From: Moorella glycerini
Lineage (GTDB): Bacteria; Bacillota; DSM-521; Neomoorellales; Neomoorellaceae
DNA length: 64,000 nucleotides
Direction: 5' to 3'
NCBI RefSeq assembly: GCF_009735625.1
Contig: NZ_CP046244.1
Span: 806,001 to 870,000, forward strand
Part shown: positions 1 to 64,000 of the stretch, one piece after another
Layout of the letters: each line of letters begins with the position of its first letter
Position numbering within the stretch: the stretch's first letter is position 1
Made by a program: the position numbers and the translations under genes
The notes under the pieces: generated by a model
Databases searched by the model: none
What the model was told of the DNA's origin: nothing
Seen by the model: only the letters and a program-made list of their open reading frames with translations

Positions 1-378
1 CACCTTGAGCTTTAATACAGCTTCAGGAAATTTTTCTTTAAAAATGCAGATGCTGCAGGGAACAGCATAACCGCCAATCGTCGAGGTAGCCCCCACGGTC
101 AACTGGCCGCTGACGGAGGCACGTAAGCCCTCCATGGCGCTTTCCAGCTCGTCGTAAAGGGATACAATCTTTCGGGCGTAGTCCTTTAAAACTTCGCCGG
201 CATCGGTGAGGGTAACCCCCCGGTTGGTGCGCTCCAGGAGCTGGATGGCAAAAACCTGCTCCAGGTGCTTGATCTGCTGGCTGACCGCCGGCTGGGTCAG
301 GAAAAGACGCTGGGCCGTTTCCGAGAGGCTCCCGGTCTCGGCAATAGTAGCGAAAACGCGCAAGTTGTTCAGGTTCAT
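1..378 (-). CDS. LysR-family transcriptional regulator (C-terminus outside window)
   Basis: Only the first 126 codons lie in the window; the gene runs off the left edge. The start ATG at 378 opens with MNLNNLRVFATIAETGSLSE, a typical LysR winged helix-turn-helix, including the recognition-helix motif LTQPAVSQQIKHLE. After about residue 90 the linker and the start of the effector domain follow (SVSGQLTVGATSTIGGY). LysR proteins usually have about 300 residues, so some 170 are missing. It is divergent from the YeeE/TusA sulfur genes with 154 bp between the two starts, the usual layout for a LysR protein controlling its neighbour. The CysB/CysL-like sequence style fits control of sulfur or selenium uptake, but that role is inferred from position. 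Confidence 0.9.
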   Translation of the reverse strand, partial: MNLNNLRVFATIAETGSLSETAQRLFLTQPAVSQQIKHLEQVFAIQLLERTNRGVTLTDAGEVLKDYARKIVSLYDELESAMEGLRASVSGQLTVGATSTIGGYAVPCSICIFKEKFPEAVLKLKV

Positions 379-416
379 TTTATCCTCACCTGCCGGTAGG
401 TTCTTTAATCCCTTTG

Positions 417-435
417 TTATAAGTTATACTTATAA
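417..435. promoter_or_regulatory. Perfect palindrome between lysR and the yeeE operon; likely LysR operator
   Basis: Two 8-bp arms, TTATAAGT and ACTTATAA, flank a 3-bp TAT spacer. The site contains the T-N11-A pattern favoured by LysR proteins, lies between the divergent starts, and overlaps AT-rich sequence that could hold a -10 element. No other dyad of this quality is visible in the gap. The assignment to this LysR protein is inferred from position. Confidence 0.5.
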
Positions 436-532
436 TAGCATAAGTGAAGCTAAGTTTACAAGGGGAGGTTGTTGTTTTAAACTGGTGATAGTGAAGGCCT
501 TCACGATAATAAAGCTTAATGGAGGTGGGAAC

Positions 533-1204
533 ATGGCACAAAGTGAGACTTCTTTACGCTCCCGTGTCGGCACGCGGTCTAAAGCCACAAAAAAGAGCCA
601 GGTGGGTTATGCTATCCTGGTCCTGGCCCTAGTGATCGTCTTTGGTGTTTTCCTGGGAAGCCTGAAGGTTGCCCTGGCTGCCAAGTGGGTCTTCGGCCTT
701 GCTTTCGGCTTCGTTTTGCAGCGCTCCCGTTTCTGCTTTACCGCATCCATGCGTGACCCTGTACTAACAGGCAGCACCTCTTTAACCCGGGCCGTAATTA
801 TAGCCATAGCCGTAGCCACCGTTGGCTTTGCCGCCATCCAGTTCTCCGCTTATATGGCCGGCAAACCTATCCCGGGCTTTATCAGCCCCGTAGGTATCCA
901 TACCGTGATCGGCGCCATTCTCTTCGGCACCGGTATGGTTATCGCCGGCGGCTGTGCCTCCGGTACCTTGATGCGCGTAGGCGAGGGTTTCATCATGCTC
1001 ATGGTCACCCTGGTCTTCTTCGTCGCCGGTTCGGCCCTGGGCGCCTATCACTTCGGCTGGTGGCAGGGTTTCTCCATGAAATCCTCGCCGTCAATATTTT
1101 TACCCAACGTCCTGGGCTGGCCCCTGGCCCTCCTGGTCCAGTTTGGCCTCCTGGGCGCCCTGTACTGGCTGGCCACCTGGTGGGAATACCGGAAGGCCGA
1201 TTAA
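533..1204 (+). CDS. YeeE/YedE-family sulfur/selenium transporter, N-terminal half
   Basis: A 223-residue membrane protein. The ATG at 533 is chosen over upstream in-frame starts because GGAGGTGGGA precedes it with good spacing. After a basic N-terminus there are about five hydrophobic segments. Two family motifs are present: RSRFCF (the first conserved Cys, around residue 65) and GGCASGTLMR (the second, around 145). In the TsuA/YeeE thiosulfate importers, which are single proteins of about 350 residues, these Cys and a third one line the substrate path. The third lies in the separate gene at 1569, so the transporter appears to be split in two. A TusA-like carrier gene sits between the halves. 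Substrate (thiosulfate, selenite-derived or other sulfur species) cannot be read from sequence. Confidence 0.85.
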   Translation: MAQSETSLRSRVGTRSKATKKSQVGYAILVLALVIVFGVFLGSLKVALAAKWVFGLAFGFVLQRSRFCFTASMRDPVLTGSTSLTRAVIIAIAVATVGFAAIQFSAYMAGKPIPGFISPVGIHTVIGAILFGTGMVIAGGCASGTLMRVGEGFIMLMVTLVFFVAGSALGAYHFGWWQGFSMKSSPSIFLPNVLGWPLALLVQFGLLGALYWLATWWEYRKAD

Positions 1205-1303
1205 TGGCAAAAACCATACTGACCATCAATTTTCCACCTCATATCATACGTCCCTGCTGGCGAGGAGCCATTATGGTAATCTAAATATGGAGGTTGATTA
1301 ACC

Positions 1304-1531
1304 GTGGCTGAATATACCCTTGATGCCCTGGGCGAAGCCTGCCCGGTGCCTTTAATCCGCACGGAGAAAAAGATGCAGGAGCTGAAAGTAGGGGACATCC
1401 TGGTTGTCCAGGTTGACCATAGCTGCGCCATGAAAAACGTCCCGGAATGGGCGCGCAAGCAGGGTTATAACGTAGAGCTGGAAGAGGTTGAAGAAGGCCG
1501 CTGGGACATTATTATCGAGAAAACCAAGTAA
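1304..1531 (+). CDS. TusA/SirA-like sulfur-carrier protein
   Basis: A 75-residue cytoplasmic protein starting with GTG at 1304 behind GGAGGTTGAT. It carries the hallmark CPVP motif (Cys14, in LGEACPVPLI) that holds a persulfide in TusA, YeeD and related carriers, followed by the usual beta-alpha-beta-alpha-beta pattern. A second Cys occurs in HSCAMKNV, where the family often has polar residues. It lies between the two halves of the YeeE transporter, as YeeD/TsuB lies next to YeeE/TsuA, so it probably accepts sulfur or selenium as it enters the cell. Selenium-linked YedF proteins share this domain but add a DsrE domain that is absent here. Confidence 0.92.
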   Translation: MAEYTLDALGEACPVPLIRTEKKMQELKVGDILVVQVDHSCAMKNVPEWARKQGYNVELEEVEEGRWDIIIEKTK

Positions 1532-1568
1532 TCATCCGGAATATTACGGGCAGGAAGGGAGGATTACG

Positions 1569-2111
1569 ATGAGCAGGTATCAGGAAGAGGCGCTGAAGCT
1601 CAAAAATGCCCTGCTCAAAGACCCGTTTCCCTACTGGCTGGGGGGCATTTTTCTAGGCGTCCTCAATATTGCCCACTTTGCCACCTTTGGTGCGCCGTGG
1701 GGTATCACCACCGCCTTCGCCAACTGGGGTGCCTGGATCGGCCAGGCTCTAGGCCTGCACCCGGAGAAGTGGGCCTTCTACCAGTCAGAGGCCAACGCCA
1801 AAATGCTGGCCGGCGGTTTCCTGAATGACGGGGGTTCCATCCTTGATGTGGGCATCATCCTGGGAGCTCTCCTGGCGACGCTGCTGGCCTCCCAGTTTCG
1901 CATTAAAAAGATTAAGAATTACAAGCAGGTTGTCGGTGCCGTGGCCGGGGGCTTGTTGATGGGTTACGGCGCCAGAATAGCCTATGGCTGAAACATCGGT
2001 GCATTATTTAGCGGCACGGCTACGATGTCGCTTCATGGTTGGGTGTTTGGTATTTTCCTGCTGGCAGGCGCTTTTTTGGGTTCGAAAATTTTAACCAAGT
2101 ATCTGATTTAG
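1569..2111 (+). CDS. YeeE/YedE-family transporter, C-terminal half; probable selenoprotein read through UGA at 1989-1991
   Basis: The start ATG at 1569 follows GGAAGGGAGGATTACG. A conventional reading stops after 140 codons at TGA (1989-1991) directly after GARIAYG. The same frame then stays open for 39 codons, encoding NIGALFSGTATMSLHGWVFG and a final hydrophobic segment, and ends at TAG 2109-2111 for 180 residues. In YeeE/YedE proteins this site reads G-C-N-I-G-A and the Cys is the third conserved thiol of the transport path. The UGA therefore replaces a functional Cys, and a bacterial-type SECIS hairpin lies at the right distance. I call residue 141 selenocysteine. The alternative is a nonsense mutation, but the intact downstream frame argues against decay. 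An automatic annotation would truncate it at 1991. The proteins at 533 and 1304 are its probable partners. Confidence 0.8.
2010..2032 (+). promoter_or_regulatory. Candidate bacterial SECIS element
   Basis: Arms AGCGGCA (2010-2016) and TGTCGCT (2026-2032) form seven pairs, one of them a G-U, around the 9-nt loop CGGCTACGA. The loop begins 25 nt after the UGA, and its second base is G. Both agree with the known bacterial SECIS rules: an apical loop roughly 16-37 nt downstream of UGA and a G within the first two loop positions. It is inside the coding frame, as bacterial SECIS elements are. SelB binding was not tested. Confidence 0.65.
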
Positions 2112-2123
2112 CTAATTAAACAA

Positions 2124-2156
2124 GCGGGGCACAGGGGGGTAGCTCTCCTGCCCCGC
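2124..2156 (+). other. GC-rich hairpin between the selenoprotein gene and the flavoprotein gene
   Basis: GCGGGGCA (2124-2131) pairs with TGCCCCGC (2149-2156), and the loop can pair further. No T-run follows, so it is not a standard terminator. It lies in the 72-bp gap before the flavoprotein start and could stabilise or attenuate the message. Confidence 0.4.
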
Positions 2157-2183
2157 GCTCAAGAGAAAGGGGCGCATGAGAAG

Positions 2184-3422
2184 ATGCGGGAAAAGAAGGT
2201 TGAAGACTACGATGTGGTGGTTATCGGCGGCGGCGCTGCGGGGATGACGGCCGCTATTTATGCCGGCCGCGCCCGCCTGAAAACCATCATGATCGAAAAG
2301 TCCCTGCCGGGCGGTCTGGCTACCTATACCAATGAGATTGAGAATTACCCCGGTTTTCCCGAGGGGAACACGGGGTTGGGCCTGATGCAGCTTTTTGAAC
2401 GCCAGGCCAAGAAATTCAACGTCAAGGTCAAACTGGCCGAGGTCCAGTGGGTGGAACTGGAGGGGGAAACCAAGGTCATCAAGACCTTTCGCACCGATTA
2501 CCGCGCCAAAGCGGTGATTATCGCCACCGGCGGCAAGCCGCGCCTGACCGGTGCCAAAGGAGAAGAAAAGTTTCTTTATGACAAAGGCATTTCCTTCTGT
2601 GCCACCTGCGACGCAGCTTACTACACCGGTAAAGAAGTAATGGTAATCGGCAGCGGCGATGCCGCTATCGAAGAAGCTATCTTTTTAACTAAATTTGCCA
2701 GCAAGGTGTATATCTCTGTGATCCATGATGTCGGCATTATGGACGCCAATAAAGTGGCCCAGGAGCAGGCCCTGCGGAATGAAAAACTGCATTTTATCTG
2801 GAACACTGTAGTCGATGAGTTTGCCGGGGGCGAACGCCTGGACACAGTAATTCTAAAGAACGTCAAGACCGGGGAGAGGATTCCCGTAAAAGTCGACGGC
2901 TGCTTCCTCTTTATCGGCTACCTGCCCAACACCGAACTCTTCCGCGGTATGATCAATATGAATGAGCGCGGTTATATCATTACCAATGAGCAGATGGAGA
3001 CCAATATCCCGGGCGTCTTTGCCGCCGGGGATGTGCGGGATAAAGTCCTGCGACAGGTGGCAACGGCCGTGGGTGATGGAGCCATTGCCGGTTTTATGGC
3101 CGAACGCTATATTGCGGAAAGCGAGTATTTTGCCCGGGAATTCCGGGAGGTTAAAGGACCGCAACTGGTATTCTGTTACGATCCAACCGATGCCCGCTGC
3201 CGGGAAATGATGACTGTAGTTGAGGCCATCCTGCAAAAACATCCGGAAATCAAGTTGAGCAAGATCGATGTCTATAAAGGCAAGAGTATGGCCCTGCGCC
3301 TGGGTCTTACGGGCGACCCCTGCCTGGTTTTAATGCATGGCGGCAGGGTTACTGAAGTCCTGGCCCTCGCAGGGTTGTCTCCCGAGCTCATTGAGACCAT
3401 GATAAACCAGCTTGCGGCATGA
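2184..3422 (+). CDS. Thioredoxin-reductase-like flavoprotein with a C-terminal thioredoxin-fold domain
   Basis: 412 residues; thioredoxin reductases usually have about 310. Residues about 9-40 hold the FAD-binding VVIGGGAAGMTAAIYAGRA. The redox motif FCATCD (CxxC) is near residue 140, the NAD(P)H-site VIGSGDAAIEEA follows at about 153, and the second FAD motif GVFAAGDVRD is near 275. The last 90 residues look like a thioredoxin fold: beta strand LVFCYDPTDARC, helix, then LTGDPCLVLMHGGRV with the cis-Pro region. In that fold the usual CxxC is replaced by DARC, leaving one resolving-type Cys. It closes the YeeE/TusA cluster and probably supplies electrons for reduction of imported sulfur or selenium species; this is inferred. 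Start ATG 2184 is preceded by AGAAAGGGG. Confidence 0.85.
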   Translation: MREKKVEDYDVVVIGGGAAGMTAAIYAGRARLKTIMIEKSLPGGLATYTNEIENYPGFPEGNTGLGLMQLFERQAKKFNVKVKLAEVQWVELEGETKVIKTFRTDYRAKAVIIATGGKPRLTGAKGEEKFLYDKGISFCATCDAAYYTGKEVMVIGSGDAAIEEAIFLTKFASKVYISVIHDVGIMDANKVAQEQALRNEKLHFIWNTVVDEFAGGERLDTVILKNVKTGERIPVKVDGCFLFIGYLPNTELFRGMINMNERGYIITNEQMETNIPGVFAAGDVRDKVLRQVATAVGDGAIAGFMAERYIAESEYFAREFREVKGPQLVFCYDPTDARCREMMTVVEAILQKHPEIKLSKIDVYKGKSMALRLGLTGDPCLVLMHGGRVTEVLALAGLSPELIETMINQLAA

Positions 3423-3449
3423 ATTTTTAAAAACGGCATTTTAACCTAC

Positions 3450-3480
3450 GTCCCGGACTGGTCTGGTCCGGGACTTTTTT
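3450..3480 (+). terminator. Rho-independent terminator of the YeeE-TusA-flavoprotein operon
   Basis: Nine-base-pair stem GTCCCGGAC / GTCCGGGAC with a 7-nt loop, followed directly by TTTTTT. It lies 28 bp after the flavoprotein stop. Confidence 0.9.
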
Positions 3481-3603
3481 GCCCGCCGTTAATTATTTTC
3501 ACCAAGTCAACCAGCTCTACAGGGAATACGTTCTAACCTGGGTAAAGTTTGGGACCAGGTAGGTAGATTGATGGGCGTGGGTCAAGAAGACCCTTGCCCC
3601 TGC

Positions 3604-4026
3604 TTAAAACCTCTGGATCAGGTAGATACCGGTCACAATCAAAACCGCCCCGAAGCCGCGCCCCGGGGAGAGTTTATCACCCAGCAGAGCAATTGCCAGG
3701 ACGAGTGCTATTAAGGGGTAAGAAGCCGTTATCGGTACTACCGACGAAACCTTACCTGCCTGCAGGGCACGAAAATAGGCAAAATGTCCCACCACCGAAG
3801 CGGCCAGCCCTTCACCCAGAAGGAGTGCCCAGGTACGGGGTTCTACCTCTTTGAGGCTCCCCAGCCGGGCCGTCGCCAAACCCCACAAAAGCAGCGCGGC
3901 GAACACGCCAATAGTGCGTATGAGGAGCGCCGTGAAGGGATCGCTCTTCACCAACCCCAGTTTAGCAAAAATGGGGCTTAATCCCCAAAAAACCATGGCC
4001 AGCAACGCCCAGAACAGCCAGTTCAC
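3604..4026 (-). CDS. EamA-domain (DMT superfamily) transporter, single-domain form
   Basis: 140 residues with about five hydrophobic helices, opening with MNWLFWALLAMVFWGLSPIF. This is one EamA repeat; most drug/metabolite transporters have two (about 300 residues), so this type probably works as a dimer. The start is GTG at 4026 with GGGAGG six bases upstream. It follows the ArsR gene on the same strand after 83 bp, so the two are probably co-transcribed and the transporter may be induced by the ArsR signal. Substrate unknown. Confidence 0.85.
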   Translation of the reverse strand: MNWLFWALLAMVFWGLSPIFAKLGLVKSDPFTALLIRTIGVFAALLLWGLATARLGSLKEVEPRTWALLLGEGLAASVVGHFAYFRALQAGKVSSVVPITASYPLIALVLAIALLGDKLSPGRGFGAVLIVTGIYLIQRF

Positions 4027-4109
4027 CTTTTTCCCTCCCAGTTCAATAGAAAGTCATTGCACCCCGTCCCCGGCAGATGAAAGCCCGGCAGCCGGGCTTG
4101 CAACATAAT

Positions 4110-4454
4110 CTAACTCCCCTTCTTTTCCTCTTTACCCTGTAGCTCCTGCAGTTCCGCCATGGTATTGGTGATTTCCCGGGTCAAAATCCTGCCCACCAGG
4201 TCCAGAACCTGGAAGATTTCCGGGTGCTTAACCCGGTAGAGAACCTTTAAACCTTCTTTGCGGGTAACGACAATATCCTCCTTGCGTAACACCGCCAGGT
4301 GCTGGGAGATATTGGGTTGCTCCAGCTCCAGGTCTTCTATAAACTTGCAAACGCACTTTTCACCCTGGCGCAGCTGTTCCAGGATCCTCACCCGGGTCGG
4401 GTGGGCCAGGGCTTTAAAAAATTCCGCCTTCAGGCTGTAAAGTCTTTCAGCCAA
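4110..4454 (-). CDS. ArsR/SmtB-family metal-responsive repressor
   Basis: 114 residues beginning at TTG 4454, with AGGAGGA (complement of 4461-4467) correctly spaced. Residues about 15-85 form the winged helix with FFKALAHPTRVRILEQL and the recognition region EQPNISQHLAVLRKEDIV. The segment EKCVCKF carries a Cys-x-Cys motif at the alpha-3 position where ArsR and CadC bind thiophilic metals or metalloids, so it is probably a true metal or arsenite sensor. It is followed by an EamA transporter, and a palindromic site overlaps its promoter region, consistent with autoregulation. Confidence 0.9.
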   Translation of the reverse strand: MAERLYSLKAEFFKALAHPTRVRILEQLRQGEKCVCKFIEDLELEQPNISQHLAVLRKEDIVVTRKEGLKVLYRVKHPEIFQVLDLVGRILTREITNTMAELQELQGKEEKKGS

Positions 4455-4471
4455 AGAATATCCTCCTTATT

Positions 4472-4493
4472 TATATGCGAATTTCTGCATATA
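4472..4493. promoter_or_regulatory. Probable ArsR operator
   Basis: Inverted repeat TATATGC (4472-4478) and GCATATA (4487-4493) around an 8-bp spacer, just upstream of the ArsR ribosome site. Its size, AT-richness and position match known ArsR/SmtB operators. Confidence 0.55.
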
Positions 4494-4592
4494 TTAGTTT
4501 AGACTTCAAAAGCTGGCTTGTCAAGGACACGGCGCAGGCTTTTGGCAAGAAATAACACTTGCACCTGAACGACAGGCCTGTTCCGCGGAGGG

Positions 4593-5804
4593 TTACAAAA
4601 CTAAATACGCGGCAATAGCTACCGCCAGGAGTGCCGCTTCCGGGCCAACCATCATCCTGAGCACCTTGCGCAGGTCGGCCTTGAAGAAGTCCACGGTGAG
4701 GGCCAGGCAGAGGTGCATGGGGGTTAACATGTTCCCGGTAAAGCCGGCGATAAATATAAATACAGTAAGTGGCAGGTTCATCTGGCCGCCCGCAGCAGCC
4801 ATTACAATGGGAAAGGCTATCCCGACGTAGGCCACCGTCAGGCCGGTCAGCATACCTACCAGAAAACTGATAAGGCCGAAAATCATAAAGCCGGGTACCG
4901 GCAGCATGGCCAGCAAAGAAGTCAGGCCATCCACCGCCCGCGTATCTACCAGTACTTCCTTGAAAAGCATTACCCCCCACACCATGAGGAGGGTCTTTAC
5001 TGCTATTGCCTCCCGGCACAGGTGCCAGAATTGCCGGGGCGTGTATTGGTGCCACACCAGCAGCACCAGGAGAACCAGGCCCACCGCCAGGCCTACCTCA
5101 ACCCGGAAAACCAGTACCAGGACCACTACCACCAGTACCGGCAGGACGCTGAGGAAGAGTTCCCGGGCCGGGGCGTGGTGACCGGCCGGTACCACCTCCC
5201 TTTCCCCTTCCTCCGCTACAATTTTAATCCGCCTGAGGGCCGGTATACCCAACAAGATCACCAGCAGGCCATAGGGGGCCAGGGCGGCAATCAGGTGGGG
5301 AAGGGGGATCCCGCTGAGGCGGGAGGCCAGTAGGACCCCGGGGTAGAGGGGCAGGAAGTACTCCCAGATATGCCGGTAGTAGTAATTGATAAAACTTTTT
5401 TCTTCTGCAGCTATGGAGGTACGCGCCGCCGCCTGCCCCACCAGGGGAGCGGAAAACAGCGCGCCCCCTGCCGAAGGCATGAGGCCGATAAAGGCCGGCA
5501 ACAGGGCCATCACCACGCGCCGGTTACGAATAAGACCATGTAGCCCCTGCAGCATCCCCTCCAGGTAACCCTGCTCTCCCAGGAGGTGTTCAAAGAGCAT
5601 GATGAGGGCCAGGATAACCTCCAGTTCTAAGGTGGCCGGGCTTTTGGTGGCCTGCCAGGCCATGCCCAGGAAAGTAACGGGACCGGTGTGGTAAAGGGCG
5701 GCCAGGAGGAGCGAACTGCCAAGCATCACCGGCCCCAGGGGCGCCCGCCGCCCCAGGAGCACCATCATTAAACCGAACACCAGTAACAGCTTAAGGCCTT
5801 CCAA
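4593..5804 (-). CDS. DUF401-family membrane protein
   Basis: 403 residues, almost entirely hydrophobic, with about ten predicted transmembrane segments and a short charged loop near residue 200 (EEGEREVVPAGHHAPAR). The pattern, including LMPSAGGALFSAPLVGQAA and the late GFTGNMLTPMHLCLALT, matches DUF401, a family related to gluconate/citrate-type permeases of the ion transporter superfamily. No DUF401 substrate is established as far as I know. Start is TTG at 5804 with GGAGA upstream. It stands alone, 138 bp upstream of the divergent-looking ArsR promoter region. Confidence 0.75.
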   Translation of the reverse strand: MEGLKLLLVFGLMMVLLGRRAPLGPVMLGSSLLLAALYHTGPVTFLGMAWQATKSPATLELEVILALIMLFEHLLGEQGYLEGMLQGLHGLIRNRRVVMALLPAFIGLMPSAGGALFSAPLVGQAAARTSIAAEEKSFINYYYRHIWEYFLPLYPGVLLASRLSGIPLPHLIAALAPYGLLVILLGIPALRRIKIVAEEGEREVVPAGHHAPARELFLSVLPVLVVVVLVLVFRVEVGLAVGLVLLVLLVWHQYTPRQFWHLCREAIAVKTLLMVWGVMLFKEVLVDTRAVDGLTSLLAMLPVPGFMIFGLISFLVGMLTGLTVAYVGIAFPIVMAAAGGQMNLPLTVFIFIAGFTGNMLTPMHLCLALTVDFFKADLRKVLRMMVGPEAALLAVAIAAYLVL

Positions 5805-6086
5805 CGTTGTCTCCTTCCCCGTGCATCAAGTTATCACTAATGATAACCACGCCGTAGCAATAAATCAAGGGGTAGTACTTCCGGGCAGCAGGAAATTCCG
5901 GGCACCTGTCGAGGGAAGAAACCCTCGCGGAAGGTGTCACCCCGGCCGGGGCAGCCGGGGTAGCGGAGTTGATTAAGGGGCCGGACATTTTACCGGCTTA
6001 CAGGAAAAAACAGAAGTAAAAAGACGGGGCTGATGCCCCATCTTTTCCTTCTACCTTCTTGTCAAATTTACCTTTCGCTTGTGAAA

Positions 6087-6287
6087 TTAGGCACGACTAT
6101 TACAAGCTATAAAGCGTTCAATACTGCGATCATAAGTTCTCTCTATTTCCGGTGGAAAGAGACAGCCAGGCAACTCTCCATATTTCCTATGATAGGTTAT
6201 ACATTCGCAGCATTTACCCTTGCGGCTGCAGGGTTCATAGGTACAGGTGCACCTTTCCTTATTGGCTTGCAGATTGCACTGTGCCAT
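6087..6287 (-). CDS. Small Cys-rich protein, DUF6485 type
   Basis: 66 residues with seven Cys in the first 45: C4, C13, C15, C20, then CCEC around 26-29, and C42. Family-like features are [17 protein letters not shown], a [11 protein letters not shown] segment and [12 protein letters not shown]. The spacing suggests a metal or Fe-S cluster site, but function is unknown. Its start lies 12 bp from the stop of the flavin reductase gene on the same strand, so the two are probably one transcript. I recognise the family from its sequence pattern; a domain search would settle it. Confidence 0.75.
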
Positions 6288-6298
6288 TTTCTCACCCT

Positions 6299-6787
6299 TT
6301 ACTGGTCCCAGTGAGCGATATTATGTTCATAGTAGAGAAGGGGTTTTTTATCATTGCTGACATTGGCCGCCACCACCTGGCCGACAATAATTACATGATC
6401 CCCCTTCTGGTAACGGCCGCTGACCCTACACTCCAGGTTGGCAAGGGCATCTTTTACCCTGGGAGTGGTAACCATCGCCGCCGGTTCGGTAGCAAGACCA
6501 AGTTCCTTAATTTTATCGACATCCCGCCCCGAATGGGTGCCGCAGAAGGCAGCAATATCCTCCTGGTCATCGGCCAGGATGGAAAGAACAAACTCCCCGG
6601 CGGCATCCAGCAGTTCCAGCACATAGCGATGGGGGTGAAGGGACACCATTACCTGGGGCGGGTTGGAGGATTGCTGGGTAAACCAGGCCACGGTGGTCAG
6701 GTCGTGTTTCTCCCCTTTTTTGACACCCACCAGGCCACAGGGGCAGGCGATCTTGCCCAGGGCGCGGGTAATCTCAACATTGCTCAT
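6299..6787 (-). CDS. Flavin-reductase-like FMN-binding protein
   Basis: 162 residues, the normal size for the flavin reductase-like split-barrel family. Recognisable stretches are the N-terminal strand with [11 protein letters not shown], the FMN-site region [20 protein letters not shown], and [21 protein letters not shown], which corresponds to the family's 'vgqlsEdq' helix. Some homologues in anaerobes, such as High Molecular Weight rubredoxin modules, reduce oxygen or ferric iron. The neighbour on the 3' side is the Cys-rich DUF6485 protein, a possible electron partner (inference). Confidence 0.88.
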
Positions 6788-6872
6788 GAGGGTTCAACTC
6801 CTTCCTGCATAGGCCAGGGTTTCTCCTTTTTTATTTTACCTGAAAGCAGGGTGGGAGGCAATGATTGTTATG

Positions 6873-7613
6873 CTATCCTGGCGGGTTTAATTTCCGCAGC
6901 CTGCTGATTTCTTCTGCCGTCAATTCACGATACTCCCCTGGCTTTAATAGTTTATCCAGTACTAAAGGCCCCATGGCAATCCGCTTAAGATAGGTTATTT
7001 TCTTGCCTACAGCGGCAAACATGCGCTTTACCTGATGATATTTTCCTTCATAAATGGTAAGTTCAACCTCCGATTCCGGTCCGGGGCGAAGAATCTTTAA
7101 CTCGCCAGGCATGGTACGGTAGCCGTCATGCAAGATTACCCCCTGGTGAAATGATTCCACATCTGTTTCTGTAACCATTCCGCATACCACGGCATAATAC
7201 GTTTTGGGCACATGTTTTCTGGGTGACAGGAGCTGATGGGCCAGCTTGCCGTCATTGGTAAGTAAAAGCAATCCCTCTGCATCTTTGTCTAACCGCCCTA
7301 CAGGGAACGGATGATAGGCACGATACCGGGGAGGGAGCAGGTCAACTACTACTTTCGCAAATCTATCATCAGTGGCGGATAGGACACCTCGCGGCTTATT
7401 TAGCATTAAATAGATGTACTGTCTATACTCTATGGGTTCGCCGTTTACCTCAATGTAATCACGGCCGGGCAAAACATGTAATCCCGGGTCTCTGGCCAAC
7501 TCGCCGTTGACCTGCACTTTTTTTTCTTTTATCAACTTCTTAATCTCTTTACGCGTACCAAACCCCATGCTGGCCAGCAATTTATCCAGGCGCTGCCGCT
7601 CTTTAACCGCCAT
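6873..7613 (-). CDS. RsuA/RluB-family rRNA pseudouridine synthase
   Basis: 246 residues. An S4 RNA-binding domain occupies about 1-60 (RLDKLLASMGFGTRKEIKKL...VQVNGE). The catalytic domain holds the motif PVGRLDKDAEGLLLLTNDG with the active-site Asp near residue 107, and the C-terminal KYHQVKRMFAAVGKKITYLKR typical of RsuA/RluB. It converts uridine to pseudouridine in ribosomal RNA; whether in 16S or 23S cannot be decided from this sequence alone. It lies downstream of the TruD-like gene, giving two pseudouridine synthases in tandem. Confidence 0.92.
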   Translation of the reverse strand: MAVKERQRLDKLLASMGFGTRKEIKKLIKEKKVQVNGELARDPGLHVLPGRDYIEVNGEPIEYRQYIYLMLNKPRGVLSATDDRFAKVVVDLLPPRYRAYHPFPVGRLDKDAEGLLLLTNDGKLAHQLLSPRKHVPKTYYAVVCGMVTETDVESFHQGVILHDGYRTMPGELKILRPGPESEVELTIYEGKYHQVKRMFAAVGKKITYLKRIAMGPLVLDKLLKPGEYRELTAEEISRLRKLNPPG

Positions 7614-7671
7614 TTTTCTTACCTCACCGCTAATTTCCGCACCGCTGTTTCCTAAACGCCGGCTATGCCAG

Positions 7672-8835
7672 TCATAATGGCATGGTCAGCCTCTTGATCA
7701 GCATTGTCCCGTAGCTCCCCCGCGGCAGCTTGAAGAAAAGGCGCATTTTCTGCCTGCCGGGGTAAAGGTCATCAGGCTCCGCGGGCTGCAAACGAAAATC
7801 GCCGGGAAAAACTACGGCCTCCCTGGGCGTCGACTTAAAAAAGGCCTGCCGGACCCTGCGCAGGTTGAAACTGCTGCGCTTGATGCCTCTTTCCTCCAGG
7901 ATGGCCGCAAAGAGCCGCTCGGTGCGGGCATCGGGAAACTCCATGCGGCTGGCAGCCAGCGGCAGGAAAAGAGACTGCAAATAGGCAAGCTCTTTTCTTT
8001 CCAGGCGCCGGTAAAAAAGATAGGGTCCGGCCACTCCGCGTACAGCCGTAAGATCAAGCCCCAGTTCCTGCAAAATCCTGCGTAAAAGCTCGTTAAAAAG
8101 AAAACTCTGGTAGGCCGAAAAAAGAAGCGAGAGCTCTTCTCCCGGGATCATCTGCAGGGCATCTATGTAGGCCTTCGGTTTCTCTGCCAGCAGGGAAAAC
8201 ATCCTGCATTCCATCGTAGTTTTGGCACGCGTTAGACACGTCGCCCAATCCCCCCAGTGCTCGCGGAAAAAGAGCTTGCGTTCCCTGGCCTCTCTTTTTT
8301 CTTCCGGGTAAATACCGGTAAGGTAGATCTGCAGGCTGCCGTTATAGTGCCTTTTCAGCAGCCTTTCGGCCATAAGGCCCATCTGGCGGTCCATGCTGCC
8401 AAAACGCTGGTCGTCATAGTAATTAGGGTAGCCGAAACCCCGCACCTCATCAACCCGGCGGCTGATGCGGGATACCTCCGCCGCGTTGAGAGCGCGGAGG
8501 GTGATGGCAAATTCGTTTCCCTCCAGGAGGTCTGGCCCCATGGGCCTGTCCATGTAACCTGCGCTTCGCAGGGAAAAGTTTGTTTCTTCAGTGGTTAAGT
8601 CACTAGCATGCTTCACCGTGACGTACTGGAAGGTGTGGGCGTGCCTGTCCTTCAAACCCCCGTAAGCAAAAAGACGGTAGGGAAGGTGATGGGCCCTGGC
8701 CAGGCACATTAAAAGATCAATGGTATTCCATCCCTTCTTTTCCAAAAGGTACAGCCGATAAGGACCCTTTTCGCGGACAGGCAGTCTGGCCAGTTCCCGG
8801 ACCATGAAATCCTCGGGGATTACCTTTAATTTCAT
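7672..8835 (-). CDS. truD: TruD-family tRNA pseudouridine synthase
   Basis: 387 residues from the ATG at 8835, which has AAGGAG seven bases upstream and gives the family start MKLKVIPEDFMVRE. The TruD signature FAYGGLKDRHAHTFQYVTV follows near residue 60, with the presumed catalytic Asp in KDRHA. It carries NYYDDQRFGS near residue 130 and a long insertion domain, as in archaeal and clostridial TruD proteins. The enzyme modifies tRNA uridine 13. The frame stays open for another 69 codons upstream to 9042 with protein-like sequence (MSKVYFRILAKGLPRDYG), but the strong ribosome site and family alignment favour 8835. Confidence 0.88.
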   Translation of the reverse strand: MKLKVIPEDFMVRELARLPVREKGPYRLYLLEKKGWNTIDLLMCLARAHHLPYRLFAYGGLKDRHAHTFQYVTVKHASDLTTEETNFSLRSAGYMDRPMGPDLLEGNEFAITLRALNAAEVSRISRRVDEVRGFGYPNYYDDQRFGSMDRQMGLMAERLLKRHYNGSLQIYLTGIYPEEKREARERKLFFREHWGDWATCLTRAKTTMECRMFSLLAEKPKAYIDALQMIPGEELSLLFSAYQSFLFNELLRRILQELGLDLTAVRGVAGPYLFYRRLERKELAYLQSLFLPLAASRMEFPDARTERLFAAILEERGIKRSSFNLRRVRQAFFKSTPREAVVFPGDFRLQPAEPDDLYPGRQKMRLFFKLPRGSYGTMLIKRLTMPL

Positions 8836-9110
8836 TGTCTTACTCCTTATGCCTGTTTGTGGCCTCCCTAAATATGTACCACAATCCCTACCGCTTTGCA
8901 AATATGCCGGACCGAAAACAAAAGCCAGAACACCGTCGCCGTCGCTGCCAGCATCTAACAGCATTTTGCCAAAAGGGAACTTGATGAGGCCATAGTCCCG
9001 CGGCAAACCCTTTGCCAATATTCGAAAATAAACCTTGCTCACCCGGACCCTCTTAGGTAAAATAAAGTAAAAACTTGGTAGGGAGACTCTTGCAAGGGAG
9101 AAAACATCGC

Positions 9111-9464
9111 ATGTTAAGAAGAGCCCAAGAAATGAGAGAGGAAATAGTTACCGGTTTAAGAGGTGGCAAAGGTTACGTCGAAATAGTTCACATCCTGGAA
9201 GAAAGTAAAAATGAATTCAATGGAAAGGGAAGACTATTTGCCAGGTTTACCCTTAACCCGGGTGCTTCAATTGGCTGGCACCAGCACAGCGGCGATTCTG
9301 AAGCTTATTACATACTCAGCGGACAGGGAATAGTAAATGACAACGGGACGGAATCCATCGTTAAGGCCGGCGATATGATTCTTACAAAAAATGGTGAATA
9401 TCACTCGATAATCAATAACGGTGAAGAAGATCTGGTGTTCATCGCGTTAATTTTGTTCGCATAA
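9111..9464 (+). CDS. Small cupin-domain protein
   Basis: 117 residues from the ATG at 9111 (GGGAG ten bases upstream); in-frame TTG codons at 9075 and 9090 are alternative starts. The double-stranded beta-helix motifs are clear: motif 1 GASIGWHQHSGDSEAYYILSG with the metal-binding His-x-His and Glu, and motif 2 GDMILTKNGEYHSIINNG with the last His. It is about the minimal single-domain cupin size. Function is not predictable beyond metal-dependent binding or enzymatic activity. It stands alone, divergent from truD, with lower GC than its neighbours. Confidence 0.85.
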   Translation: MLRRAQEMREEIVTGLRGGKGYVEIVHILEESKNEFNGKGRLFARFTLNPGASIGWHQHSGDSEAYYILSGQGIVNDNGTESIVKAGDMILTKNGEYHSIINNGEEDLVFIALILFA

Positions 9465-9614
9465 CTGCCCTTGATACCGGAGCCTTGGCGTACTCTATAT
9501 TTTTGAGGAAAACTCTCCGGAGTGAGGGCGTTAATATAACTACTGCCAGCATCGTAGAGGAAGATCGCCGGTAATATGTTACCTCGATACCAGCGCCCTG
9601 GTGAAGCTGTATAT

Positions 9615-12600
9615 TTATGAGGAAAGCCGCCTGGCCTCGGCTTCGCGCTGCAGGCGCGCCAGCACGGCAGCGACCCGGAGCTCGCTCTTGCGCTCCTTCA
9701 TGCCGTCCGCCAGGCGGCTGGCGGCGTCCATGGCCGCCCGGGCCAGGATGCGCGGCGCTAAAAGGCTGGCCGTGTCACCCACAACCGGCACCTTGCAGCC
9801 GAAAAGCAAGTCGCCGGCGACGGGTTTCAGGGCATCTGCCGGCAGGTCGGTAACAAGGATCTTGTCGCGCTTGTCGAATAGAGAAGCAACCTCGCGCAGG
9901 ACGGGCCAGAAAAGCGCTCCCTCCCCAGCAAACTGCGCCCTGGAGTTAAGCAGGCTTTGAATCACCAGAAAATCGAGCATCTCCTGCGCTCGCGCGGCAC
10001 GGATATTTTCACGTTCAATCCGATCTGCCACCGAATAGTGATTGAATTCCTCCAGGACTATCTGTGCCAGCTTTTCGCGTAGCGGCTCAACCTCTGCCGC
10101 CGTAAGGATCTCCTCCTCCAGGAGCTGCAGGTTCTCGAGATCCCTCCATGACAGGATAAGCCGGACCTCGCGACTGCCGCCAGGTCCCCGGCAGACTGCC
10201 GCATAGCCCACTACCTCAGCACCATCCAGCCAGGGAACGGGGACGGCCAGCCGCCGCACGCATCCGGGAAGCTCGAAACCATTCAAGTATTCTAAAATAC
10301 GCTCAAAAAATGGGTCACCATACGAGGCAAAATGCACACGTCCTCCACCCCCGGCCAGCCCTTCCTCGTAAAGCTCACGGGAAACGGTAAGGACTGCTCC
10401 CTCCGGAACGCCCTCAATGCCCGCCAGGGTCAGCACGGGCTTTCCGTCCTCGTCTGCGACGACACACCCCAGGTCGCGCAGGTACCGCGACTCTTTCAGG
10501 GCCTCCCATATCGCCGCCAGGTTTACCGGCGCCGGCCGCCGGTCGCCGGCCCCGGCCAGTCGCATGTAAATCTCGTAAAGTTCCTGCGGGTTGATTTCCA
10601 TGCTCTTCGTGCGCCGGCGCTGCTCCTCGAGCCGTTTCCGGGCGCGCGCCTCCAGCTCTTCCTGGGTCAGCGTCCCCTCGGCCAGCTGGCGGAACTCCTC
10701 CGGTTCCACCGGCAGTAGGGAGACCTGCTGGGTGCCGACGATCAGGTTGGCCTTAGCCAGGCGGGACAGCAGCCGCCCGTACACAATCTCCTCGGCGCTG
10801 CCGGCATAGCAGAGATTAAGGACGTAGATATCCTGGTGCTGCTGGCCGATGCGGTCAATCCGCCCGACCCGCTGCTCGATTTTCATGGGGTTCCAGCCCA
10901 GATCGAAGTTGATGAGCAGGTCGGCGGTCTGCAGGTTCAGGCCTTCCGCCGCGGCGTCCGTGCACACCAGCACGTCGACCTCGCCGCGCAGGAACCGCTC
11001 TTTTACCTCTTCGCGGTCGACGGCAACCATGCGGCCTGTGCCCGCATCGAAATACTCGCCCCCCTGGCCGGAATAGGTGCCGATGCGCATCCAGGGGTCG
11101 GCCTGGCGCAGGCGGGCGACGATATCCTTGAGGGTATCGAAGAAACGGGTAAAGACGACAACCTGGCGGATGCGCCCGGCCTGCCGGTCGCGACGCTGGT
11201 CGAGCACATTTAAAAGTTCTTTCATCTTCGAGGAGGGCCCGCTCAGGTCGGCCATGTGGTTGATCATTTCCTGCAGCCGCTCCCGCTCCCATTCCAGATC
11301 GGCCGGGGTGCGATCTTTAAGCAGGGATTCTGCCGCCTCAAGGTCGTTTTCGTCCTCACTTTCATAGACCAGCTCCTGCAGCGCGGCGAGGCCGGAATCG
11401 CCTGCTTCCGTCACGAGCTGGTGCCGCAGGGTGGCTTCGACCTTGCGCAGGCGGCGCTGCAGCGTTTCGCGCAGGGCGTAGAGGCTGGACGCGAACCGCA
11501 GCCGCAGGAAGCTCAGCAGGAAGCTCATCATTTGCTGCGCCTGGTGGTCGCCGCGAGCCTGGATTTGCCTGGTCAGACCCTGGCAGTATTTCTCCAGCTC
11601 ATCGTAAATGCGACGTTCCAGGGGCGTAAACTCGATCCGGGGTAAGGAAAGGATATGGCGCCGGGGGAGGTTTTGCCGTAGCTGCCCACGGTCGCGGTAA
11701 ATCTCAAGCAACCGCCGGGTATGCCTGAGCATCACCCGGGAAAGGGGGGAAACACTGAATAACAAACGGTACATTAACTGGCGGTCCCTGCCGCGGGGAA
11801 CCCGGCCGTACTCCAGCCACTGGTGCAGCGTTGCCCGGATGCGCCCGTCAATGACGCTTTCCTCGATAAAGCGCCAGAGCATGGGGTCCTGCACGGGCAC
11901 TGCCTTTACAGCCCGCCGCAGGAATTCCCATTCCAGCTCCCCGGGCTCCTGCCCGTCCATGAGCCGGCCCAGGAGTTCATAGTACTGCAATGTCAGGGCC
12001 GGATCAAACTGGAAGGCGCCCACACGATTGGTCAGCGCCAGCAGGTCGCATACTTCCACGGGATGGATCTGCATGGGGGTGGCCGTGGCCAGCCACAGGC
12101 TGCGCGCCCTGCGGCGCAGGTAATTATTGGTGACAGTATAGAGAAGTCCAAAGTCCGGGTGCACCCCGCAGCCGGCCGCAGGGTTATGCCGCCGGAGGGC
12201 GTGGGCTTCATCCACCAGGGCAATGTCGAAGGGCGCCGCAAGGGAAAGGGCTTCCGCCCGCTCGCGGCGGGCGAGGAGCCCCGTCGAGACGATCACCAGG
12301 TCCGGCTCATAAAGGGATCTCGCCGGCCAGGTCTCTGCCGCCGGGAAGATATACTCGTGCGCGGTTTCCGGCGTGGTGCGCGCCAGGCCAAAGGAGAGCA
12401 GCATCTTCGCCGCCATCTGGCGGTGCCACTGCCGGGTGAGGCTCGCCGGTGCGGCAATAAGGATGCGTTTCACCAGGCCCGCCAGGTACAGGGAACGGAA
12501 GGCGAGCCCCGCCTCGATGGTCTTCCCCAGGCCGACCTCATCGCACAAGAGGTAGGAGTGGGGCCAGGTTTCAACCAGCCGGCGCACCACGATGGCCTGG

Positions 12601-13520
12601 TGCGGCCACGGCTCTACAGGCGCGGTCTCCATACCCACGAAGCGGCCGCCGGGCATCTTCGGCGCGTCGCGTAAGATGGCGAAGCGCAGCCGTTCCATGA
12701 CCGCAGGCGGTGCCGCCACCCCGGTTGCAGCCCGCGTGCCGTTCACCTCTACCGGAAAGTCTATTCCCTCCGCGAACCGGATCAGGCGGCGCCGGACCGC
12801 TTCCGGCAGGGTCAGCACCGGCAGGTGGGGGACTTTACCCATCCACAGGTTCTCAAAGGCTTCGACAGCTTCGTCGACCCGCCGGCGGTCCGTCTCGCCC
12901 CACCAATCGCAGTGGACGTCAATATTTTCAGCGTTCAGGATAAGGGCTGTTTTCGATTCGTTCAGCGTCCCGGCCCCGTACAGCCGATTGCCGAATTCAT
13001 CGTACAGGACAAACCACTTTTCGTGGACATAGCCGTCGTCCACGGCGTCCAGGGGTAGCGGCTCGCCGGTTTCTTTATGCACCCGGAAGGCCACCCGCAC
13101 CTCAAGATAGCCGTGGGCCACCATCCAGGCGAGGAGCGTTACGCCGTTTCGCACCCCCTGCGGCCAGGAGCCGGCCCGGTCGAGCTCGCCGTTCAATCTC
13201 GCCGCCAGCCGCTCCCTGTCCCCGGCCAAAATGGCCCTCACGTCTTCGGGTTCCAGGTCGGCACCGACGATAAGGCGCATCTTGCCCCCCCGGCCGACAA
13301 AGGCGGAGAAGCCCATCGAGGCGGCGGCCAGGGAGGACGAACGAAAGTACCCGGCCACGCGATCGTACCGCACCGCCAGGCGGAGGGCGGGCACGTAGAA
13401 ATCGTGCAGCATGTCGACCGGGCGGCCGTCGATCAGGGTAGAAGATGTCCTATAGGACAGGAGCCAGCGGCGGGACCGCAGGCCTTTACCTTGTAAAGGG
13501 GTTTCCATCAGATCCGTCAT
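9615..13520 (-). CDS. SNF2-type helicase with N-terminal phospholipase D motif (Hma-like helicase)
   Basis: 1301 residues from ATG 13520, preceded by GGGGAGATAGC; the longer open frame overlaps the methylase. Residues about 1-200 are a PLD-like domain with a single VHEKWFVLYDEFG motif (HxK) near residue 165. Next come the helicase motifs: DEVGLGKTIEAG (Walker A, about 330), DEAH in ALVDEAHALRR, ATATPMQ, and in the C-terminal lobe VLVCTDAAAEGLNLQ and QRVGRIDRIGQ (about 890). It is the last gene of a four-gene minus-strand set: DUF499 ATPase, small protein, DUF1156 methylase, helicase. The likely role is recognising and processing unmodified foreign DNA. Whether the PLD part cuts DNA is unknown; one HKD motif per chain implies a dimer. 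Confidence 0.88.
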   Translation of the reverse strand: MTDLMETPLQGKGLRSRRWLLSYRTSSTLIDGRPVDMLHDFYVPALRLAVRYDRVAGYFRSSSLAAASMGFSAFVGRGGKMRLIVGADLEPEDVRAILAGDRERLAARLNGELDRAGSWPQGVRNGVTLLAWMVAHGYLEVRVAFRVHKETGEPLPLDAVDDGYVHEKWFVLYDEFGNRLYGAGTLNESKTALILNAENIDVHCDWWGETDRRRVDEAVEAFENLWMGKVPHLPVLTLPEAVRRRLIRFAEGIDFPVEVNGTRAATGVAAPPAVMERLRFAILRDAPKMPGGRFVGMETAPVEPWPHQAIVVRRLVETWPHSYLLCDEVGLGKTIEAGLAFRSLYLAGLVKRILIAAPASLTRQWHRQMAAKMLLSFGLARTTPETAHEYIFPAAETWPARSLYEPDLVIVSTGLLARRERAEALSLAAPFDIALVDEAHALRRHNPAAGCGVHPDFGLLYTVTNNYLRRRARSLWLATATPMQIHPVEVCDLLALTNRVGAFQFDPALTLQYYELLGRLMDGQEPGELEWEFLRRAVKAVPVQDPMLWRFIEESVIDGRIRATLHQWLEYGRVPRGRDRQLMYRLLFSVSPLSRVMLRHTRRLLEIYRDRGQLRQNLPRRHILSLPRIEFTPLERRIYDELEKYCQGLTRQIQARGDHQAQQMMSFLLSFLRLRFASSLYALRETLQRRLRKVEATLRHQLVTEAGDSGLAALQELVYESEDENDLEAAESLLKDRTPADLEWERERLQEMINHMADLSGPSSKMKELLNVLDQRRDRQAGRIRQVVVFTRFFDTLKDIVARLRQADPWMRIGTYSGQGGEYFDAGTGRMVAVDREEVKERFLRGEVDVLVCTDAAAEGLNLQTADLLINFDLGWNPMKIEQRVGRIDRIGQQHQDIYVLNLCYAGSAEEIVYGRLLSRLAKANLIVGTQQVSLLPVEPEEFRQLAEGTLTQEELEARARKRLEEQRRRTKSMEINPQELYEIYMRLAGAGDRRPAPVNLAAIWEALKESRYLRDLGCVVADEDGKPVLTLAGIEGVPEGAVLTVSRELYEEGLAGGGGRVHFASYGDPFFERILEYLNGFELPGCVRRLAVPVPWLDGAEVVGYAAVCRGPGGSREVRLILSWRDLENLQLLEEEILTAAEVEPLREKLAQIVLEEFNHYSVADRIERENIRAARAQEMLDFLVIQSLLNSRAQFAGEGALFWPVLREVASLFDKRDKILVTDLPADALKPVAGDLLFGCKVPVVGDTASLLAPRILARAAMDAASRLADGMKERKSELRVAAVLARLQREAEARRLSS

Positions 13521-13557
13521 GCTATCTCCCCACGAACACTGGCTGCTGCCGGCTCTA

Positions 13558-16500
13558 CTAAAGGCCGAAAAGGATGGCCCCGGCCTCTTTCCGCAGCTCC
13601 TCGTCGGCCATTTCCGCCGCCCAGACGTAGAGTAGGTCGCGGAACACCTGTTCCCGGCCCCCGGTGTGCTGCGTAAGATAAGCGCGGGCGACGGGCACAT
13701 CGCCTTCCCGGTAAGCAAGGATCAAACCGTGGAGGAGGTCCCACTCGGTCTGCGGGTTATCTATACGCTTTTTGCTGCGCTCCTCCGGCCGGGCCAGGCG
13801 CAGTTTCGAGCCCCGGCGGACGAGGGGCGCATGGTAGCCGCTATCCCCGGCAGTGGTGCGCCCGGTACGCCTGCCCCGGCTTTCGTCATTGATGCCAATC
13901 ATCCGCCCGTTGACGGTATAGCCGGCGGCCCTGCCCTCCAGGCTGATATTGAGGGAACGGGAAAGGTTCAGGGCCTCATTATAGGGGAATTCGGCCAGGC
14001 CGAAGATGCCGTAGAGGGTGAGGGCCATGGCGGCTTCCGGGTTCAGGTCGTCCACCCGCAGGCGCCCCCCGGTCAGGCGGGCGATCTGGTGCTGGGCGAC
14101 GACGGCGCTGGCCTCGTTCATAGCGCGGGTGGGGCTCACCGGCTCGTCGCCGTCCAGCACCGGCCAGTGCTGGGAAAGCACATGGAGGGCGCGGCCGTAA
14201 CTGGCCACCATCTCGTCCACCGGGTTCAGGTGCAGCGGCTCGAACTCCTTCAAGCCTTGGCGCACCGCCTCGCGCACCCGCTGCGCCACCCCGGTGCCGC
14301 CGAAGCCGCTCCAGGTGGCGGGGATGCTGTCCGTTGCCCCTCGTTTACGGCAAGTCAAGAAAATCGAACTGGTGGCAGCGGCATAATCTTTAATTCTCAG
14401 GGATTGCTTGAACTCAGATTCTATGGGAAAAGACGACGTGATCACCCAACCGTTCACAATAAGTGAACGTGTAAGCGCTTCCCAGGCTTCCTGCGTCTTG
14501 TGTGTAAACATAATTGTCATTATGCCCTCGTCCTTTAAAACACGCATACATTCGGCGAAAATCTCGCCCATTAGGCGTTCGTACTCCTTTGCCGCCTGAC
14601 CAGCCGACCCGTGGCGTGTTGGGTTGGCCACGGCCTCGTCCGTCTTGTTGGTAAGCCGCCGCAGGAATAAGTCCGGGTATAAGTCATGGAGAGTACGCCG
14701 CTGCCAGACATAAAAGTAGTCGGACATCTCCGAGTACTGGACATTATTGTAATATGGAGGATCTATGCATATGAGATCGACGGAACGTTCGGGTAAGTCC
14801 ATGTGGGCAGCTGTGCCGCACCGGATACTTACTGGAGGTGCGGTTCCAACCAGCTTGTCATGCAATGGTGCCACCAGCTCCGCTATGCCTTCATATGCAT
14901 CTAAGACCTGTGAGAGAGCCCAGGCCGCGCCGGAATTGGGGCCGCTGAAGATCATCTCTCCGAATGTCCACTTTGGTGAGTAGTCATGGCGCCCAAATGT
15001 TCCCGAAACGATCGCCCGTTGCGGTATCCAACGGGTCTGCTTGCTGTTATAGTCGACACACTTGTCAATCACAAACTGGAGGTACGTTACGACGGCGCGT
15101 CCGCGTTCTTTGCCGAGTTCCTTTAAGATTTCAGACTTGAGGCGGTTAAGCTCCTCTACCAGGATAAGGTGCCCCAGGAGCTGGCGCGGGGTAAACATGT
15201 CGCACCAGCGCGTCATGCCGAAGCTAAGTGGCTGTTGTGTGTTATATCCTTGAGGGAGGTTCTCCGTAGGAATAAGCCCCTGCCGCTCCCACCCGGGCCA
15301 GCGTTCAGCAAGGCGCTTTTCAGCCTCGGCCAGGGCCGCCAGGTCCCCCTCGTTGGGCGGCCGGAAGAAGCGCACCTTCTCGGTCTTAATTTCCCCGGCC
15401 CGTTCACCGCTGGTATAGCGCTGCGGCCTGCCGTGCTTATCCAGCTTTGGCTGGTGGCGCACGGCCACGACGCAGTAAAGCCGGTCCTGCCACCTCCCGT
15501 GCGGCGATTCCCCCCGCGCCTGGGCTTTAATCTCGTCGGCGGGAATAGCTTGACGGCAGTGGACGCATAAACCGACGCCGTCCTTCACCGTCGCGAAGTT
15601 AGGGTCCTCGCCGTTGGGCCCCCGGTTGCCCCTGACGCGGTAGGTTTCAAAGCGGACTTTCCCGCCTCTTTTCCGGCCGTCAGTGACGATCCGCACGCCC
15701 CACTTATCGCCTTCTTTTGCCAGCCAGCAGGTGTTCAACAGCGGCGCCTCGCCGCCGCAATGGGGGCAGGTGACCTGGCGGCAATAAAGAAGCCCTATCT
15801 GATCCTGCTCAGGCCCATCGAACTGTGAAACGACTTCCGGGCACTTACTGCAATGTCTCCTGAGATGCTCCAATTCCTCCCTGGGAAGCGGCGAAAAAGG
15901 CGTCACATCAGCCATCTGCTGTTCGACGTGCGAAACCAAACGGTTACCCCATTTCTCCAGGTCTTTGAGCAGGTTAAGCCCAAACCTTGCCGGGTAGTCA
16001 AGAGTAGCGTGAAGTATTACAGCAGCAACAGGGTTTAATTCGTTGGCAATAACTCTATGCCCGAGGCGCATGGCCTCAAACGGGATAGAACCGCCTCCTG
16101 TCGTGGGATCAAGCACTGTCAACGGTTCATTCACTGGAGCTGGATGGTGCGCATAAGCTCGACCATAGGCGTACAAATCTTCATCGTCCCATTTAATGAC
16201 AGATCCTAAAATGCTTTTTATACGTTCCGACTTGGCAAACTCGAGCCGCTCATTCACATGGGCCGGGTCTGCAGCTACCCGTTGGACCTGGATGCGATCG
16301 CCCTTTTCAGGCCAGGGCTGCGGCAGCGGCTGCGACTCCTGGGCCCAACGTTCGATAACCGGATGGCTGCGAAGGCCCGGGTCGGCGTTGCAGAGCTTTT
16401 GAATAATCTCCCGGTTCTTAGCACGCCGTTCCTGTTCCTTTTCCATTGCCCGCAGGACGGCTTCATCGACCGGCAGCCATTCGGCTCCCGCTCTGTCGGT

Positions 16501-16800
16501 TTTCACGCGGCTGAGCATTTGCCCGGTAAGCGTCCACGGCTCGCCGTTGACCAAAGCCTGCACCTTTTCGATGCCCAGCTGGCGGAGAAACCAGTCCGGG
16601 TCCGTACCGGCAGGCAGAAGGGAGCCGAGGATGGCGGCTCTGCTCGGTACAAGGGGCCGCCGCGCCCACCAGACGTGGAGGCGATGTACAGGCGGTGCCT
16701 TGCCAGTATCGCGCTCCCGCTGGGTTTCGGCGCCGACCTGGTGGCAGGGAAAGCCCGCTTCGATGAGGCGGACGTCAGTCCTGTCTTTACCGTTCTGCAT
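13558..16800 (-). CDS. DUF1156 adenine-specific DNA methylase (Hma-like methylase)
   Basis: 1080 residues. The N-terminus carries the DUF1156 segment HRLHVWWARRPLVPSRAAI near residue 45. SAM-binding motif I is LDPTTGGGSIPFEAM near residue 230, and catalytic motif IV is DPPYYNNVQYSEM near 680, marking an N6-adenine (or N4-cytosine) methyltransferase of the beta-like type. Between them are Cys pairs resembling zinc ribbons (CSKC, CPHCGG, CVHC) and a long insert. It is 12 bp downstream of the small unknown gene and 37 bp upstream of the helicase start, so it is in one operon. It most likely marks host DNA so that the helicase and ATPase act on unmodified invaders; this role is inferred. Confidence 0.9.
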   Translation of the reverse strand: MQNGKDRTDVRLIEAGFPCHQVGAETQRERDTGKAPPVHRLHVWWARRPLVPSRAAILGSLLPAGTDPDWFLRQLGIEKVQALVNGEPWTLTGQMLSRVKTDRAGAEWLPVDEAVLRAMEKEQERRAKNREIIQKLCNADPGLRSHPVIERWAQESQPLPQPWPEKGDRIQVQRVAADPAHVNERLEFAKSERIKSILGSVIKWDDEDLYAYGRAYAHHPAPVNEPLTVLDPTTGGGSIPFEAMRLGHRVIANELNPVAAVILHATLDYPARFGLNLLKDLEKWGNRLVSHVEQQMADVTPFSPLPREELEHLRRHCSKCPEVVSQFDGPEQDQIGLLYCRQVTCPHCGGEAPLLNTCWLAKEGDKWGVRIVTDGRKRGGKVRFETYRVRGNRGPNGEDPNFATVKDGVGLCVHCRQAIPADEIKAQARGESPHGRWQDRLYCVVAVRHQPKLDKHGRPQRYTSGERAGEIKTEKVRFFRPPNEGDLAALAEAEKRLAERWPGWERQGLIPTENLPQGYNTQQPLSFGMTRWCDMFTPRQLLGHLILVEELNRLKSEILKELGKERGRAVVTYLQFVIDKCVDYNSKQTRWIPQRAIVSGTFGRHDYSPKWTFGEMIFSGPNSGAAWALSQVLDAYEGIAELVAPLHDKLVGTAPPVSIRCGTAAHMDLPERSVDLICIDPPYYNNVQYSEMSDYFYVWQRRTLHDLYPDLFLRRLTNKTDEAVANPTRHGSAGQAAKEYERLMGEIFAECMRVLKDEGIMTIMFTHKTQEAWEALTRSLIVNGWVITSSFPIESEFKQSLRIKDYAAATSSIFLTCRKRGATDSIPATWSGFGGTGVAQRVREAVRQGLKEFEPLHLNPVDEMVASYGRALHVLSQHWPVLDGDEPVSPTRAMNEASAVVAQHQIARLTGGRLRVDDLNPEAAMALTLYGIFGLAEFPYNEALNLSRSLNISLEGRAAGYTVNGRMIGINDESRGRRTGRTTAGDSGYHAPLVRRGSKLRLARPEERSKKRIDNPQTEWDLLHGLILAYREGDVPVARAYLTQHTGGREQVFRDLLYVWAAEMADEELRKEAGAILFGL

Positions 16801-16811
16801 AACAGTCGCCC

Positions 16812-17423
16812 CTACCTGCGCAGCTTCTCAAGCAGGTGAAGGACCGCCCTGTCGCCGGGCTGGCCGCCCAGCATGATGCGCATGCCGGCTAAAGCCCAGC
16901 GGTTGGCCGCCTCGCCGTACTGGGTCCCCCGCGTCAGCCAGTACGCGGCTTCCTCGCGGCTGAAACGCGCCACACGCCAGGCAATGAGCTCAACCCGGTC
17001 CATCTCCTTCAACCTTTCCTGGAGTTTAAAAATAAGCGCCAGTTTTACGCCCGCCTCCTCGTCCAGGGGCAGATTGCCCCGGAAAGTAATACGGCCATTG
17101 CCAAGGACCCGCTGCAGTTCAAGGGGGATCCCGGCCGCATCGCAGACGCTGCCGATAATCACGCGGATTACAGGCAAACAGCGGCGCAGGGGCTGGCCGT
17201 ACAGGAGCCCCCGGTCCCTAAGAGCCGTTTTACCCGCGGCCCCGCCGTTTTTCTGCAGGTCCTCCCCGGGTGCAAAGCGCTCTTTAACCACAAAGACGGG
17301 CACAGGCTTGTCTTTATATTCGGTTACCCGCAGGACCCAGGGGGCCTGCGTTAAAAGAGGGCGGATGCGCTGCTGGAAATCCCGCTCCAGGTCCCAGCCG
17401 GTGGCTGGCTTCTGCTTTGTCAT
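16812..17423 (-). CDS. Small uncharacterised protein of the methylase-helicase-ATPase locus
   Basis: About 203 residues. ATG 17423 is preferred over ATG 17429 because GAGGG is six bases before it and touches the other. I see no catalytic motif. It begins WDLERDFQQRIRPLL, followed by a predicted beta-rich region with VTEYKDKPVPVFVVKERF, and ends in a helical, Arg-rich segment (ELIAWRVARFSREEAAYWLTR). It is tightly packed between the DUF499 ATPase (31 bp) and the methylase (12 bp), so it is almost certainly part of the system. It could be an adaptor or specificity factor. Similar short proteins accompany some DUF499 loci, but I cannot name the family with confidence. Confidence 0.75.
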   Translation of the reverse strand: MTKQKPATGWDLERDFQQRIRPLLTQAPWVLRVTEYKDKPVPVFVVKERFAPGEDLQKNGGAAGKTALRDRGLLYGQPLRRCLPVIRVIIGSVCDAAGIPLELQRVLGNGRITFRGNLPLDEEAGVKLALIFKLQERLKEMDRVELIAWRVARFSREEAAYWLTRGTQYGEAANRWALAGMRIMLGGQPGDRAVLHLLEKLRR

Positions 17424-17453
17424 GGTCATCCCTCGCTACTTTTGTCGATTCTG

Positions 17454-20400
17454 TTATTTTTTAAGCTCCTGGATAAGCGGGCAATCGTCAGCGGGATCCG
17501 AGATCTCGAGGAAGGCCTCCGTGTGCTCTCCTTTCGCCACGACACCGGCCAGCACCTCGAACAGCTCAGCGAGGGCCTTCATGGAGCCCGGGGTAACGCC
17601 GGTGAGCTGGATACGGAGGACGCCCCCTTCCGGAAGCTCAAGGTCCACCAGGTCCAGGCTGTCAATGGTGGACCTGGCGCCCCGGTTGTAGAGGCCGCCC
17701 AGCCGCCGCAGCAGCGGCAGGAGCTTTGCGGCGCCTTCTTTGCCCTCAAGGGTAAAGGCCCGGCGGCCGGCTGTGACCCATCCCCGCTCGGCCGCCTTGG
17801 CCGGGGTGATCAGCACATCGCCGGGCCGGGGGGTATACAGGGCTGCACCGGGCCCCTGGATGAGTTCAGGCTTTTCTTGCTGGTCCGGCGTGCCACGGAA
17901 AACCAGCAGGCGGCCGTTCCTGACCAGGGTCACCACAGCCTCCTGGAAGTCCCGGGCCGGGATTTCCCCGTATTTTTCTGCCAGGTTGCCCGCGACCTCC
18001 TGCACCGTTGCCGCCCCGCCCCCGCTAACCGTGTAGAGCACGCCGTCACGAACCCTGGCCGGATCAGGCCGGCGGGCTCCCATCCAGCCGCGCTGGTTGG
18101 CTCCCTGGACGGTGACGAGCCCGTAGCCCGCACCGGCCAGGTTGACCCCCATGGGAATCTCGTTTTCCCGGTGGTAGAATTCGGCCGGCTTTAGACTATC
18201 TTCTGCGCCCATGCGATAAACGCACCATACGCCCTTCTGCACCCCGGTGCGAATAATTTGTTCAAAGACACCCGTACTCTCCAGCACCGGCCAGCTGCGC
18301 CGGCAGGAGAAGTTCTCCCGCAGCTTCTCCAGGGTTATAGTGTCGCCCTGCTCAAAGAAGAGCCTGCTCAGGTTCAAAAGGTCCGCCTGGGTTGTATTGC
18401 TGCCGGTGAGAAGCTCACCGTCATTGATCAAGGTGGCGCGGATTTGCTCGATAAAGGGCATCCCGCCCTCGCCCCCGGCTGTCTTGATCTCCTTGCGGAC
18501 GATATGCCCTGCCGCCCCGGGGTAGTAGAGGCTGGTGTAGATGCTGGCGACGGCGGTAACCAGCGCCTGCTCCCGCTCACGGTAGCGTTTCTGAAAATCC
18601 TCCTCCGCCAGCCGCCGGGGGTTGAGGCCATAGCTCTGCGGCCTGTCGCTTAAGATGCGCATTGCTTTGACCTGGCGCGCAATAGCCTCGATACGCTGCC
18701 GGACTTCTTGAACCTGGGTGCTTTGACTTGCGAAAAGCCCTTCCTGGCGGTTTATCCCTTGCACAGCGACAGTTTCTGGAACCAGGATAAAGATGAGGTT
18801 CTGCTGCTGCCGGGGTCTATTAACACCCCTGGTGGTCACCATAGCCTCAACATCGATGGTTGCGGCAGCCAGCGCTACGACCCCCAGCACGGGCCTCCCC
18901 TTACCATCAGGCAAATGTTCCGGCAGCGAGACGTCGTGTTCAATATGGAACAGCCCCGAACCGCCAGTGATGATCTTCCGCGCCGTGGCCTCAAGGAGCT
19001 CCTGCACCTGGCCTGCCGTGATAGTCTTGCGGATCCTGGCCAGGATGTTGTTAATCGTCGGCTCGCGGCCGGCAAAATATTTTCCCTGTTCGTAACGGAG
19101 GTAAAAGGCACTTTCATTTATTTCCTCTAACGCCATGCGTACCTGGGGCGGCGTGAGGCCGGGAAAGGATACAGAAAACAGCGCCTCCGATTCGGTAAGG
19201 CCGTAGATTCTGGAATCCAGGCCCTCTTCGCGGCCCACCAGGCTGTGCAGGAAGACCGTCTTCCAGGTGTACTCGTAAAGGGGATAACCCTCCGGGTGCG
19301 GGTTGCGCTGGTCAGCAAGTTCCGCGTTGCTACGGCCGCCCTCGAGGGTGCCCGTGTCGACGCTACCCACGTCGGCATTAAGGACGAACAGCAGGTCCGA
19401 ACTGCCTGTACGGCCGAGGATCTCGTTGACCACGCGGTCCGAGCGCAGGTCCAGGTGACAGGCATGGATCATGGGTACGTCCTGCTGTTGCAGCCACAGG
19501 CTGCGGACAGCCAGAGCCAGCACCCGCAGGACGCCGCGCGTGCCCTGGAAGTTCTCGGCACTGGCCAGCTTGTTATTCAGGAAGTCTATCAGGGTGGGGT
19601 GAAAGGGATAGCTGGCGATCATCCGGCCCTGAAAATCCTCGCTAGTAGCCTCATCCGGGAGCATGCTGGCGTTGCGGCGGTACATCTGCATATATTCCCC
19701 GGCGGTCGCCCTGGCAGCGTCGCGGTTTATCGATAGAAAAAGCCGCTTGGCGAGTACGGACGCGATCTCGGCGGCGTGCACCGGCGTAATCTGGACGGCG
19801 TCACGAGCCACCACGCTGGCCACGCCCTTGACGGCTTTTTCGCCAATTCCCAGGGCATCGTCTTCGCTAACCTCTTCGCCGCGCACCTGGCTGATGAGCT
19901 TCGCCAAAAGCTCCGTTTGGCGGGCAAAGGCATCGGTTGCGCTGGCCAGCGTGAGGATGACCGCGATCCCGGGATGGTTGCGGGCATAACCGTGAAGCCC
20001 CATTAGAAAGGCAGCGAGCTGGTTCGCGCCATCGGGCCGCGCCGCTTCCAGCCGTGCCGCGTACTGGGCCAGCTCATCCAGCATGATGATGGCCTTTCGC
20101 CCTCCCAGCACCCTTGCAAAATACGTTTTACCGGGTGCGGCATAGGAGCCGGCCTCCTCTTCCACCTGGCGGTAGAGCTCTTCGCCGCCCATTTGATAGG
20201 CAATCTCCCCCCAGAGGGTGTAGGGTACCAGGGCATTACCTTTCGGTTTATGTACCGGGATCTCGTCACCTGCCACGCCGACGACAGCGACTGAACCGGG
20301 CTCGGGGAGAAGCTGCGGGTCAAGAAAGTCCTGGATCAGGCCCCGCAGCTCTGTACCCCGGTAAGCAATGTGGGTGCAGGCGATTAGCGTATGGGTCTTA

Positions 20401-20678
20401 CCGCCGCCAAAAGCCGTTTCCAACCGGTGGATAGCTGGAACCGTCATGTCACCCGCGAGGCGACCAAAAACTTCCGCCAGGGTTAAGCGCAGGCCCTGCG
20501 TCGGGTAGGTAGCTTCACGGAAAAATAGTTCCGCGTCGGTGTAAATACTATCTATGACGCCCCGGCCGCTACGGTAATACTCGATGATGGGGCTTAAGGA
20601 CGCTGTAAAAACCTCGGGGTTAAACGTCCCGGCCAGGATCTCGGGACGTGGCCGGCATGTATCCAGTACCGATTGCAA
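17454..20678 (-). CDS. DUF499 P-loop ATPase (Hma-like ATPase)
   Basis: 1074 residues from TTG 20678. This start is chosen because GGAGGT lies eight bases upstream and the product begins LQSVLDTCRPRPEIL, the usual DUF499 opening. Walker A is AFGGGKTHTLIA near residue 95 (the family's GGGKTH), and Walker B is AIIMLDELAQY near 198. The remaining 850 residues include a large helical region and a C-terminal part with a winged-helix-like look. It is the first gene of the four-gene set. DUF499 ATPases accompany DUF1156 methylases in many defence islands and are thought to power DNA-related steps; the mechanism here is unknown. The 285 bp upstream of it hold no gene I can support. Confidence 0.9.
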   Translation of the reverse strand: MQSVLDTCRPRPEILAGTFNPEVFTASLSPIIEYYRSGRGVIDSIYTDAELFFREATYPTQGLRLTLAEVFGRLAGDMTVPAIHRLETAFGGGKTHTLIACTHIAYRGTELRGLIQDFLDPQLLPEPGSVAVVGVAGDEIPVHKPKGNALVPYTLWGEIAYQMGGEELYRQVEEEAGSYAAPGKTYFARVLGGRKAIIMLDELAQYAARLEAARPDGANQLAAFLMGLHGYARNHPGIAVILTLASATDAFARQTELLAKLISQVRGEEVSEDDALGIGEKAVKGVASVVARDAVQITPVHAAEIASVLAKRLFLSINRDAARATAGEYMQMYRRNASMLPDEATSEDFQGRMIASYPFHPTLIDFLNNKLASAENFQGTRGVLRVLALAVRSLWLQQQDVPMIHACHLDLRSDRVVNEILGRTGSSDLLFVLNADVGSVDTGTLEGGRSNAELADQRNPHPEGYPLYEYTWKTVFLHSLVGREEGLDSRIYGLTESEALFSVSFPGLTPPQVRMALEEINESAFYLRYEQGKYFAGREPTINNILARIRKTITAGQVQELLEATARKIITGGSGLFHIEHDVSLPEHLPDGKGRPVLGVVALAAATIDVEAMVTTRGVNRPRQQQNLIFILVPETVAVQGINRQEGLFASQSTQVQEVRQRIEAIARQVKAMRILSDRPQSYGLNPRRLAEEDFQKRYREREQALVTAVASIYTSLYYPGAAGHIVRKEIKTAGGEGGMPFIEQIRATLINDGELLTGSNTTQADLLNLSRLFFEQGDTITLEKLRENFSCRRSWPVLESTGVFEQIIRTGVQKGVWCVYRMGAEDSLKPAEFYHRENEIPMGVNLAGAGYGLVTVQGANQRGWMGARRPDPARVRDGVLYTVSGGGAATVQEVAGNLAEKYGEIPARDFQEAVVTLVRNGRLLVFRGTPDQQEKPELIQGPGAALYTPRPGDVLITPAKAAERGWVTAGRRAFTLEGKEGAAKLLPLLRRLGGLYNRGARSTIDSLDLVDLELPEGGVLRIQLTGVTPGSMKALAELFEVLAGVVAKGEHTEAFLEISDPADDCPLIQELKK

Positions 20679-20963
20679 GGTCAAAACCTCCTGTCCACAG
20701 CTTCTGGCACCCGGCATGGGATCACCCGTTTCCCGGCCCGGGCCTAGCCGTGCCGGGCCTGACTCAAAAAAGCCGTGGATTATGGATATTGTGACCAATT
20801 CTTATGACCATTTCGGCAAAAAACTCCGGATTCCTGCCAAAAGACGTCCAGACTAACCACTTATACCCGGAAGACACAACTTTTCCGGCGCAATTGCAAA
20901 AACCATCATTGCCTCACCTCAGCGGAAAGATTTTTAGAAAACGTAATCAAAGCACCTAAAGGC

Positions 20964-22385
20964 TCACAGATTACCATTACCATGGAATTGACAGGCTTCA
21001 ATAAGCAGCAGGTCATGTCGTTCTGCCGCCTTCTGATGCAGTTCCTCGCTGAAGCCGTTCCGGGCAAAGAGGGCGTAATATACTTGCGGCGGCCGCTGAA
21101 AATGTGGTACCACGGCTTTGACCTTTTGCTGGAGTTCGGAGAGTACATTTGCCCCTACCGGTTTCCCCCACCATTTACACTCACCCACTAAAATGGCCGA
21201 TTCGTCCTCATTTATGGCCAGCAGGTCCAATTCGTTCTGCCCGTCCCACCAGGAACCCAGGCGATAAGGATAAAAGGATAGTTTACCACGCTGCCCCAAA
21301 AATCGCAAATGCTGCCGGCAAACCTCTTCAAAAACCGGACCAACAAAATCCGGGAAATGGGGCTTAATCCTGGTTTCCAGCACCCGTTCTGTTTCTCCTT
21401 CCTCCAGGTCGCTGCGGTTGGGATAAACGAAGCGAAACCAGAAGCGTAGAAATTGATCCCGTAACCGGTAAATACCCCGGCGGCTTTTCTGCGGCTGCTT
21501 TTCCGTCACCGGCACCAGACGCCGGATTAAACCCATGTCCCTTAATATGTCCAGGTAACGAGAAGTGGCGCTGCGGTCGTGCAGGCCCGCCGCCTGGGTG
21601 ATTTCATTTAAACGGGTTTTACCATGGGCAATAGCTCTCAGCACGGCAAAATAATTGGCCGGCTCCCGCAGTTCCTGCATAAGAAGAAAACGAGGTTCTT
21701 CATAAAGGAAAGTGCCCCGGCGTAACACCCGGCGGGCAATGCCGGCAAAAAGATCATCTTCATCCATAAATTCCAGCAGGTATGCCGGTACTCCACCGAG
21801 CACGGCGTAGGCTTCCACAAGCCATAGGGAATCCCTCCCCGGGAAAAAGCCAGCAATATCGTGAAAATGCAGGGGCTCAATCAGGTATTGCCCGGTACGC
21901 CTACCATAGAGAGCACTTTTATATCCCAGAACCTCCCTCTCCATCACCCCCACATAGGAACCACACAAAATACATATTACCCCAGTATTCCTCAATTCCT
22001 CGTCCCAGACTTTCTGCAAAATGGAAGGAATAGCCGGATTGGCTTCCATGAGATAGGGAAATTCATCCAGCACCACAATAAGCTGCTCCTGCCGGGCCAG
22101 CCCGCCCATAAAACGGAAGGCAGCCTCCCAGGAAGGAAAGGAAAAACCCGTTTCTGCCTGTCCGTAAGCCCGCTCCCACAGTCGTTGCGAAAAAGCGGCC
22201 AGCTGCTCCCGGTCAGGCGCCAGGTCGGCCACAAAAAAGACGTGTTTTTTCTCCCGGCAAAAAAACCTGAGCAGTTCCGTTTTCCCAACCCGCCGGCGGC
22301 CGTATAACACCAGCAGCTGGGCACGACCGCTTCTATAAACTTCCTCCAGCCAGTTTAATTCAGTTTGGCGGTTTACAAAAACCAT
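20964..22385 (-). CDS. Archaeal-type AAA ATPase with DUF234 C-terminal domain
   Basis: 473 residues. N-terminal ATPase_2 domain: Walker A YGRRRVGKTELL near residue 35, Walker B LIVVLDEFPYLM near 108, and arginine-rich sensor region. A winged helix follows at about 255-310 (ITQAAGLHDRSATSRYLDILRDMGLI). The DUF234 region ends with NELDLLAINEDESAILVGECKWW, a D...ExK arrangement like a PD-(D/E)xK nuclease core. These ATPases are common, often orphan, accessory genes of archaea and thermophilic Firmicutes. Function is unproven. It sits 285 bp from the DUF499 gene and has lower GC, so it is probably a separate unit. Confidence 0.88.
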   Translation of the reverse strand: MVFVNRQTELNWLEEVYRSGRAQLLVLYGRRRVGKTELLRFFCREKKHVFFVADLAPDREQLAAFSQRLWERAYGQAETGFSFPSWEAAFRFMGGLARQEQLIVVLDEFPYLMEANPAIPSILQKVWDEELRNTGVICILCGSYVGVMEREVLGYKSALYGRRTGQYLIEPLHFHDIAGFFPGRDSLWLVEAYAVLGGVPAYLLEFMDEDDLFAGIARRVLRRGTFLYEEPRFLLMQELREPANYFAVLRAIAHGKTRLNEITQAAGLHDRSATSRYLDILRDMGLIRRLVPVTEKQPQKSRRGIYRLRDQFLRFWFRFVYPNRSDLEEGETERVLETRIKPHFPDFVGPVFEEVCRQHLRFLGQRGKLSFYPYRLGSWWDGQNELDLLAINEDESAILVGECKWWGKPVGANVLSELQQKVKAVVPHFQRPPQVYYALFARNGFSEELHQKAAERHDLLLIEACQFHGNGNL

Positions 22386-22447
22386 TTTTAGTACCTCGCA
22401 TCATTAGTCTAATCATAATTATACTAGGTTTGCAACATAAATTCAAA

Positions 22448-24337
22448 ATCGAGTAGGAGGGGACGGCTAGCCCCCGTCCTCTCACACCACCGGACATGCG
22501 GGTCCGCATCCGGCGGTTCACCAAGCTTGACGAAGATAAGAATAGCGCTCGGTTAAGCTCATCAGGCCCTGGGATTGCCAGTAGGCATTGCCCAGGGCTC
22601 TATTCATTGGCCCATGGGCCATCCGCCACAGCCCTTTGCGGGCATTGGCGAATTCATGCACTACCCATTCCGGCAATCCCAATGCGCGTAGTTCGCGGTA
22701 CCTGGTCCGTACTCGCTTCCACTGCTTCCAGAGACACATGCGCAGCCTCCGCCGCGTCCAGCTTTCTAAGTTCTTAAAGATGCTGGGCGTGTCGGCCAGG
22801 GCGAAGTACCCTATCCAGCCGCCCAGGTAGGCGTTCAGGCGCTCTATGCGCTCGGCCATCTTTAAGGGTTTATTCCGGGCGGTTATCTCCCGGATTTTCG
22901 TTTTCACCCGGTCGATGGTCTGCGGCGCCAGGCGGATAAGGATTACTCCTGCCTTGTGTTTGTACATGCTGAACCCCAGAAATTTCAGCTTCCACGGCCG
23001 GTCTACCGCGCTCTTCTGCTCGTTGATCTTGAGCTTCAACCGCTCCTGCAGGAAGTTGCGGATACTGGCCATGACCCTTTCTCCTGCCCGTTTGCTTTTG
23101 ACGTAGATGTTGCAGTCATCGGCGTAACGGACGAACTTGTGGCCCCTCTTTTCCAGTTCTTTGTCCAGGTCGTCCAGGAGTATGTTGGCCAATAACGGGC
23201 TTAAGGGTCCGCCCTGGGGCGTTCCTTCTGCCGTCTCCATGACCACTCCGTTTACCATGACGCCTGCCTGGAGATAGCGGCGGATAAGGGTAAGTACCCT
23301 CTTATCTGCCACTTTCCGGGCCACCCGGGCCATGAGGATGTCGTGGTTTACCCGGTCGAAGTATTTCTCGATGTCCAGGTCCACGGCCCATTCGTATCCT
23401 TCTTCTACGTATTGCCGCGCCTTCTTTACCGCATCATGGGCTTTCCTTCCGGGACGGAACCCGTAGCTGGCCTCTGAGAACTGCGGTTCGAAGATGGGCG
23501 TCAATACTTGCAGGAGGGCCTGCTGGATTAGGCGGTCCATTACGGTGGGTATCCCTAACATCCGTTTGCCTCCCCCGGGTTTCGGGATTTCGACCCGGCG
23601 CACGGGCTTCGGTCTGTAGGTTCCCGCGAGCAGTTCTTCCCGGATGCGCGGCCACTCGGCGCGTATTTGGTCCCGCAACCGTTCGGTCGGGATGCCGTCC
23701 ACACCGGGCGCGCCTCCGTTCCGCTCTACCCGTTTCAGCGCGGCCAGCATGTTCTCCCTGGCCACCACCTGCTCCATCAGGCCGCTACCTTGGCCTCCGC
23801 GAGGTGACGTCCCGCTTTGTGCCGGAGAAGAACTCGGCCCTCCCGCGCTCCCCCGTGGCTTCACCACTTCTTCCCGCGGGCAGGCCCCTTGCGGGGTTTT
23901 CTGCTGTCTCTGTCCTTCTCGCGAACGCACCGGTTTCACCTCTGACTTGATGTTCGGGCCTTCCCCTGGAGTTCATGACCCCCAGGGTACTATGCCCTCT
24001 GCTGACTCCTGCCGGTTCAGCCGTACCTTCCGATACGGTTTACCAGCTCTCCCTGGCTTATCCGGCAGGCCTCCCCGGGTAAGAGCGTTAACCTTCGCCC
24101 CGTGCCCGCCCCATATACTCTACCGTCCCTTGGCAGCCTGGGATTTCGCTGTGTTCCGCCAGCTTATCCGAACGGTCTAGCCTCGTATGGGGTTCTTGTT
24201 CATCGGGCCGTGGCTTTGCCTCCGGCTTCCTTCGGATCCCACCTCGCGATGGACACCCTTGCCTTTGGCTAGCAGACTGGTGCTGCCTCGCCTGCAGTGG
24301 ACTTTCACCACTAAGTTAACGCCCATGCCGGGCGCAC
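22448..24337 (-). mobile_element. Group II intron, class C-like, complete
   Basis: On the minus strand the intron opens with GTGCGCCCGGCATGGGCG (first base 24337), the classic bacterial group II 5' end. It carries an LtrA-type ORF in domain IV. A domain V hairpin with GCCGGATGCGG and CCGCATGTCCGG lies at about 22485-22520, a GC-rich domain VI follows, and the element ends CTACTCGAT at 22448. Total length is 1890 bp. The bases just before the 5' end are a strong terminator stem and T-run, the favoured insertion site of class C introns. No copy of the uninterrupted site is in the window. It does not interrupt a recognisable gene. Confidence 0.85.
22518..23939 (-). CDS. ltrA: Group II intron reverse transcriptase/maturase
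   Basis: 473 residues. After a basic, low-complexity N-terminus, RT blocks run from about residue 65: GGAPGVDGIPTERL, IPKPGGGKRMLGIPTVMDRLIQ, ASYGFRPGRKAHDAV, AVDLDIEKYFDRVNHD, GTPQGGPLSPLLANI and the catalytic FVRYADDCNIYV near 290. The maturase (X) domain follows with LKFLGFSMY and the Arg/Trp-rich C-terminal helices. There is no HNH endonuclease domain, as expected for class C proteins. All catalytic residues are present, so it may be active. The stop codon overlaps the start of domain V. Confidence 0.95.
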   Translation of the reverse strand: MKPVRSREGQRQQKTPQGACPREEVVKPRGSAGGPSSSPAQSGTSPRGGQGSGLMEQVVARENMLAALKRVERNGGAPGVDGIPTERLRDQIRAEWPRIREELLAGTYRPKPVRRVEIPKPGGGKRMLGIPTVMDRLIQQALLQVLTPIFEPQFSEASYGFRPGRKAHDAVKKARQYVEEGYEWAVDLDIEKYFDRVNHDILMARVARKVADKRVLTLIRRYLQAGVMVNGVVMETAEGTPQGGPLSPLLANILLDDLDKELEKRGHKFVRYADDCNIYVKSKRAGERVMASIRNFLQERLKLKINEQKSAVDRPWKLKFLGFSMYKHKAGVILIRLAPQTIDRVKTKIREITARNKPLKMAERIERLNAYLGGWIGYFALADTPSIFKNLESWTRRRLRMCLWKQWKRVRTRYRELRALGLPEWVVHEFANARKGLWRMAHGPMNRALGNAYWQSQGLMSLTERYSYLRQAW

Positions 24338-24338
24338 G

Positions 24339-24373
24339 GAAAAAGGCTCTCTTCCCGGTCTGGAAAGAGAGCC
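24339..24373 (-). terminator. Terminator hairpin used as the intron's insertion site
   Basis: GGCTCTCTT (24345-24353) pairs with AAGAGAGCC (24365-24373), with extra pairs inside. On the minus strand TTTTTCC follows and then the intron begins; on the plus strand CTTTTT follows, so it can stop transcription both ways. The nearest minus-strand gene ends about 375 bp upstream, at 24749. Confidence 0.75.
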
Positions 24374-24748
24374 CTTTTTCTTGGCAAGAAGAACCAAGGT
24401 CAACACGTCTAACTGTTGGTATCAACACAGTTTGAGAATCGAGAAACGCAGGTAAAAAGCTTTTCAGGTATAACTATATTATCACTAGTTTTTGAGAAAA
24501 GGATTATTACAATTTGAGAATCACCGGAATGATGGCAATAAAGTCCGAGAACGAGTTACTTAATACGTTTATTTTACTCAGGAACCTTCTGGATGTGCAT
24601 AACAGTTTTCCTGCGCCTATATGCCACCAGGATTCCTTTGTCAGGGCCTACCTCCACCCAACCAGGAGGCCTTCCTGGAAGGGCACTGTCTGGGCTTCTA
24701 GTTGTGTGGTGTCTTAATGTGATAAGCTTGTGTAGCCATTTCCTTTCT
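24374..24748. other. Intergenic stretch without a recognisable gene
   Basis: About 375 bp of mostly AT-rich sequence between the terminator and the stop of the unknown gene. Short open frames exist in both strands but have no ribosome site or protein-like sequence. It may be eroded defence-island DNA. Confidence 0.5.
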
Positions 24749-25597
24749 TTAGGATTCTTCGTATTCAGAACAGTTAGTTGCTGTCCGTAATTCTTTTAGT
24801 AATAAGGAGGCCTTCACGGGATGTCCAGCGTCTTTAAGCCATCTAGCCGTTGCTTCAATCAGAGCCTGTAGTCGCCGTATTTCTTTTCGGAGTTCCGCTA
24901 CCTCGTTAAACTCTATAAGTGCCTTTTCACCGCACCACTCTCTCACAAGGGCAAAAACGGGCTTTTGCTTAACTAACCATTCTTCAGCAAATTCTTGTTC
25001 ACGTAAAGTAGACGCTGATATTGCTTTTTGCCGCCACTTATTCTCCTCAAGTTGTATATACCTTAGAATTTCTTTTGGGAATCTTTTGCAAAAATCTTTC
25101 ACAAGTCGCTCGCTAACATGAAATGGAGCCTTGTAATCTCCGTAACGGTCGATAAAGGCGTGTGGTTCAGGAAGAAGTTCTTCTCTTCCAAGGCCCAATT
25201 TGTGAACGGATTCTTCAAATTCCCTAATGATTATTAGGTTTTGCTCTATTGCCTTCCACCCGAAGAAGATAAGTTCCTCGCCAAACAATTCTGCAATAGC
25301 CCCGAATACTTCTTCAGCAGCCTTATAGATAATTGACCCTTGGACATCACCGGAAGCTTTTGCCGCATTCAATAGCCTCCGTTCGTCATCACAGAATGCA
25401 TTTGCTTCCTCCCATGGAGCGACTAGTCGACTTTTGGGGACCCACTCTTCGAAGCCCTCATATTCGCCATCGAGGTGGCGGATTCGCACCTTTTGTGATC
25501 GCGGTGGCCCCTCTTTTACAACTATTACAGGCACAACTGGTTCACCTAGCATTCGCGCACGTTCTCGATAAGCATATCGCTGTCCTACGATTGCCAT
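24749..25597 (-). CDS. Uncharacterised 282-residue protein beside brxF
   Basis: I do not recognise the family. ATG 25597 has a G-rich stretch (GGGGGT) seven bases upstream; the frame is open to ATG 25624, which lacks a ribosome site. The N-terminus (MAIVGQRYAYRERARMLGE, then PVVPVIVVKEGPPRSQKVRI) looks like a small beta-barrel reader fold ending near WVPKSRLV at residue 58. The rest is mainly helical and charged, with a C-terminal coiled-coil-like stretch (ELRKEIRRLQALIEATARWLK). It starts about 70 bp after the brxF stop on the same strand, so the two probably share a transcript. GC content is well below that of the metabolic genes, a sign of transfer. Confidence 0.65.
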   Translation of the reverse strand: MAIVGQRYAYRERARMLGEPVVPVIVVKEGPPRSQKVRIRHLDGEYEGFEEWVPKSRLVAPWEEANAFCDDERRLLNAAKASGDVQGSIIYKAAEEVFGAIAELFGEELIFFGWKAIEQNLIIIREFEESVHKLGLGREELLPEPHAFIDRYGDYKAPFHVSERLVKDFCKRFPKEILRYIQLEENKWRQKAISASTLREQEFAEEWLVKQKPVFALVREWCGEKALIEFNEVAELRKEIRRLQALIEATARWLKDAGHPVKASLLLKELRTATNCSEYEES

Positions 25598-25667
25598 CTG
25601 GTTACCCCCAATCTTCTCCAACATTAGAAGTGCTGTGAGAAACCCTTCAAACTACAGTTACCCGCAG

Positions 25668-26069
25668 TTAAAGTGTACGACCTTCAAATTTTCCACTCCA
25701 TGCAGCCACAATGTTCCGGGTGCGGCTGATGTATTGAAGCAGGCGTAAAGGGTCCTGCTGGAGAGCAGGGTCAAAGAGTATCTCAATGTTATCCAGTAAA
25801 ACAGTGTCTCCCACCGTATCATCAATAATTGCTTCGACGATTCTTGGCAACCGCAACGTCCGTATCCGGTGGGGGTATTCAAGCAGCTTCTGGCTAAGGA
25901 CAAGGCTCAAATTAATATATGGGCAGCCGGCGTCCTGGACTAATTGAAGAAGAATTTGGGTCTTTCCGGAATGAAACGGTCCCACGATTAGTAGTAAGCG
26001 GTAATATCTTGACCGGGCTGCCTCTATCTGTTTTCCAAGTTCATCTGTTCTCATGGCTATTTTTAACAC
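25668..26069 (-). CDS. brxF: BrxF-like P-loop protein (BREX type 3), apparently shortened
   Basis: 133 residues with Walker A VGPFHSGKTQILLQ near residue 30 and a Walker B-like TVLLDNIEILFDPALQQDP near 90, then LQYISRTRNIVAAWSGKFEG. This matches BrxF, the small ATPase that opens BREX-3 operons. Full-length relatives run on for roughly 15-20 residues after the strand with NIVAAWSG; here a stop follows FEGRTL. No brxC, pglX, brxH or pglZ gene is nearby, so it is an orphan or remnant. Start is GTG 26069 or ATG 26054; neither has a clear ribosome site. Confidence 0.65.
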   Translation of the reverse strand: MLKIAMRTDELGKQIEAARSRYYRLLLIVGPFHSGKTQILLQLVQDAGCPYINLSLVLSQKLLEYPHRIRTLRLPRIVEAIIDDTVGDTVLLDNIEILFDPALQQDPLRLLQYISRTRNIVAAWSGKFEGRTL

Positions 26070-26350
26070 CAGCCTAAGGGCACGTCATCTGGCCTTTTGG
26101 TCCTTCAAAAAATTACCTCCCGTAACCATTTCGATAAAACTTAACCAAAATCCTGCTGAAAACGACGGCCGTTGCGGCAGTCATTATATAGAGCGAGTTG
26201 GAATCCATGCGCTGTTCATAAATTCTAGTTTGTAGGGATTTCGTGAGAGCTCATGGGGGAGGGTTAATAAAATATAAGAGTGGCTGAAATAAAAAGCATT
26301 GTATGATATACTAAAGGCCAGGAGGGTATTTTCTGGAATAGAATTTCGGC

Positions 26351-26753
26351 AAATTGACTTTCGAGGAATTCCTGGCCTGGTGCGACGAGGACACCTGTGG
26401 AGTACGAAGCTGCCGGCGTCAGGGAATACTGGCTCATTGACCCCGACCGGCAGCAGGCGGAATTTTACCGTCTGGAAGATAATGGTCGTTACCACACCGT
26501 AGCACTTAACGCCAGCGGAATTTACCGGTCAGAGGTAATCCCCGGCTTCTGGCTTAAAGTTGAATGGTTATTCCGGGACCCTCCCCCGGCAGCAATAGCC
26601 TGCCTTAAGGATAAAGGAAATTCTTTCCTAAACTGTACATACCTAAGGTGTTCTTTATTTTCAGGCAGTGGTTATAATATTAACCAGGGTAGAAATTTAT
26701 ATGGAACTTTATGGTTATTACATCCAAAATTCCAGATAAATGTAAATTTATAA
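26351..26753 (+). pseudogene. Uma2-family (DUF820) nuclease gene with internal deletion
   Basis: At 26351 one frame reads KLTFEEFLAWCDEDT, the characteristic N-terminus of Uma2 proteins. Sixteen codons later, in another frame from 26397, the sequence continues as VEYEAAGVREYWLIDPDRQ and IPGFWLKVEWLF, the family's C-terminal part with the catalytic-region motif. About 100 residues of the PD-(D/E)xK-like core between them are gone and the join is out of frame; a TAG also lies just upstream of the first fragment. The remnant is not functional. The frame stays open to 26753 but loses family resemblance after CLKDKG near 26612. Confidence 0.75.
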
Positions 26754-26771
26754 CATTAGTGAGGGTACCTT

Positions 26772-28025
26772 ATGATAACTTTGATTGAAGTATTAAATTT
26801 CCGCTGCTTGAGGTATATCAAGCAACCTCTCGGCCCTTTTCACGTTTTAATCGGCCCTAACGCCAGCGGGAAAACTACGTTCCTGGACGTAATCTCCTTT
26901 CTGGGCAGCCTTGTTTCGGAAGGCCTGGATGCGGCAGTGGGCGAAAGAACGAAAAATTTTCAAGACATGGTCTGGATGCGAAACAGGAATAGTCTCGAAC
27001 TGGCCATCGAGGCCAGAATTCCTTCAGATCGACGGGCACAACTGGGCAAACAGCCCTATGACTCCGTACGTTATGAAGTTAAGGTGGGGAATGAGCATGG
27101 CGAAACGGAAATACTTGCTGAAAAGGTTTTGTTAAAAAAGGCAACGCCAATTCCTTATAAAGAAAGGACTTTGTTTCCTGATTATATTGAGCCGCCGCAA
27201 ACAATTCTAACACCTAAAGGAAAAAAATACGGCCGTACCGTTGTTAACAAAGTTTATGGGGGAAATGATAATTATTATTCTGAAGTCTACTCTGAACCCG
27301 GCAAGGGATGGTAGCCTGCATTTAAGCTGGGTACACGTAAATCAGCCCTGGGAAACCTGCCTGAGGATGAATCCAAGTTTCCTGTAGCGACCTGGTTAAA
27401 AGGCTTATTGACAGAAGGTGTGCAACAGTTTATCCTGAACAGTATGCTTTTGCGTAAAGCCAGTCCTCCCGGGCAGGTGCGTGGATTCAAACCGGATGGT
27501 TCCAACCTGCCCTGGGTGGTGACCAATCTGCGGGAGAAAGCACCTGAAAAGTTTAAAGACTGGATCGCCCACCTGCAGACGGCGCTCCCGGACCTGGAAG
27601 ACATTCAGACCATAGTGAGGGAAGACGACAAACATTGCTACCTGGTGCTGGTTTATCGTGGCGGTTTAAACGTACCGTCATGGATGGCGTCGGATGGAAC
27701 GCTGCGCCTCCTGGCGCTCACACTACCGGCTTACCTGCCTGATTTTAAGGGCATTTACTTGATTGAAGAACCGGAAAATGGCATTCACCCCAGGGCAGTG
27801 GAAACCATGTTCCAGTCCCTGTCTTCCGTTTACAATGCTCAAATCCTTCTGGCCACCCATTCTCCGGTTATTTTAAGCCTGGCTGAACCAGAGAAAATTC
27901 TTTGCTTTGCCAGGACCGCCGAAGGCGCCACCGATATCGTCCTGGGCAGCGAACACCCGGCGTTGAAACATTGGCAGGGAGAAACCAACCTGGGTGTCCT
28001 TTTTGCCGGGGGTGTGCTTGGATGA
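26772..28025 (+). pseudogene. AAA-family ATPase (SMC/OLD-like) interrupted by one in-frame TAG
   Basis: The frame from ATG 26772 runs 180 codons, hits TAG at 27312-27314, then stays open in the same frame to TGA at 28023-28025, for 417 codons. Walker A is IGPNASGKTTFLDV near residue 31; after the TAG come the signature-like ASDGTLRLLALTLPAYL, Walker B YLIEEPENGIHP near 340, and LATHSPVILSLAEP. The protein is therefore whole apart from one codon inside GKGW-TAG-PAFKLG. This could be a recent nonsense mutation, a sequencing error or, less likely, readthrough. It overlaps the next gene by 4 bp (ATGA). The pair resembles the AAA ATPase and partner named MAD3/MAD4 in methylation-associated defence systems; that link is from memory. 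Confidence 0.75.
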
Positions 28026-28639
28026 TTAAGGACCTGGTGGTCCTCGTGGCCGATAAAAACATGGAGTACACAATTAAGGGGTTGCTGACACGCCCACAGG
28101 CACTAGGGATACGTCAACTAACCTTTGATTGTTTCGTTCATCCAGAAAATGACCCGGGGTGCCTCTTGCGGGGACATGATTTTTTACGTTCTATAGCGAG
28201 TAACTATACTCATGCACTAGTAATGCTTGATCATAAGGGCTGCGGCCGGGAACGTCTATCTAGAAAACAACTGGAAAAACAGATTGAAGAACGTCTGAGG
28301 CAATCCGGCTGGGGTGACCGGGCCGTAGCCATTGTTATCTCTCCGGAACTGGAAATATGGGTCTGGAGTAATTCTCCCCACGTTGACCGGATAATCGGTT
28401 GGGCCGGCAGAGAAACGGATTTGAGGTCCTGGTTGATCCAGGAGGGTTTTTCAGAAGATCGTAAGGGAAAACTAAATCGATCGAAAGAGGCCTTTGAACG
28501 GGCTTTGAAACTAACTGGAAAGGCCCGTTCTTCTTCATTGTATTATCAGTTAGCCATATCTGTAAGCCTGGAAAGCTGCATAAATCCGGCATTTGTAAAG
28601 TTGAAAGCTACCTTGAAGAAATGGTTCTCCACAGAATGA
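28022..28639 (+). CDS. Partner protein of the AAA ATPase (MAD4-like), 205 residues
   Basis: The ATG at 28022 overlaps the stop of the ATPase gene, so translation is coupled. The sequence starts MIKDLVVLVADKNMEYTIKG and contains TFDCFVHPENDPGC, THALVMLDHKGCGRERLSR, and ISPELEIWVWSNSPHVDRI. Conserved acidic residues after beta strands (VADKN, MLDHKG, SPELE) resemble a TOPRIM-like or DUF4276-like fold, seen in partners of OLD-like ATPases. It resembles what databases call MAD4; I am not certain of the name. If the upstream TAG truly stops translation, this gene would lose its coupled initiation. Confidence 0.7.
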   Translation: MIKDLVVLVADKNMEYTIKGLLTRPQALGIRQLTFDCFVHPENDPGCLLRGHDFLRSIASNYTHALVMLDHKGCGRERLSRKQLEKQIEERLRQSGWGDRAVAIVISPELEIWVWSNSPHVDRIIGWAGRETDLRSWLIQEGFSEDRKGKLNRSKEAFERALKLTGKARSSSLYYQLAISVSLESCINPAFVKLKATLKKWFSTE

Positions 28640-28785
28640 GCATCAGACCTCTTAGGGTATCGAGGTTAGTTAATGTTCAGCCAGCTCGATTGGATGCGGC
28701 GGTGTCTCTGCTCTGGTGAAGTTTTCCGGTGCACGATTTTCTGTAAAATAAGAAACCTTGCACCTGATAATGGGGGTGTGATATT

Positions 28786-29235
28786 GTGGTCAGATTGAGC
28801 CGCAAATTAGAAAAAATAACCCTTTCTCCCAAGCAATTAAAAAGCATGGCGGATTTCGCCGGCAGGCAGGGGGAGGTCCTGGCCTTGTATTTATATGGCT
28901 CCTACGGTACGGAGTGGCAAACAGCACTATCGGATGTTGATCTGGCTGTACTGCCGATGCCGGAAACCTCGTGGGACTATAAGCGCGAATTAGAGCTGCT
29001 GGCTGAGTTTTGCCATATTGGGCGAAGCGACGATATCAACCTGGTGAACCTGCATCGCGTTCCGGTGACCCTGCAAATGCGGGTATTAGAAACAGGGCGC
29101 CTCCTGTATGTTAAAGATGAAATACTCCTGGCCGATTTCAAGGAAAGGGTCATTCGCCGTTATTGTGATTTTGAACCCGACTTGAAGATCCTGTACCGGG
29201 ATTTTGATGCCAGCCTGCGGGAGGAATTCCTGTGA
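28786..29235 (+). CDS. mntA: MntA-type nucleotidyltransferase antitoxin
   Basis: 149 residues starting with GTG 28786 behind a GGGGGTG stretch. The minimal nucleotidyltransferase signature YLYGSYGTEWQTALSDVDLAV gives the GS(x10)DxD active site near residue 40-55. In the HEPN-MNT systems this protein adds AMP units to a tyrosine of the HEPN toxin and so neutralises it. The following hepT gene overlaps by 4 bp (GTGA), the standard arrangement. Length and motif are intact, so the module is probably functional. Confidence 0.9.
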   Translation: MVRLSRKLEKITLSPKQLKSMADFAGRQGEVLALYLYGSYGTEWQTALSDVDLAVLPMPETSWDYKRELELLAEFCHIGRSDDINLVNLHRVPVTLQMRVLETGRLLYVKDEILLADFKERVIRRYCDFEPDLKILYRDFDASLREEFL

Positions 29236-29654
29236 CGGTTGATAGGGAAAAAATCCGCCAGAAGTTGCAGTTTATGCGGCAAGAATTGAGGGAGCTAAAA
29301 AAGTTCCAAGGTATGGATATAAGCCAGTTCCAATCAAATAGCCTGTACGAAGCCGCCGCTACAAGAATGCTGCAGGTAGCTATTGAAGCTTTGCTGGACA
29401 TCTGTGCTCATATAATCTCCAGAGAAGGGTGGGGATTACCTAAGTCCTACGTTGAAACGGTTGAGCTGGCGGCCCGCAACAGTTTGATACCGCAGCAGCT
29501 GGAAGATACCTATAAAGCCATGGCCCGCTTCCGCAACCGGGTAGTCCATCTCTATGACGAAGTTGATGCCGCTGAAATCTGGGATATCCTTCAAAACCAT
29601 CTCGAAGATTTTAGACCATTTATGGCCGCAGTAATACGGAGATACTTAAGTTAA
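29232..29654 (+). CDS. hepT: HepT-type HEPN toxin RNase (DUF86)
   Basis: 140 residues, all-helical. The HEPN RNase motif is in RFRNRVVHLYDEVD near residue 105, that is R-x4-H followed by the Tyr that MntA adenylylates. The start GTG at 29232 overlaps the mntA stop. In the active state the dimer cleaves RNA (tRNA or mRNA) and stops growth, for example after phage infection. The pair lies at the edge of the defence-rich region, next to the conserved glmS operon. Confidence 0.9.
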   Translation: MTVDREKIRQKLQFMRQELRELKKFQGMDISQFQSNSLYEAAATRMLQVAIEALLDICAHIISREGWGLPKSYVETVELAARNSLIPQQLEDTYKAMARFRNRVVHLYDEVDAAEIWDILQNHLEDFRPFMAAVIRRYLS

Positions 29655-29688
29655 GCGGGTTATTCTGCCGAAACACTAAAAAATAAAA

Positions 29689-29725
29689 CGAGCGGGTCCT
29701 TTCCAGGGACCCACTCGCATTTTAT
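29689..29725. terminator. Bidirectional terminator between hepT and glmS
   Basis: CGAG-C-GGGTCC pairs with GGACCC-A-CTCG with one mismatch and a short loop. On the plus strand ATTTTAT follows; on the minus strand TTTTATTTTTT follows, which is the stronger T-run and serves glmS. Confidence 0.8.
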
Positions 29726-29754
29726 AGTGAAAAAACGTTTATACTTATTTTCCC

Positions 29755-31575
29755 CTACTCCACCGTCACGCTCTTGGCCAGGTTGCGCGGCTTGTCGACG
29801 TCGCAGCCGCGGGCGACGGCGGTGTAGTAAGCCAGCAGCTGCAGGGGCACCACCGTCACCACCGGCGCCAGGATAGAGGGTACCGGCGGCAGGTAGAGGA
29901 CGGCGTCGGCCTCGGCGGCTACCGCCGTGTTGCCTTCCTGGGTCAGGGCCAGCACCCAGGCGCCCCGGGCCTTGACTTCCTTGATGTTGCTGAGCATCTT
30001 TTCCAGGAGTTCCGCCTGGGTGGCCAGGGCCACCACCGGCGTGCCTTCTTCGATCAGGGCCAGGGTGCCGTGCTTTAATTCCCCGGCCGCATAGGCCTCG
30101 GCATGAAGATAGGAGATCTCCTTCAGCTTCAAGGCCCCTTCCAGGGAGACGGGGTAATCCAGGCCGCGGCCGATGAAGAAGGCGTGTTCGTGGGCAGCCA
30201 TGCGGCCGGCCAGCTCGCGTATCCGGGGCTCCAGCTTTAATACTTCCTCCACGCGGCCCGGCAATTCCTTGAGGCCCCGGGCCAGCCCGGGCGCCCGGGG
30301 AGCCACACCGCGCCTTTCTCCCAGGTACAGGGCCAGGAGAAAGAGGGCCGCCACCTGGGTTAGATAGGCCTTGGTGGAGGCCACGGCAATTTCCGGTCCC
30401 GCCCAGGTGTAGATGATGTGGTCCGCCTCCCTGGCCACCGAGCTGCCCACGACATTGGTAATGGCCAGGATTTGCGCCCCTGCTTTTCTGGCCTCCCGCA
30501 GGCTGGCCAGGGTATCGGCCGTCTCGCCGGACTGGCTAATTACCAGGCCCAGGGTACGCTCATTGAGAACTGACTCCCGGTAACGAAATTCCGAAGCGAC
30601 GTCGTCTTCCACCGGCAGGCGCAGCAATTTCTCCAGCAGGTACTTGCCGACCATGCCGGCGTAGTGGGCCGTACCGCAGGCAATGATGGCCACTTTCTCC
30701 AGGGCCGCCGCTTCCTCCGGCGTGAAGTTAACGCCTTCCAGGCGCACCCAGCCGTCGCCCTGCAGGCGGCCCGCCAGGGTATCCCTTAAAGCCCGCGGCT
30801 GCTCGTGGATCTCTTTCAGCATGAAATGGGCATAACCGCCCTTTTCCGCGGCCTGGAGGTCCCAGGCCACATGGAAAACTTCCTTCTTAAGCAGGTTGCC
30901 CAGGGCGTCATACACGTTTACTACCCCGGGCCTGATCCAAGCCACCTCACCATTTTCCAGGATGTAAGTATCCCGGGTGTAGGGCAGGAGGGCCGGTATA
31001 TCGGAAGCCAGGTAGGTTTCTTCGCCGGCCAGGCCGACAATCAAAGGGCTGTCCTGGCGTACCCCTACCAGCTCCTGCGGGTGGTAGGCGCTGGCCACGG
31101 CCAGGGCATAGGAGCCACGTAGGACCGGCAGCATCCTGAGGACCGCCCGGAGCAGGTCGCCTTCATAAAATTGTTCCACCAGGTGGGCCAGGACTTCCGT
31201 ATCCGTCTCGGAAATAAAGCGGTGACCGGCGGCCACAAGCTGCTCCCGCAGTTCCTGGTAGTTTTCAATGATGCCGTTGTGGACGACGGCAAACTTGCCC
31301 GTGCAGTCCAGATGGGGGTGGGCGTTGACATCGGACGGCCGGCCGTGGGTGGCCCAGCGGGTGTGGCCGATCCCCACCCGGGCCCCGTTAAGATTGCCAT
31401 TGAGACGGCTCTTCAGGACATGGAGCTTGCCCGCGCTCTTTTCTACTACCAACCCCCCGCCGTTCAATACCGCTATCCCGGCAGAATCATAGCCCCGGTA
31501 TTCCAGCCTTTCCAGTCCCTGAACCAATATGGGGACCGCCGGGCGCGGGCCCAGATAACCAACAATACCGCACAT
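29755..31575 (-). CDS. glmS: Glutamine-fructose-6-phosphate aminotransferase (isomerizing)
   Basis: 606 residues. The ATG at 31575 is chosen because it gives MCGIVGYLG; Met removal exposes the catalytic Cys1. An ATG two codons earlier (31581) is closer to the ribosome site but would bury that Cys. N-terminal amidotransferase domain: GIGHTRWATHG and HNGIIENY. Two SIS sugar-isomerase domains follow, with SQSGETADTLA and, near the end, DKPRNLAKSVTVE. It makes glucosamine-6-phosphate, the first step to UDP-GlcNAc. Expression is controlled by the upstream glmS ribozyme, which senses the product. It is the last gene of cdaA-cdaR-glmM-glmS. Confidence 0.97.
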   Translation of the reverse strand: MCGIVGYLGPRPAVPILVQGLERLEYRGYDSAGIAVLNGGGLVVEKSAGKLHVLKSRLNGNLNGARVGIGHTRWATHGRPSDVNAHPHLDCTGKFAVVHNGIIENYQELREQLVAAGHRFISETDTEVLAHLVEQFYEGDLLRAVLRMLPVLRGSYALAVASAYHPQELVGVRQDSPLIVGLAGEETYLASDIPALLPYTRDTYILENGEVAWIRPGVVNVYDALGNLLKKEVFHVAWDLQAAEKGGYAHFMLKEIHEQPRALRDTLAGRLQGDGWVRLEGVNFTPEEAAALEKVAIIACGTAHYAGMVGKYLLEKLLRLPVEDDVASEFRYRESVLNERTLGLVISQSGETADTLASLREARKAGAQILAITNVVGSSVAREADHIIYTWAGPEIAVASTKAYLTQVAALFLLALYLGERRGVAPRAPGLARGLKELPGRVEEVLKLEPRIRELAGRMAAHEHAFFIGRGLDYPVSLEGALKLKEISYLHAEAYAAGELKHGTLALIEEGTPVVALATQAELLEKMLSNIKEVKARGAWVLALTQEGNTAVAAEADAVLYLPPVPSILAPVVTVVPLQLLAYYTAVARGCDVDKPRNLAKSVTVE

Positions 31576-31624
31576 TATCATGCTCACTCTCCCTTTATTT
31601 TTTAACCAGGGAGAGATAAGGGGT

Positions 31625-31830
31625 TACCCGGCGCCCTTTGTCCCCGGGATTACTCCCGGGATTTGTAGCGCCTTTGACGGTCGTAACCGGACCGGGGGGC
31701 ACCCGCCGATGCCTCGATTAACCCCCGCCTCGTCAACCCTCCGGCACCCATACCTGGATGGCCCTCCTGGCTCACCCCGGCATAAACGGCGGGCCGGCTG
31801 GTCCCGGCGCTTGCCTTCGTCCTGATTCCT
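31625..31830 (-). ncRNA. glmS ribozyme-riboswitch
   Basis: On the minus strand, about 240 nt before the glmS start, the conserved core is visible: AAGCGCC at the cleavage site (between 31811 and 31810), then GGGTTGACGAGGCGGGG, TTAATCGAGGCA and TCGGCGGGTGCC. These match the core of known glmS ribozymes. The peripheral P3/P4 stems extend to about 31625, including a CCCGGGAGTAATCCCGGG hairpin. Glucosamine-6-phosphate acts as the cofactor for self-cleavage, which destabilises the glmS mRNA. The outer limits are approximate. Confidence 0.92.
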
Positions 31831-31835
31831 TTATC

Positions 31836-32136
31836 TCTCCCCTTTAACCCGCTGGATAACCCGGGCTCCTGCGGCCCGGGTAAAAATCACCCCCCTTTCC
31901 CCAGAACGTATTTCCTTATGCCCCGGCGCCACCAGGTAGTAACGGCGGTGATATGCCGGCTTAAAAACACCCCGGCCTTCGTACCCCCGATGCTGCCGGG
32001 TAACAGTGGCGGCATGCCGGCAGGTCCTGCGCTCCTGTTAAGTGTTACTTAAGTGAGCCCGCCGGACCCCCTCCGCTTTCTCTCCGCTTTCTGGACAAAT
32101 GTAGCATAAAGTAATACTTAATGCTGCCGGCAGGGC
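31836..32136 (-). other. Intergenic region between glmM and the glmS ribozyme with several dyads
   Basis: Three inverted repeats lie here: a GC-rich hairpin ACCCGGGC / GCCCGGGT at about 31859-31882, a perfect TTAAGT-GTT-ACTTAA at 32038-32052, and a longer dyad centred at 32114 (AAGT-AAT-ACTT core). None has a good T-run, so a classic terminator after glmM is not evident and readthrough into glmS is likely. The two AT-rich dyads could be binding sites or a promoter control region. I see no convincing gene. Confidence 0.4.
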
Positions 32137-33471
32137 TCATAGCCCGGCAACAGCCTGCTGCAGGCCGGCCATAATGGCCTCCAGCTCTTCCCTGTCCGGG
32201 CCCTCTACCATGAGGCGGATAATGGATTCTGTTCCCGAGGGTCTGACCAGGACCCGCCCCCGGCCCGCCAGCTGCTCCCGGGCCGCCGCCACGGCTGCCA
32301 GGAGGGCCGGGCTGGCCATGGCGGCCTCTTTATCCGTCACCGTTACGTTGACCAGCAGCTGGGGCAGGTGCGGCATGGCTGCCGCCAGCTGCGACAGGGG
32401 CCGGCCGGTGGCGGCCATGACCTGGAGCAACTGCACCCCGGTAAGCAGGCCATCACCGGTAGTATTATATTCCAACAGGATAATGTGGCCCGACTGCTCG
32501 CCGCCCAGGACGGCACCCGTCCGCAGCATCTCCTCCAGCACGTAGCGGTCGCCGACCCGGGTCTGGTGCACCCGCAGGCCCGCTGCCGCCAGGGCCTGGT
32601 GGAGGCCGAAGTTGCTCATGACCGTCACCACTACCTGGCCCCCGGGCAGGCCTCCCTGCTCCTGGCGGTACAGGGCCAGGATGGTCATGATGGCATCGCC
32701 GTCGACCACCTGCCCCTTTTCATCCACGGCAATCACCCGGTCGGCGTCGCCGTCAAAGGCCAGGCCCACATCAGCTCCCCGGGCGACAACCTCAGCCTGG
32801 AGAACCCCCGGGTGGGTAGAACCGCACCCGACGTTTATCTTAGTCCCATCGGGGGCATTATGCAAGAGGAAAATTTCCGCCCCCAGGCGCTGGAAAACCG
32901 CCGGCGCCACCCGGCAGGCGGCACCATAGGCGCAGTCCAGCACCACCCGCAGGCCGGCCAGGCCCCGCCCGGCCGTACTGCAGATATGGGCAATGTAGCG
33001 TTCGGCAGCGTCCTCCAGCTCCCGTACCCGCCCCAGCTCCACGCCCACCGGCCGGGGCAGGTTATCTTCCGGTTGCAGGACCAGCCGTTCAATCTCTTCT
33101 TCCACCGGGTCGGGCAGCTTGTACCCGCTGGCGCTGAAGAATTTAATGCCGTTGTCCGCCACGGGGTTGTGGGACGCCGAGATCACTACGCCGGCATCGG
33201 CTTCCAGGGCCCGGGTCAACCAGGCAACCGCCGGGGTAGGCACCACCCCGACCTTCAGGACGTCCCCCCCGACGGAACAGATGCCGGCCACCAGGGCGGC
33301 TTCCAGCATATCGCTGGAAAGGCGCGTGTCCCGGCCCACCACCACCCTGGCCCGGCCTTCCGGCCCCGCCAGGACGGCAGCGCCGGCGCGTCCCAGGCGA
33401 AAGGCTAACTCCGGGGTAAGGCCGGCGTTGGCCACCCCGCGGACTCCGTCAGTACCGAATAACTTTGCCAT
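32137..33471 (-). CDS. glmM: Phosphoglucosamine mutase
   Basis: 444 residues, normal length. It starts [15 protein letters not shown] and has the phosphoserine loop [18 protein letters not shown] near residue 97, the metal-binding DGDADRV near 240 and the C-terminal [15 protein letters not shown] phosphate-binding loop. It converts glucosamine-6-phosphate to glucosamine-1-phosphate for UDP-GlcNAc. The gene follows cdaR, and in other Firmicutes GlmM binds and inhibits CdaA, so the cluster joins c-di-AMP and cell-wall precursor control. Confidence 0.97.
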
Positions 33472-33521
33472 GCTCTCACCTGTTTACTGCATTATATGTT
33501 CTTGCTGGGAAATCGCTACTT

Positions 33522-34466
33522 TCACGGCGTGCTGTTGGGGTTGGCAGCCTTGCCTATCTCCACTACCACCCTTACCCGCGGGAAGCTGCCGACCTGCACG
33601 CCGGCGGGTATTTCCAGGTTCGTCTCCGCCGTAACATTTTTCGTAGCCCCGGCAATATTAACCGGGGCCGTATTGATATAATCCAGGGCCGCTAAATGGT
33701 TGTAGGGAGCAAAGACCTCCACCACTTCCGGCTGGAGAATTACCCGCTGGATGGCATAGCCTTTGGCCGGCTCGCCGGCCAGTTGGGGACGCACCGCCAG
33801 GAACTTGCTTGGCATGTCCTGGACTACAGGTACAAATGTTTCTACCACTTCCGGGGAGACGGTTAACCATTCCTGCAAAGGACGGCCCTCCCGGTCAGCC
33901 AGCTTTACCGGCAGCTGGGCCAGGAAGTTGCCGCTGGCCTGGTCGATTTTGGCCTCCACATAGACCCGGCCGATGCTTTTCAGGGTGGCGGCAGAACCGG
34001 AAACAACTACCTGGGAAGGCTTGAGGACCGGCTCCAGGGCCCGGTAACCGCCGGCCGGCGTGCCCAGGAGATTCACCTGCACGGGCAGCTGCACCTGCTC
34101 AATTTTATCGATTTTTATCGTTACCTGGGCAGGGTTCACGTGGATCACATTTAAACCTTCCGGCACCTCGACCTGGACGGGTAGCAGGTTATCGCCGACT
34201 TTAGCATCCCGCAGGCTGACATAGGCATGGACATCCCTGGAGAGCAAATTGGCTACCGCGGCCTTGCGCCCCTCCACCCGCACCTGGACCTCCGCCGGGC
34301 GGTCGGCAACCACCAGGCCCTCTCTCAAGTTTTCTGTTTCCAGGGGGACCCGGACCACCTTTTCCCCGGTGGGGTTCTGCTCACCGGTTACATACATCCA
34401 GAGAATAATGGCCAAAGCGACGGCCAGCAGGCGATAAATCCAATCCTGGCGAAAATGCTCCCGCAT
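33522..34466 (-). CDS. cdaR: YbbR-domain regulator of diadenylate cyclase
   Basis: 314 residues. A single N-terminal membrane segment (IYRLLAVALAIILWMYVTGEQNP) anchors an extracellular part with repeated YbbR domains, recognisable as repeats with VRVPLETENL, LPVQVNLLGTPAGG and VQDMPSKFLAVRPQL. CdaR binds the membrane-bound cyclase CdaA and adjusts its activity. It lies 2 bp after the cdaA stop, so expression is coupled. Confidence 0.93.
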   Translation of the reverse strand: MREHFRQDWIYRLLAVALAIILWMYVTGEQNPTGEKVVRVPLETENLREGLVVADRPAEVQVRVEGRKAAVANLLSRDVHAYVSLRDAKVGDNLLPVQVEVPEGLNVIHVNPAQVTIKIDKIEQVQLPVQVNLLGTPAGGYRALEPVLKPSQVVVSGSAATLKSIGRVYVEAKIDQASGNFLAQLPVKLADREGRPLQEWLTVSPEVVETFVPVVQDMPSKFLAVRPQLAGEPAKGYAIQRVILQPEVVEVFAPYNHLAALDYINTAPVNIAGATKNVTAETNLEIPAGVQVGSFPRVRVVVEIGKAANPNSTP

Positions 34467-34468
34467 GC

Positions 34469-35302
34469 TTACGACCTCCAGGGCCAGAAGAAAGTATTGT
34501 GGTTAACCTGCGGTAATAATAAACTCTGGAGGAGTTCCTTCAGGTTTTTCTCATCCAGGAAGCGGGTCAGCTTCCCCCCCTCGGCCACGGAAACGGCGCC
34601 CGTTTCTTCCGAAACCACCAGGACCACGGCGTCAGATATTTCACTGATGCCCAAGGCCGCGCGATGCCTGGTTCCCAGCTGCTTGCTTAAATAGGGGCTT
34701 TCGGAAAGGGGCAGGAAACAGCCGGCGGCTACCACCCGGTCCCCGCGGATAATGGCCGCCCCGTCGTGGAAGGGCGTCAGGGGCACAAAGATATTAATTA
34801 ACAGCTCGGCGGAAACGACGCCGTCGACGCGGATGCCCGTCTCGATATAATCATTGAGGCCCGTCTCGCGCTCGACAACTATCAGGGCGCCGGTACGGTT
34901 TTTAGCCAGCACCTGGGCGGCCCGCACCAGCTCATTAATAAGCTTTTCCATATCTTCGGCGCCCAGGACCGTCAAGGGACGGGCAAAAAACTTGCCCCGG
35001 CCCAGTTGTTCCAGGGCCCGCCGCAATTCCGGCTGGAAGACTACCGGCAGGGCCACGACAATCACCAGGCGCAACTGGCTCAAAAGCCAGTTGATGGTAG
35101 TCAGGTGCAGGCGCTCGGCAATGACCGAGGCTACCACCAGCACCACCAGTCCCTTGATCAGCTGGACGGCCCGGGTGCCCCTGATAAGCATGATGAATTT
35201 ATAAATGACAAAGGCGACGATGCTGATATCCAGGATTATCCGCACGAGGTCGATTATGTTTAACGATAACAAGTAGCGCCACAGGGCCGCCAAACCAGTC
35301 AC
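34469..35302 (-). CDS. cdaA: Diadenylate cyclase (c-di-AMP synthase)
   Basis: 277 residues. Three N-terminal transmembrane helices (about 10-100) precede the DAC domain. The catalytic motifs are FHDGAAII (DGA) near residue 172 and GTRHRAALG (RHR) near 205. It makes c-di-AMP from two ATP at the membrane. Annotated start is GTG 35302; the ribosome site there is poor, so a start a few codons later is possible. It is first in the cdaA-cdaR-glmM-glmS set and diverges from the DUF881 genes. Confidence 0.95.
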   Translation of the reverse strand: MTGLAALWRYLLSLNIIDLVRIILDISIVAFVIYKFIMLIRGTRAVQLIKGLVVLVVASVIAERLHLTTINWLLSQLRLVIVVALPVVFQPELRRALEQLGRGKFFARPLTVLGAEDMEKLINELVRAAQVLAKNRTGALIVVERETGLNDYIETGIRVDGVVSAELLINIFVPLTPFHDGAAIIRGDRVVAAGCFLPLSESPYLSKQLGTRHRAALGISEISDAVVLVVSEETGAVSVAEGGKLTRFLDEKNLKELLQSLLLPQVNHNTFFWPWRS

Positions 35303-35457
35303 CCCAAATTTTCCCGCCGGCTTTAGTTAGTATATGGAGGTCCGGTCACTTCATTCGACAGGTAGGGGCCAAATCCCTTCTTTTTACGGCTGCACGTTTT
35401 TACTAGTTGCCACCGGGCGGGACTTCATATAAAATAGCGCTAAAGGAGGAGTCCCTG

Positions 35458-36186
35458 GTGCGTAAAATTTATCTCTCCCTGCTCCTCATCAGCCTTTTTT
35501 CCGGGCTCCTGGTAGCCTGGCAGTGGCGTTCCCACCAGACCACCGCGGTCCAGGCCAGGAAGGATCCCGAACTCATTGATATTATTCATTCCCTGGAAAA
35601 AGAAGACGCCTCCCTGGAAAATACCATCGCCGACCTGCGCAGCCAGATTGAAGCCCTGCAGAAGGATCGCGCGCAAGGAAAAGGCCGGCTGGCCCAGCTA
35701 CAGCAGGAAATAGAAGCCCTGAAACTGGCTGCCGGCCTAACTCCCGTGACGGGGCCGGGGATTACCGTTACCCTGGATGATAATAACGCCGGCGCCCAGG
35801 CGGCCAAAAACAGTTCGCCGGCAACCTACAAGCCGGAAGACTATATAATTCATGATAAGAATGTCCTCTACCTGGTCAATGAATTAAAAGCTGCCGGCGC
35901 CGAGGCCATTGCCGTCAACGGCCAGCGGATTGTCACCAGCTCGGACATCCGCTGCGTCGGCACTGTCATCCTGGTGAATTCCAACCGCCTGGCCCCGCCT
36001 TACGAGGTTCAGGCTATAGGCAACCCCGATAGCCTGGAGGCAGCCATCCAGAAGGCAGTAGACTTTTCTTTCTTAAAGAGCCGCGACTTCCCGGTCAAGG
36101 TGACCAAATCCCAGAACCTGACCCTGCCCGCGTATAAAGGCGTTTTTTCCCAGGACTACGTCCGGCTGGTTAAAGCAGGGGGGTAG
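35458..36186 (+). CDS. DUF881 membrane-anchored protein, first of a tandem pair
   Basis: 242 residues from GTG 35458, which follows AAAGGAGGAG. An N-terminal membrane anchor (IYLSLLLISLFSGLLVAWQW) precedes a coiled coil (about 40-85: LEKEDASLENTIADLRSQIE) and the DUF881 fold with TGPGITVTLDD and LVNELKAAGAEAIAVNGQRI. Proteins of this family often lie beside division or sporulation genes (ylxW/ylxX in Bacillus); function is unknown. The second copy follows after 6 bp. It diverges from cdaA. Confidence 0.9.
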   Translation: MRKIYLSLLLISLFSGLLVAWQWRSHQTTAVQARKDPELIDIIHSLEKEDASLENTIADLRSQIEALQKDRAQGKGRLAQLQQEIEALKLAAGLTPVTGPGITVTLDDNNAGAQAAKNSSPATYKPEDYIIHDKNVLYLVNELKAAGAEAIAVNGQRIVTSSDIRCVGTVILVNSNRLAPPYEVQAIGNPDSLEAAIQKAVDFSFLKSRDFPVKVTKSQNLTLPAYKGVFSQDYVRLVKAGG

Positions 36187-36192
36187 CAATAA

Positions 36193-36918
36193 ATGCGAGG
36201 CAAATACTGGCCTGTTTCCCTCACCGTTGTTTTCATAATCCTGGGCTTGCTTTTATCGCTCCAGTTTCGCACCCAGCGGCTGCTGGCCAGCTCCCTGGAA
36301 GCCCAGAAAACCGAAGACCTGGTGGCCATGTGGAAAAATTTGAGCAGCAAGCGCAGCCAGCTCCAGGGCGAAATCGCCCAGCTCCAGCAGCAGCTCTTTA
36401 CCCTTAAGGCCGGTTCCGGCCAGGATAGTGACGCCGAAACGGCTCTGGAAAAGGAGCTGGCCCGCCTGCAGATAAGCACCGGCCTCGCCCCGGTCAAAGG
36501 CCCGGGGATTACGGTTACCATTACCGGCGACGCCCCCCTCCTCTACGAGGACCTGGTGGACATCGTCAACGAACTCTGGGCCTCAGGAGCCGAAGCCATC
36601 GCCATCAACGACCACCGCATCGGCGCCTTTAATGCCATTGCCGATAAAGAGGAGGGGTCGCGGGTTTACATCACCGTTGACGGCCAGAAGCTCCTCTACC
36701 CCATTGTCATCAAAGCCATCGGTGACCCCCATACCCTGGAGAAGGGTTTAACCTTCACCGGCGGCCTGATTGAGAACCTCAATAACCTGTTCAATATTTA
36801 CCCTGACATTAAAAAAGAGCAGGACCTGCAGCTGCCGGGGACTTCCCTGCCCCGCTGGCAGTATGCTAAACCCCTGCCCCCTGATAAACAAGCGCCAAAG
36901 CAAAGCCAGGCAAAATAA
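36193..36918 (+). CDS. DUF881 membrane-anchored protein, second of a tandem pair
   Basis: 241 residues with the same plan as the preceding gene: anchor near 8-24, coiled coil rich in Gln (SQLQGEIAQLQQQLFTLKAG), then KGPGITVTITGDAP and IVNELWASGAEAIAINDHRI. The two products share the core but differ in loops, which suggests a hetero-oligomer or divergence after duplication. The terminator overlaps its last codons. Confidence 0.9.
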   Translation: MRGKYWPVSLTVVFIILGLLLSLQFRTQRLLASSLEAQKTEDLVAMWKNLSSKRSQLQGEIAQLQQQLFTLKAGSGQDSDAETALEKELARLQISTGLAPVKGPGITVTITGDAPLLYEDLVDIVNELWASGAEAIAINDHRIGAFNAIADKEEGSRVYITVDGQKLLYPIVIKAIGDPHTLEKGLTFTGGLIENLNNLFNIYPDIKKEQDLQLPGTSLPRWQYAKPLPPDKQAPKQSQAK

Positions 36919-36933
36919 AGGCCTGGCTTTTTT
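36903..36933 (+). terminator. Terminator of the DUF881 pair
   Basis: AAGCCAGGC pairs with GCCTGGCTT around a 9-nt loop that contains the stop codon, followed by a T-run. The T-run enters the end of the convergent cimA gene. Confidence 0.85.
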
Positions 36934-38521
36934 ACGTGGCTGCCACTTTTTTGTTTAGCTCCCGGGACTGTTTTAAGAGGGCGTATTCCATGCTGTCTAG
37001 CAGGGCTTCCCAGCTGGCTTCAATGATGTTGGTGGAAACGCCGACGGTATTCCACGAGCTGGTGCCGTCCCGGGACTCAATGAGCACCCTGACCCTGGCG
37101 CTGGTAGCATCCTTTTCATCCAGGACCCGCACCTTGTAGTCCGTCAGGCGCATGCGGCCGATGGCCGGGAAAACTTCCTCCAGGGCCTTGCGCAGGGCGT
37201 TGTCCATGGCATTGACGGGACCATTACCTTCGGCCGCCGTATGGACTACCTGGTCACCCACCTTGAGTTTAACGATGGCTTCGGCGATGGCTTCCTGCCC
37301 GGGCCGCTTTTCCACCAGGGTCTTGACGTACTCCACTTCAAAGGGCTGCCGGTATTCCCCCGTTGTTTTCCGTAGAAATAATTCCAGGGAAGCGTCGGCC
37401 CCTTCGAACTGGTAGCCCTGGCGTTCCATTTCCTTGATGCCGTTTATAACGGCTTGCTCCTTTTCCGGGGAAAGCTCCAGTCCCATCTCTTCTGCCTTGC
37501 AGCGCAGGTTGCTGGCCCCGGCCTGGTCCGACATTAGTATGCGCCGCTCGTTGCCTACCAGCTGGGGGCGGATGTGCTCGTAGGTTTGGGAAGCCTTTAG
37601 GACGGCGCTCACATGGATGCCGCCCTTGTGGGCAAAGGCGCTGTAGCCGACAAAGGGCTGGTTGCCGGGCGGTACCACATTGGCAATCTCGCTGACATAG
37701 CGGGAGACTTCCGTGAGAAAGCTCAATTGCCCGGGGGGCAGGCACTGGTAGCCCATTTTCAGCTCCAGGTTGGGCAATACCGAGCATAAATTGGCATTGC
37801 CGCAGCGCTCGCCGAAACCGTTGATGGTCCCCTGCACCTGGCGGCAGCCGGCGGTTACGGCGGCCAGGGTGTTGGCCACGGCCAGGTCGCCGTCGTTATG
37901 GGTATGGATGCCTAAAGGTACCTGGAGCTCCTGGCGCACCCGGGCTACGGCGGCGGCGACATCACCAGGCAGGCAGCCGCCGTTGGTATCGCACAGGACC
38001 ACCCAGCTGGCCCCGGCAGCCGCCGCGGCCTTTAAGGTAGCCAGGGCATAAGCGGGGTTGGCCTTGAAGCCGTCAAAAAAGTGCTCGGCATCAAAGATTA
38101 CTTCCAGGCCCGCCTCCACCAGGAAGGCGATACTGTCGGCAATCATGGCCAGGTTTTCTTCCAGGGTCGTCTCCAGGGCCGCCGTTACATGGAGATCCCA
38201 GGACTTGCCGAAGATGGTGGCCACCTTCACCCCGGCCCGCTTGATGGCCAGCAGGTTGGCGTCTTCCCCGGCTTTCCCGCCGGGCTTGCGGGTGCGGCCA
38301 AAGGCCGCGAGTTTAGCCCGCCGCCATCCAAGCTCCCCGGCCCGCTGGAAAAACTCCATATCTTTGGGGTTGGCCCAGGGCCAGCCCCCTTCGATATAAT
38401 CCACGCCCAGGCGGTCCAGGCGGGCGGCAATTTTTAACTTGTCTTCTACCGACAGGCTGATGCCCTCGCCCTGGCTGCCGTCCCGGAGGGTGGTGTCGTA
38501 GACGTAGATTTTCTCCGCCAT
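36932..38521 (-). CDS. cimA: (R)-citramalate synthase
   Basis: 529 residues. It opens with DTTLRDGSQGEGISLSVEDKLKIAARL, and the TIM-barrel HMGL-like domain has GIHTHNDGDLAVANTLAAV (metal-binding His-x-His) and GFGERCGNANL. The C-terminal LeuA-type regulatory domain follows with DYKVRVLDEKDATSARVRVL. Sequence details (GDLAVANT, EGGWPWANPKD) separate CimA from LeuA, which is also present at 41645. It condenses pyruvate with acetyl-CoA, allowing isoleucine synthesis without threonine; LeuCD and LeuB then process citramalate. It is the last gene of the leu/ilv cluster. Confidence 0.93.
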   Translation of the reverse strand: MAEKIYVYDTTLRDGSQGEGISLSVEDKLKIAARLDRLGVDYIEGGWPWANPKDMEFFQRAGELGWRRAKLAAFGRTRKPGGKAGEDANLLAIKRAGVKVATIFGKSWDLHVTAALETTLEENLAMIADSIAFLVEAGLEVIFDAEHFFDGFKANPAYALATLKAAAAAGASWVVLCDTNGGCLPGDVAAAVARVRQELQVPLGIHTHNDGDLAVANTLAAVTAGCRQVQGTINGFGERCGNANLCSVLPNLELKMGYQCLPPGQLSFLTEVSRYVSEIANVVPPGNQPFVGYSAFAHKGGIHVSAVLKASQTYEHIRPQLVGNERRILMSDQAGASNLRCKAEEMGLELSPEKEQAVINGIKEMERQGYQFEGADASLELFLRKTTGEYRQPFEVEYVKTLVEKRPGQEAIAEAIVKLKVGDQVVHTAAEGNGPVNAMDNALRKALEEVFPAIGRMRLTDYKVRVLDEKDATSARVRVLIESRDGTSSWNTVGVSTNIIEASWEALLDSMEYALLKQSRELNKKVAAT

Positions 38522-38524
38522 TAG

Positions 38525-39598
38525 CTATCCCTCTTGCAGTTCCTGCCGCACCAGGGCACCCATCTCCGCCGTGCCCACCAGGACGGTCCCCGGCACGTAG
38601 ATATCCGCGGTACGGTAACCTTTAGCCAGCACCCGGCCGACGGCGGCCTCCACGGCTGCCGCCGCCCCGTCCATCTTGAAGGAATACTTGAGCATCATGG
38701 CTACCGAGAGGATGGTCGCCAGGGGATTGGCCTTTTGCTGCCCGGCAATATCCGGGGCGGAGCCGTGGACCGGCTCATAAAGGGCCGTCGACCCGCCAAT
38801 GCTGGCCGAGGGCAGCATGCCGATGGAGCCCGTCAGGACGGAAGCCTGATCACTTAAAATATCGCCAAAGGTATTTTCGGTCACAATCACATCAAACCGG
38901 GTCGGCCGGCGGACCAGTTGCATGGCGCAGTTGTCAACGTACATGTGTTCAAGGGTAACCTCAGGAAACTCGCCTTTCAGGCTTTCCACCGTATCCCGCC
39001 ACAGCCGCGAGCTGGTGAGGACGTTGGCCTTGTCAACGCTGGTTAAGTGGCAGCGGCGCCGGCGGGCTATGTCAAAGGCCAGGCGGGCGATGCGCTCTAT
39101 TTCCGCCGTAGAATAGAGCATGGTATCGTAGGCCACCTCGCCTGTGCCCGCCTTTTCCCGCTTTTTCGGGCCGAAGTAGAGGCCGCCCGTGAGCTCCCGG
39201 ATAATAATCAGGTCGGTACCGGCAACAATTTCCCGTTTTAAGGGCGAAGCCTCTGCCAGGGGTTCAAAAAGGTAAGCAGGCCTTAAATTGGCATATAGAC
39301 CCAGCTCCTTGCGTAAAGGCAGGAGGGCGGCCGTTTCCGGGCGTTCCTCCGGCGGCAGGGCATCCCATTTAGGGCCGCCCACCGCCCCCAGGAGCACGGC
39401 GTCGCTCTGCCGGCAGAGGTCCAGGGTTTCCGGCGGTAAAGCCTGGCCCCGGGCATCAATGGCCGCTCCCCCTACCAGGGCCTCGGTAAACTGGAACTCT
39501 ATCCCCGTGCGGCGGCCGATCACTTCCAGGACCTTTACGGCTTCCGGAACAATCTCGGGGCCAATGCCGTCACCGGGCAAAACGGCGATTTTATACAT
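38525..39598 (-). CDS. leuB: 3-Isopropylmalate dehydrogenase
   Basis: 357 residues, family length. It begins [24 protein letters not shown], and carries [17 protein letters not shown] and the [12 protein letters not shown] metal-site motif, then [12 protein letters not shown] with the NAD-binding loop. It oxidises 3-isopropylmalate (and probably 3-methylmalate from the citramalate route). Its start overlaps the end of leuD by 8 bp and cimA begins 3 bp after its stop, so the three are translated together. Confidence 0.97.
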
Positions 39599-40091
39599 GC
39601 GCCTTCACCTTCCTGGCCACGTAGGGCATCAGCCCCCCGGCGGCAATGAGTTCCTGCATGAAGGGCGGGAAGGGCGCCGCCTGGTAGGTTTCCCCTCTGG
39701 TCAGGTTCACTATTTCGCCCTTCTCGGCATCGATCTTTACTTCATCCCCCGCGGTTATCCCTGCCGCCGCGGCCGGGGACTCAAAGATGGGCAGGCCGAT
39801 GTTGATGGCGTTGCGGTAGAAGATGCGGGCAAAGGAAGCGGCGATGACCGCCGCCACCCCGGCGGCCTTGATGGCTACCGGCGCGTGCTCCCGGGAACTG
39901 CCGCAGCCGAAGTTTTTCCCGGCCACGATAACCTCCCCTTTTTGCACCCGCCCGGCAAAGGTGGGGTCGGCATCCTCCATGCAGTGGCGGGCGAGTTCTT
40001 CGGGGTCGGAGGTATTCAGGTAGCGGGCCGGGATAATGGCGTCGGTGTCGATATCGTTGCCGAAGGTGTGGCACTTGCCCTGGATAATCAT
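39591..40091 (-). CDS. leuD: 3-Isopropylmalate dehydratase small subunit
   Basis: 166 residues, the short form typical of Firmicutes and archaea. Motifs: [18 protein letters not shown] and [20 protein letters not shown]. It provides the substrate-specificity part of isopropylmalate isomerase together with LeuC. Its start overlaps the leuC stop by 4 bp. Confidence 0.96.
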
Positions 40092-41353
40092 TTTATTACC
40101 TCCTCGGGAGCGGCGATGCGCCCTTTAACGGCGCTGGCGGCGGCTACCGCCGGGCCGGCGAGATAAACTTCGCTTTCCGGATGGCCCATGCGGCCCACAA
40201 AGTTGCGGTTGGTGGTGGCCAGGGCCCGCTCGCCTTTAGCCAGGATCCCCATGTGCCCGCCCAGGCAGGGGCCGCAGGTGGGCGTGGAGACGGCGGCTCC
40301 GGCTTCTATAAAGGTGGCTATCAGCCCTTCTTCCAAAGCCTCCGCGTAGATCTTCTGGGTGCCGGGTATGATGATGAGCCTTACTTCCGGATGGACCTTT
40401 TGCCCTTTGAGGATCTGCGCCGCCACCCGCAGGTCCTCCAGGCGGCCGTTGGTGCAGCTGCCGATGACTACCTGGTCGATTTTGATCTCACCTATTTCTT
40501 TGACGCTCCTGGCGTTCTCGGGCAGGTGGGGCAGGGCTACCTGGGGCTCGATCTTCCCGGCGTCGATGTCTATCTCCCGGGCATACCTGGCGTCCGGGTC
40601 GCTCTGGTAGATGTGGTAGTCGCGTTTGAGGCGGCCCTGGATGTATTCTACGGTCTTTGCGTCTACCGCAAAGATGCCGTTCTTGCCGCCGGCTTCGATG
40701 GCCATGTTGGCCATGGTGAAGCGGCCGTCCATGGAGAGCTCTCTTATGGCTTCCCCGGTGAATTCCATGGCCATGTAGCGGGCGCCGTCGACGCCGATCC
40801 GGCCGATGGTGGAGAGGATGAGGTCTTTGCCTCCGACCCAGGGCTGCAGCCGGCCGTGGTAGCGGAAGAGGATGGTCTCGGGTACTTTAAACCACAGCTC
40901 GCCGGTGGCCATGGCGGCGGCGAGGTCCGTGGAGCCGACGCCGGTGGCGAAGGCCCCCAGGGCCCCGTAGGTGCAGGTGTGGGAGTCGGCGCCGATGACC
41001 AGGTCCCCGGGGCCGACCAGGCCCGCCTCCGGCAGCAGGCAGTGCTCGATGCCCATGCGGCCGATTTCAAAGTAGTTGGTGAGCCCCTGCTCCCGGGCGA
41101 AGTCGCGTAAAATTTTGGCCTGCTCGGCGGACTTGATGTCCTTGGCCGGGGTGAAGTGGTCCGGTACCAGGACGACCCGTTCCGGGTCGAAGACCTTCTT
41201 GAGGCCGAGTTTTTTGAACTCCTGGATGGCCAGGGGGGCGGTGATGTCGTTCCCCAGGGCCAGGTCTACCTTAGCGTTGATGAGCTGGCCCGGCTCGACA
41301 TGTTCGAGGCCGGCGTGGGCGGCCAGGATCTTTTCGGTGATGGTCATGCCCAT
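40088..41353 (-). CDS. leuC: 3-Isopropylmalate dehydratase large subunit
   Basis: 421 residues from ATG 41353 (an ATG two codons on, 41347, is an alternative); the much longer open frame upstream runs through a GC-rich repeat and is not coding. Fe-S ligands are in [13 protein letters not shown] and [15 protein letters not shown], with [20 protein letters not shown] upstream. It belongs to the short LeuC (aconitase-like, archaeal/clostridial) type and pairs with LeuD. The 290-bp gap between leuA and leuC holds a hairpin repeat with an insertion. Confidence 0.95.
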
Positions 41354-41390
41354 GGAGTTTACCTTCTTCCTGCTAAAGTAACTCTTTTTT

Positions 41391-41602
41391 GGGCTGGCAT
41401 TTGTTTGCAGCGAGCGACTTGGTCCGAGCGGCGAAGCGGCCGCAGGCTGTGCCGAGGAGCGAGGGCGGGGCCGAGGACAGGAGGTCCGAGGCCGGCCTCT
41501 GAGGCAAGGATGCCGAATAGGCCGGGAACCCCGCCCGAGCCCGAGGCAGAGCCGTAGGCCGCTCCGCGAGGACCACGGAGCGAGCGCAAACATAGCCAGC
41601 CC
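41391..41602. repeat. 42-bp palindromic repeat split by a 170-bp MITE-like insertion
   Basis: The outer parts, 41391-41416 and 41587-41602, join to a 42-nt sequence that is identical to the reverse complement of 63229-63270. Between them lie 170 bp ending with a second copy of AGCGAGCG (41409-41416 and 41579-41586), an 8-bp target duplication. The inserted DNA has no gene and its ends are imperfectly complementary (TGGTCC...AGCGG and the reverse complement TGGTCCTCGCGGAGCGG), continuing through GC-rich arms of about 70 bp, so it can fold into one long hairpin. This is the structure of a small non-autonomous element. It lies in the leuA-leuC gap, in the leader of leuC. Confidence 0.8.
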
Positions 41603-41644
41603 CAAATAGTCATGGTTCGCTCTACCTCTGTTTCGGCTCCAGAC

Positions 41645-43192
41645 TCATGCTTCCAGAACCTGTAAGTTCTCTTCCCCTACCTCGTAAATGACTTTATTAA
41701 TCGCGTTCAGGTAGGCGCGGGCGCTGGCTTCCAGGACGTCGGTGCTGATGCCCCGGCCGATGAACACCCGGCCAGCACACTCGATCTTGACGGTTACCTC
41801 GCCTACAGCGTCTTTGCCGCCGGTAACGGCATTGAGGCTGTAGGATTTAAGGCCAACAGGAATCCGCGTTATCTTGTCGATGGCCTTGAAGGCGGCATCC
41901 ACCGGTCCTTCGCCGCAGGCCGCCTCTTCCTTTAATTCCTCGCCCACCCGGAGGCCGATGGTGGCCGTGGGCACCACCCGGTTACCTGTGGAGATGTGGA
42001 TATGCTCCAGGACGAATTTTTCGGGAATCTGTTTAACTTCGTGCTCGACAATGGCTTCCAGGTCGCGGTCGCTGATCTCCTTCTTGCGGTCGGCCAGTTC
42101 CTTGAAGCGAGCAAAGGCTTTGTCGAGTTCCGCTTCATTCAGTTTAAAGCCCAGTTCCTCCAGGCGGCTGCGCAGGGCATGGCGGCCGGAGTGCTTGCCC
42201 AGGACAATATTGCTCTGGACCAGGCCGATCATGGTGGGGTTCATAATCTCATAGGTGGTGCGCTCCTTCAGGACGCCGTCCTGGTGGATGCCGGCCTCAT
42301 GGGCGAAGGCGTTTTTGCCCACGATAGCCTTATTGTACTGGACGGGCATGCCCGTCAGGCTGCTCACCAGCTTGCTGGTACGGTAGATCTCCTCGGTAAC
42401 AATGCCGGTGTGGCAGCCGTAATAGTCGCGGCGGGTATAGAGGGCCATGACCAGCTCTTCCAGGGCCGTATTGCCGGCCCGCTCGCCGATGCCGTTGATG
42501 GCCCCTTCTACCTGGAGGGCGCCGTTCTCAATGGCCGCCAGGGAATTGGCCACCGCCAGCCCCAGGTCGTTATGGCAGTGGACGCTGATTTGCACCTGCT
42601 CAATCCCCGGTACCCGCCGGCGAAGCTCGGCAATCAGATGCCCGAACTCGGCCGGGGTGGCATAGCCGACGGTATCGGGGATATTGAGGACGGTGGCCCC
42701 GGACGCAATGGCTGCCGCCAGCACCTGGCACAGGAAGTCGATGTCGCTCCGGGAAGCGTCTTCCGGGGAAAACTCCACATCCCGGCAGTAGCTTTTGGCC
42801 CGGGCCACCCCTTGACGGACGGCGGCCAGGACTTCTTCCCGCGTCATGCGCAGCTTGTGTTTTAAGTGAATGTCGGAGGTGGCAATAAAGACATGGATCC
42901 GCGGCCGTTTGGCTTCTTGCAGCGCCTCCCAGGCGCGGTCGATGTCCCGGTCATTGATCCGCGCCAGGCCGGCAATCACCGGGCCCTCTACTTCCCGGGC
43001 TATGGCCCGCACGGCTTCAAAGTCGCCGGGGGAGGCAATGGGGAAGCCGGCTTCAATGACGTCAACCCCCAGGCGGGCCAGCTGGTGGGCAATTTTCAGC
43101 TTTTCCTCGACGTTGAGGCTTACCCCGGGCGACTGCTCGCCATCGCGCAGGGTGGTATCAAAGATATAAATCCTTTTGCTGGTATCCGGCAA
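41645..43192 (-). CDS. leuA: 2-Isopropylmalate synthase
   Basis: 515 residues, typical of bacterial Leu[25 protein letters not shown] opens the catalytic barrel; the metal His-x-His is in [18 protein letters not shown] near residue 203, with [13 protein letters not shown] following. The C-terminal regulatory domain (from about 390) carries [21 protein letters not shown], the leucine feedback region. It condenses acetyl-CoA and 2-oxoisovalerate. It lies 25 bp downstream of the second acetolactate synthase gene. Confidence 0.96.
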
Positions 43193-43217
43193 GAGACATC
43201 AACCTTCCTTGGCCAGT

Positions 43218-44900
43218 TTATTCCGGTAGGAGCATTTCGTTCAGGGCGGCTCCATTCAGAACCATAGGGTAAACCATTTCCTCTTCGCTGATCAAGCACT
43301 CAATAAGGGTGAGACCATCATTTTGCATGGCCCGGGCCAGCACCGGTACCACTTCTTCCTGTTTAGTAATACGCAAGCCGGTTGCCCCATAGCACTCGGC
43401 CAGGCGGACAAAATCGGGGTTGCCCGTAAATTTCACCGCTGTATACTGGCGCTCGTAGTAAAAATGCTGCAGCTGGCGCACCATGGCCAGGCTCTGGTTG
43501 TTGAAAAGCAAAATCTTCAAGGGCAAGCCCTGCTCCACGGCCGTACCCAGCTCGGCCATCCCCATCTGGAAACTGCCGTCGCCGGTAATGACCCACACCT
43601 GCCTGTCCGGCCGGGCCAGGGCGGCGCCGATGGCTGCCGGCAGGCCGTAACCCATGGTGCCCAGGCCACAGGAGGAAATAAAGGTGCGGGGCTCAGTATA
43701 GCCGTAAAAGAGGGCCGCCCACATCTGGTGCTGGCCGACGTCGGTGGTAATGATGGCCCGGCCGCGGGTCATTTCTCCCAGGCGTTCGATGACCCACTGG
43801 GGCCGCACCTCCCCGCCCCGGCCATAGGTCAGGGGGTAATTATTGCGCAGGGTTTTAACCCGCTCCAGCCACGTCGGGTGCGTAGCGGGCTCCACCAGGG
43901 GCAGAAGTTCCTTCAGGACACAGCTGATATCCCCCACCAGGGGCAGGTCGACCCGCACGTTCTTGCCGATTTCTGCCGGGTCAATATCCACATGGGCTAT
44001 TTTAGCCTGGGGCGCGAATTTTTCTATGGCCCCCGTCACCCGGTCGTCAAAGCGCACCCCCAGGCCCACCAGGAGGTCGCATTCCATAACGGCGTGGTTG
44101 GCACAGGGTTTGCCGTGCAGGCCGACCATCCCCAGGGCAAGGGGGTTATCTTCAGGAAAAGCCCCCAGACCGGTAAGGGAGGTGGCCACCGGCGCCTGGA
44201 TTTTTTCCGCCAGTTCCCGCAGGTATCCTTCCGCCCCGGAAGCCACCACCCCGCCGCCGGCAAACAGGACTGGCCGCTCGGCTTCCTGGAGGAGCTTTGC
44301 CAGGGCGCGGAGCTGGCCCGGGTGGCCCTGGTAGGTAGGTTTATAGCCCCGCAGCTCAACCTTCTCCGGGACGGGTGTCTGGCAGAGTGCCAGGGCTACG
44401 TCTTTAGGGAGATCCACCAGCACCGGGCCGGGGCGACCGGTGGAGGCGATATAAAAGGCTTCTTTGACAATACGGGGCAGTTCCTCGCCATCTTTAACCA
44501 GGTAATTATGCTTGGTAATGGGAATGGTGATCCCGGTAATATCGGTTTCCTGGAAGGCATCGCTGCCCACCTGACTTGTGGGCACCTGGCCGGTAAAGAT
44601 TACTACCGGGACGGAATCCATATAGGCCGTGGCAATCCCCGTTACCAGGTTGGTGGCCCCGGGACCGGAGGTGGCAAAACAGACGCCCGTCTTGCCGCTG
44701 GCGCGGGCATAACCGCTGGCGGCGTGGACGGCATTTTGCTCCTGGCGGACCAGGATATGACGGATGGAAGTCCGGGCCAGTTCATGGTACAGGGGCAGGA
44801 CGGCGCCGCCAGGATAGCCGAAGACCAGTTCCACCTCTTCGGCCTGGAGGACCTCCATTACGGCCCGGGCACCGGTACGTACCCTAGTCTCCTGTCCCAT
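43218..44900 (-). CDS. ilvB: Acetolactate synthase large subunit, copy next to leuA
   Basis: 560 residues from ATG 44900 with GGAGG nine bases upstream. Catalytic Glu is in RQEQNAVHAASGYARASG, and the thiamine-diphosphate motif is GDGSFQMGMAELGTAVEQ...NN near residue 430. It forms acetolactate or acetohydroxybutyrate from pyruvate. It follows ilvN with a 17-bp overlap. A second large subunit is encoded upstream at 45399; the two are clearly related but not near-identical, so this is an old duplication or two enzymes with different partners. Confidence 0.94.
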   Translation of the reverse strand: MGQETRVRTGARAVMEVLQAEEVELVFGYPGGAVLPLYHELARTSIRHILVRQEQNAVHAASGYARASGKTGVCFATSGPGATNLVTGIATAYMDSVPVVIFTGQVPTSQVGSDAFQETDITGITIPITKHNYLVKDGEELPRIVKEAFYIASTGRPGPVLVDLPKDVALALCQTPVPEKVELRGYKPTYQGHPGQLRALAKLLQEAERPVLFAGGGVVASGAEGYLRELAEKIQAPVATSLTGLGAFPEDNPLALGMVGLHGKPCANHAVMECDLLVGLGVRFDDRVTGAIEKFAPQAKIAHVDIDPAEIGKNVRVDLPLVGDISCVLKELLPLVEPATHPTWLERVKTLRNNYPLTYGRGGEVRPQWVIERLGEMTRGRAIITTDVGQHQMWAALFYGYTEPRTFISSCGLGTMGYGLPAAIGAALARPDRQVWVITGDGSFQMGMAELGTAVEQGLPLKILLFNNQSLAMVRQLQHFYYERQYTAVKFTGNPDFVRLAECYGATGLRITKQEEVVPVLARAMQNDGLTLIECLISEEEMVYPMVLNGAALNEMLLPE

Positions 44901-45402
44901 CGCCGCTGGCCTCCATTCCTTTAGTTTTCGCTCCCCGGAGCATGGCAATTTTACCTGTGCGTACTACTTCCCGGATACCAAAGGGGCGCAGGGAGTTTTC
45001 CAGAGCATCAATCTTGTCAGCATCGCCGGTAGCTTCGATAATCAGGCTGTTGCGGGCAATATCGACGATCCGGGCCCGGAAGATGTCAACTATCTGCATA
45101 ATCTCGCCCCGGACCGCCGGGTCGGCATTGACCTTGATGAGCATCAATTCCCGGCCCACATGGGGATCATCGGTTATATCGCTGAGCTTGATGACATCGA
45201 TAAGCTTATTGAGCTGCTTGCAGACCTGCTCGATAATCTGCTCATCGCCATCCACCACGATGGTCATGCGGGAAATAGAGGGGTTTTCCGTACGGCCTAC
45301 GGCCAGGCTGTCGATATTATAACCCCGGCGGCTGAAGAGGCCGGCCACCCGGGTTAAAACCCCGGGGCGATTTTCCACCAGAACCGAAAGGGTGCGTTTC
45401 AC
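44884..45402 (-). CDS. ilvN: Acetolactate synthase small (regulatory) subunit
   Basis: 172 residues. The N-terminal ACT domain reads MKRTLSVLVENRPGVLTRVAGLFSRRGYNIDSL (shown in parts: VENRPGVL, RRGYNID), with the valine-site Asn in this region, and a C-terminal domain with LENSLRPFGIREVVRTGKIA. It binds valine and restores activity of the large subunit. It overlaps the upstream ilvB stop by 4 bp and the downstream ilvB start, so it sits between two large subunits and could serve both. Confidence 0.95.
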   Translation of the reverse strand: MKRTLSVLVENRPGVLTRVAGLFSRRGYNIDSLAVGRTENPSISRMTIVVDGDEQIIEQVCKQLNKLIDVIKLSDITDDPHVGRELMLIKVNADPAVRGEIMQIVDIFRARIVDIARNSLIIEATGDADKIDALENSLRPFGIREVVRTGKIAMLRGAKTKGMEASGDGTGD

Positions 45403-47084
45403 TCCTGCCTACCTCCCGTCACCATTTTGTTCAGGGTACCACCCGGGGGCACCATGGGAAAGACGTTTTCTTCCCGGTCAATTAAGATATCCACCAGGAA
45501 GGGGCCAGCCGTCTCCAGGGCCTCCTGCAGGGCCGGGACGACTTCCTCCCGGGCCGCCACCCGCCGGGCCGGCAGCCGGTAAGCTTCCGCCACCTTGACA
45601 AAATCCGGGTTGCCGGCCAGTTCGGAATAGGCGTAGCGCCGGTCAAAGAAGAACTCCTGCCACTGGCGCACCATACCGAGATAACCGTTATTGAGGAGGA
45701 TAATTTTCACCGGGATGCGATAATGGCTTAGGGTGGCCAGTTCCTGGATATTCATCTGGAAGCTGCCGTCCCCGGTAATGGCCACGACGGTTTCATCCGG
45801 CCTGGCCACAGCCGCTCCCATGGCTGCCGGGACGCCAAAACCCATAGTCCCCAGGCCGCAGGAGGAGAGGAAGGCCCGCGGTCGCTCCAGGGGGTAATAC
45901 TGCACCGCCCACATCTGGTGCTGGCCTACGTCGGTGCTGACAATGGCCCGGCCCCTGGTTAAGCGATATAATTCCTCAATTACATACTGGGGCTTCAAGC
46001 CGCACTCATCATAGCGTAAGGGATGCTCTTCCTGCCAGCGCCGTATTCTTTGGCGCCAGGCCGGGTGCTCCCTTTTTTCAGGCAGCCTGGCCAGCAAGGC
46101 CTGGAGGGCCTGGCGGGCATCGGCGACGATGGGGATATGGGCCGGGACAACTTTGCCGATCTCGGCGGCATCAATATCAATATGGATGATTTTCGATCTC
46201 GGGGCAAAGGCCTCAACTTTCCCCGTCACCCTGTCGTCAAAGCGGACACCGACGCCGATGATCAGGTCCGTCTCACAGACGGCGTAGTTGGCGGCGGCCG
46301 TACCGTGCATCCCGACCATGCCGACAAAGAGGGGATGGGTTTCCGGGAAGGCCCCCTTGCCCATCATGCTCATGATGACGGGGATATCCTGCTCTTCGGC
46401 CAGCCGCCGCACTTCTTCATGGGCCCCGGAAGTAATCACCCCGCCCCCGATAAAGAGCAGGGGTTTCCCGGCAGCTTGAATAGCAGCAGCGGCCTGGGCT
46501 ACCTGCAGGGGATGGGGTTCCACCCGGCTACGGTAGCCGGGCAGGCGTAACCTGGGCGGGTAGTGAAAGGCCGCCCGCTGGGTGGTGATATCTTTGGGAA
46601 TATCGATGAGGACCGGCCCCGGCCGGCCGGTAGTGGCTACGTAGAAGGCCTCATGGATGGTTGCCGCCAGGTCCTTGATGCTTTTCACCAGGTAGTTGGC
46701 CTTGGTAACGGGCATGGTAATGCCGGTAATATCGGCTTCCTGGAAGGAATCCCGGCCGATCATAGCCAGGCTGACCTGGCCGGTAATGGCTATAATGGGA
46801 ATGGAATCCATATAAGCATTGGTTATCCCTGTTACCAGGTTGGTTGCCCCGGGACCGGAGGTAGCGATGCAGACACCGGGTTTGCCGCTGGCCCGGGCAT
46901 AGCCTTCGGCAGCATGGGCGGCTGCCTGCTCATGGCGGGTTAAAATATGGCGGATGCTGGCTACTGCCAGTTCGTGGTAAAGGGGTAAAACCGCCCCGCC
47001 GGGGATACCAAATACAGTATCCACACCTTCCGCCTGCAGGGCTTTTATGATGATTTCGGAGCCGGTTAATTTTTTCGTTTCCAC
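45399..47084 (-). CDS. ilvB: Acetolactate synthase large subunit, first copy
   Basis: 561 residues from GTG 47084, which gives the family start METKKLTGSEIIIKALQAEG; the open frame upstream runs into the 47.1-kb repeat. Catalytic Glu is in TRHEQAAAHAAEGYARASG, and the ThDP motif is GDGSFQMNIQELATLSHY...NN near residue 435. It is followed by ilvN with a 4-bp overlap. The DNA region between it and ilvD holds a structured repeat that might influence its expression. Confidence 0.95.
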   Translation of the reverse strand: METKKLTGSEIIIKALQAEGVDTVFGIPGGAVLPLYHELAVASIRHILTRHEQAAAHAAEGYARASGKPGVCIATSGPGATNLVTGITNAYMDSIPIIAITGQVSLAMIGRDSFQEADITGITMPVTKANYLVKSIKDLAATIHEAFYVATTGRPGPVLIDIPKDITTQRAAFHYPPRLRLPGYRSRVEPHPLQVAQAAAAIQAAGKPLLFIGGGVITSGAHEEVRRLAEEQDIPVIMSMMGKGAFPETHPLFVGMVGMHGTAAANYAVCETDLIIGVGVRFDDRVTGKVEAFAPRSKIIHIDIDAAEIGKVVPAHIPIVADARQALQALLARLPEKREHPAWRQRIRRWQEEHPLRYDECGLKPQYVIEELYRLTRGRAIVSTDVGQHQMWAVQYYPLERPRAFLSSCGLGTMGFGVPAAMGAAVARPDETVVAITGDGSFQMNIQELATLSHYRIPVKIILLNNGYLGMVRQWQEFFFDRRYAYSELAGNPDFVKVAEAYRLPARRVAAREEVVPALQEALETAGPFLVDILIDREENVFPMVPPGGTLNKMVTGGRQE

Positions 47085-47135
47085 GCGATCCCCAATGGTT
47101 GAAGCACTCCTTTGCGCATGAGATAGGTTTTGGCA

Positions 47136-47382
47136 GGATATGTCCCTCCGCTGCTCAGAAGCTGCGCGCCGACAGGACAACGGCTCGGTTCGGACCGTTG
47201 CATCGCCGCCTGCGGATTACCAATGAAAAGTCTCCTGGTTCCGCCAGCATTAACCCTTCTATGAGATTGCGTTTACTGCCCTCTCAAACGTACGCTCAGG
47301 CGTCCTCGGTGGCGGCAACGGTAACCTCACCTCGCCTGTCCTGTTACCGGCGCTCCGCTATTCGCAGCTCCGGGACATATCC
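47136..47382 (-). repeat. Structured ~245-bp element, copy 1 (between ilvD and ilvB)
   Basis: The element begins GGATATGTCC and ends GGACATATCC, which can close a 10-bp stem. Inside, GCGCCG and ACAGGAC near one end pair with GTCCTGT and CGGCGC near the other, leaving a 3-nt bulge. Smaller hairpins include GGTAAC...GTTACC and CGGTCCGAACCG. A homologous copy with the same architecture lies at 61667-61911; many differences between copies are in stems or loops, while blocks such as AACCAGGAG, AATCCGCAGGCG and AGGACGCCTGAGCGT are unchanged. This pattern suggests a structured RNA or a folded mobile element. The minus strand is purine-richer and is the more likely RNA strand. It may be related to HEARO/OMEGA-type RNAs, but that is a guess. 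Confidence 0.7.
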
Positions 47383-47409
47383 CGCCCTAAGCAATCTCTT
47401 TATCAGGCT

Positions 47410-49068
47410 TTACTCCAATACCGCGCCCCTGGCCCCGGAGCCCACCATCCGGGCATAGCGGGCCAGGTAGCCGCTGGTGATCTTCGGCGGCGGTGCCTGC
47501 CACCTGGCCCGGCGGCGGGCAATTTCTTCTTCCGGCACCTTCAACTCTAGCCTGCGGGCCTCAATATCAATGGCAATGATATCTCCTTCTTCCACCAGGG
47601 CGATGATACCCCCTGCCGCCGCCTCCGGCGAGACATGGCCAATGGAGGCGCCGCGGCTGGCCCCCGAGAAGCGGCCGTCGGTAATCAAGGCCACGGAGCT
47701 GTCCAGGCCCATACCGGCCAGGGCGGCTGTAGGGCTGAGCATTTCCTGCATGCCCGGGCCACCCCTGGGGCCTTCATAACGGATAACGACGACATCACCG
47801 GGCTTAATCCGTTGCCCCATAATGGCGGCAAAGGCTTCTTCTTCGCTGTTAAAGACCCGGGCCGGCCCTTCATGCTGCATCATCTCCGGCAGGACGGCAC
47901 CCTTTTTCACCACCGCTCCTTCCGGGGCGAGGTTCCCGTACAGGATGGCCAGGCCGCCTTCCTGGCTATAAGGATCCTCAACGGGCCGGATTACCTCCCG
48001 CCGCTTTACCTCCCGGCCGCTAACGTTTTCTGCCACCGTTTTACCGGTTACCGTCAGGTTGCTGCCATCAATCAGGCCATGGCGGTAAAGCTCGGCCATC
48101 ACCGCCGGGATGCCGCCGGCTTCATCCAGGTCCTGGATATGCTGGCTGCCGGCCGGGCTCAACTTGCAGATCTGGGGCGTCCGCCTGCTGATGGCGTCGA
48201 AGGTGCTCAAATCCAGCTCCACGCCCGCTTCCCTGGCCACGGCCGGCAGGTGGAGGCAGGTGTTGGTGGAGCCCCCAAGGGCCATATCGACGGCCACGGC
48301 GTTGTGAAAGGCCGCCGGCTTCATAATGTCCCGGGGGCGGATATTTTCCTCCAGCAATTCCATAATGCGCATCCCGGCCTGCTTCGCCAGGCGCACCCGG
48401 GCCGCGCTGACGGCCGGTATGGTCCCACTGCCCGGCAGGGCCATCCCCAGGGCTTCCGTCATGCAGTTCATGGTATTGGCCGTAAACATCCCGGCGCAGG
48501 AACCGCAGCCCGGGCAGGCGCAATCCTCCAGTTCGGCCAGTTCGCTTTCCGTCATTCTACCGGCCTGGGTGGCACCTACAGCTTCAAACATGGTACTTAA
48601 GGAAATATCGCGGCCCTGGTAACGGCCGGCCAGCATGGGGCCGCCGCTGACAAAAATCGACGGGATATTTAAACGGGCCGCAGCCATCAGCATACCCGGG
48701 ATGATTTTATCACAGTTAGGGATAAATACCAGGGCATCAAAGGGGTGGGCAATGGCCATGACTTCAATCATATCGGCAATGAGTTCCCGGCTGGCCAGGG
48801 AATACTTCATGCCCACATGATTCATGGCCAGGCCGTCGCAGACACCAATGGTGGGAAACTCCAGGGGCGTCCCGCCGGCCAAGCGGACCCCGGCCTTAAC
48901 TGCCTCGGCCAGGGTATTTAAGTGAATATGACCGGGAATAAGTTCGTTATGGGCGTTGACAATTCCTATGAGCGGGCGTTCTATCTCGGCGTCCGTCAGG
49001 CCCATGGCCTTTAACAGCGACCGGTGGGGGGCCCTGGCCAGGCCTGTTTTCATGGCGTCGCTGCGCAT
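47410..49068 (-). CDS. ilvD: Dihydroxyacid dehydratase
   Basis: 552 residues. Fe-S cluster ligands are in [17 protein letters not shown] and [20 protein letters not shown], the pattern of the IlvD/Edd family. It opens [21 protein letters not shown] (in parts: [17 protein letters not shown]) and ends close to the structured element. It converts dihydroxyacids to 2-oxo acids for valine, leucine and isoleucine. It is 30 bp downstream of ilvE. No ilvC is in the window, so ketol-acid reductoisomerase must be encoded elsewhere. Confidence 0.97.
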
Positions 49069-49098
49069 AGTTGTCTCCCCTCACCTTAATTTAAAATA

Positions 49099-49977
49099 TC
49101 AGGCAAAAATTTCCGGCCCGTCGTTTCTGGTCAGTTCCCTGAACCTGGCAATAAGGTCCCTAGTAATGGGTCCCGGCTGGCCGTTGCCAATGGGACGGCC
49201 GTCTACCTTAACCACAGGGATAACTTCCGCCGCCGTGCCTGTCAGGAAGCATTCGTCAGCCGTGTAAACATCATGCCGGGTAAAAACCTTTTCGTAAACG
49301 GGTATTCCCGCCCCGGCGGCCAGTTCCATTACCGCGTTGCGGGTAATGCCTTCCAGCAGGCCGACATGGGGCGGCGGGGTAATGAGCTGGCCGTTTTTGA
49401 CGATAAAAATATTATCGCCGGTAGCTTCGGCCACATAGCCTTCTTTATTGAGAAATAACCCTTCCGGGGCTCCCGCCCGGGTGGCTTCCATTTTGGCGAT
49501 GATATTATTCAGGTAGTTCAGGGATTTAATCCGCGGGTCCAGGGCGTCGGGAGCATTGCGGCGGGTACCCAGGGTAACCAGGTCCAGGCCTTTTTCATAC
49601 AATTCCGCCGGGTAGAGTTCAATGGCTGCGGCAATACAAAAAACCGAAGGCCTGGGACACTTGCGGGGGTCCAGTCCCAGGTCACCTTTGCCCCGGGTAA
49701 CTACCAGGCGGATATAGGCATCCCTTAAATTATTGCGCCGGCAGGTTTCCAGGACTACTTGCGTCATTTCCTCCCTGGTCAGGCCCGGGTCAAGGTTAAT
49801 GGACCGGGCGGACTCATAAAGGCGGTCAATATGGGCCTGCAAACGGAAGACCCGCCCGTGGTAGGCGCGGATCCCTTCAAAGACCCCATCGCCGTAGAGT
49901 AAACCGTGATCGAAAACAGACAACTTTGCCTCTTCTTCGTCCACATACTGGCCATCAAGATAGATAATGAGCCCCAC
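49099..49977 (-). CDS. ilvE: Branched-chain amino acid aminotransferase
   Basis: 292 residues of fold-type IV PLP enzymes. Start is GTG 49977 with GAGGAGG seven bases upstream. The sequence begins LIIYLDGQYVDEEEAKLSV, and carries YGDGVFEGIRAYHG, the PLP lysine in RIKSLNYLNNIIAKMEA near residue 155, and EATGDNIFIVKNG and EGITRNAVMELA. It is the first gene of the ilv/leu cluster, behind a sigma-A promoter at 50057-50085, and performs the last amination step. Confidence 0.95.
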   Translation of the reverse strand: MGLIIYLDGQYVDEEEAKLSVFDHGLLYGDGVFEGIRAYHGRVFRLQAHIDRLYESARSINLDPGLTREEMTQVVLETCRRNNLRDAYIRLVVTRGKGDLGLDPRKCPRPSVFCIAAAIELYPAELYEKGLDLVTLGTRRNAPDALDPRIKSLNYLNNIIAKMEATRAGAPEGLFLNKEGYVAEATGDNIFIVKNGQLITPPPHVGLLEGITRNAVMELAAGAGIPVYEKVFTRHDVYTADECFLTGTAAEVIPVVKVDGRPIGNGQPGPITRDLIARFRELTRNDGPEIFA

Positions 49978-50056
49978 GCTTCTTCCTCCTCATTTCTACC
50001 GGTCAGTGGCAGTTTCCGGCCGGCGCGACTGGAGCCGCGAAATATGTTTATGTTTC

Positions 50057-50085
50057 AGTATAAATAACCGTAATTTAAGTGTCAA
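50057..50085 (-). promoter_or_regulatory. Sigma-A promoter of the ilvE-cimA cluster
   Basis: On the minus strand TTGACA (complement of 50080-50085) and TATACT (complement of 50057-50062) are separated by 17 bp. Both hexamers are at or next to consensus. Transcription would start near 50050, about 75 bp before ilvE. No T-box leader is seen in this short leader. Confidence 0.85.
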
Positions 50086-50163
50086 GGATTTTTCCATACT
50101 ACTTTTTAACCTTCGGTCCTGGTAGAAAACGCTTTGCGCGCAGGTGGTCCTGGCAGCAAGAAA

Positions 50164-50187
50164 GGCTACTCCCCTTGGGGAGTAGCC
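50164..50187 (-). terminator. Hairpin after the lactate permease gene, probable terminator
   Basis: GGCTACTCCCC and GGGGAGTAGCC form a perfect 11-bp stem with a 2-nt loop, and a short T-rich stretch (TTTCTTG) follows on the minus strand. It is about 95 bp after the lctP stop and upstream of the ilvE promoter. Confidence 0.75.
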
Positions 50188-50280
50188 CGCCCTCTAAACT
50201 GATAAGGGTTAACAGGGTATAAAAGGCCCCTGCCTACTGCTCTGACTCCATCTGGTTACCACAAAGATTTATCTAAATTA

Positions 50281-52026
50281 CTATGGTGTAAAGGGCACCT
50301 GCATACCTGTAAAGACGTAAGCCTGCAGCCAGATCAGGGCACTTAAAAGGATGGCCAGGGCCAGGCTGTGCCAGACCACGTTGCGGAAAATGGGCCCCAC
50401 TGCCGCCATCCCTTCTTCCTGGTCTTCATAACAGGCTACCGTGGAAACCACGATGCTCTGGGCGTCAATCATCTTACCCATAACACCGCCGGTACTGTTG
50501 GCCGTCACTATGAGGACCGGGTTCAGGCCCAGCTGCTCGGCGGTAATGCGCTGCAGGCTGCCGAACATGGCATTGGAGGAAGTATCGCTGCCGGTCAGGA
50601 ACACGCCCAGCCAGCCGAGCATGGAGGCAAAAAAGGGATAGGCTGCACCCGTCCTGGTAAAGGCCAGGCCCAGGATAGCATCCGTACCCGCATAGCGGGT
50701 GGTATAACCCAGGCCCACGACGGTCGCGATAACGGTAATGGGCACCTTCATGCGGGCCGCTGTGCGCCGGATGGTTTCCGACCACTGGGCCGGCGTCAGC
50801 CGCAGCACGAAGAAGCCGGAAATCAACGCCGCCACCATTATGCCGGTACCGGCGGCCGACAGCCAGTTAAAAGTGTAAATCGCCGCTTCCAGTTCTGGCT
50901 TATTGCCGTGGGCCACAGGCGGCGTGCGGAAAACAAGACCGTGGAGATAGGGCATATTGATCTTGGGGGCGGAAATTTTATTAAGAAATGCTTTCCAATC
51001 GCCCATGCCCCAGAGGAAAACTGCTGCCGCCAGCAGTACCCAGGGCAACCAGGCCTGGATTAACTCCCCGGTTGTATACCTGGGTAGCTGTTGCTTCTTT
51101 ACGGCCACGGTACTGGTTGCCGCCGCTTCACCGCCGGAAAGAGCATCTTCAGTAGCAATAATATGCTTGGGCTGCCATACTTTGAGGAAGAGGGCTGTTA
51201 CCACCATGCTGACAATGCCGCTGGCAATATCCACCAGCATGACGTTGCCGGCCTGGGACATGGCATACTGGGTCAAAGCAAAGGAAGCGCCGCAGACCAG
51301 GGTGGCCGGCCAGACCTCCCAGACATCCTTCCACTTGCCTTTATCCATAAAGACCAGCGTGGCTACCAGCCAGAAGGGGACGATGATCGAGAAAAAGGGT
51401 AACTGGCGCCCGGCCATCCTGGTAATTAACTCGGCGGGGATACCGCTGACATTGCTCAAAGTAAGAATAGGGGTGCCGATGGCCCCCCACGCCACCGGCG
51501 CCGTGTTGGCGATCAGGCAAATCACGGCCGCGGTCAACGGCCGGAATCCCAACCCCACCATCAGAGCGCCGGCCACAGCCACCGGGGTGCCGAAACCGGC
51601 CGCACCTTCCATGAAGGCGCCGAAGCTGAAGGCCACCAGCAAAGCCTGCAGGCGCCGGTCCGGGGAAATGCTGGCCACGCTATTCTTGACGATTTCAAAT
51701 TTTCCCGTTACCAGGGTCATGGTATAAAGGAAAATTGCCGAAAAAACGATCCAGCCAATGGGCAGCAGGCCATACATGGCGCCCATGACAAAAGCACTCA
51801 GGGCTGACGGCACCGGCATCTTCATTACCAGTACTGCCACCAGGATGCCGACAATAGCCGCGCTGATAGCTGCGTAAGGTGCAAAAATACCCCGCTCGGT
51901 CCGGCCATACTTGTCCTTATGGGGGTGAATGGCCAGCAGGTACAGCAGGACGACAATGGGCAGGGCGGCCACAACGGTAGATAAAAAGACGTTGTTTAGC
52001 GGGTTATAATTCTGGAAGTACTGCAA
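50281..52026 (-). CDS. lctP: L-lactate permease
   Basis: 581 residues from TTG 52026, with AGGAGGG upstream; the open frame continues further back without a ribosome site. The product begins LQYFQNYNPLNNVFLSTVVA and has about 13 hydrophobic segments. Family motifs include GAFMEGAAGFGTPVAVAGALMVGLGF near residue 120 (in parts: FMEGAAGFGTPVAV) and FLTGSDTSSNAMFGSLQ near 460. It imports lactate or related hydroxyacids with protons. A FadR/LldR-type operator upstream suggests induction by lactate or a similar acid. No lactate dehydrogenase gene is adjacent. Confidence 0.93.
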   Translation of the reverse strand: MQYFQNYNPLNNVFLSTVVAALPIVVLLYLLAIHPHKDKYGRTERGIFAPYAAISAAIVGILVAVLVMKMPVPSALSAFVMGAMYGLLPIGWIVFSAIFLYTMTLVTGKFEIVKNSVASISPDRRLQALLVAFSFGAFMEGAAGFGTPVAVAGALMVGLGFRPLTAAVICLIANTAPVAWGAIGTPILTLSNVSGIPAELITRMAGRQLPFFSIIVPFWLVATLVFMDKGKWKDVWEVWPATLVCGASFALTQYAMSQAGNVMLVDIASGIVSMVVTALFLKVWQPKHIIATEDALSGGEAAATSTVAVKKQQLPRYTTGELIQAWLPWVLLAAAVFLWGMGDWKAFLNKISAPKINMPYLHGLVFRTPPVAHGNKPELEAAIYTFNWLSAAGTGIMVAALISGFFVLRLTPAQWSETIRRTAARMKVPITVIATVVGLGYTTRYAGTDAILGLAFTRTGAAYPFFASMLGWLGVFLTGSDTSSNAMFGSLQRITAEQLGLNPVLIVTANSTGGVMGKMIDAQSIVVSTVACYEDQEEGMAAVGPIFRNVVWHSLALAILLSALIWLQAYVFTGMQVPFTP

Positions 52027-52362
52027 TAATAACCCTCCTCTCAATTTTCCCTCAGCAATAGTGGAGAAGAAAAATAAAGCCATTTCTCAATGATTAACAT
52101 TAAAACATTCTCACCCCCCTGCTTAAATTCATGCCGCCAGGAGGGAAACGCCAACTCACATTTATCCTCATGGCGTCACTGTCCTGCTGGTTAGACCAGG
52201 TACTATATATATTCAACGAGGGACTAGATTTTCCTGCTGAATGATGAAAAAATTTTTATTTCACCCCAAACTTGTGATAACTTGAACATAACTGCCCTTC
52301 GGTATAAATAATATTCTTTGTTGCATACTAAGTTAAAAATCAAGAAAGGGGCCTTACCTTTT
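52027..52362. other. Regulatory region between lctP and the small plus-strand gene
   Basis: A 336-bp gap between divergent genes. Besides the operator at 52187-52199 it holds an AT-rich stretch next to it (ACTATATATATTC, 52202-52214) that can act as a -10 region for lctP. No gene is recognised. Confidence 0.4.
52187..52199. promoter_or_regulatory. FadR/LldR-type GntR operator upstream of lctP
   Basis: CTGGT-TAG-ACCAG is a perfect dyad and fits the GntR/FadR-subfamily pattern TNGTNNNACNA. Lactate-utilisation genes are often controlled by such regulators (LldR). It lies 160 bp before the lctP start, beside an AT-rich -10-like stretch. The regulator gene is not in the window. Confidence 0.5.
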
Positions 52363-52494
52363 ATGACCAGGTTAAACGAATTAGAGATTGCCCGGTTAAC
52401 CGAAGAGCAAATCAAACGCCTGCAGGAAACCGAAAAGCTAATCAATGCCGCCGGCAACCAGGACATCTATCTGATGGCCTTAAAGAAAAAGTAA
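52363..52494 (+). CDS. Small hypothetical protein, 43 residues
   Basis: ATG 52363 to TAA 52494. The sequence MTRLNELEIARLTEEQIKRL is followed by QETEKLINAAGNQDIYLMAL and KKK. It is charged and helical, with third-base GC preference like neighbouring genes. AAAGGGG lies about 12 bases upstream. A strong terminator follows at 52537, which supports transcription of this strand. I do not recognise a family; the size and helicity are reminiscent of small regulatory or sporulation proteins. Confidence 0.6.
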   Translation: MTRLNELEIARLTEEQIKRLQETEKLINAAGNQDIYLMALKKK

Positions 52495-52536
52495 ACCAAA
52501 AATAATAACCCGGGCCATTTCCCGGGTGTAGTGGTC

Positions 52537-52557
52537 GCCCCTGACCGGGGCTTTTTT
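52537..52557 (+). terminator. Terminator of the 43-residue gene
   Basis: GCCCC and GGGGC with a 5-nt loop, then TTTTTT. A second GC hairpin (CCCGGG...CCCGGG, 52509-52526) precedes it. The T-run touches the stop of the convergent fmdB-like gene. Confidence 0.8.
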
Positions 52558-52774
52558 AATGACAACCGCTGCAGCTGCTGCAGCTGCCGCCGCTGCAGCT
52601 GCTGCCGGAAGTAGCCGTGCCCGGCTCACCTTTGCGGACATATAAAAAACCGGTAAACCGCTGGCTTACCTCGCCGCCGCACTCCGGGCAACGGACTTTA
52701 TCTTTATCCTTAATGGCTACAAACTGGCTAAACAGGTGCCCGCATGTTTTACATTTAAAATCATAGGTCGGCAT
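52556..52774 (-). CDS. FmdB-type putative zinc ribbon protein
   Basis: 72 residues. The zinc ribbon is MPTYDFKCKTCGHLF (CxxC) and VRCPECGGEV (CxxC), the FmdB/CxxC_CXXC_SSSS family. The tail is rich in Ser, Gly and Cys (SGSSCSGGSCSSCSGCH), as often in the family. It lies 24 bp after the HD-GYP gene on the same strand. Function is unknown; such proteins are common in anaerobes and were named from a formamidase regulator. Confidence 0.9.
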   Translation of the reverse strand: MPTYDFKCKTCGHLFSQFVAIKDKDKVRCPECGGEVSQRFTGFLYVRKGEPGTATSGSSCSGGSCSSCSGCH

Positions 52775-52798
52775 GGCTTCATCTCCTTCCCCTAATGA

Positions 52799-53956
52799 TT
52801 ATAACACCCGGTAACCCTCGTTGTCACCCTCAGCAACCTTGAGATCACAGGTTAAGGGTAAAGCCTCCGCCGGCAGGAGATGGCTGACATAATAGTCCAT
52901 TTCTACCGCCAGGTCAAGGGTCAGTTGTTCGCCGTAAGGTTCTCCGGAAGGCCGGTAAAGGAGGCGTACCCGGGGCCGGTGCGAATGTCCCCGGGCCGTG
53001 CCCGTAACTACACCGATATCGCCGCTGTTGAGCTGCACCAGGGTCCCCACCGGGTAGGCAGCTACATTGGCCAGGAAAGCTTTAACTATCTCGAAATCAT
53101 GGGTAAAATTGCCCGACCCGGCCAGCATTTCGTAGGCCTCATGGGGCGGGTAGGCGCGGCGGTAGACCCGGTCGGCCGTCAGGGCATCATAAACATCCAC
53201 TATACCGGTAATCCGGGCAAATTCATGGATTTCCTGCCCCTTTAACCCCTGGGGATAGCCGCTGCCGTTATAGCGCTCATGGTGTTCCAGAGCCACCCGG
53301 GCTGAAATCAGGCTGACACCTTTTTGCATCCGGAGAATGTCAAAACCGCACCGGGCATGGCGACAGACCAGTTCATATTCCTCCATGGTCAGCTTCCCGG
53401 GTTTATTCAGGATATGCAGGGGTACACAGGTCTTACCGATATCATGGAGCAGGGCTCCTACGCCCAGGTGCAGCAGGGCCTCGCGGCTGTAACGCAGGGT
53501 TAAACCGGTAACCAGGGCTAAAATACAGACATTAACGGAATGGGCAAAGGTATAATCATCCAGGGCGCGGATATCGGTAAGATTCAGCATGAGTTCCTGG
53601 CGGTCTAAAAGGTCCTCGAGCAATTTGCTAACTATCCGCTGGATGCGGGCCGAATCTACCAGCAGGGGCACATGGCTCTTTTCCCAGCCCTGGTAATTGC
53701 CGAAAAGTTCCTTCACGGCCCTGACGGCTGCCAGGCGGGTCTGCTCACTGACTATATCTTCTACTTCCAGGTCCCCCAGGAGTTCATCGCGAATATATAC
53801 CGCCGGCACGCCCAGTTCTTTTAAGCGAATTATGTAGCTGGGCTTTAAAACTACCCCTTTATTGAGTAATACCTGCCCTTCGGCACTGTAAATAGCCCGG
53901 GCCATCACCATCCCCGGTTTTAAACTATCTACCGATAGCTTGCGCAATACCGGCAC
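52799..53956 (-). CDS. HD-GYP domain protein, putative c-di-GMP phosphodiesterase
   Basis: 385 residues. An N-terminal DUF3391-like region (about 1-90: LSVDSLKPGMVMARAIYS) precedes the HD domain. Metal-binding motifs are HSVNVCILALVTG, GALLHDIGKTCVPLHILNKPG (HD plus the KxP loop) and HHERYNGSGYPQGLKG, which contains the GYP motif. All residues for cyclic-di-GMP hydrolysis appear to be present. A beta-rich C-terminal tail follows (VGTLVQLNSGDIGVVTGT). There is no receiver or membrane domain, so the input signal is unknown. Confidence 0.92.
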   Translation of the reverse strand: MPVLRKLSVDSLKPGMVMARAIYSAEGQVLLNKGVVLKPSYIIRLKELGVPAVYIRDELLGDLEVEDIVSEQTRLAAVRAVKELFGNYQGWEKSHVPLLVDSARIQRIVSKLLEDLLDRQELMLNLTDIRALDDYTFAHSVNVCILALVTGLTLRYSREALLHLGVGALLHDIGKTCVPLHILNKPGKLTMEEYELVCRHARCGFDILRMQKGVSLISARVALEHHERYNGSGYPQGLKGQEIHEFARITGIVDVYDALTADRVYRRAYPPHEAYEMLAGSGNFTHDFEIVKAFLANVAAYPVGTLVQLNSGDIGVVTGTARGHSHRPRVRLLYRPSGEPYGEQLTLDLAVEMDYYVSHLLPAEALPLTCDLKVAEGDNEGYRVL

Positions 53957-54036
53957 TCCCCTTTTCCCGCCGCGCCGTTATTTCGACACCGGTAACATAA
54001 AATCCTTCTCTTGTAGGGGCCGGCAGCCTGCCCCGG

Positions 54037-54075
54037 AAAAAATTAACCACCCTTTGCCAGGGTGGTTGTTTTTTT
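54037..54075. terminator. Bidirectional terminator beside the 38-residue gene
   Basis: AACCACCCT pairs with AGGGTGGTT around a 5-nt loop. On the plus strand GTTTTTTT follows; on the minus strand AATTTTTT follows. On the minus strand it lies right after the stop of the small membrane protein gene. Confidence 0.85.
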
Positions 54076-54190
54076 ATCGGGACTGCTGGTTATGGGGGAA
54101 AATGTTATAACCCGGGTCTTTTTGCTGGCGGTAGAGGTAATAGCCCAGGGCCAGCACCGCCCCGCCGAGGATTACTAACCCGTAAATCAT
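54074..54190 (-). CDS. Small membrane protein, 38 residues
   Basis: ATG 54190 to TAA 54074. The product starts MIYGLVILGGAVLALGYYLY, one transmembrane helix, followed by a polar tail (RQQKDPGYNIFPHNQQSR). GGGGGTGATCG lies upstream as a plausible ribosome site, and a strong terminator follows immediately. The good amphipathic layout and signals make it likely to be real although it is very short. It probably sits in the cytoplasmic membrane with the polar tail inside. Function unknown. Confidence 0.6.
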   Translation of the reverse strand: MIYGLVILGGAVLALGYYLYRQQKDPGYNIFPHNQQSR

Positions 54191-54309
54191 TATCGATCAC
54201 CCCCAGCTTTTGTTTCAGTTACCTATCACTGGCTTTTAGCAACAGAGAGTTTCCTTCTGCTTTCTACCACCAGCTTTAGTATAAAAAACCTGCCGGGTGG
54301 TGTCAACGT

Positions 54310-55809
54310 TCAAGCTAGCCCGGCCCGGCTGGCCTTCTCGTGTTCCATGAGGCTCACCGTATCCTTCAGGATGCGGATGAATTTCAGTTCCGGGTCTTCC
54401 GGTCCCTGGAGGTCGGCATGTTCCTTTTTAAGCAGGTTAACATAATCTATAATCTCCCGGGTGATGACCTCTCCCGGGCAGACCAGGGGAATACCCGGGG
54501 GGTAGGCCGTAATGGCTTCGGCGCTGATTTCCCCTTCGGCGTACTCCAGTGCTATGCTGCGCGTCTGGCTGTAGAAGGCTGCCCGGGGCAGCACCGCCAT
54601 CCGCGGAATGGCCGGCAAAGGGGGACAAAAACGTATCACGTTTTTTAAAGAGCGTTTCCTGGCAATATCCTGGAAGGCAGCAACCAGGCGGCCGGCCGTT
54701 TCCCGGTCATCACCAATGGAAACGAGCAGCAGGACGTTGTAGAGGTCGGAAAGCTCCACCTGGATCTTGTATTCCCGGCGCAGGATGGCTTCCATCTCAT
54801 AGCCGGAAAGGCCCAGGCCCTGGACGTTGACGGTGATTTTGGTCGGGTCCAGGGCGGTACAACCGGGCAGGGAGGTTACTTCATCGCCCATGATGTTCAG
54901 ACCTTCAATCCGGGAAAGTTCCCGGCGAATCCACCAGGTTATTTCCAAGGTGCGCTCTAAAAGCTCCCGTCCCCGGAGGGCCATCTGCTTGCGGGCCACA
55001 TCCAGGGAGGCCAGTAAAATATACGAAGGGCTGGTGGTCTGGGTAAGGTTGAGGACGGCCTTTATATGCTTGGGGTCCAACCTCTCCCCCTGCAAAAGGA
55101 GAAAAGAGCTCTGGGTCATAGACCCGGCTAATTTATGGGCGCTCACGGCCGCGAGATCCGCCCCCGCTGCCATGGCCGACGGGGGCAGCGCCGGGTGGAA
55201 TGGCAAATGGGCACCATGGGCCTCATCCACCAGCACGGGTACGTCAAAGGCGTGAGCTACGGCTACTATTTCCTTCAAGGGCGGTACTGTCCCGTAGTAA
55301 TTGGGGCTGATGACAAAAACCGCCCTGGCGTCGGGGTGTTCCTTTAACGCCCTTTCTACCTTCTCCGGCGTTACTCCCATGGAAATGCCGTAATCCTCGT
55401 TAATCTCCGGTTCGATATAAACAGGGTGAGCACCGCTTAAAATAAGGCCGCCCAGGGCTGACCGGTGGGCATTGCGGGGAATAATAATCTTGTCTCCCGG
55501 CTGGCAAACGGCCAGGATCATGGCCTGGATACCGGAGGTAGTACCGTTTACCAGGAAAAAGGCATAATCCGCGCCGTAGACAGCCGCTGTCAGAGCCTCG
55601 GCCTCCCGGATAACATCCCGCGGATTGCAGATATTATCCAGTCCGGGCACACAGGTCAGGTCCATGGCCAGGACCCGCTCGCCGACATACTCTTTAAATT
55701 CCGCCAGGGCCCGGCCCTGCTTGTGACCGGGAACGTGAAAGGGAATAACTCCTTCTTCAATATACTGCTTGATGGCCGTAAAAACCGGAGTCCTGGTCTG
55801 CTCCAGCAT
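54310..55809 (-). CDS. Orn/Lys/Arg decarboxylase-family PLP enzyme (SpeA/YaaO-like)
   Basis: 499 residues. It starts LEQTRTPVFTAIKQYIEEG and has FHVPGHKQGRALAEFKEYVG, NGTTSGIQAMILAV, the cofactor Asp in VPVLVDEAHGAHLPFHP and the PLP lysine in AAVSAHKLAGSMTQSSFLL near residue 230. A C-terminal decarboxylase domain follows with AEGEISAEAITAYPPGIPLVCPGE. Family members decarboxylate arginine or lysine for polyamine synthesis; the substrate is not fixed by sequence alone. No polyamine genes are adjacent. It is monocistronic, 119 bp downstream of the small membrane protein on the same strand. Confidence 0.88.
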   Translation of the reverse strand: MLEQTRTPVFTAIKQYIEEGVIPFHVPGHKQGRALAEFKEYVGERVLAMDLTCVPGLDNICNPRDVIREAEALTAAVYGADYAFFLVNGTTSGIQAMILAVCQPGDKIIIPRNAHRSALGGLILSGAHPVYIEPEINEDYGISMGVTPEKVERALKEHPDARAVFVISPNYYGTVPPLKEIVAVAHAFDVPVLVDEAHGAHLPFHPALPPSAMAAGADLAAVSAHKLAGSMTQSSFLLLQGERLDPKHIKAVLNLTQTTSPSYILLASLDVARKQMALRGRELLERTLEITWWIRRELSRIEGLNIMGDEVTSLPGCTALDPTKITVNVQGLGLSGYEMEAILRREYKIQVELSDLYNVLLLVSIGDDRETAGRLVAAFQDIARKRSLKNVIRFCPPLPAIPRMAVLPRAAFYSQTRSIALEYAEGEISAEAITAYPPGIPLVCPGEVITREIIDYVNLLKKEHADLQGPEDPELKFIRILKDTVSLMEHEKASRAGLA

Positions 55810-55929
55810 GGCAAACGCCCCCTATCACGCGCTGCAACAGAAATTATTACACCACAAAAGGCGCTGGAATGCAAGCAGAATCTTTCTTTATATTTCTATG
55901 GGCTTTAGCCATGCCGGGTTACCCCGGAA

Positions 55930-55958
55930 ATAAAAGGGAGCCACCACCCGGTGACTCC
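55930..55958 (-). terminator. Terminator of the FBP aldolase/phosphatase gene
   Basis: GGAGTCACC pairs with GGTGGCTCC on the minus strand (one G-U), 4-nt loop, then CTTTTATTT. It lies 20 bp after the stop. Confidence 0.8.
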
Positions 55959-55977
55959 GGCATTTATTGAAGGTGTT

Positions 55978-57117
55978 TTACTTCGCCCCCAGTTCAGCAG
56001 CAAACCTTTCTTTCGCCGCTTCCCTGCCCACTTTAACAAAGCGGTTCTTCAGTTTAGCCATCACCTCGGGCATGGTGGTATATTCCATATCCTCCAGGGG
56101 CAGGCGGTGGGGTTCGAAGGGGCCTAAGGAACGCAAATAATTAGCGATCTCATTGGCGATCTCCCGGGCCTTATCAAAGGCCACATCGGCAAAGAGATCC
56201 TGGGGACCCACCAGGCGTCCCTGAGCCAGCTGGAAGCCCATGGCTACCACCCGCGGCGGCCCGTCAAAGCGTGTCGGCGCCGATTGGTTAAGGCCCACGG
56301 GCATCAGGGGGCCGATATGGGAACCGCGCATCCAGCCGGCCACCAGGTGGGGATTGGCAAAGGGTTCCAGGGCCTCCCCTACAGCCGGCAGGCCGCTCTG
56401 GCAGCGGACAATGCACACCGGGTCGTCCTTACCCACATAACGCCCGGCCATGAGGTTCAGGCGCTGGGTACTGGACACGGCGGCGATTTCGCCTGTGGTT
56501 TTAGAATAAACGGCCTTGATGCAGTAGCGCCCCGGAGCACCAATGAAGACCAGCAGATCGTAGAGTTCCTCGGGTAAAGAAAACTCCACCCGCTCATTTT
56601 TGATCAGGTCGTAAACCTCAAAGCGGAAACCCTGGTGCATTTTGGGATCGATAACCAGGCCAATGGTATTAAAGGGATCGGCAAACATCTTGTAGAGGGG
56701 GAAGTTCCAGGCCCCGGGCTCGGTCTTATCGGCAGCGAAGACAATCACCGGTTCGCTCTTGCGTTCCTCAAATTCCATTTCGGCAACCCCGGGACCCATG
56801 CCCTTGACGTTGCCGGAGAAGGCGTCGGAAAGGAGATCCTGGCCGGCACCGTAAAGTTTCAGCTCCCGGGCCACCTCGGTACATTGGAGAAAAATGTTCC
56901 AGGCCAGATGGTGAATTTCCGGGCAATCAACGCCATATTTATGGGTCATGATGAGGTTGATATCATCACCCACATGGGCCACCCGGTAATCTATCAACAG
57001 CTTGCTGGCGGCCAGGCAGCGCTCAGCCGTTTCCAGGAGACGCGGGTGGACGCTGGAATGACCAACATAGCCACCAATATCAGCCTTGATGACACTTAAA
57101 GTAATCTTTTCACTCAA
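55978..57117 (-). CDS. fbp: Bifunctional fructose-1,6-bisphosphate aldolase/phosphatase (class V)
   Basis: 379 residues. The start is TTG 57117 with GGGGG upstream. The protein begins with ITLSVIKADIGGYVGHSSVHP, the class V pattern, and carries AHVGDDINLIMTHKYGVD, ADKTEPGAWNFPLYKMFADPFNT and DGPPRVVAMGFQLAQGRLVGP. The family joins aldol condensation and phosphatase action in one active site, making gluconeogenesis one-way. It is found in archaea and deep-branching, thermophilic, autotrophic bacteria, including acetogens. It stands alone between terminators and agrees with an acetogenic, autotrophic lifestyle. Confidence 0.93.
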   Translation of the reverse strand: MSEKITLSVIKADIGGYVGHSSVHPRLLETAERCLAASKLLIDYRVAHVGDDINLIMTHKYGVDCPEIHHLAWNIFLQCTEVARELKLYGAGQDLLSDAFSGNVKGMGPGVAEMEFEERKSEPVIVFAADKTEPGAWNFPLYKMFADPFNTIGLVIDPKMHQGFRFEVYDLIKNERVEFSLPEELYDLLVFIGAPGRYCIKAVYSKTTGEIAAVSSTQRLNLMAGRYVGKDDPVCIVRCQSGLPAVGEALEPFANPHLVAGWMRGSHIGPLMPVGLNQSAPTRFDGPPRVVAMGFQLAQGRLVGPQDLFADVAFDKAREIANEIANYLRSLGPFEPHRLPLEDMEYTTMPEVMAKLKNRFVKVGREAAKERFAAELGAK

Positions 57118-57225
57118 GGTTGCACAACCCCCTTGCCCCGTAATAAAAATAAATGTGTTATACTATATGCTTTTTTATTCGATATAGAATAGCTGATTCC
57201 TGCTTTTATAATGATTTTTTGGCGC

Positions 57226-57253
57226 AAAAATGACCTCCCTTTTCAGGGAGGTC
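57226..57253 (-). terminator. Terminator of the tricarboxylate transporter genes
   Basis: GACCTCCCT pairs with AGGGAGGTC around a 4-nt loop on the minus strand, followed by ATTTTTG. It lies about 36 bp after the tctA stop. Confidence 0.85.
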
Positions 57254-57288
57254 CTATTTTGCGTGTTCCAATTATTTACTTGCATCTT

Positions 57289-58788
57289 TTAACGACATTC
57301 GACAGTGCCGGCCATCTTCTTGGTGCCCCTGGCGCCCTTTACTATGCTAAAGGCTAAAAAGGCAATGGCAATTACATACAGGGAGAAAGAAATCGGTGAA
57401 GCAAACAAGCTACCCACATCGCCCCGCCCCATAATTAGGGCCTGGCGCAAAGAACGTTCCATTATTGGTCCCATAACCAGGCCAATTAACAGGGGGGCCG
57501 GATCATATTCGAATTTGCGCATCAAATAGCCTGCCACGCCGGCGCCCAGCATTACCCAGACATCAAAAATATTGTTATTGTCAGCGTAAGCGCCGACAAT
57601 ACAAAAGAGCAAGACCACCGGCATCAGGTATTTCTGAGGTATGCGGGTAATGCTCGCCCAGATGCCTACCAGAGGCAGGTTTAAAATCAAAAGCATGACA
57701 TTGCCGATGTACATGCTGCCGATTACTCCCCAGAAAGCATCCGGGTGCTCGCGCAAGAAAAGGGGACCGGGTGTGACTCCCATCAGAAGCATACCGCTTA
57801 AAAGGACGGCAACGGCAGGCGAAAAGGGTATCCCCAGGGAGAGCAGCGGCACCATGGCCCCGGCGCTGGCGGCGTTATTAGCCGCTTCCGGTCCGGCCAC
57901 CCCTTCAATGGCGCCGTGGCCAAACTCCTCCTTATGTTTAGATATACTCTTCTCTAAGCTATAGGAAGCAAAGGAAGCAATAGTTGCAGCCGGACCGGGA
58001 ACCAGGCCGATTAAAAAGCCCAGGAAGCCGCCCCGGAACATGGGCGGTAAAGCCCGCTTGATCTCCTCCTTTGTCGGGTAAAGGTCGCGCAGGCCTACTT
58101 TCATTACTTCCAGCTGTTCATCGGCCTGACTGGCCAGCCAGAGGATCTCCCCTACCCCGAAGAGGCCGGCAGCAATGGCGATAAAGCTCAACCCCGTCCC
58201 CGCACCGGCATAGTTAAAGGTAAAACGGTTAATACCTCCCAGGGGGTCCAGGCCCACTGTAGAAAGGAGCAAACCCAGGGCAATCATTAGAAAGGCCTTG
58301 AGGCCGCCTTTTCCCGAAAGGTTAGACAGGAGGATAATACCTACTATAGTCATGGCAAAAAATTCCGCCGGCCCGAATTTTAATGCTACCCTGGCCAGGG
58401 GCGGCGCAAAAAGCTGGATTAGGATTATGCCTAAAGTTCCGGCGATAAAGGAGCCAATGGCACTGACAGCCAGGGCCGCGCCGGCCCGCCCTTTGCGGGC
58501 CATTTTATACCCTTCCAGGCAAGTGACGACGCTGGCTGGTTCGCCCGGCACATTTACTAAGATAGAGGTAGTTGAGCCGCCATACATGGCGCCATAGTAA
58601 ATGCCAGCCAGCATAATCAGCCCTGCCGTCGACCCCATTTTAACTGTCAGCGGCAATAACATGGCCATGGCGGCAGCCGGCCCCAGACCAGGTAAAACTC
58701 CTGTCAGGGTACCTATAATGACGCCGATAAAACAGGCAAAAAGATTAAAGGGTGTTAAGGCTACCTGTAAGCCTTCAAGTAAAGGCAT
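57289..58788 (-). CDS. tctA: Tripartite tricarboxylate transporter, large membrane subunit
   Basis: 499 residues with about 11-12 transmembrane segments. ATG 58788 has AGGAGG eight bases upstream; the TTG two codons earlier is too close to it. Family signatures: GVLPGLGPAAAMAMLLPLT near residue 35, YYGAMYGGSTTSILVNVPGEP near 70 and LVPGPAATIASFASYSLEK near 265. With TctB and TctC it imports carboxylates by ion-coupled transport. It is the last gene of the tctC-tctB-tctA set. Confidence 0.95.
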   Translation of the reverse strand: MPLLEGLQVALTPFNLFACFIGVIIGTLTGVLPGLGPAAAMAMLLPLTVKMGSTAGLIMLAGIYYGAMYGGSTTSILVNVPGEPASVVTCLEGYKMARKGRAGAALAVSAIGSFIAGTLGIILIQLFAPPLARVALKFGPAEFFAMTIVGIILLSNLSGKGGLKAFLMIALGLLLSTVGLDPLGGINRFTFNYAGAGTGLSFIAIAAGLFGVGEILWLASQADEQLEVMKVGLRDLYPTKEEIKRALPPMFRGGFLGFLIGLVPGPAATIASFASYSLEKSISKHKEEFGHGAIEGVAGPEAANNAASAGAMVPLLSLGIPFSPAVAVLLSGMLLMGVTPGPLFLREHPDAFWGVIGSMYIGNVMLLILNLPLVGIWASITRIPQKYLMPVVLLFCIVGAYADNNNIFDVWVMLGAGVAGYLMRKFEYDPAPLLIGLVMGPIMERSLRQALIMGRGDVGSLFASPISFSLYVIAIAFLAFSIVKGARGTKKMAGTVECR

Positions 58789-58800
58789 CAGCAAAACCTC

Positions 58801-59253
58801 CTAGAGTAAAAGGCCCACCGGAAAAGAGACTTTCAGCCACAAACCAAAAATTAGATATGCCCCCAGGGCAGCTCCCGCGGCTATCCCTACAGCCCGGAAC
58901 CATTCTTTGACCCCCAGGATCCTACAGCATAACAGGGCCAGGACAAAACTGGTAGTGAAAAAGCCGACAAACTCCATAGCCAAAAGGGCAAGGGCAATCA
59001 CCAGGGTTAAAATTAAAACCCTGCGCCCGTTTCCGGGGTTAACTGCTTCGTTTTTCTCCCCTTCCGGCTTATTACCACGACCACTGCTTAAAAATAACCA
59101 CCCTGCCAGCAATAGGACAGCTATAGCAACAAGCATGGGGAAGACTGCCTCGCCAGGTGAAGCGAGGGTGCCCAGGTCATATTGCCGGGAATATATTAAG
59201 AACAACAAACTTATGCCTGCCAGTACCAGGCTGCTAACTCTATCCTTTCCCAT
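58801..59253 (-). CDS. tctB: Tripartite tricarboxylate transporter, small membrane subunit
   Basis: 150 residues from ATG 59253, which follows GGAGGAAGGCT; the longer open frame lacks a ribosome site. Four hydrophobic segments are visible (VSSLVLAGISLLFLIYS, PMLVAIAVLLLAGWLFL, and two near the C-terminus). TctB proteins have little sequence conservation, but size, topology and place between tctC and tctA identify it. Confidence 0.88.
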   Translation of the reverse strand: MGKDRVSSLVLAGISLLFLIYSRQYDLGTLASPGEAVFPMLVAIAVLLLAGWLFLSSGRGNKPEGEKNEAVNPGNGRRVLILTLVIALALLAMEFVGFFTTSFVLALLCCRILGVKEWFRAVGIAAGAALGAYLIFGLWLKVSFPVGLLL

Positions 59254-59353
59254 AGCCTTCCTCCGAAAATTGAAAGTGAGAGGCCGGAAGTCGTCCAGCA
59301 CTTAACTGTAACCAACCGTCAGAAGTGGCTCCTCCCTGCTACTTTGCATATTC

Positions 59354-59386
59354 TCAGGGGGCACTTTTTGGTGCAGTGCCCCCTGA
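59354..59386 (-). other. Intercistronic hairpin between tctC and tctB
   Basis: TCAGGGGGCACT pairs perfectly with AGTGCCCCCTGA (12 bp) around a 9-nt loop. There is no T-run after it on the minus strand. It lies 19 bp after the tctC stop. A stable stem here would protect the tctC message or cause partial termination, giving more binding protein than permease. Confidence 0.7.
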
Positions 59387-59404
59387 AAATAAGTTAACGC
59401 CTGG

Positions 59405-60436
59405 CTACTGCTTCTTCATACCAATCTGTTCCATCAAACTGGCTAGCTCTTGATCCTGCTGGGCGATAAACTTGTCAAAGTCTTTGGCGCTCCGGAATTC
59501 GATATTCGCGCCCATTTCAGCGGCAAATTTCTTGAATTCCTCGTTCTCCGTTACTTTCTTCATGGCTGCTTCCAGTTTGCTGATGACTGCTTCTGGTGTA
59601 CCCGCCGGGACAGCAATGCCACGCCACAGGGACAGGGTTAAATCTATTCCCTTTTCCTTAAAAGTAGGCACGTCCGGCAGGACCTTCAGCCTTTCTTCGC
59701 CGGTAACAGCCAGAATCCTGACCTGCCCGGCTTTAACCTGGGACATGATTTCTGCCGGTAGCTGGGAGCTGGCCTCAATCTGGCCGCCTAAAAGGCTGGA
59801 TACGGCCAGACCCTGGCCAAAAGGTACATGGGTAAATTTGACTCCCGTTTTATTTTCCAGAGCAACAGCCGCCAGGTGGGTAAAGCTGCCCTTACCTGAA
59901 TTACCAATTCTCACTTTGCCCGGGTTCTTTTTGGCATAATCAATGAACTCATTGATGTCCTTCCAGGGCGCGTCGGCCTTGACGGCAATGCTTACCGGTT
60001 CGGTAGTCAGTTCGGCTACCCCGCTGAAGGCCTTATAGTCAAAATTCATATTGCCGGCGTGATAGGCGGTATTGATGGAATTGGAGTTCCAGACAATATT
60101 GTAACCATCTGCCTTCTGGCCTTTGACGTAGGTGTAACCTGTGGCGCCACCGGCGCCGGTACGGTTAACGACGGAAATGGGCTGGCCTAATTCCTTACCT
60201 GCGATTTCTGCTACCTTGCGGGCCAGCAGGTCCGCGCCGCTGCCGGCACCAAAAAGGACCGTCATCTCTACCGGTTTGGTAGGATAATCTATAGCCGCCT
60301 TGTTTTCACCCTGGCTGCTACCTTTGGTCCCTTCCTTCGCCTGCTCGCTGCCGCCGCAGCCAGCCAGGGACAGGGTAAGCACCAGTAGCAGAGCAGCTAG
60401 GCCTAGAGCTACACCCTTTAACCTCCAGTTTTTCAT
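59405..60436 (-). CDS. tctC: Tripartite tricarboxylate transporter substrate-binding lipoprotein (TctC/Bug family)
   Basis: 343 residues from ATG 60436. The signal peptide LALLLVLTLSLAGCGGSE-like segment ends in the lipobox LSLAGC, so it is a lipoprotein on the outside of the membrane. The mature part follows the Bug family: YPTKPVEMTVLFGAGSGADLLARKVAE, VVNRTGAGGATGYTYVKGQK (in parts: NRTGAGGATGYTYV), and VPTFKEKGIDLTLSLWRGIAVPAGTP. The ligand is an unknown carboxylate. It is the first gene of the transporter set, downstream of the alcohol dehydrogenase and UPF0261 genes. Confidence 0.95.
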   Translation of the reverse strand: MKNWRLKGVALGLAALLLVLTLSLAGCGGSEQAKEGTKGSSQGENKAAIDYPTKPVEMTVLFGAGSGADLLARKVAEIAGKELGQPISVVNRTGAGGATGYTYVKGQKADGYNIVWNSNSINTAYHAGNMNFDYKAFSGVAELTTEPVSIAVKADAPWKDINEFIDYAKKNPGKVRIGNSGKGSFTHLAAVALENKTGVKFTHVPFGQGLAVSSLLGGQIEASSQLPAEIMSQVKAGQVRILAVTGEERLKVLPDVPTFKEKGIDLTLSLWRGIAVPAGTPEAVISKLEAAMKKVTENEEFKKFAAEMGANIEFRSAKDFDKFIAQQDQELASLMEQIGMKKQ

Positions 60437-60534
60437 GTTAACCCTCCTTGAATTGATTTTTATTAATGCAGCGGTATTTCCGCCGGCATTTCCCCGCACT
60501 TAGAAGAGGAACCCCTTACAACCTGATGCCGTTT

Positions 60535-61611
60535 TCAGGGATTGATGACTACCTTCATGGCCCCGTCTTTGCGGTTGACGAAGTAATCCAGGCCCTTGGG
60601 GAACTCCTCTAACGGGAAGGCATGGGTCATGATGGGTTTGGCATCAATTTTACCCTGGGCCATCAGGGACAGGGCTCGCTTGCAGTTCTGGTTGCCTTCA
60701 CCGCGTACCGTCAAAAGGCTGATCTGGTTCATGACTACATAATCCAGGTTGGCAGTAACCGGTTCTTTGTAGAAGGAAACCAGGACCATGACGCCGCCTT
60801 TTTTAGTTGACTTGATGCCATATTCAAAGGCCTGGGAGTTGCCGCCGCACTCAAAAACCCTTTCGGCACCTTTACCACCGGTGATGGCCATGACTTCGGC
60901 CACGGGATCGGCAACCTCGCGGATATTGATGGTATGGGTTGCCCCCAGCTGGCGGCCCTTGGCCAGGCGGTCTTCCCTGGTACCCATGAGGATGATTTTT
61001 TCAGCACCTAAAGCACGGGCTCCCTGGACAACGGATAAACCTATGGGACCAGGGCCGATCACCAGGACCGTATCGCCGGCAATATAGCCGCCGCTCTTAT
61101 CGATGGCGTAGAGGGCGCAGCCGGCGGTGGTCACATAGGTGGCCTCGTTAAAGGAAATATTGTCAGGAATTTTATAAACCGAGTTCACATGCTGGACGGC
61201 ATACTCGGCAAAACCGCCGTCTACCGTCATGCCGGCGGCGCGGTGGCCTTTATCCAGGCGGCCGTAGTTTAAACAGGCGGTATACTTGCCGTCAATGCAG
61301 TTCTCGCAGCGGCCGCAACCCTTGTGGGCCTCAATGGCCACCCGGTCGCCTACCTGGAACTCGTCCACCGTTTCCCCCAGGGCCACTACCGTACCGGCCC
61401 ATTCGTGGCCGAAGGTAAATTCCCCGTAGGGCGGCATCTTGGGCATACCCTTGGTTATGATTTTCACATCGGTACCACAAATGCCGCAGGCGGCTACCCG
61501 GACCAGCACTTCTCCCGGGCCGGGTTGGGGGACCGGCTTCTCCACCAGGCGCACGTCATTGGGACCAAAAAGAACCAGGGCTTTCATTTTCTCGGGAATT
61601 TGATATTCCAT
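60535..61611 (-). CDS. Zinc-dependent MDR alcohol/polyol dehydrogenase
   Basis: 358 residues. Catalytic zinc ligands are in ACGICGTDVKI and GEFTFGHEWAGTVV; the structural zinc site is HKGCGRCENCIDGKYTAC. The NAD(P)-binding motif is VIGPGPIGLSVVQGARALGA near residue 185. It resembles threonine or sorbitol dehydrogenases but the substrate cannot be fixed. Its position, ahead of tctCBA and after the Tm-1-like gene, suggests it oxidises a hydroxyacid imported by that transporter. A 98-bp gap separates it from tctC. Confidence 0.92.
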   Translation of the reverse strand: MEYQIPEKMKALVLFGPNDVRLVEKPVPQPGPGEVLVRVAACGICGTDVKIITKGMPKMPPYGEFTFGHEWAGTVVALGETVDEFQVGDRVAIEAHKGCGRCENCIDGKYTACLNYGRLDKGHRAAGMTVDGGFAEYAVQHVNSVYKIPDNISFNEATYVTTAGCALYAIDKSGGYIAGDTVLVIGPGPIGLSVVQGARALGAEKIILMGTREDRLAKGRQLGATHTINIREVADPVAEVMAITGGKGAERVFECGGNSQAFEYGIKSTKKGGVMVLVSFYKEPVTANLDYVVMNQISLLTVRGEGNQNCKRALSLMAQGKIDAKPIMTHAFPLEEFPKGLDYFVNRKDGAMKVVINP

Positions 61612-61666
61612 TTTAATGAATAACCTCCTCCGAACGATTATGCCGGAAATTGTATCTGCTGGTTGG

Positions 61667-61911
61667 GGATATGTCCCTCCGCCGCTCAGGAGTTACACGC
61701 CGACAGGACGACGGCTCGGTTCGGACCGCTGCTCCTCGCCTGCGGATTGCCCATGAACAGGCTCCTGGTTCCGCCAACTTTACTCCTTCTATGAGATTAC
61801 GTCGTTCCCTCACAAAGGCACGCTCAGGCGTCCTCGGCTCCGGCAGCGGTAACCTCACCTCGCCTGTCCTGTTAACGGCGCTCCACGCCTCATAGGCTCC
61901 AGGACATATCC
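61667..61911 (-). repeat. Structured ~245-bp element, copy 2 (between UPF0261 and dehydrogenase genes)
   Basis: Same plan as the element at 47136-47382: outer stem GGATATGTCC / GGACATATCC (here two G-C pairs longer), inner helices, and the same invariant blocks AACCAGGAG, AATCCGCAGGCG, GGTCCGAACCGAGCCGT and AGGACGCCTGAGCGT. The copies agree at most positions, and several differences keep the fold (for example CATTGGTAATCC versus CATGGGCAATCC around the same hairpin). It fills the 324-bp gap between two genes of the same strand, in the leader of the dehydrogenase gene. No ORF in it is convincing. Confidence 0.7.
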
Positions 61912-61935
61912 CCATCCTAACGCCCAGGCAAATTT

Positions 61936-63198
61936 TTAGGGTTCGCTGGCGGCAGAACTTTCCTGGCCCGCCAGCCATACTTCCATCAACTGGTGCATAA
62001 CGGCAGCCGCGCTGGTAGCAAAGACCGGGTCGTTGATATTGGCGTCCAATTTCATTAACTTTACCCGGGGGGCCAGATTGGCCTCCAGGGCCGCCACCAG
62101 CGCGGCATCGGCCTCCGGGTCGTGGAGGGGGCCACCGGCGCGGCCGTTTTCCGACCAGCCTTTAAGCGGTACCATAACGGCTACCGGCCCGCGGGCGGCA
62201 TTTAACCTGGCGGCTAGCACCTCGCCCACCCGGCTTAACTCTTCTTTCGTCGCCCGGACGTTGGTATTGTAGGGGTTGTGGTAATGGGTCGGGCGGCCCC
62301 GGTAGGCCGGCGGTATGCTCTCCGCCGGTCCGAAGCAGAAATAATCCAGTCCCCCCAGGGAAATCACCTGGGGAATACCCCTCCGGCCCGCCGCCTCCAG
62401 GCGCGGCCGCATGGGGGTATAAATGTCGCCGGCCTCAGCAAAAACCTCGCCGATTAATTCATGGGTAGTGAGATCGAGGACCCCCTGGATCAGGCCGGCC
62501 TCGATTAATTCTTCCATGGCCGAACCGCAGGCCCCGGAAGCGTGGAAGGCAATCACCTCGTAACCCTGCTCTACCAGCAGCTCCCGGGCGGCGGTAACTG
62601 CCGCGTTGGTATTGCCAAAGGCGGTGGTGGCAATTACCGGCCGGTCGCCGGCCTGCAGGGGCTCGCCGTGGGCCGCCATGCCCATGACCGCCCCGGCAGC
62701 ATTGCTGAGGATGGTCCGGCTGACGGTATTGGGGCCTCCCAAAAGGTCGGCTACCGAGAACATCATGATGATATCCTTGTACTCAATATAGGGGCGAATG
62801 TTACCGGAAGCCACCGTGGAGACAATTACTTTGGGCAGCCCGATGGGCAAAGCCCGCATGGCGATGGCCGCTATGGCCGTACCCTGGTTGCCGCCAATGC
62901 CCAGGACGCCGGCCAGCTCGCCCCGGACGTAGAGGTCGGTTAACACCCGGGCCGCTCCCACCCCCATGGTCTGCATCATGGCATCGCGGCGCAAAGCCGG
63001 CAAATCCTTAAATTCTACCCCGCCCCGGCGGCAGATTTCTTCCCGCGGGTAGGTGGCCTTAAACCCATGGGGAAGGTAGGTGCTTACATCCAGGACCGGC
63101 GCCTGCCAGCCCCGGGCGGCGATGAAGTCCTGCAAAAAACGAGTTTCAGCTTCTTTAGTGTCGACAGTAGCGATAATAGCAATGGTCCTGGATGGCAT
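61936..63198 (-). CDS. Tm-1-like / UPF0261 family protein
   Basis: 420 residues from ATG 63198, preceded by GGAGGCGAAACTAGC. It begins RTIAIIATVDTKEAETRFLQD and has GIGGNQGTAIAAIAMRALPIG, VIVSTVASGNIRPYIEYKDI and GSAMEELIEAG. The family includes the ATP-binding N-terminal domain of the tomato Tm-1 resistance protein; bacterial members appear in catabolic clusters, often beside TIM-barrel proteins. Its enzyme role is not established. It is upstream of the dehydrogenase and downstream of the TIM-barrel gene. Confidence 0.9.
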   Translation of the reverse strand: MPSRTIAIIATVDTKEAETRFLQDFIAARGWQAPVLDVSTYLPHGFKATYPREEICRRGGVEFKDLPALRRDAMMQTMGVGAARVLTDLYVRGELAGVLGIGGNQGTAIAAIAMRALPIGLPKVIVSTVASGNIRPYIEYKDIIMMFSVADLLGGPNTVSRTILSNAAGAVMGMAAHGEPLQAGDRPVIATTAFGNTNAAVTAARELLVEQGYEVIAFHASGACGSAMEELIEAGLIQGVLDLTTHELIGEVFAEAGDIYTPMRPRLEAAGRRGIPQVISLGGLDYFCFGPAESIPPAYRGRPTHYHNPYNTNVRATKEELSRVGEVLAARLNAARGPVAVMVPLKGWSENGRAGGPLHDPEADAALVAALEANLAPRVKLMKLDANINDPVFATSAAAVMHQLMEVWLAGQESSAASEP

Positions 63199-63228
63199 GC
63201 TAGTTTCGCCTCCGAAAATACCTCTCAT

Positions 63229-63270
63229 GGGCTGGCTATGTTTGCGCTCGCTGCAAACAAATGCCAGCCC
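63229..63270. repeat. 42-bp imperfect palindrome, intact copy
   Basis: GGGCTGGC and GCCAGCCC form the outer arms, then GTTTGC and GCAAAC the inner stem around GCTCGCT. The sequence is the exact reverse complement of the two flanks of the insertion at 41417-41586. It lies in the 140-bp gap between the UPF0261 start and the stop of the TIM-barrel gene. Confidence 0.75.
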
Positions 63271-63338
63271 AGCTTCTCATAGGCGCTAATTGCGTAGATA
63301 GCGGCTGTTTACCACCGTGGTAGTTCCTCCTGGTTATT

Positions 63339-64000
63339 TTAAGCCAGGGCCCAGGCTTCTTTGATGACTCTTTTGGCATTGGCCAGAATTAATTCCGAAG
63401 TCTCGCCGGGCAGCAGGGGGCGCACTTCCGCACTCAGGACCGGTCGCTTTTCCGGGCCAATAAGGCCCATGCCGGCCAGCAGGCGGAAATAGGCGCTGAC
63501 CTCGCCGGTGTCGATCTCCCCGTCTTCCACCCCGAAACGGGGCTGCAGGTCGCCGTACAAAGGATGGCGCCGGTCCTTCATGACGCAGTTACCGATATGA
63601 AAAGCCATTAAATAATCCTTTACCAGGGGCAGGGCTTCCTCGGGCTTTTCCCGGAGCAAGGGGAAATGGGAGAGGTCGGCCAGGAGCCCGAATTTAGGAT
63701 AACTGGGCCGCAGTTCCCTGGCAATATCAAAAGCATCCCTGAAATGGCCAATCAAGGATTCTTTGTCAATATCCCGGTCAAAGATTTTTAAGGTAATGGC
63801 CGGGTCGCCCATCTCCCTGGCATACTCGCAGATCTGGGCCAGGGAATCTACCAGCAGTTTCTTGGCCTCTTCCCGCCGCTCCGGGCCGGGGTCTTTGCCG
63901 GCCGGGATGCGCACAGCAACAGCGCCCAGGTCGGAAGCTTCTTTAAGGCAGTTGAAAACCTGCTTGATGGCCCGCTTTCTTTCCCCGGGATCGAAGGAGT
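63339..64000 (-). CDS. Sugar phosphate isomerase/epimerase-like TIM-barrel protein (N-terminus outside window)
   Basis: The last 220 codons are in the window; the frame is open through the right edge. Visible features are GAVAVRIPAGKDP, LTLKIFDRDIDKES-like strand ITLKIFDRD, PKFGLLADLSHFPLLREKP (metal-ligand region D-x-S-H), MAFHIGNCVMKD (His ligand) and a late ETGEVSAYFRLLAGMG. This is the pattern of xylose-isomerase-like/AP-endonuclease-2 barrels that isomerise or epimerise sugars and hydroxyacids. It is upstream of UPF0261, the dehydrogenase and tctCBA on the same strand, so it probably shares their pathway. Confidence 0.88.
   Translation of the reverse strand, partial: SFDPGERKRAIKQVFNCLKEASDLGAVAVRIPAGKDPGPERREEAKKLLVDSLAQICEYAREMGDPAITLKIFDRDIDKESLIGHFRDAFDIARELRPSYPKFGLLADLSHFPLLREKPEEALPLVKDYLMAFHIGNCVMKDRRHPLYGDLQPRFGVEDGEIDTGEVSAYFRLLAGMGLIGPEKRPVLSAEVRPLLPGETSELILANAKRVIKEAWALA

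Follow-up and report, generated by a model that had tools for sequence, protein, structure and literature searches.

A probable BREX-related defence operon of Moorella glycerini with a conserved DUF7680 gene between its DUF499 ATPase and methylase genes

Within the window, the 64,000-nt stretch of Moorella glycerini DNA analysed here, genes for an ATPase, a methylase and a helicase lie together with a small gene placed between the first two, which raises the question of what kind of system they form and whether the small gene belongs to it. The analyses presented here establish that all four genes are intact, lie on the minus strand and are separated by gaps of 24, 11 and 37 nt in the order DUF499 ATPase–small DUF7680–DUF1156 methylase–SNF2 helicase, and the initial annotation was right to read them as one operon. 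We consider it likely that they encode a DUF499-centred, BREX-related defence system resembling restriction–modification and forming a distinct branch, with DUF7680 as a non-enzymatic coupling subunit; this kind of system is already known, and what is new is the branch that carries DUF7680.

The first gene (17454–20678, minus strand) encodes a BrxC-like AAA+ ATPase (Pfam DUF499, 3.7e-28; PADLOC HmaC, 1.9e-66) with a Walker A motif, GGGKTH, at 20391–20408, a Walker B-like LDEL at 20058–20081 and, at its C-terminus, a DUF7744 domain (17457–17756, minus strand; Pfam, 3.6e-42). Its TTG start was placed where the homologues begin, within an open frame that extends to 20798. The DUF1156 DNA amino-methyltransferase (13558–16800, minus strand; Pfam DUF1156, 9.2e-17, and N6_N4_Mtase, 1.6e-7; PADLOC HmaB, 2.1e-65) carries DPTTGGGS at 16087–16110 and DPPY, the start of DPPYYNN, at 14743–14763. 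The SNF2 helicase (9615–13520, minus strand; Pfam SNF2, 1.8e-8, and Helicase_C, 1.2e-18) combines DEVGLGKT (12519–12542) and DEAH (12201–12212) with an N-terminal HKD nuclease-like motif, H-x-K ... N-E-S ... N-x-E, at 12927–13025. The HKD/PLD part is assigned by profile and motif (PADLOC PLD_Helicase, 5.6e-60; PbeA, 2.3e-58), a PLD domain being absent from the Pfam matches listed for this protein. The motif recurs in 48 of 49 helicases of DUF7680-type loci, in 3/3 of the short-DUF7680 type and in 9/14 of the DUF3780 type, and in none of 15 from loci without a small gene.

The name Hma, under which the locus was initially annotated, fits in part: scored individually, protein by protein, against the PADLOC profiles, the large parts do match HmaA (1.7e-52), HmaB and HmaC, but a fourth gene is embedded among them and the best model for the helicase is PLD_Helicase. 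Hma as defined by PADLOC, in the part of that work drawn on here, is an operon of three genes reported from 26 phyla (PMC8565338); helicase, methylase and ATPase are common to it and to the four-gene operon of the window. Hma is a partial name also because Rakesh and Krishnan (2026; PMC12839542), in the portion of their account used here, regroup such DUF499 systems as BREX-related. Their Type-2 BREX-related systems have an HKD-helicase and, in the same slot, DUF3780 as small subunit, and a small fourth component is therefore already known in a sister branch. According to the same portion, a standalone DUF3780 gene is found in 98% of taxa, FnIII-like domains precede the ATPase C-terminus in 53% and are hence not strict, and for DUF3780 itself the authors found no definitive homologue (PMC12839542).

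The window operon shares with these Type-2 systems, by profile and motif, the DUF499 ATPase, DUF1156 methylase and HKD-SNF2 helicase, and with the DUF3780 loci examined the same gene order, with the small gene between ATPase and methylase. It differs in having DUF7680 rather than DUF3780 in that slot, and in an ATPase with DUF7744 as its last domain and without the Fn3-associated domains typical of the DUF3780 type; the window's own genome gave no match to DUF3780. That genome has another DUF499 locus (L041, Type-1 BR), likewise with DUF499 ATPase, methylase and helicase, but in the order helicase–methylase–ATPase, with HEPN_Swt1 at the ATPase N-terminus and with neither a DUF7680 nor a DUF3780 gene. 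In the NCBIfam anti-phage DUF499/DUF1156/PLD set (NF042962, NF042963 and NF042964), each model is the best match of the corresponding large protein, with scores of 170, 220 and 296 bits against cut-offs of 1200, 1000 and 1100. Since these lie far below the cut-offs, even though the helicase reaches 6.8e-88 with phospholipD_antiphage (NF042964), the large proteins are not equivalogs of that set.

The small gene (16812–17429, minus strand) was initially held to have no recognisable domain; this is incorrect, given that its product matches Pfam DUF7680 (PF24728) at 1.2e-38, with 132.9 bits against a curated cut-off of 24. The protein has 205 residues (203 counted from the next ATG) and a conserved EE-x-x-YW motif at 16932–16955; it matches no PADLOC or NCBIfam profile up to E 1, and DUF7680 is not mentioned by name in the literature searched. 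An enzyme was considered, and the absence of any catalytic motif seen among the invariant residues disfavours rather than excludes that role. The fold search with the AF2 model gave no confident PDB match, and all VIA matches were at Z 3.4 or below. An adaptor is a plausible role for DUF7680.

That the small gene is tightly embedded, as had been noted from the window, holds across its relatives: DUF499 lies directly upstream in 73 of 77 testable loci, and in 72/73 the distance from the ATPase stop to the DUF7680 domain does not exceed 84 nt. All four genes are present in 52 of the 80 loci fetched from genomes, on one strand in every one of the 52, and in 44 of the 48 with enough flank. The initial annotation had named a sporadic small gene as grounds for rejection; across these loci the gene proved not to be sporadic. 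The fourth gene is thus a real, conserved component of the operon, and it is to the ATPase gene that it is tightly coupled; gaps above 400 nt separate DUF7680 from methylase in 14/67 loci and methylase from helicase in 14/53. Among 299 genomes of the phylum, DUF7680 was found in 14, all 14 with an adjoining DUF499 gene, DUF499 in 44 and DUF3780 in 13, and DUF7680 and DUF3780 never occurred at the same DUF499 gene. A second sample of 148 genomes had DUF7680 in five and DUF3780 in one, so that DUF7680 is as common as DUF3780 in the larger sample and commoner in the smaller. Considering these neighbourhood counts, we argue against the view that the locus is simply the three-gene Hma operon into which a small gene has hitch-hiked; the matches to HmaA, HmaB and HmaC would suit it, yet the near-constant adjacency of DUF499, both among the testable loci and in the phylum sample, makes it most improbable. 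Exceptions do occur. In two genome loci (L106 and L111) DUF7680 lies apart from DUF499, though the same genome has DUF499 elsewhere, and in three (L074, L104 and L110) one or both downstream partners are missing despite room for them. For the ATPase_2/DUF234 gene that neighbours the operon, the window's own is the only relative at E 1e-20 in the loci up to L171.

The large proteins were inherited together. Trees of ATPase, methylase and helicase contain the same four groups, with the DUF7680 type as a separate clade in each, although the program flagged the meeting of long branches in those of ATPase and helicase. Among loci whose genes are all in view, those with either small gene have the order ATPase–small–methylase–helicase and those without one helicase–methylase–ATPase. 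Among the ATPases scanned, DUF7744 is confined to the long DUF7680 type (14/14, against 0/12 of the DUF3780 type, 0/14 without a small gene and 0/4 of the short-DUF7680 type), whereas Pfam Fn3-type domains occur in 12/12 of the DUF3780 type and in 0/14 of the DUF7680 type, the window's included.

From gene content and motifs we infer the enzyme activities, subunit contacts and defence role of the operon as follows. The DUF1156 methylase would mark host DNA, the DUF499 AAA+ ATPase would be scaffold and sensor, and the HKD-SNF2 helicase would act as a translocating nuclease attacking unmarked DNA. DUF7680 may join the complex as a stoichiometric, non-enzymatic component, docking on the ATPase and linking it to methylase and helicase. 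In doing so it would play the part that DUF3780 has in Type-2 BREX-related systems, and the two proteins are probably distant relatives.

Remote homology of DUF7680 and DUF3780 appears likely. The AF2 model of DUF7680 (pLDDT 90.8) has a core bbb-a-b-aaaa, and the elements of the DUF3780 core (pLDDT 76) follow in the same order; helices 11–27, 106–109 and 195–204 of DUF7680 are extra and have no counterpart in the DUF3780 model. First profile–profile comparisons gave probabilities of 0.5% and 2.8%, deeper alignments a still weak 17.6%, and the short-DUF7680 set alone 2.7%. Such weak scores, together with the moderate confidence of the DUF3780 model and the grouping of short-DUF7680 ATPases nearer to loci without a small gene than to those with DUF3780 (modest support, 82), would be expected if DUF7680 were unrelated and had independently replaced DUF3780 in the same slot, the common core order being a coincidence of small alpha/beta proteins. 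We regard this as unlikely, though it deserves weight, given that the 17.6% alignment is collinear over 150 columns and its score is reached by 1/300 column shuffles and 3/300 block shuffles, that both families have, reading by eye, a similar motif E-E-x-x-[YW]-W ... W, and that slot, gene order and HKD-helicase context are the same. Moreover, weak relatives of the RecO, p84/p101 and Zuotin kinds appear among the low-Z rows of both models; for the DUF3780 model, the best PDB row by VIA is a designed protein, at Z 5.4 over 63 residues, and there is no confident match among viral models. If homology holds, the HKD branch has a single subunit family throughout, whose two sequence families offer a cross-check on which residues matter.

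DUF7680 also travels on viral contigs. Among 15 that carry it, six have the operon (L156, with the full operon, is one of these and not a lone copy), five have DUF7680 without trace of other operon genes in view, and four have DUF7680 with only an N-terminal methylase stub and no DUF499; two of the four are identical over 830 nt, leaving three distinct cases, and stubs of the DUF1156 end were favoured in the viral methylase scan because its query peptides came from that end. Four further viral loci were left unclassified (L214 and L215, methylase alone in view; L198 and L202, ATPase at the contig end). Lone copies are found as well on three genome contigs for DUF7680 and on two viral contigs for DUF3780.

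The lone viral copies may play no part in countering the host system and be either leftovers of operons that decayed or morons that came in by chance; to this reading we give somewhat less than an even chance. Whole operons are carried on viral contigs, so decay can happen there; the stub contigs fit it too, one of them (L216) having another gene between DUF7680 and stub as in host operons, and 50,697 phage records of INPHARED contain no match to the window DUF7680 or to one lone viral copy. PHROGs matched 0/6 lone or stub-linked viral DUF7680/DUF3780 proteins. Decay sits less easily with the five contigs that lack any other operon gene in view, with the DUF7680 tree, whose starred branches require five or more switches between the lone and the operon state, and with the C-terminal core (R152, E159, E160, Y163, W178, G182, L187 and G189), whose retention in each of the nine lone or stub-linked copies examined points to selection. 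The N-terminal half of lone copies is less conserved, in a comparison whose 71 ‘system’ rows include unlinked, partial or cut loci (L069, L074, L106, L107, L110, L111, L117 and others) and in which two lone rows sit on very long branches.

These features lead us to suggest, tentatively and as a doubtful proposition, that DUF7680 and DUF3780 belong to a single superfamily, whose members are adaptor subunits obligatory for BREX-related systems with an HKD-helicase, and that this adaptor gene has been picked up on its own, more than once, by phages and mobile elements, which use it as a dominant decoy. A lone copy would keep the helical core at the C-terminus with which it docks on the complex and, its N-terminal half loosened, would poison assembly; the pairs of DUF7680 and bare DUF1156 stub, in three distinct viral cases, could be two-piece decoys. 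The same pairs make the methylase end, beside the ATPase, a second candidate docking partner of DUF7680. If true, such decoys would be anti-defence by mimicry of the defence machine's own subunit.

In T. daqus H-18, which also has the full operon, one lone DUF7680 (L128) belongs to a prophage; this strain, the one examined, has four DUF7680 genes, three of them lone. The three lone copies, like the strict coupling to the ATPase gene, would also suit a protective subunit that, like an antitoxin, restrains the ATPase–nuclease from attacking host DNA and that phages and mobile elements carry to switch defence off; we think this improbable, the looser N-terminal half of lone copies not being predicted by a brake alone. 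The phage-borne copies offer a direct and cheap way to probe which subunit phages might attack. Finally, a plasmid search matched 12 records, and in each of the three inspected a short DUF7680 gene adjoins DUF499 in a cyanobacterial operon.

The operon lies on the minus strand at window positions 20678 to 9615 (the window being contig 1 positions 806001-870000 of a 3.56 Mb genome) and encodes, in order, a DUF499 ATPase, a small protein, a DUF1156 methylase and an SNF2 helicase, separated by 24, 11 and 37 nt. The initial annotation saw no recognizable domain in the small protein, which was wrong: it matches Pfam DUF7680 (E 1.2e-38), and its closest relative among the loci examined is from Moorella thermoacetica (96% identity). 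This component of the operon thus has a family name and, as discussed below, a likely kinship with DUF3780. The ATPase carries both GGGKTH and LDEL and ends C-terminally in DUF7744 (Pfam, E 3.6e-42), the methylase has both DPTTGGGS and DPPY, and the helicase has both DEVGLGKT and DEAH, with H-x-K ... N-E-S ... N-x-E, an HKD-type stretch, towards its N-terminus; these are the catalytic motifs of the three proteins. Adjoining the operon is a gene for an ATPase_2 and DUF234 protein (20964-22385, minus strand) that matches the PADLOC phage-defence candidate PDC-S27 (1.8e-52) and is without relatives (E 1e-20) elsewhere among the operon loci compared (up to L171); a group II intron reverse transcriptase/maturase (22518-23939, minus strand) sits beside these defence genes. 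The operon is flanked by a gene at 7672-9042, presumably TruD, whose relatives are also present where two related genomes carry the operon (L028/L047 and L030), so these genomes may have the site in common.

That the small gene is a real part of the operon, as initially proposed, is borne out by its neighbourhood. In a scan of one genome per species, with patterns favouring the long form of DUF7680 and the best 80 of 98 relatives kept, 77 of the 80 loci had at least 1 kb upstream and were testable for a DUF499 neighbour; the ATPase gene is directly upstream in 73 of them (the exceptions are L079, L087, L106 and L111). Of the 48 loci with room for the whole operon (3.5 kb or more upstream and 8 kb or more downstream), 44 have all four genes, the incomplete ones being L074, L104, L110 and L111. 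Overall 52 of 80 loci are complete, all 52 on one strand, and many of the others reach contig ends. The loci span Bacillota, Thermodesulfobacteriota, Myxococcota, Pseudomonadota, Planctomycetota, Verrucomicrobiota, Armatimonadota, Synergistota, Bacteroidota and Ignavibacteriota. In 72 of 73 loci the DUF7680 domain lies within 84 nt of the ATPase stop, which leaves no room for a gene in between; in the remaining locus the distance is 310 nt. By contrast, 14 of 67 loci have a gap above 400 nt between DUF7680 and the methylase, as do 14 of 53 between methylase and helicase, and some of these gaps contain genes that, by sequence, look like Abi-like, PIN/VapC, RloB plus ATPase, or DUF262-like genes. 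In the window's phylum, a sample of 299 genomes yields DUF7680 in 14, DUF499 in 44 and DUF3780 in 13, and DUF499 adjoins DUF7680 in all 14 (in one case on a 7.3 kb contig, L035); among 148 genomes of another phylum the counts are 5, 24 and 1, with DUF499 present in all five DUF7680 genomes and adjacent in four. At L228 and L111 (Desulfonema magnum) and at L230 and L106, DUF7680 is separated in the genome from a DUF499 gene of the DUF7680 type, with neither methylase nor helicase in the stretches viewed.

We consider it likely that DUF7680 is a far relative of DUF3780. The AlphaFold2 model of DUF7680 (mean pLDDT 90.8, pTM 0.87) has strands at 31-38, 41-52, 69-77 and 118-122 and helices at 78-93, 124-136, 143-154, 158-169 and 173-188, with extra helices at 11-27, 106-109 and 195-204; that of DUF3780 (pLDDT 76.0, pTM 0.71, from 11 sequences) has strands at 31-36, 44-49, 62-68 and 101-105 and helices at 70-90, 107-120, 125-137, 140-151 and 163-173. 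If the three extra helices are set aside, both models have the same succession of elements. Profile comparison was weak (probability 0.5%, 2.8%, then 17.6% with deeper alignments; 2.7% for short-form DUF7680 alone), the 17.6% alignment covering 150 columns; shuffling by column gave a score as high once in 300 trials, and shuffling by block three times in 300. Fold searches gave neither model a confident PDB match and listed weak relatives of the same kinds for both.

Three-gene sets of helicase, methylase and ATPase were named Hma by PADLOC (PMC8565338), and DUF499 systems have been re-classed as BREX-related, where Type-1 lacks a small gene, Type-2 has DUF3780 and an HKD-helicase, and Type-3 has PglZ (PMC12839542); our sample agrees with this scheme. 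The present operon would work like a Type-2 system, yet it lacks DUF3780, the Type-2 trait, and is therefore filed as a new branch rather than as a Type-2 member. DUF7744 occurs in 14 of 14 scanned DUF7680-type ATPases (72 in the sample), from which HEPN_Swt1 and Fn3-associated domains are absent; Fn3-associated domains occur in 12 of 12 scanned DUF3780-type ATPases (16 in the sample), HEPN_Swt1 in 7 of 14 from loci without a small gene (19 in the sample), and none of the three in four of four short-DUF7680-type ATPases. In a tree of 68 ATPases (28 DUF7680, 16 DUF3780, 19 without small gene and 5 short-DUF7680, including cyanobacterial plasmids), each group is set off from all others by a single branch (support 100, 100, 99 and 97), the tree tool giving a long-branch warning here and for the helicases; the same four groups recur in quicker methylase and helicase trees, the short group being weak in the former (43). 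Where no small gene is present and the whole set is visible, the order is helicase-methylase-ATPase. The DUF7680 and DUF3780 types stand together, apart from the other loci, in gene order and in the HKD motif, although the motif pattern missed 5 of 14 DUF3780-type helicases. Within the literature searched, supplementary files lying outside it, DUF7680 and DUF7744 are named in no paper and DUF3780 in one; the DUF7680 branch may be present in the data of PMC12839542 under another name. The window's genome has a second DUF499 system (G000:C1:3170000-3189000, L041), HEPN-bearing, without a small gene and ordered helicase-methylase-ATPase, and another genome of the window's genus (G132) carries systems of both small-gene types, DUF7680 and DUF3780, each at a locus of its own (L042 and L028).

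We suggest that the DUF499 ATPase is the likeliest docking partner of DUF7680, because the two genes are strictly coupled and DUF7744 forms a lineage-matched ATPase tail; the DUF1156 end of the methylase would be the second candidate, because of viral DUF7680-DUF1156 pairs. The methylase would mark self and the HKD-helicase would attack.

Fifteen viral contigs carry a DUF7680 gene. The four-gene operon is in view on six: L156 has the long type of DUF7680, whereas on L173/L209, L195, L210, L211 and L212 the protein is short or diverged (four of these were Pfam-scanned). DUF7680 stands alone on five (L127-L130 and L157) and is followed only by an N-terminal DUF1156 stub on four (L221 and L216-L218), L217 and L218 being identical over 830 nt, which leaves three distinct cases. 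Whole-record searches found no DUF499 on these nine operon-free contigs, records that may be fragments. Phage genes confirmed by PHROGs are terminase and dUTPase on L128, DNA methyltransferase and ribonucleotide reductase on L157, SSB and Erf on L127, and an endolysin on L221, the phage nature of L129, L130 and L216-L218 coming from IMG/VR alone; on L128 and L157 a DNA methyltransferase gene lies within about 1 kb of the lone DUF7680.

The surprising part of the finding is that such copies could be decoys against the host system. The vibriophage protein OrbA is reported to block BREX through BrxC (PMC11580459), so the related ATPase is open to attack by phages; in the case of lone DUF7680, the attack would work by mimicry of a subunit. 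The stub pairs cut both ways: the same two pieces in three cases suggest use, whereas decay of whole operons would fit as well, as another gene lies between DUF7680 and stub on L216, as in host operons, and the methylase scan favoured the DUF1156 end. Since the stubs fit decay too, we lowered our estimate of decoys to doubtful and raised that of decay to quite possible. Mapped on a tree of 80 DUF7680 proteins, the lone label of nine copies (L127-L130, L157, L079, L087, L227 and stub-linked L221) implies seven changes of state, five or more of them enforced by starred branches, though such a count does not distinguish gain from loss. L087 falls within a Thermoactinomycetaceae clade (99) and L221 within a Selenomonas and Oscillospiraceae clade (100), and such positions inside well supported host clades suggest that some lone copies were captured from hosts. 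Residues R152, E159, E160, Y163, W178, G182, L187 and G189 are kept in all nine, whereas conservation in the N-half is patchy (among aligned copies, R34 is retained in 2 of 6 and R51 in 3 of 7); as short operon proteins diverge too, this contrast is only a hint.

Lone copies also occur in host genomes. Thermoactinomyces daqus H-18 has one DUF499 gene, in a full operon (L096), and four DUF7680 genes, three of them lone: the prophage copy (L128), L087 and L227, of which only the first lies on DNA shown to be mobile. In genome HOT.MB2.58 the beginning of an operon is seen at a contig end, along with a single lone copy (L079). The lone T. daqus copy at L227:890-1498 is highly diverged and lies on a 16 kb contig that, with a weak FtsK-like match, may be mobile. 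DUF3780 accompanies DUF499 on 10 of 12 viral contigs and is without it on two (L165 and L171, none in the whole records), the lone gene at L165:9980-10444 standing just ahead of a phage terminase gene.

Follow-up and report, generated by a model that had tools for sequence, protein, structure and literature searches.

The two palindromic sequences at 41391-41602 and 63229-63270 of the window, i.e., the whole 64,000-nucleotide stretch of the Moorella glycerini genome analyzed here, are in all likelihood copies of one Moorella family of non-autonomous, palindromic, MITE-like elements, the full form of which carries a core related to the TwoAYGGAY RNA (RF01731). The evidence comprises copy number, insertion polymorphism, a covarying core, long-to-short deletions that leave remnants, inversion in place and an orientation in the sense of the downstream gene. 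In the full form, outer arms that differ between lineages enclose a conserved, rod-shaped core. This core would be removed by slippage at the short direct repeats of its foot (GCGAGC or CTCGC), which would yield the short form, and such core-less short forms would still be mobilizable. At the first site, the two flanks of the 170-bp segment 41417-41586 join to GGGCTGGCATTTGTTTGCAGCGAGCGCAAACATAGCCAGCCC, which equals the reverse complement of 63229-63270 at 42 of 42 nucleotides. This exact match had been reported in the preliminary description of the window, as had the 8-mer AGCGAGCG that is indeed present on both sides of the segment. An identity of 42 nucleotides between two sites within 64 kb cannot be chance. 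The segment itself has a G+C content of 74% and folds into a rod of -109.9 kcal/mol. As the flanks shared among copies reveal, both intervals cover only the centre of a larger unit. The features are listed in Table 1; G000 denotes the M. glycerini genome, G002 M. stamsii, G003 M. mulderi, G004 M. sulfitireducens and G007 Moorella sp. UBA4076.

Table 1. Features of the two sites in the window, and loci that carry nested hairpin modules.
Feature	Position	Strand
Central palindrome of the long copy, a full-length element between leuA and leuC	41391..41602	+
Left outer arm GGGCTGGCATTTGTTTGC, pairs with 41587-41602	41391..41408	+
Left AGCGAGCG, intrinsic to the core; GCGAGC can pair with the right copy, with two tandem G.A pairs	41409..41416	+
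170-bp "insert", a GC-rich rod, conserved core of the element	41417..41586	+
TwoAYGGAY-like structured core (model R1, E 8.5e-28)	41435..41564 (G000:C1:847435-847564)	+
Right AGCGAGCG, partner of 41409-41416	41579..41586	+
Right outer arm CAAACATAGCCAGCCC	41587..41602	+
Complete ~111-bp unit of the short copy as inserted	63214..63324	-
Palindrome of the short copy, which lacks the core and has one AGCGAGCG in its loop	63229..63270	-
Loci with nested modules	L012, L101, L104, L107, L120-L138, L252	
RNase P module loci	G000:C1:1980465-1980902 (L298); L290-L302	

The genome search suggested in the preliminary description yielded about 18 long copies of the 212-bp unit in M. glycerini, several fragments and about eight short copies. 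Most copies share additional flanks of around 60 nt on the left and around 25 nt on the right, and comparison with clean sites gives unit sizes of ~111-117 bp for the short form and ~290 bp for the long form. In many copies, the left part contains CCGCTAACGCGG or GGCGGCGAGCCGCC as a small hairpin, with sequence of the type AGAAGGATGAAAATAAC coming next, while the right part contains GTTATTTTC and often runs into a ribosome-binding site. Candidate ends of the elements are ACAAGACCCTCATGCCGC...GTTATTTTCAGGGTAGA and TCATGGCGGC...GTTATTTTC. The outer left flank MPLTRHHQKDENNGLAFVWSE was also considered as a short peptide, and this was rejected as its changes track the hairpin and not codons. Overall, the family is multicopy, non-coding and polymorphic for insertion at orthologous sites, as is typical of MITE-like elements. 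The longest downstream reading frame runs in the direction of the element in 56 of the 67 non-orthologous copies (p 2e-8), and 45 of the 67 sit between two frames that both run the same way as the element. Judged from this sequence context, the copies appear mostly placed for transcription as intercistronic or leader RNA.

The core is conserved well beyond Moorella. A cross-genus alignment of 23 sequences yields a consensus rod in which 31 out of 39 pairs change on both sides, with a covariation score of 0.459 compared to 0.189 for shuffled and at most 0.124 for slid controls, a comparison somewhat favored by the derivation of the structure from the same alignment. The resulting covariance model, R1, was applied to 398 sampled genomes of the phylum and detects the core in 71 of them, representing 52 genera. 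TwoAYGGAY has been an RNA family since 2010. At Rfam gathering scores (43 bits for RF01731), no match is obtained in the Moorella loci, and the Moorella core is therefore called a relative of TwoAYGGAY and not a member. Permissive RF01731 scores rise from 22.6 bits for a Moorella locus (L003) to 30.1 for L307 and 39.2 for L315, the latter two being less divergent relatives. R1 and RF01731 overlap above the cut-off at G024:C15:5041-5200 and G172:C3:4380948-4381113, and they coincide at one site in G138 with 42.7 bits, just below it. On these sequence scores, the Moorella core is a divergent relative of the TwoAYGGAY RNA, bridged by intermediate sequences. The core layouts look alike, with two hairpins that carry GGA loops and a common stem that would include tandem G.A pairs. 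The loops are of the AUGGAU type in G265, G288 and G138, whereas in Moorella they read ACAGGAUG and AAGGAU, with one or both degenerate. Facing GA steps can be read from the aligned sequences as GCGAGC/GCGAGC, CCGAGG/CCGAGG and GGCGAAGCC/GGCTGAGCC. Moorella copies further differ from the described RNA in forming the core of dispersed palindromic mobile elements. Several genomes contain RF01731 itself in many copies, with 32 matches in G065 and 40 in G271, and folded RF01731 loci show long lineage-specific terminal palindromes around the TwoAYGGAY tip. Other identities for the element were considered and dismissed: the HEARO/IscB-associated RNA (RF02033) gave no match even at E 10, nor did cmscan report a group II intron or a known riboswitch. 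Elsewhere in the window, a group II intron lies at 22448-24253 on the minus strand (RF02001, RF01998 and RF00029 domains) and a glmS ribozyme-riboswitch at 31618-31822 on the minus strand.

TwoAYGGAY has been listed as a probable RNA of unknown function (PMC2864571); binding or sequestering of CsrA was later proposed, and its tandem G.A pairs were noted (PMC4333381). The papers found on the motif make no mention of mobility, and the link with mobile elements is new as far as the literature found shows. One possibility is that the elements are functional cis-acting RNAs in intercistronic leaders, for instance CsrA-binding or affecting mRNA stability, which are selected rather than mainly selfish. 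The sense bias (56/67), the covariation with conserved GGA loops and the proposed role of TwoAYGGAY in CsrA sequestration (PMC4333381) all fit this explanation. Yet, the orthologous sites that precede the same genes in congeners often lack the element or hold a deleted form, the copies stand before unrelated genes and the element between leuA and leuC is inverted in two species, and we regard a primarily regulatory nature as unlikely.

The MITE-like reading is supported by the history of individual sites. In the preliminary description, 63229-63270 was taken for a preserved empty target. This locus is itself a recent insertion of ~111 bp, found in M. glycerini alone: the site is clean and without insert in six congeners (G001, G002, G003, G004, G009 and G010), and the short copy is therefore new and not an old target that was preserved. 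In G005, unrelated intergenic sequence occupies the position. Short copies at L033 and L036 likewise have clean empty orthologous sites. At L006, a long copy of ~290 bp lies between two GGAGGAG sequences, where G001, G002, G003 and G010 have a single such ribosome-binding sequence. The flanks of insertion-polymorphic sites are 90-97% identical. These clean insertions, together with the location of 45 of the 67 copies between co-directional genes and the nested modules at the same internal sites, make it very improbable that the family merely represents ordinary bidirectional terminators or REP-like palindromes that do not transpose, even though strong intergenic stem-loops are what such sequences would offer.

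At leuA-leuC, the preliminary description had proposed the insertion of the 170-bp segment into a 42-bp palindrome, and had put forward a comparison of this gap in close relatives, with an ancestral long form as the outcome that would speak against it. The long form is present in G000, G002, G003 and G010. M. sulfitireducens carries a deleted form (...GTTTGCGCTCGCTCCGTGGTCCTCGCTGCAAAC...) that still holds the core foot, with CCGTGGTCCTCGC as the core piece kept, and whose ends lie at a CTCGC direct repeat. The element is absent in G008 and G009. The long form is thus the older one, and the reading as an insertion with a footprint fails by its own criterion. What stands of the claim that an element family, its target and the footprint of transposition occur together in one window is a mobile, multicopy, palindromic family of which two states are present; neither a target nor a footprint is. 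Similarly, a deletion in G001 (L253) keeps the core piece AAGCTTCTGC at a site that is long in G000. Across 55 long copies, orthologues included, arm and core distances correlate (Mantel r 0.43, with none of 2000 permutations as high). Because of this correlation and the deletions with core remnants, core and arms appear to be inherited as one element, and short forms would mainly arise by core loss. Three further pairs of orthologous copies, each with one long and one short member (L168/L010, L173/L087 and L177/L084), are compatible with a change in either direction.

The 8-bp repeat, previously interpreted as a footprint of transposition, is intrinsic to the core. AGCGAGCG or close forms of it flank the core in G016 (another genus of the same family) and in G022 and G265/G288 (other families). 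The outer arms of these elements bear no resemblance to those of Moorella: TTTAGCTC/GAGCTAAA, GGCCTGCTTTGG and TTTTGCACG/CGTGCAAA. Since a target duplication would track the target and not the element, AGCGAGCG is not one. GCGAGC can pair with itself (G-C, C-G, G.A, A.G, G-C, C-G), and the repeat would more plausibly form the two halves of a single stem. The original proposal takes the 170-bp core for a transposable hairpin in its own right, inserted in the loop of a pre-existing 42-bp palindromic repeat with duplication of 8 bp. The exact junctions at AGCGAGC are in line with it, as is the numerous and uniform short subfamily: its most frequent sequence recurs unchanged at many loci of several congeners, which would be expected of a real pre-insertion subfamily. 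Different arms bound the core in other genera, moreover, and a single ancient acquisition by the Moorella arms is possible. Against this, AGCGAGCG is conserved at both core feet despite unrelated arms, core and arm subfamilies correlate, deletion intermediates retain core remnants and no arm-free core copy is seen in Moorella, so that we consider a separately mobile core quite improbable.

Copies of the MITE-like family can also be inverted in place. At leuA-leuC, G000 and G003 carry the 212-bp unit, arms included, in one orientation and G002, G010 and G004 carry it in the other, between flanks that are colinear. In another family, a single-copy TwoAYGGAY element of 216 bp is inverted between G138 (L314) and G104 (L315), whose flanks are 90-92% identical. 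Inversion between the palindromic arms explains both cases. Taken over all whole Moorella units, target duplications do not reach significance (p 0.13 and 0.18 by permutation); single cases resemble one, such as L006, with GGAGGAG on both sides and empty sites in congeners. By tblastn of the loci around the copies, no transposase with ends matching the Moorella elements was found. A phage collection contained no match to the elements, and our literature search on Moorella repeats returned nothing relevant. A search of plasmids gave one weak match, at 19559-19691 of NZ_CP061968.1 (L079), a 27-kb unannotated record labelled as a Klebsiella pneumoniae plasmid. L079 is a complete TwoAYGGAY palindrome of the Moorella-like type, and the record is probably mislabelled or contaminating sequence.

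TwoAYGGAY elements in other families do point to a transposase. Those of G266 and G391 (L374-L413) have the ends CAGACTGTAGACAAA...TTTGTCAACAAACTG, and a locus-specific segment directly adjoins 32 of their 34 copies on both sides, as a direct repeat (flanking duplications were accepted from a score of 12, which 0.2% of mismatched pairs reach). The duplicated segment is a whole hairpin of 16-30 bp, with a folding energy of -7 kcal/mol or lower in 28 of the 32 cases compared to 0.9% of random segments. The duplicated hairpins are often followed by T runs and are probably intrinsic terminators. The same hairpin duplication occurs in 7 of 12 loci of G271, which belongs to a different family (L414-L425; L344 and L415 are one locus). 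In G266, G391 and G271, the duplications were read from filled sites alone. The same 19-nt end adjoins an IS1182-family transposase (Pfam DUF772 and DDE domains) that is encoded on an E. faecium plasmid. This element measures 1516 bp, has near-identical ends, CAGACTGTAGACAAA and CAGATTGTAGACAAA, and is flanked on either side by AATAGAGCTTTTCAGCTCTATT, i.e., a 22-bp hairpin duplication. IS1272, of the IS1182 family, uses stem-loops as targets, by replacement (PMC5678879). Because of the shared ends of the CAGNNTGTWGACAAA type and the duplicated hairpins, the TwoAYGGAY elements of G266, G391 and G271 are best read as IS1182-type MITEs, and they are very probably moved by an IS1182-type transposase. 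In contrast, the Moorella elements have neither such ends, nor a duplication of the target hairpin, and they carry no transposase.

Further hairpins are nested inside the Moorella elements. Some cores hold one or two extra hairpins, most with the ends CCCAGCACTCA...TGAGTGCTGGG, which replace the same small core hairpins, GGGAACCCC and GCCGTAGGC, and are present or absent at orthologous copies. Two kinds of modules occupy fixed internal sites of the core: C (~94 bp) and D (~67 bp). Related modules occur in G018 and in the TwoAYGGAY elements of G391. In eight Moorella genomes, M. glycerini among them, the RNase P RNA also carries a module of 70-200 nt, with CCCRGCACTCAA...TTGAGTGCYGGG-like ends, at what appears to be helix P12; in G004, G008 and G010, this region has a short stem instead. 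Some of the modules with CCCAGCACTCAAC/GTTGAGTGCTGGG match the core-site consensus of integron attC sites, but many copies break it.

ERIC, Correia and bcr elements are bacterial MITEs with nested or internally deleted forms. The Moorella family resembles them in being small, non-coding, palindromic and intergenic, with long and short forms. Unlike them, it has a core that is conserved with compensatory changes across dozens of families of the phylum, and further hairpin modules are nested inside its elements. That TwoAYGGAY occurs in palindromic elements which are dispersed and polymorphic, and which have IS1182 ends in two families, shifts the likely function of this motif. In those families, the length of the duplication (16-30 bp) tracks the target hairpin and is not fixed, which makes it a sharp readout of structure recognition of the IS1182 type. 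Essential RNAs may be entered by related elements as well, as the modules in RNase P RNA suggest. A more far-reaching possibility, which we put forward tentatively and with little confidence, is that TwoAYGGAY would be the structural core of phylum-wide, hairpin-seeking mobile elements and not primarily a cellular regulatory RNA. The folded core, as ssDNA or RNA, would then contribute to mobility, and the elements, together with nested modules with CCCRGCACTCAA ends, would colonize hairpins in terminators, in one another and in RNase P RNA.

Two further observations concern individual Moorella copies. On one side, L013 and L015 (G000:C1:1236603 and 71693) are flanked by the same sequence over at least 710 bp, which is a recent larger duplication. 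In several congeners, an element is located at the very start of a hemW-like frame (L009, L102, L109, L116, L118 and L131), and the start of this frame may lie inside the element.
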